From a virus: 28,976 nt of DNA. Every line of letters begins with the position of its first letter. The stretch's first letter is position 1. The notes below the pieces were generated by a model. It was not told where the DNA came from. It made no database searches and saw nothing but the letters and a program-made list of their open reading frames with translations. A program made the translations under genes and the position numbers. The DNA is taken from positions 1 through 28,976 of the IMG/VR virus record IMGVR_UViG_3300045999_010060. The stretch is one strand, 5' to 3'. This document shows, piece by piece, positions 1 to 28,976 of the stretch.

Positions 1-3000
1 AGGATCCAACGAAATATAGAATAAACGATTACGATGTAACTACATTGTCATATAATGTAAAAGATAGTTTTGCTGGAGTGGGAAGCACCACTCTAGGGAA
101 CATTATAAGTTTGAACACAAATACATCATATGTTTCTTCTGGTTCAACAACAATTATTGGAATTGGTACAACTTATACTTCCGCCAAAGTACTAGTAGAA
201 ATTTCTGGTGATAATGGTCAGTATCAATTTAATGAATTGAATTTAGTTCATGATGGAACAAATATAGAATTTCTTGATTATGGACAGTTAACAAGTCATT
301 CAACCGATCCATTTTCAAGTTCTGGTCTTGGGACTTTTTATGCTTATTTCTCTGGATCTGATTTGAAAGTTGATTTTACTCCCAATGTTGGATTAGCAGC
401 TTCAGTTAGTACAATTCAAGTGGCAATTGCAGATACAACAGTTTCTGGAATAGGCACCTTTGATCTAAAATATGTTAGATTTGAGGCAAACACCACATCT
501 ATAGCATCTTCAGCATCTCCATCCGCAAATATAATCGCAGAATACCCAGACACTTATGATGGTGGATATTACATCATTCAAGTATCCGATATAACAAATA
601 ATAGACACCAATTATCTGAAGCTGTAGTACTTGATGATGAAAATAGTGCTTATATAACAGAATTTGCAAATATTGAAACTCATTCTGGACTTGGAACTAT
701 TGGAGCAGTAAAAACAGCAAACTCGACTAGACTAGTATTTACTCCATTACCAAATATCAATACTCACGTAAAGGTATTTTTTAATTCTTTAACAAATTTT
801 GATGAGATTAATACATTAACTCAATATAATAATAATACAGCAACTTCAGATTATAATACTTACTATGGAACCGAAAGAGATGTTAAGATGTCTTTCGAAC
901 TTAAGCATCAAGGTAATCCAATTTTCCAAAGATATTTCGATGGTAGTAGTTCCTCAGTCGTAAGCGTAGCATCTAGCACTATTACAATAAAAAATCACTT
1001 CTTTGTGACAGGTGAAAGACTTACATATTCATCCGGCATACCAACTTCAACATCAACTCCTATAGGAATTGCTTCCACTGATTTTGGTGTTGGAATTGGA
1101 ACGACTAATAAATTACCATCCACAGTTTATGCGATTAAAATTGATGAAAATAATATCAAACTTGCAAGAAGTGCTGAGGATGCTTTAAAAATTGTTCCAA
1201 AGGCGTTAAATATAACTTCAGTTGGTATTGGAACCAGTCATGTATTTACATCATTGAAACAAAATGCAAAGACACTAATATCAATTGACAATGTAATTCA
1301 ATCTCCTATTGTATCTACTTCAACTACAACACAATTATCAGCGAATCTACTGTCAATAGATGATTTGTTATATTCAAACTCTGTTGATGGAATAATTTCG
1401 GGTGATTTACTACGTATTGATAATGAAATTGTTAAGGTAGAATCAGTAGGTGTTGGTAGCACAAATGCAATTCGTGTTGCGAGACCTTGGATGGGAACAG
1501 AAGTAGCTAGTCATTCTATTGGAACTTCTGTGACAAAGGTAAGTGGCAATTATACCATTATTAAAAATAAGATTAATTTTGCAGCAGCTCCTTACGGAAA
1601 CGTACCTCTTGGTACATCCACAAATCCACCAGATGAGAGAGATTGGTTAGGAATTACCTCCTCATCATATTTCCACGGAAGAGTGTTTATGAGGTCTGGT
1701 ATTACAGATTCCTCAAACGAATCATATAATAAAAATTATATTTTTGATGATATCTCTGGTGGATTTAATGGTTCACAAAAATTATTTGCGTTGACAACAG
1801 ATGGAGCAAATATTACTGATATTTTTGAAGAAAATGCGATTATTTTAATCAATGAAATTTTCCAACAACCAGGAATAACAAAAAATTATATTTTAAATGA
1901 GTCTGTTGGAGTCACTTCAATTTCATTTGTTGGGTCTGCAACATCACAGTCTTCCGATATCAACACTTCAAACATTCCTGCGGGAGGAATAATTGTTTCC
2001 GTTGGTTCTACAGAAGGTTTTGGATATCAACCTCTTGTTTCTGCTGGCGGAACCGCCATAGTTTCTGTGGCAGGAACTATTTCTTCTATCAGTATTGGTA
2101 ATAGTGGATCTGGATATAGAACAGCAATTCAAACTTTGAGTGGCATTTCTACCGTTATTGTGAGGGTTGGGGTGGCAACTTACTCTACAGGAATTCCAAA
2201 TATTCAGTTTATTGGAACTGCGGCGGTTAGCAATGGTAATATTGTCAGTGTTGCGATAACAAATCCTGGAGTTGGATATACGTCATCTAATCCACCACAA
2301 GTAATTATTGATTCACCAATTTCATATTCAGATATTCCTCTAGTTTATAGTTCATCTTCGTCTGGTATTGGAACCAAAGCAACTATAGATGTTGTAGTTG
2401 GGCAAGGATCCAGCATAATTTCATTTGAAATTAAAAACACTGGATATAGTTATGAGCCTGGCGATATATTGACTGTTCCATTTGGGGGAGCAACAGGAAT
2501 ACCAACAACACCCAATTCTACTTTAAAAGAATTTAAAATTAGCGTAGAAAGTGTTGATAGAGATAAGTTCTCTGGTTGGTCCATTGGAGAATTAGAAGTA
2601 TTTGATGATATTCAAGAATTGTTTGATGGAACTAGAATTATTTTCCCACTACTTTATAATGGATCTATAGTTTCAGTATACGCCAAAAAAGGGTCTTTAA
2701 TAAACATCCAAGATGTTCTTTTGGTTTTTGTCAATGATATTCTCCAAGTACCAGGTAAAGGTTATGTCTTTAATGGTGGCAGTAAAATTGAATTTACTGA
2801 AGCGCCAAAACCAGAGGATACTTGTAAGATTATATTTTATAAGGGAAGTGGAGATGGTGTCGATGTTATATTCCGCGATGTTGTTGATACTGTTAAAGTT
2901 GGAGATGATTTACAATTAACTTATGATTCTTTTGTTGGACAATCTCCAAGTCTCTTAGAAGATGAGAGAAAAGTTGTTGATATATTATCAATAGAAACGG

Positions 3001-4124
3001 TTGAAACAAATCCATATTTTGGGCCCGGAAATACTTCGATTAATACTTTATCAAGACCAATTAACTGGTGTCGCCAAACTGAAGATTTAATTATCAATGA
3101 AAGAGAAGTAAGTAAAACTAGGGAATTTTATGAACCACTAATTTATCCAAACACTTGTATAATTCGATCTGTAGGAGTTGGTTCAACTGACATTTATGTT
3201 GAAAACTTGAGAGCATTCTTTAACCCATTGAATGAAAACAATATTTCATTAGATTTCCAAAACAACATAACGTTTATCTCTCAAGATTCTAAGGTATCCG
3301 CAAGTGCAACTGCTATTGTATCTGTAGCAGGAACTATAACTTCTATCGATATTATAGATGGTGGATCTGGATATGAATCTGCACCAAAAGTTACAATTCA
3401 AAGTCCAGTTGGTGTTGGAACAACATCTTCTACCGCAGTTTCTTCAATAACATCTGGAATTGTCACTTCTATTTCCATTACTGGCGTTGTTGCTGGATAT
3501 TCGTCAACAAATCCTCCAATAATACTCATAGATCCACCAACAATTAATATTGAAAGCAATAAGGTAATTTCTTATGAAGGAGATTTTGGTATTATCAGTG
3601 GAATTTCAACAACTTCTGTTGGCGTCGCTTCCACTGGAATTGTTTTTGATTTCCTCATCCCAAGCAACTCTATTCTTAGAGGAGGATTAGTAGCAGGAAT
3701 TACATCAATAACAGGAATTACTACAATAAGTGGAATACAAACTGGATATTATTTTGTAGTTTCAAATTCAAATGTTGGCAATGGAGTAACTTCACTGGAT
3801 AGTTATGGATCAATCGTTGGATCTGGTTCAAGTTTCCTCGATGGAGTTTATCAAGTTTCTTCCGTTTCTATTGCACAAACTTCTGTTGTTGGTTTTGGTA
3901 TTACATACGTAGCCAAAGTAACAGTTAGTGTTTCTAGTTATAACGGATTGAGTGGTATTGGACACAGCAATAATTATGGCAACTTCAGTTGGGGCAAAAT
4001 TAAACTGAGATCTAGAACAAAACAAAATTCATATAATGCATACACCAATGACGGTTATTCTGGAATTTCTAGCGGAACGATTGTTTCTAGATCCGCTCCA
4101 CTAAAATACTACAATTACCTATAA
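1..4124 (+). CDS. Giant repetitive virion protein at the gene 7 position (baseplate/fibre-like), 5' partial
   Basis: The reading frame is open through the left edge: codons from base 3 run without a stop into the TTG at 45, so that TTG is unlikely to be the real start and the N-terminus is outside the window. At least 1373 residues remain. It lies directly upstream of gp8, where T4 has gp7, but I see no residue-level similarity to T4 gp7, so the name is positional only. The chain is a mosaic of beta-rich modules. Counting from base 45: two copies of a ~95-residue module (about 47-133 and 161-252); a segment near 300-390 of the type 'HxFxTGExLTYS...YxIKxDENNIKLA'; a segment with the 'GT.(V)ASHSIGTSV' signature (about 440-495); two copies of a 'FDG...F.L....ILINE..Q.PG' fibre module (from about 567 and 853); and several 'NxGxGYxxxPP' repeats (about 683, 736, 1102, 1144). 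It is probably a baseplate-peripheral or fibre-like structural protein. Family recognition is moderate; exact role unknown. Confidence 0.75.
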   Translation, partial: DPTKYRINDYDVTTLSYNVKDSFAGVGSTTLGNIISLNTNTSYVSSGSTTIIGIGTTYTSAKVLVEISGDNGQYQFNELNLVHDGTNIEFLDYGQLTSHSTDPFSSSGLGTFYAYFSGSDLKVDFTPNVGLAASVSTIQVAIADTTVSGIGTFDLKYVRFEANTTSIASSASPSANIIAEYPDTYDGGYYIIQVSDITNNRHQLSEAVVLDDENSAYITEFANIETHSGLGTIGAVKTANSTRLVFTPLPNINTHVKVFFNSLTNFDEINTLTQYNNNTATSDYNTYYGTERDVKMSFELKHQGNPIFQRYFDGSSSSVVSVASSTITIKNHFFVTGERLTYSSGIPTSTSTPIGIASTDFGVGIGTTNKLPSTVYAIKIDENNIKLARSAEDALKIVPKALNITSVGIGTSHVFTSLKQNAKTLISIDNVIQSPIVSTSTTTQLSANLLSIDDLLYSNSVDGIISGDLLRIDNEIVKVESVGVGSTNAIRVARPWMGTEVASHSIGTSVTKVSGNYTIIKNKINFAAAPYGNVPLGTSTNPPDERDWLGITSSSYFHGRVFMRSGITDSSNESYNKNYIFDDISGGFNGSQKLFALTTDGANITDIFEENAIILINEIFQQPGITKNYILNESVGVTSISFVGSATSQSSDINTSNIPAGGIIVSVGSTEGFGYQPLVSAGGTAIVSVAGTISSISIGNSGSGYRTAIQTLSGISTVIVRVGVATYSTGIPNIQFIGTAAVSNGNIVSVAITNPGVGYTSSNPPQVIIDSPISYSDIPLVYSSSSSGIGTKATIDVVVGQGSSIISFEIKNTGYSYEPGDILTVPFGGATGIPTTPNSTLKEFKISVESVDRDKFSGWSIGELEVFDDIQELFDGTRIIFPLLYNGSIVSVYAKKGSLINIQDVLLVFVNDILQVPGKGYVFNGGSKIEFTEAPKPEDTCKIIFYKGSGDGVDVIFRDVVDTVKVGDDLQLTYDSFVGQSPSLLEDERKVVDILSIETVETNPYFGPGNTSINTLSRPINWCRQTEDLIINEREVSKTREFYEPLIYPNTCIIRSVGVGSTDIYVENLRAFFNPLNENNISLDFQNNITFISQDSKVSASATAIVSVAGTITSIDIIDGGSGYESAPKVTIQSPVGVGTTSSTAVSSITSGIVTSISITGVVAGYSSTNPPIILIDPPTINIESNKVISYEGDFGIISGISTTSVGVASTGIVFDFLIPSNSILRGGLVAGITSITGITTISGIQTGYYFVVSNSNVGNGVTSLDSYGSIVGSGSSFLDGVYQVSSVSIAQTSVVGFGITYVAKVTVSVSSYNGLSGIGHSNNYGNFSWGKIKLRSRTKQNSYNAYTNDGYSGISSGTIVSRSAPLKYYNYL

Positions 4125-4130
4125 TAAATA
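4123..4130 (+). promoter_or_regulatory. Late promoter box AATAAATA upstream of gp8
   Basis: The octamer matches the T4-like late promoter element (T/N)ATAAATA recognised by gp55-type sigma with the sliding clamp. It sits 19 bases before the gp8 ATG and includes part of the stop codon of the preceding gene. No Shine-Dalgarno sequence is visible between it and the ATG. Confidence 0.65.
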
Positions 4131-4148
4131 GATAAAAAAACTCCACAA

Positions 4149-5714
4149 ATGGCTGCAATTATAACTGATCAGATTAGAATATTAAATGCTAAGAACTTTG
4201 TTGCTGGAGTAACTACCTCTACTAATTCTTACTATACTTTTGTTGGTCTTCCAAATCCAACCAACATTCAAAGTGATTGGGATACTACTCCACCATCTCC
4301 TAGAGATAGTTTTGATGAAGAAAATAACTACTGGGATACGATGATTGCATTGAAGAAAATAAATTCTTCAGATGTGCGTCAGGTAATTCAAAAAAGAGTA
4401 TGGTCTTCTGGGACTACGTATGATTATTACAGGCACGATTATAGTAGATCAAATGTTGCTCCAGTCTCCGGAGCAACAAGTTTATACTCCTCATCATATT
4501 ACGTATTAAATAGTGACTACAGAGTTTATGTTTGTCTTCAAAATGGAACCGATCCAACTTATCCAAGTGGAAGACCATCATTGGATGAACCAACATTTGT
4601 CGATCTAGAACCAAGAGCGGCTGGAGCAAGTGGAGATGGGTACATTTGGAAATACCTTTACACTATCAAACCAAGTGATATTGTAAAATTTGAATCAACT
4701 AATTTTATGCCAGTCCCATTAAATTGGGAAACGAGTGCGGATAATGCTTCTGTAAGAAATAACGCAGTTGATGGATCCATAAAAATAGTCACCATCAAAA
4801 ATCGTGGAGTTGGCGTTGGCACCGCGAACAGAACTTATACAAGAGTTCCAATTAGGGGAGATGGTACTGGCGCAGAATGCACCATTGTTGTTAATAATGA
4901 TCAACAAGTTGAATCAGTAGTAGTTTCAAATCAAGGTTCCGGTTATACCTACGGTAATGTTGATTTGGTTGCTGGAAGTGTTCCTACAGGATCAGTCAGA
5001 CCATCTTTTGATGTGATTATTTCTCCAAAAGGAGGGCATGGAGCAGATATTTATAGAGAGTTGGGAGCATACAATGTTCTTTTATATTCAAGAATTGAAA
5101 ATGATTCACAAAACCCAGATTTTATAACGGGAAATCAAATTGCAAGAGTTGGTGTTGTAGAAAATCCAAAACAATTTGGATCAACACAATTACTGAACAC
5201 AGACAAAGCAAGTGCTGCATATGCAATAAGATTAACTGGTGTTGGATATAGTTCAGCGTCATTTTCTCCAGATTCTTTGATCACTCAAACGGTAGGTACT
5301 GGTATAACTGCTTCTGGTAGAGTAATTAGTTACGATCAAACAACCGGAGTCTTAAAATATTGGCAAGATAGAACTCTTGCTGGATTTAGCACAGGAAGCA
5401 CATCAGTTGGTATAGCACAAACTAATCCACAATATGGATTTGATTTGGTTGAATTTACGAGCAATCCATTATCCGGAGGAAGTCTGGTAATTAATGGAAA
5501 TACTGGATCTACATTATCAATTAGTACATCCTTTACAGGTATATCTACAGTAATAAATAGTAGGACCTACTATCTTGGTCAGTCTTTTGTAAATGGTCTA
5601 TCAAATCCAGAGGTCAAAAAGTACTCTGGAAACATAATTTATGTTGATAACAGACCAGCAATTACTAGATCATCAAACCAAAAAGAAGATATTAAAGTCA
5701 TTTTGCAGTTCTAA
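4149..5714 (+). CDS. 8: gp8, baseplate wedge subunit
   Basis: This is the structural subunit gp8 of the T4-type baseplate wedge. The diagnostic matches to T4 gp8, recalled from memory, are the internal 'GDGYIWKYLYTI' block (T4: GDGYVWEYLFEI) near residue 162, the 'YWDTMIALKKI' region (T4: MWTHMMGTVKV) near residue 62, and the C-terminal 'IIYVDNRPAITRSSNQKEDI' block (T4: MIYMENRPPIIMAMDQTEEI). The protein has 521 residues against 334 in T4. Much of the excess lies between about residues 210 and 460 and contains a 'VVVSNQGSGYTYGN' repeat (about 258) of the type found in gp14 and the flanking giant proteins. It follows the gene 7-position protein by 24 bases carrying a late promoter and is followed six bases later by the DUF4815 gene. 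A perfect 9-bp inverted repeat lies within its coding sequence. The ATG start has no good ribosome-binding site but fits the length and T4-like N-terminus. Confidence 0.93.
   Translation: MAAIITDQIRILNAKNFVAGVTTSTNSYYTFVGLPNPTNIQSDWDTTPPSPRDSFDEENNYWDTMIALKKINSSDVRQVIQKRVWSSGTTYDYYRHDYSRSNVAPVSGATSLYSSSYYVLNSDYRVYVCLQNGTDPTYPSGRPSLDEPTFVDLEPRAAGASGDGYIWKYLYTIKPSDIVKFESTNFMPVPLNWETSADNASVRNNAVDGSIKIVTIKNRGVGVGTANRTYTRVPIRGDGTGAECTIVVNNDQQVESVVVSNQGSGYTYGNVDLVAGSVPTGSVRPSFDVIISPKGGHGADIYRELGAYNVLLYSRIENDSQNPDFITGNQIARVGVVENPKQFGSTQLLNTDKASAAYAIRLTGVGYSSASFSPDSLITQTVGTGITASGRVISYDQTTGVLKYWQDRTLAGFSTGSTSVGIAQTNPQYGFDLVEFTSNPLSGGSLVINGNTGSTLSISTSFTGISTVINSRTYYLGQSFVNGLSNPEVKKYSGNIIYVDNRPAITRSSNQKEDIKVILQF
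4454..4478 (+). repeat. Perfect 9-bp inverted repeat inside gp8
   Basis: TGTTGCTCC (4454-4462) is the exact reverse complement of GGAGCAACA (4470-4478), with a 7-base loop. No T-tract follows, so it does not look like an intrinsic terminator. It may be a transcript hairpin or a chance result of codon choice. Confidence 0.45.
5552..5559 (+). promoter_or_regulatory. Possible internal late promoter box AATAAATA in gp8
   Basis: The box lies inside the gp8 coding region about 160 bases before the 2512-residue gene, which has no promoter box of its own. A chance match is quite possible in AT-rich coding sequence. Confidence 0.22.
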
Positions 5715-5720
5715 AGAATT

Positions 5721-8700
5721 ATGTCCCAAGTAACAAACCTCAACGTATCGCCATATTTTGACGATTTTGATGCAAATAATGACTACTATAAGGTTCTTTT
5801 TAAGCCTGGATATCCAATTCAGGCAAGAGAACTGACAACTTTACAGTCTATTTTACAAAATCAAGTTGAGAAGTTTGGGCAACACTTTTTTAAAGAGGGT
5901 GCAAAAGTAATTCCTGGCAATACTTCATATAATCAATTTTATTATGCAGTAGAATTAAATAACACTTACTTGGGTGTTCCAATAGATGCTTATGTAGAGC
6001 AACTTGTTGGAGCAAAAATTACTGGACAGACTTCGGGAATCACTGCAGTAGTTGAAAAAGTACTGCTATCTACTGATTCCGAAAGAGGTAATGTTACGTT
6101 ATATGTAAATTATTTAAGTTCAAGTACACAAAATAATTCAACTGTCCAGTTTTTAGATGGCGAAGGTCTTTCCTCAAATATAACCATAACTTCAGGGTTA
6201 TTGGGGAACACTTCAATTTCGGCAGGAACTCCTTTTGGAATCACTATTGCAAGTAATGCAACTTCTGTTGGATCTGCATTTTCAATTACAGAGGGTGTTT
6301 ATTTCATAAGAGGATACTTTGTAACAGTAAATACAGAGACTCTAATCTTAGATCAATATTCAAACAATCCAAATTATAGAGTAGGATTGTTTGTAAATGA
6401 AGAGGTCATCAACTCTGATGTTGATGAATCATTGAATGATAACTCTCAGGGATTTAATAATTATGCTGCACCTGGAGCTGATAGATTAAAAATTTCAGTG
6501 TCTTTGTTTAAAAAAGACTTAACTGACTTTAATGATAATAATTTTGTAGAGTTAGCAACAATTGTAGATGGTGTAATAAAGACTAATAGAATTTCTAAAG
6601 ATTATAGTTTAATTCAGGATGAATTAGCTAGAAGAACCTATGCAGAATCTGGAGACTACTATGTAACTCCATTTGACTTAACTATTAAAGAATCCCTAAA
6701 TGATGGATTGGGAAATAGAGGTGTATTTAATCAGGGACAATTCACTTATGGAGGTTCTACTCCATCAGAAAATCTTGCGATTTATCAAGTTTCTCCTGGA
6801 AAGGCATTTGTACGTGGATATGAAGTTGAAACTACTTCCCCGGTATTTTTAGATTCAGATAAACCAAGAACAACATCAACACTTAAAGATTTATCAATTA
6901 ATTATAATACAGGATCTACTTTAACTCTAAACAGAGTATTTGGATCTCCTATTATTGGAATAGGAAATACTTATGTTTTAAGTTTAAGAGACTCAAGAGT
7001 TGGAACTGCATCTACCACTCCATCAGGTAAAGAAATTGGAGTAGCTAGAGTTTATGATTTTAGATTAGAGTCTGGTTCGTATGATACAACCAACTCTAAT
7101 CTAAATCAGTGGAATATTTCATTGTATGATGTTCAGACTACAACTGAGATAACTTTAAACGAACCAATTACTCTTTCGGTTCCAACATTTATAAAAGGTA
7201 AAAATAGTGGAGCAACTGCATTTTTAAAGAATTCGGTAACTAATAGCGCATCTATTGTACTCTATCAGAAGAGTGGTGATTTTATTCCAAATGAATCTTT
7301 TATAATTGATGGTATTGGAAACAATAGAGTTGCTACTGCTATTACTTCATATGGCATTTCTGACGTAAAATCTGTTTATGGTATTGTAGGATCTGCAAAA
7401 ACTTTCAATGCAGATACAGTTCAAGCAGATTTATTTAATGTTGGAATTGCTACTATCAGTGCAGTAAGTGGTGGGATAAGTACGATCACCAGCACAAATG
7501 AGAATTTCCCCGGAAAAATTGTCAAGGTTGGGAATTTAATCAAATTTAGCAATAATTCAACATCATTGCCAGTATATGCTAGCGTACAAAGTGTTGGAAA
7601 AACGACAATAACAGTATCTGGTGTTACAACAGTAGCTGATATAAATCAGGGAGCACTTCCATCATCAACTCTGAGTGTCTCTGATCTGAAAATTCTTGGA
7701 ACAAAACTAGTAAGATCAACTGATGACACTTTATACACTATTTTACCTAGACCTAATGTATCGTCTGTAGATCTAACAAATGCTTCATTGACAGTTAGAA
7801 AAACTTTTAACGTTACTATTGCTAATAATCAACTGTCTACCCCTGTTACTGCAGGAGATAATGAAACATTTTTACCATTTGATGAAGAAAGATATTCTTT
7901 GATTAGATCTGATGGAAGCACAGAAGTTCTTACCTCAGATAAGTTTGACTTTATTAATGGATCAACTCAAATTCAGATTTACAATCTGGGTACAAATGAT
8001 AATGCAACTTTAGTTGCTACACTAAGGAAGATTAAACCAAAATCAAAGATTAAACTAAAAAATAGGGTTTCTTCATTAATAATTGATAGATCAAAATACG
8101 AATCATCTGGAATTGGCGCAACTACACTGGATGATGGTCTAATTTTTGGAAATTATCCCTATGGAACTAGAGTTCAAGATGAAAATATTTCTCTCAACGT
8201 TCCAGATATTATTAATGTTTATGGAATATATGAATCTAAGACAACATCAAATCCATCTGCTCCAACTTTAGTACTATCTTCAATAAGTGGACCAACTACA
8301 AAAACAACTGACTTAATTATAGGAGAGCAATTTGTTGGGCAATTGAGTGGTGCTATTGGCGTATGTGCAGAAAGATTAACTGATTCCCAAATATCATTTA
8401 TTCCTCTCAATGAGAGTACCTTCAAAGAAGGCGAGACAATCACATTCTCCGAGTCAAATATTCAAGCAGTTATTACTACAATAGATTCGCCAAGTTCCAA
8501 TATTTCATCAAACTTTAAGTTTGATAATGGACAAAAAGGATCATTCTATGGTTATGGCGCAATTAATCGCACACCAGATTCACCCGAACCAACTAGAAAG
8601 ATAAAAGTATATTTTGCTAGTGGATATTATCAAAGTTCCGATGATGGTGACATTACAACTATAGAGTCATATCGTGGATTTGATTACAAGAAAGATATTC

Positions 8701-11700
8701 AAATCGTGAATTCTGTAAGAAATTCTGATATGATTGATATCAGACCAAGAGTTTCTGCTTATACTTTAACTGAAAATTCAAGATCTCCATTAGAATTTTA
8801 TGGAAGATTATTTAATGGATCTGGCAATTCTGCATCTAATATTTTAGCTTCTGACGAATCTATTGTCACTACTTTCTCATACTATCTTGGAAGAATTGAT
8901 AGAATTTATGTTCGCAAAGATGGAACATTCCAAGTTAAGTATGGAATTCCATCAGAAAAACCAGAGAAACCAATTTCAGTTGAAGATGCTCTAGAGATTG
9001 CAACTGTAACCTTACCTCCGTATCTGTTTGATATATCTCAAGCTTCTGTTCAATTCCTTGAGCACAAGAGATATAGGATGGTTGATATTAAGCAGCTTGA
9101 GAACAGGATCAAAAATCTTGAGTATTATACTGCTTTATCAACTCTAGAATCTAATACCGCAAATCTATTTGTTCCAGATTCTGATGGATTAGATAGATTT
9201 AAATCAGGATTCTTTGTAGATAATTTTAGTTCTCTCAATTCTCAAGAAAATGGTCTTCCTTTTGAAAACAGTATTGATCTTAAGAATAAAGAATTGAGAC
9301 CAAAACATTACACAACTTCGGTTGATCTTATTCAAGGTCCAGTTGAAGGACTTGATTCACAAGTAGATATTGCGTTTGAACCTCCTGAAGGAAATAATAT
9401 CAGAAAAACTGGAGATTTAATTACTCTTGATTATACTGAAGTAGAATGGCTTAAGCAGTCTTTTGCGACAAGAACAGAAAATGTAACTCCTTTCGTAATT
9501 AGTTTCTGGCAAGGAACGATTGAGTTAACTCCATCTACTGATACTTGGGTTGATACAGTTCGTTTAGATGCCAAGGTAATTAATGTTGAGGGTAATTATG
9601 CCCAAACAATGGCTCTTGCTCAACAGCAATTTAACGTTGACCCACAAACTGGGTATGCACCTACTGTATGGGGATCATGGGAAACTAATTGGACAGGTAA
9701 AGAAGTTATAGAAACAGTCCAAACAAGATCTGATACTAGTTATAACTATGGTTATTATGGAAATTGGTGGTGGGGATGGCCATATGGATACGGATATGGA
9801 TACTGGGGATATTATGGATATTGGGGTTGGCATAGAGGATATGCTACAACTACGGTTACTCAAGATACGTATAGAGAAGTAAAAGAAACTGGTGTTAAGT
9901 CAAGAACAGGAACAACAACATTCGTTACTGAGCAATTTGACAGAAGTTCTATTGGAGATAAAGTTGTAAGTAGAGACTTGGTACAATATCTGAGATCAAG
10001 GAATCTACAATTTATTGCTAAAAATGTAAAACCATTGACACAACTTTATGCATTCTTTGATGGTGTTGATGTTACCAAATATTGTATCCCCAAACTGCTT
10101 GAAATTAGTATGGTTTCCGGTGTGTTTGAAGTTGGAGAGACTATAATTGGTACAATTAAAAAGACTGGACTAAATGAAACTACAATTGAAGAAAGTGATC
10201 CCAAAATTACATTTAGACTTGCCCAATCAAATCATAAAGAGGGTCCATACAACAACCCAACGTCAACATATCCACTAAATCCATATACAAGTCAAACTCT
10301 TGCGGCAACTTACTCGTCCACAAGTGATACCTTAAATATTGATACATTCTCACTATGTGCCCAATATCAAGGAGAATATAGTGGTTGGGTTCAATCTGGA
10401 ATGACTTTAGTTGGAAAAACCAGTGGTGCTCAGGCAACTCTTACCAACGTGAGATTAGTATCTGATGTATACACCTCACTGATTGGTAGTTTCTACATTC
10501 CAAATCCAAATATATCAGTCAATCCAAGATTTGAAAATGGTTCAAAGACTTTCACTTTAATAAACAATACTATCAATGACAGAAACCTTGCTTCAACTGT
10601 TGCTGAAGAGAAGTTTATTTCAAGTGGAACTTTAGAAACTGTTCAAGAAAATATCATATCAACCAGAAATGCAAGAATTGAGCAAAAACAGGAGCTGCAA
10701 CAAGAAAAGGTTGCAAGAACTACAGGAGCTCAATTAGTTGGCAGTAATGTTGTTTCAAAAACAACTAACTGGTATGGATGTCCTTGGTGGGATCCTCTTG
10801 CACAATCTATATTAGTTCAAGAAGAAAGTGGAATATTCCTCACCAAATGTGACATATTCTTTAAGTCCAAAGATGATGCAGATATTCCCGTAGTGTTCCA
10901 GATTAGAACAATGCAAGGTGGATATCCAACACAAACTGTTCTTCCATTCTCTGAAATCATATTAGATCCGGAGCAGGTTAATCTCTCCAATGATGGAACA
11001 GTTGCAACATCGTTTGTATTTAAATCTCCAGTTTACCTTGAAGGTGGGAAGGAATATGCAATTGTTGTGGGTTCAAACTCAAACAAATATAATGTCTTTA
11101 TTTCAAGAGTCGGTGAGGTTGATTTACTAACACAATCTTATATTTCAAATCAACCATATCTTGGATCTCTGTTTAAATCACAAAATGCTTCAACTTGGGA
11201 GCCAAGTCAGTGGGAAGATTTGAAGTTTACCTTATATAGAGCTAATTTCTTAAGTTCAGGTAGTGTAGAGTTCTATAGTCCAGAACTGACTCCAGGAAAC
11301 TCCCAAGTTCCTACGTTGCTACCAAATTCTCTTGGATTAAATTCCAGAAAAGTTAGAATTGGTCTATCAAGTGCAATTGCTGATAGTGGATTGACCTTAG
11401 GAAATACAATTCTTCAGCAAAACACAAATGCAACTGGAAACTATGTAGGAAATGCTGGAATTGCTACTGGCACTCTCCAGGTTATTAATGCTGGTATAGG
11501 ATACACTCCATCATCAGGATCTTTGACTTTCAATAACGTGGATCTTGTTACAGTAACTGGAAATGGTAGAGATGCAAAAGCTAATATTACAATCTCAAAT
11601 GGCGTCGCAATAGCCGCAACAGTTATTAATTCTGGAAATGGTTATCAGGTTGGAGATGTATTAGGTATTTCTACGCTTGGTTCAGTTCCAAGTGGAAGAA

Positions 11701-13259
11701 ATGCTCTATTCTCTCTTGTCTCTATTGCAAGCACAAATGAACTCATTCTTGATAATGTACAAGGTGATTTCTCTGTTGCAGGAACTGGAAAAACTGTCCA
11801 GTATGTCAATAATTCCGGATTAACTACAACACTAAATGCATCCTCAGGTGGAAACGTACAAATATCTGCTATTAATGTAGATAGTGATGGTCTGCATATT
11901 GTAGTAAATCATAAAAATCATGGAATGTATTTTGACGATAATTATGTCAGAATTTCTGGTGCAGAAACGGATGTTCCTCCAACAAAACTAACATCAGATT
12001 ACTCTTTTGATGCTACATCATCTATTTTGGTTGCAGATTCAAGCAAATTTACAACCTTTGAAAATGTTGGAGTTGGAACAACAAATCCAGGATATGCTTT
12101 GATTGGAAATGAATTGTTTGAATATCAATCAGTAACCACTGGTTCTTTGGATAATGTAACAAGAATTGGTTATATTGATCCAACATTCTTCAATACTCTT
12201 GCATCATCAGCAATAACTCATCCAACTGGAACTCCTGTTTACAAATATGAACTTGATGGAGTTTCTCTAAAGAGAATTAATACAACACATTATCTTAAAA
12301 ATGTAACTGTTTCAAATCCAATATCGTTTGATTCTTATAATATTAAGATTCAAATGGATTTAAATGGAGTTGATAGAAGTACTGGGTCCAGCTTCCCCAA
12401 ACTATATCTAAATCAAACAAAGTCTGCTGGTGGATTTAACATAAAAGCTACTCAAAATATTCCTTTTGAACTCGTTACTCCATCTGTACAAAATATTACC
12501 GTACAGGGAACTTCTATTAATGCAGAAATGAGGACTATTACTGGATCAAGTATAAGTGGAAACGAAATTCCATTTACTGATAGTGGATTTGAGCCTGTTA
12601 CTTTGAATAAAACAAATTACCTATCAACACCAAGAATAATTGCATCAAAAATAAATGAAGATGCAAAGTTGGGTGCATTTATGGGTAAAAAGTCTATGAA
12701 TTTAAGAATGTTCTTAAATTCCGTAGATTCTAGAGTAAGTCCAGTTATTGATACGCAAAGAGTAAGCGCCATACTTACTTCTAATAGAATTAATAAAGTG
12801 ATTACTAACTATGCAACTGATAATAGAGTAAACTCAATTGGAACAGATCCATCTGCATTCCAATATATTTCCAAAGAAATTAGTTTGGAAAATCCAGCGA
12901 CTTCTATCAAAATTTTATTGGATGCTCACATCAATAATTACTGTGACGTAAGAGCATTCTATTCAATTGGCGAAGAGCAGAACTTTATTCCAATATTTAC
13001 TCCATTCCCTGGATATAATAATTTAGATGGTAAGAAACAAATTATAAGTTTTGAAAATAGTAACGGATTACCTGATGTTTTTGTTCAACCATCACTTTCA
13101 TTTGGATTTGAATCAAATAATATTGAATTTAGGGAGTATAGTTTTACTGCCGACCAACTTCCATCATTCCGTTTTTATAGAATTAAGTTGGTTCTTACTT
13201 CAACAAGTCAAGTCTATCCACCAAGGGTCAGAAATCTAAGAGTAATCGCACTTGCATGA
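5721..13259 (+). CDS. DUF4815-type giant virion structural protein (baseplate/tail-fibre network)
   Basis: At 2512 residues this is the largest protein in the window. The N-terminus, with 'SPYFDDFDANNDYYKVLF' followed by 'PGYPIQARELTTLQSILQNQ', is the signature I associate with the phage DUF4815 family. It occupies the place of T4 genes 9, 10, 11, 12 and wac, none of which I can find here, so it probably supplies peripheral baseplate or fibre-attachment functions; this is inference from position. Visible parts: N-terminal family domain (roughly 1-450); 'SGATAxx'-type beta modules (about 95, 495, 875 and 1570); a helical, possibly coiled segment around 'IKQLENRIKNLEYYTALSTL' (about 1123-1142); a Tyr/Trp/Gly tract at 1341-1374; a helical Gln/Glu-rich stretch near 1655-1675; a beta domain with 'GYPTQTVLPFSEI' and 'EGGKEYAIVVGSNSNKY' (about 1735-1850); two 'NxGxGY' repeats (about 1920 and 1967); and a C-terminal beta domain ending 'PPRVRNLRVIAL'. 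The last bases overlap the next ATG. Confidence 0.85.
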   Translation: MSQVTNLNVSPYFDDFDANNDYYKVLFKPGYPIQARELTTLQSILQNQVEKFGQHFFKEGAKVIPGNTSYNQFYYAVELNNTYLGVPIDAYVEQLVGAKITGQTSGITAVVEKVLLSTDSERGNVTLYVNYLSSSTQNNSTVQFLDGEGLSSNITITSGLLGNTSISAGTPFGITIASNATSVGSAFSITEGVYFIRGYFVTVNTETLILDQYSNNPNYRVGLFVNEEVINSDVDESLNDNSQGFNNYAAPGADRLKISVSLFKKDLTDFNDNNFVELATIVDGVIKTNRISKDYSLIQDELARRTYAESGDYYVTPFDLTIKESLNDGLGNRGVFNQGQFTYGGSTPSENLAIYQVSPGKAFVRGYEVETTSPVFLDSDKPRTTSTLKDLSINYNTGSTLTLNRVFGSPIIGIGNTYVLSLRDSRVGTASTTPSGKEIGVARVYDFRLESGSYDTTNSNLNQWNISLYDVQTTTEITLNEPITLSVPTFIKGKNSGATAFLKNSVTNSASIVLYQKSGDFIPNESFIIDGIGNNRVATAITSYGISDVKSVYGIVGSAKTFNADTVQADLFNVGIATISAVSGGISTITSTNENFPGKIVKVGNLIKFSNNSTSLPVYASVQSVGKTTITVSGVTTVADINQGALPSSTLSVSDLKILGTKLVRSTDDTLYTILPRPNVSSVDLTNASLTVRKTFNVTIANNQLSTPVTAGDNETFLPFDEERYSLIRSDGSTEVLTSDKFDFINGSTQIQIYNLGTNDNATLVATLRKIKPKSKIKLKNRVSSLIIDRSKYESSGIGATTLDDGLIFGNYPYGTRVQDENISLNVPDIINVYGIYESKTTSNPSAPTLVLSSISGPTTKTTDLIIGEQFVGQLSGAIGVCAERLTDSQISFIPLNESTFKEGETITFSESNIQAVITTIDSPSSNISSNFKFDNGQKGSFYGYGAINRTPDSPEPTRKIKVYFASGYYQSSDDGDITTIESYRGFDYKKDIQIVNSVRNSDMIDIRPRVSAYTLTENSRSPLEFYGRLFNGSGNSASNILASDESIVTTFSYYLGRIDRIYVRKDGTFQVKYGIPSEKPEKPISVEDALEIATVTLPPYLFDISQASVQFLEHKRYRMVDIKQLENRIKNLEYYTALSTLESNTANLFVPDSDGLDRFKSGFFVDNFSSLNSQENGLPFENSIDLKNKELRPKHYTTSVDLIQGPVEGLDSQVDIAFEPPEGNNIRKTGDLITLDYTEVEWLKQSFATRTENVTPFVISFWQGTIELTPSTDTWVDTVRLDAKVINVEGNYAQTMALAQQQFNVDPQTGYAPTVWGSWETNWTGKEVIETVQTRSDTSYNYGYYGNWWWGWPYGYGYGYWGYYGYWGWHRGYATTTVTQDTYREVKETGVKSRTGTTTFVTEQFDRSSIGDKVVSRDLVQYLRSRNLQFIAKNVKPLTQLYAFFDGVDVTKYCIPKLLEISMVSGVFEVGETIIGTIKKTGLNETTIEESDPKITFRLAQSNHKEGPYNNPTSTYPLNPYTSQTLAATYSSTSDTLNIDTFSLCAQYQGEYSGWVQSGMTLVGKTSGAQATLTNVRLVSDVYTSLIGSFYIPNPNISVNPRFENGSKTFTLINNTINDRNLASTVAEEKFISSGTLETVQENIISTRNARIEQKQELQQEKVARTTGAQLVGSNVVSKTTNWYGCPWWDPLAQSILVQEESGIFLTKCDIFFKSKDDADIPVVFQIRTMQGGYPTQTVLPFSEIILDPEQVNLSNDGTVATSFVFKSPVYLEGGKEYAIVVGSNSNKYNVFISRVGEVDLLTQSYISNQPYLGSLFKSQNASTWEPSQWEDLKFTLYRANFLSSGSVEFYSPELTPGNSQVPTLLPNSLGLNSRKVRIGLSSAIADSGLTLGNTILQQNTNATGNYVGNAGIATGTLQVINAGIGYTPSSGSLTFNNVDLVTVTGNGRDAKANITISNGVAIAATVINSGNGYQVGDVLGISTLGSVPSGRNALFSLVSIASTNELILDNVQGDFSVAGTGKTVQYVNNSGLTTTLNASSGGNVQISAINVDSDGLHIVVNHKNHGMYFDDNYVRISGAETDVPPTKLTSDYSFDATSSILVADSSKFTTFENVGVGTTNPGYALIGNELFEYQSVTTGSLDNVTRIGYIDPTFFNTLASSAITHPTGTPVYKYELDGVSLKRINTTHYLKNVTVSNPISFDSYNIKIQMDLNGVDRSTGSSFPKLYLNQTKSAGGFNIKATQNIPFELVTPSVQNITVQGTSINAEMRTITGSSISGNEIPFTDSGFEPVTLNKTNYLSTPRIIASKINEDAKLGAFMGKKSMNLRMFLNSVDSRVSPVIDTQRVSAILTSNRINKVITNYATDNRVNSIGTDPSAFQYISKEISLENPATSIKILLDAHINNYCDVRAFYSIGEEQNFIPIFTPFPGYNNLDGKKQIISFENSNGLPDVFVQPSLSFGFESNNIEFREYSFTADQLPSFRFYRIKLVLTSTSQVYPPRVRNLRVIALA
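9741..9842 (+). repeat. Tyr/Trp/Gly low-complexity tract (coding)
   Basis: Codons 1341-1374 of the 2512-residue protein encode 34 residues, of which 12 are Tyr, 7 Trp and 10 Gly. At the DNA level it is a degenerate repeat of GGATAT/TATGGA units. It separates a beta-rich region from the segment containing 'VVSRDLVQYLRSRNLQF'. Confidence 0.9.
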
Positions 13260-13492
13260 TGGAAATGGAATATTTAAAGGTAGAGGGTCATAATAATCTC
13301 ATTAGAGACCCTCAGACTAATTCAATTATTAATACAAACATGACAGAATACCACCAGTATCTTGCAAGACGTAACGTGAAAAATGAAGAGAATCAAAAAT
13401 TACAGAATTTAGAGTCTGATGTGACTAATATGAAAAATGATTTAGATGAAATTAAATCACTACTTAGGAGTTTGATTGATGGATCCCGATAA
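13256..13492 (+). CDS. Small conserved-type protein with C-terminal coiled coil
   Basis: This 78-residue protein has the N-terminal motif 'YLKVEGHNNLIRDPQTNSII', of the 'hxxLxRDxxTxAIIN' type that I recall in small proteins of T4-like marine phages, then a charged heptad-like segment ('LESDVTNMKNDLDEIKSLLRSLI', given here as residues about 52-74) predicted to be a coiled coil. The function is unknown; a small virion or assembly factor is a guess from the neighbourhood. The ATG at 13256 overlaps the TGA of the giant tail gene (ATGA), which favours coupled translation; in-frame ATGs at 13259 and 13265 are alternatives, and the last would start at 'MEYLKVEGH'. It overlaps the next gene by 14 bases. 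Confidence 0.75.
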   Translation: MMEMEYLKVEGHNNLIRDPQTNSIINTNMTEYHQYLARRNVKNEENQKLQNLESDVTNMKNDLDEIKSLLRSLIDGSR

Positions 13493-13658
13493 AATAGAAC
13501 TTGAAAATTTGAGCAAAAGTTTTGAATACTTTAAAGTAGCATCAGAAATTGATAATATTGATAACATAGATGATGCCAAAAAAATTGCCAAATGTTATTA
13601 TAAATTATACTTAAAGCAGCAAGAAGTTGTTGCACAACTCATAACATCAAAACCATAA
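13479..13658 (+). CDS. Small acidic helical protein, unknown function
   Basis: A 59-residue protein beginning 'MDPDKIELENLSKSFEYFKV' and ending in a helical 'KCYYKLYLKQQEVVAQLI' segment. Similar short proteins occur, as far as I recall, next to gp13 in marine T4-like phages; no function is known to me. I chose the ATG at 13479 rather than the in-frame TTG at 13476 because GGAG at 13467-13470 is 8 bases upstream of the ATG, a normal spacing. The reading frame overlaps the end of the preceding small gene by 14 bases, and its stop codon lies inside the late promoter box of gp13, showing tight packing. Confidence 0.7.
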   Translation: MDPDKIELENLSKSFEYFKVASEIDNIDNIDDAKKIAKCYYKLYLKQQEVVAQLITSKP

Positions 13659-13661
13659 ATA
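13654..13661 (+). promoter_or_regulatory. Late promoter box CATAAATA upstream of gp13
   Basis: The box is 21 bases before the gp13 ATG and contains the TAA stop (13656-13658) of the preceding small gene. An AAAGAG-like ribosome-binding site (about 13667-13672) follows. Confidence 0.65.
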
Positions 13662-13681
13662 TTTTTAAAGAGTAGAAATAA

Positions 13682-14530
13682 ATGGCGCAACCATCTACTA
13701 GACAAGAATTAATAGATTACTGTAAAAGGAAACTGGGAGCGCCAGTTTTAGAGATTAACGTTGCAGATGAGCAAATTGAAGATCTTGTGGATGATGCTGT
13801 TCAATTTTTCCAAGAAAGACATTTTGATGGTGTTTATCCGACGTTTTACAAATATAAAGTAACTGCAGATGACATTGCTCGCGGAAGAGCAAAGGGAATA
13901 AATCAAAACAACGTTGGTATTGTTACAACAACGGCAACCGCAAACATAGTTGGAACCGCAACAACTTTTTCGTATTTTGAAAATAGCAATTATCTACAAG
14001 TTCCACCAAATGTAATTGGAGTGAATAAGATTTTCACTTTTGATGGCGCTAATACCATTACACATAATATGTTTAGCGTTAAATATCAGTTATTCTTAAA
14101 CGATATTTACTACTGGGGAACAACTGAACTATTAAGTTACGCAATGGTTAAGACGTATTTGGAAGATTTGGACTTTCTTTTAAATACACAAAAACAAATT
14201 AGATTTAATAAAAGGCAAGACAGACTATACCTTGATATTGATTGGGGATCAGTTACAGAAAATCATTTTTTTGTAATTGATTGTTACTCTACTTTAGATC
14301 CAAATGATTATTCGCGAGTTTGGAATGACTCTTTCCTTAAACCATATTTAACTGCTCTGATTAAAAGGCAGTGGGGACAAAATATGATGAAATTTACTGG
14401 TGTTAAGTTACCTGGTGGAGTTGAGTTAAATGGAAGACAAATGTATGATGATGCACAGAGAGAGATAGATATTTTAATGGAAAAAATGTCCAGCACATAC
14501 GAACTTCCTCCCTACGACATGATCGGGTAA
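13682..14530 (+). CDS. 13: gp13, neck (head-completion) protein
   Basis: This is the T4-type neck protein gp13, which with gp14 seals the portal vertex after DNA packaging and provides the site where the tail joins. Recognition rests on the N-terminus 'TRQELIDYCKRKLGAPVLEI', the following acidic stretch 'EQIEDLVDDAVQFFQERHF' (about residues 26-44), the size (282 residues against 309 in T4), and its place immediately before gp14. The C-terminal half is helical and charged ('QREIDILMEKMSSTYELPPY'). A short Thr/Ala/Gly stretch near residues 75-95 ('GIVTTTATANIVGTATTF') looks like a small lineage insertion. The gene has its own late promoter and is separated from gp14 by three bases. Confidence 0.93.
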   Translation: MAQPSTRQELIDYCKRKLGAPVLEINVADEQIEDLVDDAVQFFQERHFDGVYPTFYKYKVTADDIARGRAKGINQNNVGIVTTTATANIVGTATTFSYFENSNYLQVPPNVIGVNKIFTFDGANTITHNMFSVKYQLFLNDIYYWGTTELLSYAMVKTYLEDLDFLLNTQKQIRFNKRQDRLYLDIDWGSVTENHFFVIDCYSTLDPNDYSRVWNDSFLKPYLTALIKRQWGQNMMKFTGVKLPGGVELNGRQMYDDAQREIDILMEKMSSTYELPPYDMIG

Positions 14531-14533
14531 TCC

Positions 14534-15940
14534 ATGCTAAATCCATTTTTCTTACAAGGATCAAAATCAGAGCAAGGTCTTATTCAAGATTTGATTAACG
14601 AACAGTTGAGGATGTATGGCGTTGAAGTTTATTATTTGCCACGAAAATACATTACCGAAAAGACAGTAATAAGAGAATTAATAGAATCACAGTTCACTAA
14701 TGCTTATCCAATAGAAGCATATGTTGATAGTTTTGATGGATATGGTGATAATCCAACAATACTTTCAAAATTTGGAATTCAGGCACTCAATGAAATAACT
14801 CTAATAATTTCAAGAGAGAGATTTAAGAATTATATCTCTCCACTAATTGGCGGCCAACCAAACATTAAATTATCAACAAGACCAAAAGAAGGAGATTTGG
14901 TTTGGTTTCCATTAGGGGATAGATTGTTTGAAATTAAGTACGTTGAGCACGAAAAACCATTTTATCAACTACAGGGACTTTACACCTATGAATTAAGGTG
15001 CGAACTCTTTAGATATGAAGATGAAATTATTGATACCGGTATAGAAGATATTGATGATACAATCTCAGGTTCTGGTGATCAAGATTCTACACCTGTCGGA
15101 AATATACAAAAACTTACAATGGTCGGAGCTGCAGTAACTGCTACCGCAACTGTAGGAATTGTTAATGGCGGCATTAGATTTATTACAGTAACTAATCGTG
15201 GCGGTGGATATACAAGTGTCCCGACAGTTGGAATTTCATCTGCACCATCTGGAGGAAAAACTGCATCTGCAATTGCTAAGATGATAGGTGGAATTGTTGT
15301 TTGTAATGACAATACAAATCCATCTGCACAGTCTGTTCAGAGTGTTGAGATAGTTAATCCAGGATATGGATATACTGTTGCGCCTGGAATTAGATTCATT
15401 GGTGGAGAAGGTAGTGGGGCAAAGGCAACGGCAACGATCGGTGATGGAGTTGTTGGTATCATAACTGTTACAAATTCTGGATCAGGTTACGTAACTCCAC
15501 CAACAATTACAATTAGTGGAATTTCTACAGTCTCTGCTGCTGCTACTGCTGTCGTTTCTGCCGCAGGTACTATTACCCAAATTAGAATTACAAATGCTGG
15601 ACTTGGTTACAGTGTTGCTCCTACTATAACAATAGCATCACCAAGCGTTACTGGTATAGGTACATTTATATTCAACGAAGTGGTAACAGGATCTCAAAGT
15701 GGTGTTACTGCAAGAGTTAGATCTTGGAATTCTGTAACTAACATTTTAGAAGTTTCCAATGTTAATGGACAATTTACTGCGGGAGAAAATATTGTTGGAT
15801 CAGCGTCAAGTGCTTCTTATAAATTGAGATCTACGGGAGTATTCATCGTCAAAGATGGATTTGCTAATAATGAAGAAATTGAAAGCGAAGCAGATAAAAT
15901 TGTAGATTTCAGTGAAAAAAATCCTTTTGGAATGCCATAA
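14534..15940 (+). CDS. 14: gp14, neck protein with an inserted beta-repeat region
   Basis: The first about 175 residues match T4 gp14: 'MYGVEVYYLPRKYI' (T4: MRGVECYYVPREYV), 'YVDSFDGYGDNPTILSKFGI', 'PKEGDLVWFPLGDRLFEIKY' and 'KPFYQLQGLYTYEL'. gp14 binds gp13 at the neck and takes part in head-tail joining. The protein has 468 residues against 256 in T4. The excess, about residues 190-435, consists of four 'NxGxGYxxxP' repeats (near 211, 276, 312, 351) and one 'TGSQSGVTARVRSW' module (near 386), both types also seen in the tail proteins upstream. The C-terminus 'EKNPFGMP' recalls the T4 ending, so the repeats look like an insertion into an otherwise normal gp14. The start is the ATG three bases after gp13; the ribosome-binding site is weak, suggesting coupled translation. 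Confidence 0.93.
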   Translation: MLNPFFLQGSKSEQGLIQDLINEQLRMYGVEVYYLPRKYITEKTVIRELIESQFTNAYPIEAYVDSFDGYGDNPTILSKFGIQALNEITLIISRERFKNYISPLIGGQPNIKLSTRPKEGDLVWFPLGDRLFEIKYVEHEKPFYQLQGLYTYELRCELFRYEDEIIDTGIEDIDDTISGSGDQDSTPVGNIQKLTMVGAAVTATATVGIVNGGIRFITVTNRGGGYTSVPTVGISSAPSGGKTASAIAKMIGGIVVCNDNTNPSAQSVQSVEIVNPGYGYTVAPGIRFIGGEGSGAKATATIGDGVVGIITVTNSGSGYVTPPTITISGISTVSAAATAVVSAAGTITQIRITNAGLGYSVAPTITIASPSVTGIGTFIFNEVVTGSQSGVTARVRSWNSVTNILEVSNVNGQFTAGENIVGSASSASYKLRSTGVFIVKDGFANNEEIESEADKIVDFSEKNPFGMP

Positions 15941-15942
15941 AC

Positions 15943-15950
15943 CATAAATA
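15943..15950 (+). promoter_or_regulatory. Late promoter box CATAAATA upstream of gp15
   Basis: The box begins three bases after the gp14 stop codon and 43 bases before the gp15 start, farther than at most other genes here; the inverted repeat at 15954-15975 lies between. Confidence 0.6.
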
Positions 15951-15953
15951 AAA

Positions 15954-15975
15954 GTTATTATGTTTAAATAATAAC
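15954..15975 (+). repeat. Inverted repeat in the gp14-gp15 leader
   Basis: GTTATTA (15954-15960) and TAATAAC (15969-15975) are exact reverse complements around an 8-base loop. It would lie at or near the 5' end of the late transcript starting from the box at 15943. AAAGG just after it (about 15978-15982) is the probable gp15 ribosome-binding site. Confidence 0.4.
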
Positions 15976-15992
15976 ATAAAGGTTTATAAGAC

Positions 15993-16994
15993 ATGTTTGA
16001 GTATTTTTATCACGAAATTCTAAGAAGAACTGTTATTGCTTTCGGTTCTTTGTTTAATGAGATAAGTATAAAGCACACTAATAATAGTGGAGCTGTTACT
16101 AATGTCATTAAGGTTCCTCTTGCTTACGGGCCAACACAAAAATTTCTGGCAAGATTAGAACAATCTCCAGATTTAAGTAAACCAGTTCAAATTACATTGC
16201 CAAGAATGTCATTTGAGTTCACTGGTTTAAATTATGATCCAACAAGGAAATCAACTACTACTCAAACATTTACTGCAAAATCAGCAGAAGACGGAAAAGA
16301 AACTAAAAAGGTATATCTTCCAGTTCCATATAATATGCAATTTGAACTTAGCATTATGTCTAAGTTAAATGATGATGCTCTTCAAATTATTGAACAAATT
16401 TTACCATATTTTCAACCAGCATATACGATGAGTGTGGAGTTGGTTGATATTATTAATGAGAAGAGGGACATACCAGTTGTTCTTGAAAACATTACAATGC
16501 AGGACGACTATGAAGGAAATTTCACAACAAGAAGAGTATTAATTTATACTTTAAGATTTACTGTTAAAACTTATCTGTTTGGTCCAGTTTCTTCTGCTTC
16601 CAAAGATATTATCAAGAAAACTACAATTGGTTACGTTGCTGGAGACACTACAAATACACCGACCAGAGAAATTGTATATTCAGCTCAACCAAGAGCTATC
16701 AAGAATTACACAGGAACAGTCGTTACAAACCTCACAAAAGATATTACTACGGAAGATATACTCATTACGGTAGACAATGCAAGTTCTATATCAGTAAACA
16801 CTTACTTAGATCTTGAGGGTGAAGAAGTATTCGTAAGGTCTAAGGCAGGTAATGTTCTTACTGTTGATAGAGGTAGAGATAATACAACGATAACTTCACA
16901 CTTAGCAGGATCTCCGGTCAAGTCTATTACGACTACGGATAACACGCTAATTGAAGATGGCGATGACTTTGGATTTAATGGTATTAATTTATGA
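15993..16994 (+). CDS. 15: gp15, tail completion / sheath stabiliser protein with C-terminal module
   Basis: gp15 forms the terminator ring on top of the tail tube and sheath and connects to the neck. The N-terminus 'MFEYFYHEILRRTVIAFGSL' parallels T4 'MFGYFYNSSFRRYATLMGDL', and the block 'LSIMSKLNDDALQIIEQILPYFQP' (cited here as residues about 118-141) matches T4 'LSIFTRYEDDMFQIVEQILPYFQP'. It has 333 residues against 272 in T4. The last about 85 residues carry a module with 'DLEGEEVFVRSKAGNVLTVDR' in abbreviated form (E-E-V-F-V...L-T-V-D-R-G) followed by 'TSHLAGSPV', typical of repeated modules in phage fibres rather than of gp15. The stop overlaps the gp16 start (ATGA). Confidence 0.93.
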   Translation: MFEYFYHEILRRTVIAFGSLFNEISIKHTNNSGAVTNVIKVPLAYGPTQKFLARLEQSPDLSKPVQITLPRMSFEFTGLNYDPTRKSTTTQTFTAKSAEDGKETKKVYLPVPYNMQFELSIMSKLNDDALQIIEQILPYFQPAYTMSVELVDIINEKRDIPVVLENITMQDDYEGNFTTRRVLIYTLRFTVKTYLFGPVSSASKDIIKKTTIGYVAGDTTNTPTREIVYSAQPRAIKNYTGTVVTNLTKDITTEDILITVDNASSISVNTYLDLEGEEVFVRSKAGNVLTVDRGRDNTTITSHLAGSPVKSITTTDNTLIEDGDDFGFNGINL

Positions 16995-17425
16995 AAATGA
17001 CAAAAAAATTTGACAGTTTAAATGATGCATTCAATGTTGAAGGTGAAATAGTTCCTATTGAATCTAAAAGTGAAATTGAAAAAATAGAGACGATTGCCTC
17101 TACTGTTGATGACATTAAAAAAGACTACAACTACACAAGAGGAAACTTATATTCATTAATAGAAAAAGGTCAGGAAGCAATTAATGGCATTCTTGAACTT
17201 GCTCAAGAAAGTGAGATGCCTCGTGCCTATGAAGTTGCAGGACAACTTATTAAGAACGTCGCTGATGCCACAGATAAGTTGATGGATCTTCAAAAGAAAC
17301 TTAAAGATATTGAAGAGGAAAAAGTTGGCAAAGGTCCAACGACAGTAAATAATGCCCTTTTTGTTGGATCCACTGCAGAACTTGCAAAACTCTTGAAGCA
17401 ACAACCCAAAAATGAAGACATTTAA
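16991..17425 (+). CDS. 16: gp16, terminase small subunit
   Basis: gp16 regulates the large terminase gp17 and recognises DNA for packaging. The 144-residue protein has a central helical region ('RGNLYSLIEKGQEAINGILE', about 50-69) like T4 gp16, the 'EMPRAYEVAGQLIKNVADAT' segment (T4: DSPRHMEVFATLMGQM), and near the C-terminus 'NNALFVGSTAELAKLLK' (T4: ATVFMGSPTELMDEI). T4 gp16 has 164 residues. It begins inside the gp15 stop (4-base overlap) and overlaps the following 51-residue gene by 14 bases. Unlike T4, gp17 does not follow directly: two extra genes intervene. Confidence 0.92.
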   Translation: MKMTKKFDSLNDAFNVEGEIVPIESKSEIEKIETIASTVDDIKKDYNYTRGNLYSLIEKGQEAINGILELAQESEMPRAYEVAGQLIKNVADATDKLMDLQKKLKDIEEEKVGKGPTTVNNALFVGSTAELAKLLKQQPKNEDI

Positions 17426-17567
17426 GCAGTTTCAAGAAGAATGGACTAATAAATATAAAAAGAGTATTAATTGCTCAGATCCAAAAGGATTCTCTCAACG
17501 TGCTCATTGTGCGGGGAGAAAAAAAAGAGCAAAAGGTGAGAGTACTAAATCAAAACCAGTTGAATAA
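17412..17567 (+). CDS. 51-residue basic two-cysteine protein with MKTFKQF N-terminus
   Basis: The frame from ATG 17412 to TAA 17565-17567 encodes 51 residues starting 'MKTFKQFQEEWTNKYKKSIN' and then 'CSDPKGFSQRAHCAGRKKRA'. It overlaps gp16 by 14 bases and its last base is the A of the next ATG (TAATG), which supports it as a real gene despite its size. The N-terminal peptide resembles the capsid-targeting peptide of T4 internal proteins (MKTYQEFIAEA); the basic 'C...KGFSQRAHC.GRKKR' tail could bind nucleic acid or metal. I recall similar 'NPKGFSQKAHCxGRKKR' motifs in other cyanophage proteins. Function unknown; packaging with DNA in the head is a guess. No clear ribosome-binding site is visible, so it is likely translated by coupling. 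Confidence 0.7.
   Translation: MKTFKQFQEEWTNKYKKSINCSDPKGFSQRAHCAGRKKRAKGESTKSKPVE
17448..17455 (+). promoter_or_regulatory. Possible internal late promoter box AATAAATA
   Basis: The box lies inside the 51-residue gene, about 110 bases before the 567-residue gene and could feed it and gp17. It encodes ordinary Asn-Lys-Tyr codons, so it may be fortuitous. Confidence 0.3.
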
Positions 17568-19270
17568 TGCCCAAGATCAAGTCACATAAAACAGTTGAGC
17601 AAATTGCAAAGAAGCATCGTCTTGATGTTTCTTTCATACAAAAGCAACTTGACATGGGAGAACCCATTGAGCATGAGCATACAAAAGATCATGATCTTGC
17701 CAAAGATATTGCTCTTCAGCACTTGGACGAAATTCCAGATTATTATACTCGTTTGAAAAAAATGGAAGCAGATGCCAAAAAGCATCACAAAAAATTTAAA
17801 GATGTTACTGAGGAAGGTCTTCGCGATTGGTTTGGAAAATCCAAATCAAAGGATGGAAAATCCGGTTGGGTCAATGTAGTGACTGGTGGAACTTGTGCAA
17901 GTGATGAACCTGGAGAGGGTGTCCCCAAATGTGTTTCATCTGCGAAAAGGGCAAGCATGACTCCAGCAGAAAGACTTTCGGCAGCAAGAAGAAAAAAAGA
18001 AGCAGATCCTGGACAACAACAAAAAACAGGATCTGCAAAACCAACCTATGTTTCTACAGATTCACCTAAGAAGAAAATGAAAGAAGAAATGGATGTGCAG
18101 GAAGCAAAAGATAAACCAGGCAAAGGTAGCGGAAAAAAAGATGCTTGCTACAGTAAGGTCAAGTCTCGTTATAGTGTCTGGCCAAGTGCATATGCTTCCG
18201 GTGCTCTTGTAAAATGCCGTAAAGTTGGCGCAGCGAACTGGGGAAATAAATCTGAAGCAGTTGAAGAACAAAGATACTGCCCTCTTTGCGATAAGAGGGA
18301 AACAAGATCTGAATGTTCGTATGGAGAAAAAGCCTGGGATAAGGTTTCTGTGAAAGACGAAGAATATTCAATGGCAAGATCGGAACTAAAAACCATTGTT
18401 AATGCTGTGAAGAGACTTCAATCAAAAGTTGGTAGGGGAGAAGGAGATCTTGAGGCATGGGTACAATCAAAAATTACCAAAGCAGCAGACTATATTGACA
18501 CTGCAGCAGATTATGTTAATAGTGGAGAAATGGAAGAGGCATGTTGGTCTGGATATAAGCAAGTTGGGATGAAAAAGAAGGGCAAAAAGATCGTCCCAAA
18601 TTGTGTTCCAGCAACAGAACAAACTATTCAAGATTTGAATGGAAATACTTTTGCGGAGGTCATTGACTTAATAAAACCAGATCCAATCAAAGGTTTTAGA
18701 TCTCAAGTCAAGGAAGCAACAAGACTCCAGGCACAAACTGGAAACGTAATTGCGGTTTCTCTTTCTTGGAGAGGTAAGTACTATTCTCTCAAGATGTTCT
18801 TCCCACAAGTAAAAATTCCAACTCGCAAAGAAATTAGTGATGAGTTACAGAAAGTATATCCTGGATGCATTGTAGTTTACCACTCAGTATCAGAAATTCA
18901 ACCTGGACAACCATTAATTCAACCATTTGGACCTCAAGGTGGCAGTTTTGCAAAACCAGGTCCAAGTAAAAATTATGTAAAAACTATGGGAGAAGGAGTT
19001 GAAGTTGATGAGGATTGGCAGAAGGTAAATCGTCAGGACAAGACAGATGGTTTAAGTCCAGAAGCAGTTAAAGCATATCGTAGAGAAAATCCAGGTTCAA
19101 AACTTCAAACTGCAGTTACTGAAAAGAATCCAGAAGGAAAAAGAGCAAAACGTCGTGCTTCGTTTTGTCGCAGAATGAAAGGTATGAAATCAAAATTAAC
19201 TTCTGCAGAAACTGCAAGAGATCCGGATTCAAGAATTAATAAAGCACTTCGTCGCTGGAACTGTAATTAA
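17567..19270 (+). CDS. Multidomain mosaic protein in the terminase block, function unknown
   Basis: A 567-residue, Lys/Arg-rich protein with at least six segments. Residues 1-75 ('KTVEQIAKKHRLDVSFIQKQ', then HEHTKDHDLAKDIALQHLDE) resemble what I remember as DUF5661. Residues 82-145 ('DWFGKSKSKDGKSGWVNVVT', C110, C122, 'MTPAERLSAARRKK') resemble DUF5872-like proteins. Residues 191-228 are a 'ACYSKVKSRYSVWPSAYASG' motif. A Cys cluster lies at C238, C241 and C250. Residues 265-350 are helical ('KITKAADYIDTAADYV'). Residues 394-442 form a domain shared with the 105-residue protein at 25975. Residues 483-567 ('DGLSPEAVKAYRRENPGSKL' ... 'SFCRRMKGM' ... 'ALRRWNC') resemble a C-terminal domain found in many phage proteins (DUF6321, from memory). 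It sits between gp16 and gp17. A packaged or DNA-associated virion protein is possible; no enzymatic motif was identified. Confidence 0.8.
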   Translation: MPKIKSHKTVEQIAKKHRLDVSFIQKQLDMGEPIEHEHTKDHDLAKDIALQHLDEIPDYYTRLKKMEADAKKHHKKFKDVTEEGLRDWFGKSKSKDGKSGWVNVVTGGTCASDEPGEGVPKCVSSAKRASMTPAERLSAARRKKEADPGQQQKTGSAKPTYVSTDSPKKKMKEEMDVQEAKDKPGKGSGKKDACYSKVKSRYSVWPSAYASGALVKCRKVGAANWGNKSEAVEEQRYCPLCDKRETRSECSYGEKAWDKVSVKDEEYSMARSELKTIVNAVKRLQSKVGRGEGDLEAWVQSKITKAADYIDTAADYVNSGEMEEACWSGYKQVGMKKKGKKIVPNCVPATEQTIQDLNGNTFAEVIDLIKPDPIKGFRSQVKEATRLQAQTGNVIAVSLSWRGKYYSLKMFFPQVKIPTRKEISDELQKVYPGCIVVYHSVSEIQPGQPLIQPFGPQGGSFAKPGPSKNYVKTMGEGVEVDEDWQKVNRQDKTDGLSPEAVKAYRRENPGSKLQTAVTEKNPEGKRAKRRASFCRRMKGMKSKLTSAETARDPDSRINKALRRWNCN

Positions 19271-19285
19271 TAAGTAGGTTATATT

Positions 19286-20932
19286 ATGTCAAATGATGTT
19301 TACCTTGGTAATCCGCTTTTAAAAAAAGCAAATACTCCAATTGAATTTACACAAGAGCAAATTTTAGAATTTGTGAAGTGTAAAGACGATCCTGTTTATT
19401 TTGCAAACAATTATGTAAAAATTGTAACCCTGGATCATGGTCTACAAACATTCAAACCATATCATTTCCAAGAAAAGTTAATTAATAACTTTCATAATCA
19501 CAGATTTAATATCTGCAAGATGCCACGACAGACTGGTAAATCCACAACTGTTGTGTCTTTTCTACTTCATTATGCAGTGTTTAATGATAACGTGAATATT
19601 GGTATTCTTGCAAACAAAGCAGCAACAGCAAGAGAACTTTTGGATAGATTGCAGACTGCATATGAGAATCTACCAAAATGGATGCAGCAGGGAATTATAT
19701 CATGGAACAAAGGTTCCTTGGAATTGGAAAATGGATCTAAGATCCTAGCTGCTTCCACATCTGCATCTGCTGTCCGAGGAATGTCATTCAATATTCTATT
19801 TTTGGACGAATTTGCGTTCGTTCCAAATCACATTGCAGATTCATTCTTTGCGTCCGTATATCCAACAATTACTTCAGGTAAACAAACTAAAGTTATAATT
19901 GTTTCTACTCCACATGGTATGAATCACTTCTACCGAATGTGGCATGATGCTGAGAAAGGTAAAAATGAATATGTTTTCACGGACGTTCATTGGAGTGAAG
20001 TTCCTGGGAGAGATGAGGAGTGGAAAAAGCAGACTATTGCAAACACTTCTGAACAGCAATTTAAAGTTGAGTTTGAATGCGAATTCCTTGGATCTGTTGA
20101 TACCCTTATCGCTCCATCTAAACTCAGAACGCTCGTCTACGACGCCCCCAAGACTCGTAGCGCGGGTTTAGATGTTTATGTGGATCCAGAGGACAATCAT
20201 GATTATCTAATCACTGTAGACGTTGCCAGAGGGGTGGGAAATGACTATTCAGCATTCACTGTTGTGGACATTACAGAATTCCCTCATAAGGTAGTTGCCA
20301 AATATAGAAATAATGAAATCAAGCCAATGCTATTTCCAAGCATTATTCATGAAACAGCAACAGCATATAACAACGCATATATTTTATGTGAAGTTAATGA
20401 TGTGGGGGATCAAGTAGCAAGTATTATTCAATATGATTTAGAATATAATAATCTTCTGATGTGTTCTATGAGAGGTAGAGCAGGTCAAATCGTTGGGCAA
20501 GGATTTTCTGGAAAGAAAACTCAACTTGGTGTTAAGATGTCAAAAACTGTCAAGAAGGTTGGGTGCTTAAATCTCAAGACAATGATTGAAGAAAGTAAAT
20601 TAATATTGAATGATTATGAAATTATCAGTGAACTTACTACTTTTATTCAGAAGCACAACTCCTTTGAGGCAGAAGAAGGATGTAATGATGACCTTGCAAT
20701 GTGTCTTGTAATATACGCTTGGTTAGTTGCCCAAGATTATTTTAAAGAACTCACTGATCAAGATGTCAGAAAACGTTTGTATGAGGAGCAGAAAAATCAA
20801 ATTGAACAGGACATGGCACCTTTTGGATTCGTGTCTGATGGATTAGACACCAGTAGTTTTGTTGATGTGGATGGTGATAGATGGTTTGTTGATGAATATG
20901 GAGATCGTGCTTATATGTGGGAATACATGTAA
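19286..20932 (+). CDS. 17: gp17, terminase large subunit (packaging ATPase/nuclease)
   Basis: gp17 is the DNA-packaging motor and headful nuclease docked on the portal. In the N-terminal ATPase domain I see the Walker A motif 'MPRQTGKSTT' (residues 79-88, Lys85), the Walker B 'ILFLDEFAF' (170-178, Asp174, Glu175) and the coupling motif 'VSTPHG' (206-211). The C-terminal RNase H-like nuclease has the three acidic positions expected from T4 (D401, E458, D542): Asp312 in 'TVDVARGVGNDYSAF', Glu369 in 'LCEVND', and Asp468/Asp469 in 'GCNDDLAM'. All key residues are present, so it should be active. Length is 548 residues against 610 in T4. No late promoter box directly precedes it, and the gene downstream starts on the base after its stop. 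Confidence 0.96.
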   Translation: MSNDVYLGNPLLKKANTPIEFTQEQILEFVKCKDDPVYFANNYVKIVTLDHGLQTFKPYHFQEKLINNFHNHRFNICKMPRQTGKSTTVVSFLLHYAVFNDNVNIGILANKAATARELLDRLQTAYENLPKWMQQGIISWNKGSLELENGSKILAASTSASAVRGMSFNILFLDEFAFVPNHIADSFFASVYPTITSGKQTKVIIVSTPHGMNHFYRMWHDAEKGKNEYVFTDVHWSEVPGRDEEWKKQTIANTSEQQFKVEFECEFLGSVDTLIAPSKLRTLVYDAPKTRSAGLDVYVDPEDNHDYLITVDVARGVGNDYSAFTVVDITEFPHKVVAKYRNNEIKPMLFPSIIHETATAYNNAYILCEVNDVGDQVASIIQYDLEYNNLLMCSMRGRAGQIVGQGFSGKKTQLGVKMSKTVKKVGCLNLKTMIEESKLILNDYEIISELTTFIQKHNSFEAEEGCNDDLAMCLVIYAWLVAQDYFKELTDQDVRKRLYEEQKNQIEQDMAPFGFVSDGLDTSSFVDVDGDRWFVDEYGDRAYMWEYM

Positions 20933-21163
20933 ATGGATTTAGACAAGCAGATAAAACTTGGACATTTGTTACTCGCAGATAGAAAATGTAGAGTCTGCGG
21001 GGAAATGAAAAATTTAATAGACGGATTTTATAGAACAAGAAAAGATCGTGGTCCTGTTTCTTCATCATATTCATATGAGTGTAAGGAGTGTACGATAAGG
21101 AGAATAATAGGAAGTAAAAAGACTGTCTCCCGATCAACAAATTGGGAATATCCTGATTGGTAG
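20933..21163 (+). CDS. Small zinc-finger protein (CxxC-CxxC) between gp17 and gp18
   Basis: The 76-residue protein has two knuckles, C19-x2-C22 ('CRVCGEMKNL') and C50-x2-C53 ('CKEC'), separated by 27 residues with 'FYRTRKDRG' between them. This spacing fits a treble-clef or HNH/endonuclease VII-like zinc-binding fold, but I see no catalytic His-Asn-His set, so a zinc-binding structural or nucleic-acid-binding role is safer. The ATG directly abuts the gp17 stop (TAAATG) and no ribosome-binding site is seen, implying coupling to gp17. T4 has no gene here. The antisense reading frame over this region is a shadow. Confidence 0.75.
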   Translation: MDLDKQIKLGHLLLADRKCRVCGEMKNLIDGFYRTRKDRGPVSSSYSYECKECTIRRIIGSKKTVSRSTNWEYPDW

Positions 21164-21202
21164 ATATTCACGTCAAGTTTCCCCTGTGTAAAGTATCTTT
21201 TT

Positions 21203-21210
21203 AATAAATA
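21203..21210 (+). promoter_or_regulatory. Late promoter box AATAAATA upstream of gp18
   Basis: The box lies 36 bases before the gp18 ATG in the 82-base gap after the zinc-finger gene. A GGAG ribosome-binding site (21236-21239, in CACGGAGA) precedes the ATG. Confidence 0.7.
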
Positions 21211-21245
21211 TTTTTTAGATAAACTGAGATTTCACGGAGAAAAAA

Positions 21246-23450
21246 ATGGCGACTCCTCAATTATCTCCAGGCGTACTCGTCAGGGAAGTTGATTTAACTG
21301 TAGGAAGAGCTGATAATGTTTTAGATAATATTGGCGCAATCGCTGGACCCTTCCCAATTGGACCTGTTGATTTCCCAATTGATATTGCAACCGAACAAGA
21401 TTTAATCAATACATTTGGCAAACCAATTTCAACAGACTCGCAGTATGAGTACTGGATGAGTGCTTCATCATACCTTTCATATGGTGGCGTACTTAAGGTA
21501 GTTAGAACTGGTGGTTCAACCTTAAATAACGCAAATGCAGGGGTTGGTGCAGCATCAACATCAGCATTGAAGATTGACAACTATGATGATTATACAAATA
21601 ATCATTCGGACGGAAATAACTTTACCTTTGCGGCAAAGAACCCAGGATCTTGGGCAAACAATCTAAAGGTATGTGTTATTGATGACTTAGGAGATCAAAT
21701 CATTGGCGTTAATACTACCAACGTCGGTGCTCTTGGTGCTCAAATTGGATTTGGTGTTACTACACCTCTCACTTCAGTAACTTTACCTGGTGCAGGTTCT
21801 ACCTCATCATTTACCGGTTATCTCAAGGGTATCATTACGGGCATCACTACAGATGCAACTAACAGCAACAGCACCATTACCGTAAAGGTAACTTCAAGAG
21901 TTTCTTCAACTGGAACTGAAACTCAAATTAATTATGCTGAAGGTACTTCTTTTGCAGCATTTGCAGCAACTCAGACTGTTAACTTTATAAATTCATCAGG
22001 TGCTTCCGCTGGAACTGCAACTGTCGCTTCTGTTTCTGATTGGTATAATCAACAAACTCTTGGATTGACCAACACTACAATCTATTGGAAGTCTATTGCA
22101 CCTAAACCTGCAACAAATAGATATTCCTTAGATAGAAATGGAAAGAATGATGCTATTCACGTTGTTGTAGTTGATGATCTTGGAACAATTACTGGAAACC
22201 AAGGAACTATTCTTGAAAAGCACGTAAGTCTTTCTAAGGCTCTTGATTCTGTTTCTGCGGTCAATTCTCCACAGAAAATTTGGTATGAGCAATATCTTGC
22301 AGATTTCTCATCACAAGTTTATGCTGGCGGAAATCCATCAAGTGCTGCAGATGCTTACTGGGGTACTGCACCAAGAGCAACTGGATTTACCACATATTCT
22401 GGCGTTCCTTCTGCTTCCTTTACACCAGTCTCCACTGCAAGTGGTCTTTGGGGTTCCAATGCTCAGGACGTAACCTTTAGTGCAATTGGAAATAAAACTT
22501 ACACTCTTGGTGGTGGTGTTGATTATTCTGCTTCTGGTGGAATGAAGGCAACGCTTGGGGACTTGATCACTTCTTACGATAAGTTTTCCAATAAGGATGA
22601 AATTCAAGTAGACTACTTAATCATGGGTCCTGGTATGGACAACGTTGCAGATTCTCAAGCAAAAGCAAGTTATCTAATTTCTCTTGCAGAGCAAAGAAAG
22701 GATTGTGTAGCAACTGTTGGACCTCACAAATCTGATCTGGTTGGTGTCACCAATACTACAACTCAGACAAACAATCTTGTTAAGTACTTTAGTTCTCTAC
22801 CATCTTCTTCATACGCAATCTTTGATAGTGGATACAAGTACACCTACGACAGATTCAACAATAAGTTTGTCTATGTTCCTTGTAACGCAGACGTTGCTGG
22901 TCTAATGTGCCGCACCAACATTGTTGCATATCCTTGGTTCTCTCCTGCTGGTCAGCAGAGAGGCATTATCAACAATGCAATCAAACTTGCATATAATCCA
23001 AATAAAGCACAGAGAGATCAACTTTACCCACAAAGAGTTAACGCAATTGTAACTCAACCAGGTATTGGTACTCTCCTGTTTGGCGATAAAACTGCTCTTG
23101 GTTACGCATCTGCATTTGATAGAATCAACGTTCGTCGCTTGTTCCTCACTATTGAGCAAGCACTCCAAAGAGCTGCTCAGGCACAACTCTTTGAATTGAA
23201 CGATGAACTGACAAGAGCAAACTTTAAGAACATTGTTGAACCTTATCTCCGTGATGTTCAGGCAAAGAGAGGTCTCTATGGATTCCTTGTAGTCTGTGAC
23301 ACAACTAATAACACTCCTGACGTTATTGATAATAATGAGTTTAGAGCGGACATCTTCCTGAAGCCCGCCAAGTCTATTAATTATGTAACTCTTACCTTTG
23401 TTGCAACCCGCACAGGCGTAAGTTTTGAAGAAGTTGCAGGTACTGTTTGA
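21246..23450 (+). CDS. 18: gp18, contractile tail sheath protein
   Basis: The sheath protein forms the contractile outer tail. The N-terminus 'SPGVLVREVDLTVGRADNVL' and 'DLINTFGKPISTDSQYEYWM' and the block 'AAKNPGSWANNLKVCVID' are typical of T4-type sheath proteins. The C-terminal part contains 'FDRINVRRLFLTIEQALQRA' and 'FVATRTGVSFEE', which form the conserved core that folds around the tube. It has 734 residues against 659 in T4; residues about 165-260, rich in Ser, Thr and Gly, are a candidate surface insertion. The gene has its own late promoter and a good GGAG ribosome-binding site, consistent with the need for many copies (well over 100 per T4 tail). Its codon choice (more CGT/CGC arginine codons near the end) looks different from the AGA-rich fibre genes by eye. 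Confidence 0.95.
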   Translation: MATPQLSPGVLVREVDLTVGRADNVLDNIGAIAGPFPIGPVDFPIDIATEQDLINTFGKPISTDSQYEYWMSASSYLSYGGVLKVVRTGGSTLNNANAGVGAASTSALKIDNYDDYTNNHSDGNNFTFAAKNPGSWANNLKVCVIDDLGDQIIGVNTTNVGALGAQIGFGVTTPLTSVTLPGAGSTSSFTGYLKGIITGITTDATNSNSTITVKVTSRVSSTGTETQINYAEGTSFAAFAATQTVNFINSSGASAGTATVASVSDWYNQQTLGLTNTTIYWKSIAPKPATNRYSLDRNGKNDAIHVVVVDDLGTITGNQGTILEKHVSLSKALDSVSAVNSPQKIWYEQYLADFSSQVYAGGNPSSAADAYWGTAPRATGFTTYSGVPSASFTPVSTASGLWGSNAQDVTFSAIGNKTYTLGGGVDYSASGGMKATLGDLITSYDKFSNKDEIQVDYLIMGPGMDNVADSQAKASYLISLAEQRKDCVATVGPHKSDLVGVTNTTTQTNNLVKYFSSLPSSSYAIFDSGYKYTYDRFNNKFVYVPCNADVAGLMCRTNIVAYPWFSPAGQQRGIINNAIKLAYNPNKAQRDQLYPQRVNAIVTQPGIGTLLFGDKTALGYASAFDRINVRRLFLTIEQALQRAAQAQLFELNDELTRANFKNIVEPYLRDVQAKRGLYGFLVVCDTTNNTPDVIDNNEFRADIFLKPAKSINYVTLTFVATRTGVSFEEVAGTV

Positions 23451-23459
23451 TCATTATTC

Positions 23460-23467
23460 AATAAATA
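23460..23467 (+). promoter_or_regulatory. Late promoter box AATAAATA upstream of gp19
   Basis: The box sits 22 bases before the GTG start of gp19, in the 38-base gap after gp18. Confidence 0.7.
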
Positions 23468-23471
23468 ACCT

Positions 23472-23480
23472 TAAGGAGGT
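23472..23480 (+). promoter_or_regulatory. Very strong Shine-Dalgarno sequence of gp19
   Basis: TAAGGAGGT is an almost full-length complement of the 3' end of 16S rRNA. Its position 8 bases before the GTG at 23489 fixes the start of gp19. It is the strongest ribosome-binding site in the window. Confidence 0.85.
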
Positions 23481-23488
23481 AACGAATC

Positions 23489-24073
23489 GTGGCAAGACTC
23501 AAGACAATCTCTCAATTTAAGAGTGCTTTAAGTGGTGGTGGTGCTCGTCCCAATCTATTTGAAGTTGAGTTAACAACTTTCCCAGCTGGAATTTCCTGGG
23601 ATGCAGATAAATTCAAATATCTGTGCAAGGCAGCTGCACTTCCAGCATCAAACATTTCACCAATTGATGTTCCTTTTAGAGGAAGAATTTTCAAAGTTGC
23701 TGGTGATAGAACAATTGATGCTTGGACAGTAACCATTATCAATGATGAAGACTTCAAACTCAGAAGAGCATTTGAAGCATGGACCGAACTAATTGCAAAA
23801 CTTGATAATAACTTGGGTGCAACTCAACCAGCTGCATATATGAGTAATGCAACTGTTTATCAACTTGGAAGAGGTGCTCAAATAAACAGCACCACTAACG
23901 CTGGTGCTGATAGTTCTATTCTCGCTGCATATAATTTCGTTGATATCTTCCCAACAAGCGTATCAAATATTGATCTTTCATATGATAGTGGAGACACTAT
24001 TGAGGAGTTCACTGTTGAATTCCAAGTTCAATCTTACGAAATTATCAGCGGAACTACAGCAGCTAAAGTCTAA
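23489..24073 (+). CDS. 19: gp19, tail tube protein
   Basis: gp19 builds the inner tail tube through which DNA passes. Matches to T4 gp19 are clear: 'ARPNLFEVEL' (T4: ARPNLFQVEI), 'CKAAALPASNI' (T4: CKATALPAGIV), 'VAGDRTIDAWTVTIINDEDF' (T4: VAGDRTFDDWTVTVMNDEAH), and near the C-terminus 'DIFPTSVSNIDLSYDS' (T4: GLWPTNVGELQLDWDS). It has 194 residues against 163 in T4, with a small insert around residues 125-150. The start is a GTG, chosen because it follows an excellent Shine-Dalgarno sequence. The TAA stop overlaps the late promoter of gp20. Confidence 0.96.
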   Translation: MARLKTISQFKSALSGGGARPNLFEVELTTFPAGISWDADKFKYLCKAAALPASNISPIDVPFRGRIFKVAGDRTIDAWTVTIINDEDFKLRRAFEAWTELIAKLDNNLGATQPAAYMSNATVYQLGRGAQINSTTNAGADSSILAAYNFVDIFPTSVSNIDLSYDSGDTIEEFTVEFQVQSYEIISGTTAAKV

Positions 24074-24079
24074 TAAATA
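24072..24079 (+). promoter_or_regulatory. Late promoter box AATAAATA upstream of gp20
   Basis: The box includes the last two bases of the gp19 stop codon and lies 30 bases before the gp20 ATG. Confidence 0.65.
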
Positions 24080-24108
24080 GACGAAAGGCAACCAGAAAAA
24101 AATAAATT

Positions 24109-25788
24109 ATGGCAAGATTGTTTGGATTCTCCATTGAGGATAACGAACCATTATCTCCGGGTGTAGTCAGTCCAGTTCCTCAAAATAATGAGGACGGGAC
24201 TGACCACTACCTGAGTAGTGGTTTTTTTGGTTCATATGTTGATATTGAAGGAGTTTATAGAACAGAGTTTGATCTAATTAAAAGATATCGCGAAATGGCA
24301 CTTCACCCAGAATGTGATAGTGCCATTGAAGATATTGTAAATGAGGCTATTGTATCAGATACGAATGATACTCCTGTAGAAATTGAACTTTCCAACTTGA
24401 ATGCAAGTGATGGAATCAAGAAGAAGATCAGGCAGGAATTTAAATATATTCTTTCTCTTTTAGACTTTGATAAAAAGTCTCACGAAATTTATAGAAATTG
24501 GTATGTAGATGGTAGATTATACTACCACAAGGTAATTGACTTAAAGAATCCTCATGAAGGGATTCAAGAGTTGCGTTACATAGACCCAATGAAAATGCGG
24601 TATGTAAGGCAACAAAAAAAGAGCGAAAAGGACAAATATAGATTATCAAATATTAACTCAGACAATCCAATGGATTTTGAGTTTCCTGAAATTGAGGAAT
24701 ATTTCATTTATAATCCAAAAATGACATTCCCAGCAAGCAATCCATCTTCACTGGGTGGTACTGCTGGAATCAAAATGTCAAAAGATTCTATTACTTATTG
24801 CACATCAGGTCTTGTAGATAGAAACAAGGGATCAACACTTTCATATCTTCATAAAGCAATTAAGTCACTCAATCAACTTCGTATGATTGAGGACTCACTG
24901 GTTATTTACAGATTGTCTCGTGCCCCAGAAAGAAGAATTTTCTACATTGATGTAGGTAATCTCCCCAAGGTAAAAGCAGAACAATATCTTCGCGATGTTA
25001 TGATGCGTTATCGCAATAAACTTGTTTATGATGCAAATACGGGAGAAATCCGTGATGACAAAAAGTTTATGGCAATGCTTGAAGATTTTTGGCTTCCTCG
25101 CCGTGAAGGTGGAAGAGGTACTGAAATTTCAACTCTTCCAGGTGGTCAAAACCTTGGAGAAATTACCGATATTGAATATTTCAAGAAAAAACTATATCGT
25201 TCTCTAAATGTTCCTCCCTCAAGAATGGATGGAGAAGGTGGATTTAATCTTGGCAGATCATCGGAGATTCTTCGCGACGAAGTTAAATTCAGCAAGTTTG
25301 TTGCTCGTTTAAGAAAGAGATTCTCATACATGTTCCATGATATGCTGAGAACTCAACTCATTCTCAAAAATATCATTACTCCAGAGGATTGGGGTATTAT
25401 GGAAGAGCATATTCAATATGACTTCCTCTATGACAACCACTTTGCAGAACTTAAGGATGCAGAACTTCTCAACGAAAGATTAAATATGGTTCAAATCGCA
25501 GAACCTTATGTTGGTAAGTATTTCTCGCAAGATTATTTGAGAAGAAAAATCCTTCGCCAAACTGATGAAGAAATTATTGAACAGAATAAACTTATTGAAA
25601 AAGAAATAAAGGATGGGATTATTCCTGATCCAAGTATTTCGGTAGATCCAACAACGGGTATGCCTTTAGATCAAACTTCACAAATGGATCTTGGACAACC
25701 AGTAATGGAACCAAATCTTGATGCCCAGGGTGCCGCAACAGAAGCAAGTGGAAAAATTGCAGAAATGCCCAAGGGCGGTGAGATATAA
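24109..25788 (+). CDS. 20: gp20, portal protein
   Basis: The portal dodecamer at the unique capsid vertex is the docking point for terminase and neck and nucleates head assembly. Conserved blocks are 'RYREMALHPECDSAIEDIVN' (about residues 61-80), 'YIDPMKMRYVRQ', 'LSYLHKAIKSLNQLRMIEDS' and 'VIYRLSRAPERRIFYIDVGN' in mid-protein, and 'TEISTLPGGQNLGEITDIEY' followed by 'LNVPPSRM'. It has 559 residues against 524 in T4. The N-terminal segment 'HYLSSGFFGSYVDIEGVYRT' is encoded over a terminator-shaped hairpin (24203-24228). The gp20 gene is the classical diversity marker of T4-like cyanophages. The C-terminus is Pro/Asp/Gln-rich and probably flexible. Its stop codon lies inside the next late promoter box. 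Confidence 0.96.
   Translation: MARLFGFSIEDNEPLSPGVVSPVPQNNEDGTDHYLSSGFFGSYVDIEGVYRTEFDLIKRYREMALHPECDSAIEDIVNEAIVSDTNDTPVEIELSNLNASDGIKKKIRQEFKYILSLLDFDKKSHEIYRNWYVDGRLYYHKVIDLKNPHEGIQELRYIDPMKMRYVRQQKKSEKDKYRLSNINSDNPMDFEFPEIEEYFIYNPKMTFPASNPSSLGGTAGIKMSKDSITYCTSGLVDRNKGSTLSYLHKAIKSLNQLRMIEDSLVIYRLSRAPERRIFYIDVGNLPKVKAEQYLRDVMMRYRNKLVYDANTGEIRDDKKFMAMLEDFWLPRREGGRGTEISTLPGGQNLGEITDIEYFKKKLYRSLNVPPSRMDGEGGFNLGRSSEILRDEVKFSKFVARLRKRFSYMFHDMLRTQLILKNIITPEDWGIMEEHIQYDFLYDNHFAELKDAELLNERLNMVQIAEPYVGKYFSQDYLRRKILRQTDEEIIEQNKLIEKEIKDGIIPDPSISVDPTTGMPLDQTSQMDLGQPVMEPNLDAQGAATEASGKIAEMPKGGEI
24203..24228 (+). terminator. Terminator-like hairpin inside the gp20 5' coding region
   Basis: ACCACTAC (24203-24210) pairs perfectly with GTAGTGGT (24215-24222) around a CTGA tetraloop and is followed by a T run through 24228. 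This is the shape of an intrinsic terminator on the + strand, about 95 bases into gp20 and about 125 bases after its late promoter box. It may end gp18/gp19 transcripts or attenuate gp20; it may also be a by-product of the conserved peptide encoded there. Confidence 0.45.
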
Positions 25789-25791
25789 ATA
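25784..25791 (+). promoter_or_regulatory. Late promoter box TATAAATA (exact T4 consensus)
   Basis: The octamer is identical to the T4 late consensus. It contains the gp20 stop codon (25786-25788) and lies 26 bases before the gp67-like ATG. Confidence 0.75.
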
Positions 25792-25816
25792 AAGAAAATA
25801 TTATTGGGTTTTAAAA

Positions 25817-25978
25817 ATGGATGATCTTTTAGACATGATTGCTGCTGACGAATCTCCTTCGCAGATTAGTGATAAGATTAAAGAACTTTTATTCGCAAAG
25901 TCTGCTGAAAAAATTGACGAACTTCGTCCCACAGTAGCAAACGCAATGTTTAATAGCGAAACAGAAGAGGAAGAATGA
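25817..25978 (+). CDS. gp67-like small prohead core protein
   Basis: This frame encodes 53 residues, starting 'MDDLLDMIAADESPSQISDK' and ending 'SETEEEE'. In T4, gene 67 lies directly after gene 20 and encodes an 80-residue prohead core component with a helical N-terminus and a strongly acidic tail. The pattern 'KSAEKIDELRPTVANAMFNS' (A..ID......A..F) resembles T4 gp67 'ARTIDLIKEEKIAIARNFLI'. Two (I/L)-x-E sites ('IKE' at 21-23, 'IDE' at 33-35) fit the T4 gp21 protease consensus, and T4 gp67 is known to be cleaved by gp21. Position, size and acidic tail support the call; sequence identity is low, so the assignment is tentative. It overlaps the next gene by four bases (ATGA). Confidence 0.65.
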   Translation: MDDLLDMIAADESPSQISDKIKELLFAKSAEKIDELRPTVANAMFNSETEEEE

Positions 25979-26292
25979 AATCATTCAAACAATTCATCTC
26001 AGAGTCGGTGAATATTTCCGGAGATTTTAACGGAAATCTTTACATCAACTCTCAACCAGAACCACAATCGGTTGGAGAAGAGTATGCTGCAGATGTTTTG
26101 TGGAATGGAAGTCTTTACCGAATGGAATTAACCAGCAAAACTGGAATTCCATCAAAACGATCTTTAGGTGAAGAGTTGCAGGCAGAGTATCCTGGCGCAA
26201 TTGTTCACCAGATTTATCCTATTGCAGAAAAGAACTGTAATATCAAAAAAGCAAGCAGATACCACCCATCAAAGTTGGAATGGATTGATTAA
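25975..26292 (+). CDS. 105-residue protein with capsid-targeting-like N-terminus
   Basis: The protein begins 'MKSFKQFISESVNISGDFNG'. The first ten residues resemble the capsid-targeting peptide of T4 internal proteins (MKTYQEFIAEA), and 'ISE|S' fits the (I/L)-x-E cleavage rule of the prohead protease gp21, which is encoded two genes downstream. Residues about 38-83 form a small domain also present in the 567-residue protein (W43, G45, Y48, I58-P59, E67-L68-Q69, Y72-P73-G74, I76-V77). The simplest reading is a small protein taken into the prohead with the core, trimmed there and kept in the capsid. This is inference; function is unknown. The overlap with the gp67-like gene supports co-expression with core proteins. 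Confidence 0.78.
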   Translation: MKSFKQFISESVNISGDFNGNLYINSQPEPQSVGEEYAADVLWNGSLYRMELTSKTGIPSKRSLGEELQAEYPGAIVHQIYPIAEKNCNIKKASRYHPSKLEWID

Positions 26293-26294
26293 TA

Positions 26295-27620
26295 ATGGCT
26301 CAGTGGAATATAACAACCCAAGACTACTTAAATCAAGAAAGAAGTCTTTTTGAGGTTAATGGTGTCGCAACCAGAGACGGTAAAATTGTAGATGAATATA
26401 ATAGATTTCCAGTTAGTATAAATTCTGATGCTTTTGGAAGAACAAGAGTATCAAATCCATTAACACTTTTTGATTCATCTCACAGATATAGAGACAATAA
26501 TCTTTGGGAGAGTTTAGTTGTAGGGACAGGTTCTACTGTTGGATTTACAACTACAGCAGGTTTGGTCAATATGACTGTGGGTGTTGGAAGCACCGCATCA
26601 GTTATTAGAGAAACCACAAAAGTATTTTCATATCAACCAGGAAAATCTTTGTTGACTATGAATACCTTTGTATTAAATCCACCAAAAGAAAACCTAAGGC
26701 AAAGAGTTGGGTATTTTGGTGCTGATAATGGAATATATTTTGAGGTTGATGGAACTACTGCGCATTTTGTGGAAAGAAGTTTGTCATTAGGAGTAGAAAC
26801 AAGAGTTGCTCAATCAAATTGGAATATTGATAAGTTAGACGGAACAGGTGTTTCTGGAATTACATTGGATTTAACCAAGGCACAAATTCTTTGGACGGAT
26901 ATTGAGTGGTTAGGACTTGGAAATGTAAGACTTGGATTTATAATTAATGGTAAGTTTGTTCATGCACACACTTTTCAACACGCAAATTTAATTCAATCAA
27001 CTTATATTACAACCGCATCACTTCCTTTAAGATATGAAATTAGTAATACTGGTATTACAACAAGTGCAAGTACGTTGAAACAAGTTTGCTCCACAGTAAT
27101 TTCTGAAGGTGGATATGAACTTCGTGGATTACAGCAAGCAGTATCCACTCCAATTACGGCACCAGTAGATTTGCCAACTCCCGCTGGAACATATTATCCA
27201 ATTATTTCTATTCGTCTCAAAGCACCAATTAATGGACAACCGGATAGATTGGATGCAATCGTTATTATGACTGCTCTATCAATTATGGGAACTGGAAATG
27301 GTCCTCAATATAATTGGCAGGTGAGAGCAAGTGCAACAACATCGGGAGGAACTTGGGTCAGTGCTGGAACAGACTCTGCGATTGAATATAAACTTGATGG
27401 AGGAACTGTAAGTGGTGGAAGAGTTTTAGCATCTGGATTCTTAACTTCCGCCAACCAATCATCACAATCAGTAGATATTCTTAAAGAAGCACTCTTCAAG
27501 TTTCAGTTAGAAAGAAATGGATTAACCAAAACTCCATATGAACTAACTTTAGTTGCTGCATCTGATACTGCAGGTGCTGATATTTTTGCTTCTATGGATT
27601 GGGAAGAAATTAGTAGATAA
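26295..27620 (+). CDS. Putative virion protein (441 residues) inserted before gp21, function unknown
   Basis: A 441-residue protein beginning 'MAQWNITTQDYLNQERSLFE'. The segment 'INSDAFGRTRVSNPLTLFDS' (about residues 42-61) is, from memory, a recurring signature in structural proteins of marine and other phages. The rest is rich in Gly, Ser, Thr and beta-prone stretches, with 'GYFGADNGIYFEVDG' near 147 and a C-terminal 'ADIFASMDWEEISR'. No signal peptide, membrane segment or enzymatic motif is visible. T4 has gene 68 at about this place; this protein is unrelated in size and character. It begins two bases after the preceding stop without a clear ribosome-binding site, so it is probably translated by coupling. 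A capsid decoration or head-fibre protein is one possibility, a tail-associated protein another. Confidence 0.72.
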   Translation: MAQWNITTQDYLNQERSLFEVNGVATRDGKIVDEYNRFPVSINSDAFGRTRVSNPLTLFDSSHRYRDNNLWESLVVGTGSTVGFTTTAGLVNMTVGVGSTASVIRETTKVFSYQPGKSLLTMNTFVLNPPKENLRQRVGYFGADNGIYFEVDGTTAHFVERSLSLGVETRVAQSNWNIDKLDGTGVSGITLDLTKAQILWTDIEWLGLGNVRLGFIINGKFVHAHTFQHANLIQSTYITTASLPLRYEISNTGITTSASTLKQVCSTVISEGGYELRGLQQAVSTPITAPVDLPTPAGTYYPIISIRLKAPINGQPDRLDAIVIMTALSIMGTGNGPQYNWQVRASATTSGGTWVSAGTDSAIEYKLDGGTVSGGRVLASGFLTSANQSSQSVDILKEALFKFQLERNGLTKTPYELTLVAASDTAGADIFASMDWEEISR

Positions 27621-27642
27621 TTTTATCTTAATTTGATTAAAT

Positions 27643-27650
27643 AATAAATA
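27643..27650 (+). promoter_or_regulatory. Late promoter box AATAAATA upstream of the 181-residue gene and gp21
   Basis: The box is in the 53-base gap after the 441-residue gene, 23 bases before the next ATG. It would drive the 181-residue gene and the coupled gp21. Confidence 0.68.
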
Positions 27651-27673
27651 ACTAAAAGTGTACTATAAAAATA

Positions 27674-28219
27674 ATGGCTCATAGACCGATAGGTGCTGGT
27701 ATTTCATTAACAACAGGTGCAGCATCAGCGATGACGACTTCTTTTACTGCACAAACTAATGTAGTAAGAGTTGTTGCCGTAACTGCTGGAGCATTTGTTG
27801 CAATTGGGACAAATCCAACATCTACAACCGCAGATTATTATGTTCCTGCTGGCGGAACTGCAACTCTTGCTCTCACTAAAGCGTCAAACAGAGTTGTTGG
27901 AGTAACTACTGGAACTACGACAATTATTGATTGTCCAGAGGGAACTCAAGCACCCTTTGGTGTTGGCGATTTCGTAACTCTTTCGGGATCTCAATATCAC
28001 AACTTTACTCATGCTGAAGTTCTTTCGGTGAATACAACATCTACTTATGATGGATATTTCCAGAGAAGATTTACTGTAAATTATAATTCCAGTGGAATAT
28101 TAACAGCATTTAATTCACCAGATGCAACTGTTTCTCTATCATATAGATTAGCAGCAAGAACTGAAGGTGGTGCTGGTACATTATATGCCCAACAAGTACA
28201 AATTTCAGGACAAGCATAA
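27674..28219 (+). CDS. Putative virion protein (181 residues), beta-rich, function unknown
   Basis: A 181-residue, Thr/Ala/Gly/Val-rich protein beginning 'MAHRPIGAGISLTTGAASAM'. The first about 80 residues ('VVRVVAVTAGAFVAIGTNPT', 'YYVPAGGTATLALTKASNRV') resemble small beta-sandwich proteins often found near capsid genes and are compatible with a surface decoration protein. The remainder ('FGVGDFVTLSGSQYHNF', 'YFQRRFTVNY') looks like a second beta domain. No catalytic motif is seen. The TAA stop shares its last base with the gp21 ATG, so production is linked to the prohead protease. It has its own late promoter box, unlike the 441-residue gene before it. I do not recognise a T4 counterpart. 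Confidence 0.72.
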   Translation: MAHRPIGAGISLTTGAASAMTTSFTAQTNVVRVVAVTAGAFVAIGTNPTSTTADYYVPAGGTATLALTKASNRVVGVTTGTTTIIDCPEGTQAPFGVGDFVTLSGSQYHNFTHAEVLSVNTTSTYDGYFQRRFTVNYNSSGILTAFNSPDATVSLSYRLAARTEGGAGTLYAQQVQISGQA

Positions 28220-28869
28220 TGAAACTTATTACCGAAGAAATCGAATCAGTAGAAGTCCTTACCGAAACGGTCAACGGTAAGAAGACTCTTTATATTCAAG
28301 GACCTTTCCTTCAAACAGAAGTTGTAAACAGAAACGGTAGAATGTACCGTTTACCTGTTATGGAAAGAGAGGTGAAGCGTTATACTGAGCAGTATGTAAA
28401 CAAAGGTCGTGCTCTTGGGGAACTTGGCCACCCAGATGGCCCAACAGTAAACCTTGATCGGGTTTCTCATAAGATTGTTTCACTTCAACGAGAAGGAAAT
28501 AATTTTATTGGTAAAGCACAGATTCTATCCACACCAATGGGTAAGATTGCTGAGTCACTTCTCAAAGAAGGAGTAACTCTCGGTGTTTCTTCTCGTGGTA
28601 TTGGTTCAGTAAAACCAAACAATGAGGGTTATACTGAAGTTGGTGAAGATTTTATGCTTGCAACTGCAGCAGATATTGTTGCAGATCCTTCTGCACCTGA
28701 CGCATTTGTTCAGGGAATTATGGAAGGTAAAGAGTGGGTTTGGGATGGAGGTATGCTTCGCGAAAAATTTGCAGAGCAAACTCAGAAGAGAATCAATACT
28801 CTTGTGGATCAAAAACTTTTAGAAGAGTATAAGTTGAGTTTATTCAATGAGTTCTTAAACTCATTGTAA
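28219..28869 (+). CDS. 21: gp21, prohead core protease
   Basis: gp21 is the serine protease that digests the scaffold and trims head proteins during prohead maturation (T4 family S80, cleavage after (L/I)-x-E). Recognition: 'IQGPFLQTEVVNRNGRMY' near residues 26-43; the catalytic His71 in 'GELGHPDGPTVNLDRVSH'; and the nucleophile region 'GVSSRGIGSV' with Ser124/Ser125. Length is 216 residues against 212 in T4. The C-terminus contains 'LLEEYKLSLFNEF', including (L)-x-E type sites that could allow self-cleavage. Its ATG overlaps the stop of the 181-residue gene (TAATG). Confidence 0.95.
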   Translation: MKLITEEIESVEVLTETVNGKKTLYIQGPFLQTEVVNRNGRMYRLPVMEREVKRYTEQYVNKGRALGELGHPDGPTVNLDRVSHKIVSLQREGNNFIGKAQILSTPMGKIAESLLKEGVTLGVSSRGIGSVKPNNEGYTEVGEDFMLATAADIVADPSAPDAFVQGIMEGKEWVWDGGMLREKFAEQTQKRINTLVDQKLLEEYKLSLFNEFLNSL

Positions 28870-28879
28870 TTTATTAATT

Positions 28880-28891
28880 TATAAATAAATA
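28880..28891 (+). promoter_or_regulatory. Overlapping late promoter boxes upstream of gp22
   Basis: TATAAATA (28880-28887, exact consensus) overlaps AATAAATA (28884-28891). The ATG of gp22 follows after a GGAGAG ribosome-binding site at 28915-28920. The double box is the only one in the window. Confidence 0.7.
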
Positions 28892-28925
28892 TAGTTTATA
28901 ACTAAAGGTTAAACGGAGAGTTCAA

Positions 28926-28976
28926 ATGTCTCGTGGAGATTTACAAGAAATGGAAGTAGGCACTAAGCAATCCAGA
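28926..28976 (+). CDS. 22: gp22, prohead scaffold protein (first 17 codons only)
   Basis: The window ends 51 bases into this frame, which reads 'MSRGDLQEMEVGTKQSR'. The call rests on position: in T4-type phages gene 22, the main scaffolding core protein, follows gene 21 and precedes gene 23. The strong leader (double late box, GGAGAG) agrees with a highly expressed gene. The 17 visible residues are charged and helix-prone but do not prove the identity. Confidence 0.65.
   Translation, partial: MSRGDLQEMEVGTKQSR

Follow-up and report, generated by a model that had tools for sequence, protein, structure and literature searches.

A Tyr/Trp/Gly-rich tract at the hypervariable, predicted hairpin apex of a cyanophage VrlC baseplate protein is a candidate contact loop

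The virus record analysed here, a genome fragment of 28,976 bases which we call the window, encodes a large baseplate protein of the VrlC/DUF4815 family that contains a tract built almost entirely of tyrosine, tryptophan and glycine. Comparison with related viral contigs places this tract in a single clade and at a hypervariable site where sequence cassettes turn over, and reveals purifying selection on it. We tentatively read the tract as a selected, lineage-specific contact loop on a hairpin arm, most likely one for the host surface, and hold this reading with a little less than even confidence.

Results

All features open to testing (profile, length and gene order) place the protein in the VrlC family. 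Its 2512-residue reading frame (5721-13259, plus strand) matches the phrog_358 profile over its full length (residues 1-2512, 2099 bits) and the Pfam DUF4815 profile PF16075 with 190.5 bits against a cut-off of 30, the best-matching Pfam stretch being residues 1045-1280 (8853-9560, plus strand), which ends just short of the hairpin described below. The gene is preceded by a gene for a gp8-like baseplate wedge protein (4149-5714, plus strand; phrog_438, PF09215), before which stands a wedge gene that was assigned to gp7 by position, and it is followed by a gene for a gp13-like neck protein (13682-14530, plus strand; phrog_211) in the position where Bellamy and S-SM2 have their neck protein gene. 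The resulting order, gp7 - gp8 - VrlC - gp13 - gp14 - gp15 - gp16, is that of cyanomyoviruses and is shared by the Synechococcus phages Bellamy and S-SM2, in which the equivalent gene is named structural protein or VrlC. A tract of this kind also occurs on two long contigs (205 and 284 kb), each of which carries two genes of the Photo_RC family (PF00124), the family of psbA and psbD, and this marks the lineage as one of cyanophages. In the description of PMC7029224, VrlC belongs to two-layered baseplates and lies at the edge of the host recognition cluster.

Two small open reading frames lie between VrlC and gp13 (13256-13492, 78 residues, and 13476-13658, 60 residues; both plus strand), the first of which overlaps the VrlC stop; Bellamy and S-SM2 have small hypothetical genes in the same position. 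Further downstream, a 567-residue protein with an N-terminal DUF5661 and a C-terminal DUF6321 is encoded between the genes of the small and the large terminase subunit (17567-19270, plus strand); in Bellamy a putative tail fibre gene follows the small terminase subunit gene.

The tract itself, YNYGYYGNWWWGWPYGYGYGYWGYYGYWGWHRGY, is the translation of positions 9741-9842 (plus strand) and corresponds to amino acids 1341-1374 of the frame 5721-13259. With 12 Tyr, 10 Gly and 7 Trp, including one WWW, these three residues account for 29 of its 34 positions, which confirms by translation and count what the earlier note had reported; the note was also right to describe a sticky, aromatic stretch within a large structural protein of a phage, which can now be named as VrlC/DUF4815. 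Outside the tract Tyr, Trp and Gly together make up 12.1% of VrlC (binomial probability of at least 29 in 34, 3.8e-22), the runner-up 34-residue segment of the protein holds 10 such residues, and 7 of the 20 Trp of the whole protein sit in the tract. On the minus strand no open reading frame of 80 or more amino acids overlaps it. All contigs of the viral collection that encode WWWGWPYG do so in VrlC genes. When the collection of bacterial and archaeal genomes was scanned once for an exact pattern coding for YWGYYGYWG, no match was obtained, looser forms being possible. A sequence match to PDB 4f54 was dismissed as compositional, being confined to the low-complexity stretch. YGYYGYYG stretches occur in three viral open frames other than VrlC (L196, L213 and L197; 370-837 amino acids), in surroundings that are rich in Tyr, Arg and Trp or in Gly.

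The Tyr/Trp/Gly tract is present in 26 viral contigs, the window included, and in 17 distinct versions; of these contigs, 25 could be placed, all in a single clade (support 100/98). Because the nearest record of the annotated phage collection is only about 61% identical over the tract region, that collection appears to contain no cultured member of the clade. The tract segment ranges from about 32 to 45 codons across the clade, always in frame. A sequencing or assembly error, which had been named as one way in which the initial observation could fail, is almost certainly not the explanation: nothing was found in its favour, and it is refuted by the many in-frame versions in contigs of several datasets, among them one identical tract in four contigs from four different metagenome datasets (L174, L175, L177 and L178). 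The other way would have been for nearly identical phages to lack the tract. In one contig nested in the clade, L005, a short unrelated apex does replace it; this contig, however, is only about 80% identical. In another, L222, the Tyr/Trp/Gly core lies within a 122-residue insert with Ser/Thr-rich flanks, the longest apex of the clade.

Could such a tract be neutral low-complexity filler, drifting in a tolerant loop by slippage and recombination? The length variation in frame, the natural loss in L005 and a local peak of divergence at the tract would all fit this explanation, which we nevertheless consider very improbable, as it is essentially refuted by the codon data. Over 39 tract codons L193 and L204 differ by 15 synonymous changes and not a single amino acid change (pS 0.69), and in the 14 codons directly upstream of the tract pN between the two is 0.33; in three other pairs the tract has a dN/dS of 0.04-0.13. 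These codon comparisons show the tract to be under purifying selection. Moreover, when the window is compared with L001 and L174, three of the five replacements at Tyr, Trp or Gly positions are exchanges between Tyr and Trp that take two base changes each. Of the 173 random single substitutions in the tract codons that are neither silent nor create a stop, 7 yield another of the three residues, which gives P ~6e-4 in what is a rough test on few events with shared ancestry. Composition is retained over all 17 distinct tracts, and the alignments thus show it to be constrained while wording and length turn over. Finally, the DNA repeat is weak. TRF reports two small imperfect arrays in the tract, each with a score of 35 (9782-9802, period 6, 86% matches; 9795-9822, period 9, 73% matches), and synonymous codons are mixed (TAT with TAC, GGA with GGT), so that a microsatellite-type slippage locus, for which a near-perfect tandem repeat would be expected, finds no support. 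The idea that slippage would let the tract expand and contract is thus borne out as far as in-frame length variation goes and is at odds with the lack of a clean repeat.

In close pairs the tract is a local peak of divergence. L171 differs from L174 and L175 at 16 of 100 bases in the tract and at 0-2 per 100 in the preceding 700 bases; for L172 and L176 the figure is 7 of 100 in the tract and at most 3 in the other full 100-base bins. Recombination may contribute to these peaks, the genomes being mosaic. In the comparison of L171 with L174 and L175, VrlC is a mosaic in which blocks of 0-3% divergence lie beside blocks of more than 10%, one of which begins at the tract, as expected for recombining close relatives. 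At the end of the tract, L172 and L176 differ in four adjacent codons (GWHR against RRRW) in contigs that are otherwise near-identical; clustered as it is, this change resembles the outcome of template switching or of local recombination.

Across the VrlC family, the site occupied by the tract stands out by its variability. Among 30-residue intervals covering amino acids 671-1980, those around the tract show the greatest spread in length (SD 6.3 against a median of 0.14) and the top entropy (2.58 against a median of 0.995), and the apex ranges from 1 to 53 residues in 101 diverse relatives. Frequent apex cassettes are QGPGGR, GGWINGGSG or GGWPNGG, GLRGNGNLTGGEW, and short Thr/Arg forms. Apices outside the clade contain on average 16.5% Gly, 12.8% Arg and 0.4% Tyr, the sister lineages of the clade having polar Gly/Arg tips; Tyr makes up 35% of the apex in the window. 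In a VrlC tree of 103 rows, built with the tract columns left out, branches with good bootstrap and SH-aLRT support require no fewer than 5 changes for QGPG, 7 for GGWxN and 3 for LRGNG, and they show in this way that apex cassettes unrelated in type have been gained or lost repeatedly. Exchange between lineages would be the simplest cause of this turnover, with repeated convergence as the alternative. Given such strong variation among related viruses, the apex is probably a contact surface that can be exchanged, perhaps one for the host cell. As a source of the variation, a diversity-generating retroelement was considered and rejected, for the changes in the tract (TAT/TGG, GGT/GGG) are not confined to adenine; no reverse transcriptase gene was seen among the scanned reading frames of the window, which is a genome fragment.

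Structure prediction indicates where this variable site lies in the protein. An earlier AlphaFold2 (AF2) run on 74 sequences (A2) was of low confidence (mean pLDDT 59). A second run (A3), which modelled amino acids 1226-1480 as a monomer with 101 diverse relatives (mean pLDDT 71, pTM 0.29), predicts two long antiparallel strands, namely residues 1321-1343 (9681-9749, plus strand; pLDDT ~86-90 over most of the strand) and 1373-1394 (9837-9902, plus strand; ~84-89 over most), with the intervening tract at ~46-59. The tract is thus predicted to be the apex of a long β-hairpin, itself of low confidence between two confidently predicted strands, and not an interdomain linker; this placement, together with the purifying selection on the tract, speaks against the flexible low-complexity linker considered in the earlier note. 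The low pTM of this monomer model makes the exposure and orientation of the apex in the virion no more than putative. In the viral fold library, matches were mainly to VrlC/DUF4815-like entries, and Foldseek against the PDB gave no significant fold match for the hairpin, the best having an E value of ~0.05.

The weak and non-significant resemblance to the stems of pore-forming proteins that appeared in the same search bears on a membrane role of the apex, which had also been proposed on first inspection. Trp and Tyr favour membrane interfaces, and an aromatic apex might insert into the outer membrane, or lie on it, as the tail fires. However, the strands carry polar residues on both faces and lack the amphipathic pattern of membrane-spanning strands, for which reason a pore-former stem hairpin was rejected, and the tips of the sister lineages are polar too. 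A hairpin that spans the membrane is therefore unlikely; a tip that merely touches it survives as a proposal, if a quite improbable one.

Discussion

What, then, would the apex contact? We propose that a long two-stranded β-hairpin arm would project from the cyanophage baseplate protein VrlC and carry the tract as an exposed loop at its apex. The apex would serve as a hypervariable display site at which lineages bear different, mostly Gly-rich cassettes on a kept scaffold, and the lineage of the window would have gained a Tyr/Trp/Gly cassette and retained it under selection. Trp, Tyr and Gly are suited to stack against sugars or at the interface of a membrane. The aromatic rings may thus stack on host-envelope material, be it a glycan or the outer-membrane surface, and the contact could help in attachment or in triggering of the baseplate. 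We favour host-envelope contact because of the cassette turnover, the baseplate setting and this aptitude for stacking. Two points count against it: conservation of composition would be expected from a conserved contact within the virion too, and L005, a member of the clade, manages without the tract. The surface-contact role first suggested for the tract is hence retained as the best reading, with the host envelope as its putative partner.

The main rival of host-envelope contact is a joint within the virion, in which the apex would pack on a baseplate or fibre protein or on other VrlC arms and its variability would track a co-varying partner. Tracts of aromatic residues and glycine are suited to protein-protein packing. 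The strongly constrained composition would agree with such a joint, as would the place of VrlC in the baseplate (PMC7029224). However, the repeated swapping of cassettes on a conserved scaffold goes beyond what is usual for a structural joint, and in some relatives the apex shrinks to 1-2 residues, L042 having about two. We therefore regard the joint as possible but doubtful, and contact with the host surface as likelier than contact with another virion protein.

On a broader scale, VrlC arms might display exchangeable apex cassettes for host contact, apart from the tail fibres, with one clade having an aromatic adhesive; as a general statement this is speculative and on balance unlikely. Much the same caution applies to the notion that in such an adhesive, in a clade that is uncultivated, it is the composition that is kept rather than the exact sequence. 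Contact between the cyanophage baseplate and the host is poorly known, and a hypervariable apex in a conserved and easily recognised protein offers a single testable site. If the reading is true, the Tyr/Trp/Gly form would be an unusual low-complexity phage adhesive maintained by selection.

The closest known counterpart is cyanomyovirus VrlC itself (PF16075, phrog_358, T4-GC 400; Bellamy, S-SM2, P-RSM4 and S-TIM4), which is of the same family and has the same gene order, the 101 aligned relatives sharing the hairpin site with its variable apex. The annotated phages examined have GGWxN, QGPGGR or other tips, whereas the apex in the window is rich in Tyr, Trp and Gly; Bellamy and S-SM2, too, bear a different cassette there. 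Hypervariable loops on tail proteins are already known, and the Tyr/Trp/Gly apex is an unusual, lineage-specific variant. In adhesins of the T2-type gp38, a conserved tail-protein scaffold carries hypervariable loops in which Gly-rich motifs occur (PMC12892980). The likeness to VrlC is one of logic, receptor binding being only putative for the protein of the window: gp38 is a polyglycine-II sandwich at the tip of the long tail fibre, whereas VrlC is a baseplate protein. With no sequence or fold match between gp38 and the VrlC of the window, and with a different protein in a different place, VrlC was rejected as an adhesin of this type.

The sole credible sequence relative of solved structure is PDB 9euf, along with 14 further entries. 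We take it to be a protein of Staphylococcus phage 812, because its residue numbering (559-614) agrees with that from a translated search of the phage genome, where the rest lies in a second frame; in a literature search, no publication describing the structure of this DUF4815 protein came up. Its flanks are homologous to VrlC of the window on both sides of the hairpin. The span between the flanking anchors, however, is only 55 residues as compared to about 120, so that the phage 812 protein lacks most of the hairpin and the tract. By these alignments the long hairpin either arose as an elaboration in the cyanophage branch or was lost in the other. The phage 812 record KJ206559 (20245-23702) splits the DUF4815 gene into two open reading frames, Gp122 and Gp123, that are not in the same frame; in the solved structure the chain is a single protein of 1152 residues.

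Follow-up and report, generated by a model that had tools for sequence, protein, structure and literature searches.

The closest described systems to the locus analyzed here are the internal proteins of phage T4 and several phage protein families that are already catalogued. In T4, the head genes are ordered 20-67-68-21 with nothing else between them, an arrangement taken from the T4 record that agrees with a first-pass annotation of the present DNA, in which gene 68 alone was said to separate gene 67 from gene 21. According to PMC9026906, the first 10 residues of T4 IPIII suffice for head entry; residues 4 and 7 carry most of the targeting, residues 8 and 10 serve processing, and gp21 cuts after L/I-x-E. 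For cyanophages, the literature describes the region between gp16 and gp17 as a known hot-spot and records the detection of NMNAT in virions of S-SM1, S-CREM2, S-SCSM1 and S-SZBM1. The families phrog_1645, phrog_1742 and DUF7243, to which genes of this locus belong, are likewise catalogued. A search of the open-licence literature found no description of a cyanophage targeting sequence, of exchange between two slots or of a fixed tag.

The window, which is the whole 28,976-base stretch of DNA analyzed, is a virus record with T4-like late genes. The virus is kin to phages of marine cyanobacteria and its head locus is cyanophage-like. Genes for gp17, gp18, gp19 and gp20 (PF07230 by family search) are followed by ORFs of 53, 105, 441 and 181 aa and then by gp21, in this order and all on the + strand. 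An endonuclease VII-like gene (phrog_4723) lies between gp17 and gp18 at 20933-21163. The features from the 53-aa ORF to gp21 are as follows.

25817..25978, + strand: 53-aa ORF in the place of gp67, labelled gp67-like because of its position only; left border of the slot; matches phrog_14164 and phrog_2088, both of unknown function
25975..26292, + strand: p105, partner gene of p441; matches phrog_1742 (E 9.9e-41); overlaps the 53-aa ORF by 4 bases
26295..27620, + strand: p441, 441 aa; virion structural protein family phrog_1645
26295..26357, + strand: p441 tag, residues 1-21; near-invariant, with L18-x-E20; predicted to be disordered
within p441, + strand: predicted ConA/GH16-like jelly roll at residues 45-273, then a C-terminal beta domain (model and fold matches)
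27674..28219, + strand: p181, 181 aa; DUF7243 (PF23891, phrog_682); resident gene preceding gp21
within p181, + strand: predicted beta-sandwich with an FCCH-like barrel at residues 68-157 (model and fold matches)
28219..28869, + strand: gp21 prohead protease; PF03420 (E 1.2e-36); right border of the slot

The 441- and 181-residue ORFs lie on the + strand at the positions given in the first-pass annotation, and they are not chance ORFs because both match known families: p441 matches the phrog_1645 profile over residues 1-439, which is full length (E 1.6e-164), and p181 scores 92.1 bits against PF23891, for which the cut-off is 27. The overlap behind the proposed translational coupling of p181 to gp21 is also confirmed, with base 28219 common to the p181 stop codon and the gp21 ATG. 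A tRNA search of the window returned none. Matches to CTATAAATA with at most one mismatch numbered 15 against 15.0 expected; since this count is at chance level, promoters were left unused as evidence.

The relationship of these genes to the slot was evaluated by a census of gp20-gp21 intervals, 151 of them distinct, taken from IMG/VR contigs, three named phages and the window itself. Since p441, p181 and gp21 served as queries in collecting them, the intervals form a biased sample, whose counts are not population frequencies. A gene of the 181-aa type is present in 108 of the 151 intervals and one of an 88-aa type in 37, with neither in the remaining 6; the p105+p441 pair occurs in 50, and 4 hold an untagged p441 relative that lacks p105. 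Among 78 distinct tagged p441s on contigs, 52 are located before p181/gp21, 23 before gp17, and 3 are unplaceable. In the isolates S-RIM8, S-SRM01, Syn33, S-SZBM1 and S-CREM1, the pair is found between gp16 and gp17. The p105+p441 pair is a two-gene cassette that occupies one of two slots, either gp67-gp21 or before gp17. The census and the two slots of the pair identify p181 as the local gene and the pair, at 25975-27620, as the newcomer. The first-pass annotation had described the 441- and 181-residue genes as two extra genes inserted together. That view holds for p441, with the amendment that the 105-aa gene was omitted, and fails for p181, the usual occupant of the gene-68 position, which is present without the cassette in 67 of its 108 intervals. 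Four loci (L178, L179, L180 and L194) have gp20-gp21 intervals of ~5 kb in which neither the 181-aa nor the 88-aa type was found.

The resident gene, p181, is a clear member of DUF7243/phrog_682 that shows no difference from the family, in which function is unassigned, and it shares with T4 gene 68 the position between genes 67 and 21. Its predicted model is all-beta (pLDDT 91.3), as the first-pass annotation had expected, and the inserted barrel at residues 68-157 resembles the FCCH domain of UBA1 (Z 11.5, rmsd 1.6, 78 aligned), with a fainter likeness to phage endosialidase domains (Z 6.8 to 7.9). Searches with p181 yielded weak Heparin lyase I and antibody matches at best (E 0.011), and Foldseek returned none at E 0.001 or better. 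When 88-aa-type proteins are aligned by hhalign with the outer part of p181, the result is E 0.035, or 0.011 with the barrel columns omitted, which is suggestive of homology between the two. One protein of the 88-aa type, SSZBM1_195, has an emPAI of 2.66 in the virion data tabulated for S-SZBM1 in PMC9146016, and two such proteins between gp67 and gp21 in S-SCSM1 are annotated as virion proteins. Because of its position and the virion detection of 88-aa types in the same slot, we infer that p181, the resident of the gene-68 position, is a minor head component; in other phages the 88-aa type takes its place.

The two genes of the cassette go together. In viral contigs with room upstream, tagged p441 lies directly after p105 in 75 of 75 distinct cases, 3 further tagged p441s beginning too near a contig end to be counted; reciprocally, p105 is followed by p441 in 72 of 72 distinct p105s with room downstream, edge fragments on contigs being set aside. 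None of the five complete untagged p441 relatives directly follows p105 (0/5), 6 of the 11 untagged relatives having been set aside as contig-edge fragments (L022, L083, L072, L114, L087 and L181, with L087 open to the contig start). One isolate departs from the pairing: in S-SCSM1, the gene that follows p105 encodes a different sort of virion protein, of 249 aa. The full-length phrog_1645 homologues of S-RIM8, S-SRM01, Syn33 and S-SZBM1 have the same tag and partner as p441 of the window and differ in the slot that they occupy. A 567-aa gene before gp17 (window 17567-19270) weakly matches the p105 domain (phrog_1742 at residues 388-436, E 0.006), and relatives of its product and of p105 match one common profile.

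The start of p105 resembles a T4-type capsid targeting sequence. As in T4 IPII and IPIII, residues 4 and 7 are aromatic, residue 8 is Leu/Ile and residue 10 is Glu. Of 78 distinct relatives, selected from residue 15 onward and thus without the pattern residues, 76 show the pattern, and the other two match from an internal Met. The gp21-type site falls after residue 10, and a second L-x-E is conserved in 75 of 76. A slightly general form of the pattern was then used to scan every ATG-initiated ORF of 40 aa or more in T4 (97% of the record), Syn33 and S-SZBM1, with expected counts derived from internal positions. It selects 3 of 551 ORFs in T4 (ipII, ipIII and 61.1; 0.39 expected), 2 of 620 in Syn33 (p105 and the NMNAT/cytidylyltransferase; 0.19 expected) and 3 of 743 in S-SZBM1 (NMNAT, p105 and SSZBM1_192; 0.23 expected). 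The first-pass annotation had placed the two proteins on the head surface and tied them to prohead maturation, and the targeting-like start of p441's partner supports a link to prohead assembly. Several observations count against T4-type targeting: T4 ipI falls outside the start pattern, p105 of S-SCSM1 has Met instead of Leu/Ile at residue 8 in addition to its different neighbor, and no p105 homologue is listed as detected, or labelled as virion, for S-SZBM1 or S-SCSM1. Unlike IPII and IPIII, p105 went undetected in two virion proteomes, and it is itself conserved and paired with a far larger protein.

In p441, residues 1-21 are almost invariant and variability climbs from residue 22 among 22 dereplicated members, a set for which residues 1-5 took part in member choice. 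A constant start with a variable remainder is also the arrangement of IPII and IPIII, from which the tag differs in sequence and in its length of ~20-21 residues, and the residues at 4, 7, 8 and 10 do not follow the IPIII pattern. L/I-x-E is present at residues 18-20 in 78 of 78 distinct members, compared with ~0.9% per position over whole proteins, and this gp21-type site sits where conservation ends. A propeptide removed by gp21 would have this appearance, and so might an anchor peptide. A likeness of the tag to the capsid-protein propeptide is a lead only. The motif NQE[KR]x[LIFM]xE, chosen after both tag and capsid protein had been seen, is found among 3838 distinct ORFs in 82 of 83 p441 tags and in 64 hits to capsid proteins, with no others, and these lie within the first 70 residues in 64 of 67 capsid proteins. 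The corresponding comparison of the tag to the gp23 propeptide failed in an unbiased ungapped ranking, where the best capsid protein ranked 56 of 3755 and was not singled out; the mean score against capsid proteins was 24.7 (n=67), and 60 shuffles, scored on 30 of the 67, averaged 21.3 and peaked at 28.4.

Behind this constant 21-residue tag, p441 bodies are exchanged, and p105 mostly stays with its slot. Among the 666 pairs formed by 37 loci, 226 have gp20 at least 85% and gp21 at least 80% identical, and within these flank-conserved pairs body identity is below 50% in 131 and 70% or more in 92, with 3 pairs at 50-70%. Across slots (950 pairs), the median p105 identity is 58.7% and no pair exceeds 84.6%, with bodies reaching 96.6%. 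On trees of 69 pairs, 50 from the gp67-gp21 slot and 19 from before gp17, p105 needs a minimum of 4 slot changes and the p441 body a minimum of 12, and a single clade for the 19 pre-gp17 pairs is rejected in both cases, more strongly for bodies (p 4e-51) than for p105 (p 0.013). Given these numbers of slot changes, p105 also moves, but less often than the bodies. In six cross-slot pairs, p105 DNA identity is below that of the body, with the step at or before the tag end, and in two of the six the tag DNA identity is as low as that of p105. If p441 is indeed a payload, its bodies travel from phage to phage and from one genomic position to another at this locus, with the carrier mostly staying; S-RIM8, Syn33 and S-SZBM1 are isolates that carry the pair.

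The tagged p441 homologue of S-SZBM1, SSZBM1_190, was detected in purified virions by 3 peptides with 7.1% coverage and an emPAI of 0.23 (PMC9146016, Table 1), which upholds the virion association implied by the first-pass annotation. In the same table, emPAI values are 27.64 for the capsid protein, 2.83 for the portal, 0.30 for gp21, 0.26 for the cytidylyltransferase and 0.14 for the tail tube protein. Because the tail tube protein, of which many copies are expected, reaches only 0.14, emPAI is a poor copy count here, and for that reason low copy of p441 is not claimed. These values bear on the suggestion that p441 and/or p181 decorate the capsid by coating its lattice after expansion. Decoration of this kind, one of the two forms proposed in the first-pass annotation, lacks support and is unlikely in view of the gap between SSZBM1_190 and the capsid protein, a comparison weakened by the tail tube value, and of the near-total replacement of bodies, which would be odd for a lattice protein. 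The position beside gp21 and the capsid genes, the small all-beta p181 and the emPAI of SSZBM1_195 would fit it. Fold comparison is uninformative against decoration, even though no phage decoration protein is among the p441 matches listed.

The pairing of p105 with p441, the start pattern of p105, the L/I-x-E site of the tag, the swapping of bodies and the presence of SSZBM1_190 in virions together suggest that p441 is a virion protein of exchangeable type which p105, acting as carrier, helps to load by way of the prohead core, a reading that we hold tentatively and at slightly under an even chance. Under this model, p105 would use its T4-type targeting sequence to enter the prohead core and would then be cut by gp21, and the tag, ending in a gp21-type site, would bring p441 to the core with the help of p105. 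After cleavage, the exchangeable, lectin-like p441 would stay in the head, and it may act on host glycans or leave with the DNA.

The main rival to core loading is suggested by the predicted structure of p441, which is all-beta (pLDDT 80.7), again in line with the first-pass annotation. The best row for the jelly roll at residues 45-273 is 3d6e_A (Z 17.9, rmsd 2.4, 169 aligned), and the likeness to GH16 is one of fold, which does not imply function. The catalytic motif of GH16 is E-x-D-x-E. In 36 members, the likely catalytic strand of p441 has W/F/S/Q at residue 200, D/N/E at 202 and E/R/Q at 204; because these acidic residues vary, glycan binding is favored over cleavage for the p441 body on the basis of the model. 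A profile search of PDB sequences with p441 found nothing up to E 10, and Pfam has no family for it, its 36 relatives giving six scattered families with a best E of 0.011. Among viral models, the whole chain resembles proteins of archaeal tailed viruses, including a 418-aa HFTV1 protein (TM 0.62/0.64). Because of its 418-aa length, this BFVD entry is taken as HFTV1 gp20, whose gene directly follows that of the capsid protein. The sequence link is marginal (profile E 0.029 among 11 proteins) and, unlike p441, the archaeal virus protein has no tag; HFTV1 gp20 has been found in virions, and the main text on that virus names it once and assigns it to no part of the structure.

An outer head fibre or adhesin, the fibre form of the first-pass proposal, would accord better than core loading with the lectin-like fold, the exchange of bodies and the tail-fibre-like partners of untagged relatives, and the whole-chain likeness to HFTV1 gp20 also fits it. 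The tag would then anchor p441 on the capsid or collar, p105 would aid assembly and the swapped body would bind cell or particle glycans. Also consistent with such an adhesin is a p441-body segment in S-PM2d173, two genes from S-PM2d175, which PMC9910659 assigns to a putative adhesin block. This alternative is possible but rather doubtful, since p441 is strictly paired with p105, whose start resembles a prohead-core targeting sequence, and since a gp21-type site exactly at the end of conservation would be needless in an anchor peptide. Even if p441 were an outer fibre, the swap pattern would mark a likely determinant of particle binding.

The relatives without a tag bear on both readings. HMO-2011 gp65, from a podovirus of Puniceispirillum, is 66% identical to p441 over residues 44-441, and it differs in having neither the tag nor an adjoining p105, which counts against core loading as do the fibre-like partners of untagged relatives, the failed unbiased test of the tag and the biased sample. 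The same gene (L003:4655-5914), in a SAR116 phage, points to transfer of the p441 body across phage morphotypes. In the five complete untagged relatives, the upstream partner has tail-fibre PHROG matches or the same start as such proteins, and is placed directly before in 4/5 and one gene away in 1/5. This untagged architecture, in either slot and with the same body, is represented by L102:1772-4161, L152:1174-4572, L173:5494-7410, L175:4796-7077 and L085:9273-11185. These partners, together with the tail-fibre-like genes that adjoin the pre-gp17 slot in S-SCSM1, raise the further possibility that p441 is the tip of a tail or neck fibre, distal to a shaft made by another gene, with its position among head genes incidental. 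That arrangement is unlikely, as 0 of 75 tagged p441s have a tail-fibre-like partner and the window-type pair has head and packaging gene neighbors in both slots.

A second cyanophage protein has the same kind of start. All 57 distinct relatives on contigs that were compared with the Syn33 NMNAT show it, which makes this virion protein a useful control for the pattern, and such a start would account for the repeated detection of NMNAT in virions. A broader and more doubtful version of the preferred reading is that T4-like cyanophages use T4-type targeting sequences to load their heads with NMNAT and, from two interchangeable slots, with a lectin-like payload on a carrier of p105 and a cleavable tag, the payload being head-borne or injected and exchanged between phages as a cartridge would be. 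If true, this would explain how NMNAT reaches cyanophage virions and would allow head-packed phage proteins to be predicted from sequence by a rule. Loci of NMNAT with this start include L230:46376-47533 (Syn33_182), L239:30389-31477 (SSZBM1_140), L324:820-2049 (SSCSM1_91) and L244-L323. T4 gene 61.1 (L232:18966-19130), with a 54-aa product and a targeting-like start, may encode a further T4 internal protein. SSZBM1_192 (L240:22628-23125), located directly before p105, also has a targeting-like start; it is absent from the detected list of S-SZBM1, and its C-terminal stretch resembles that of SSCSM1_29, a virion protein.
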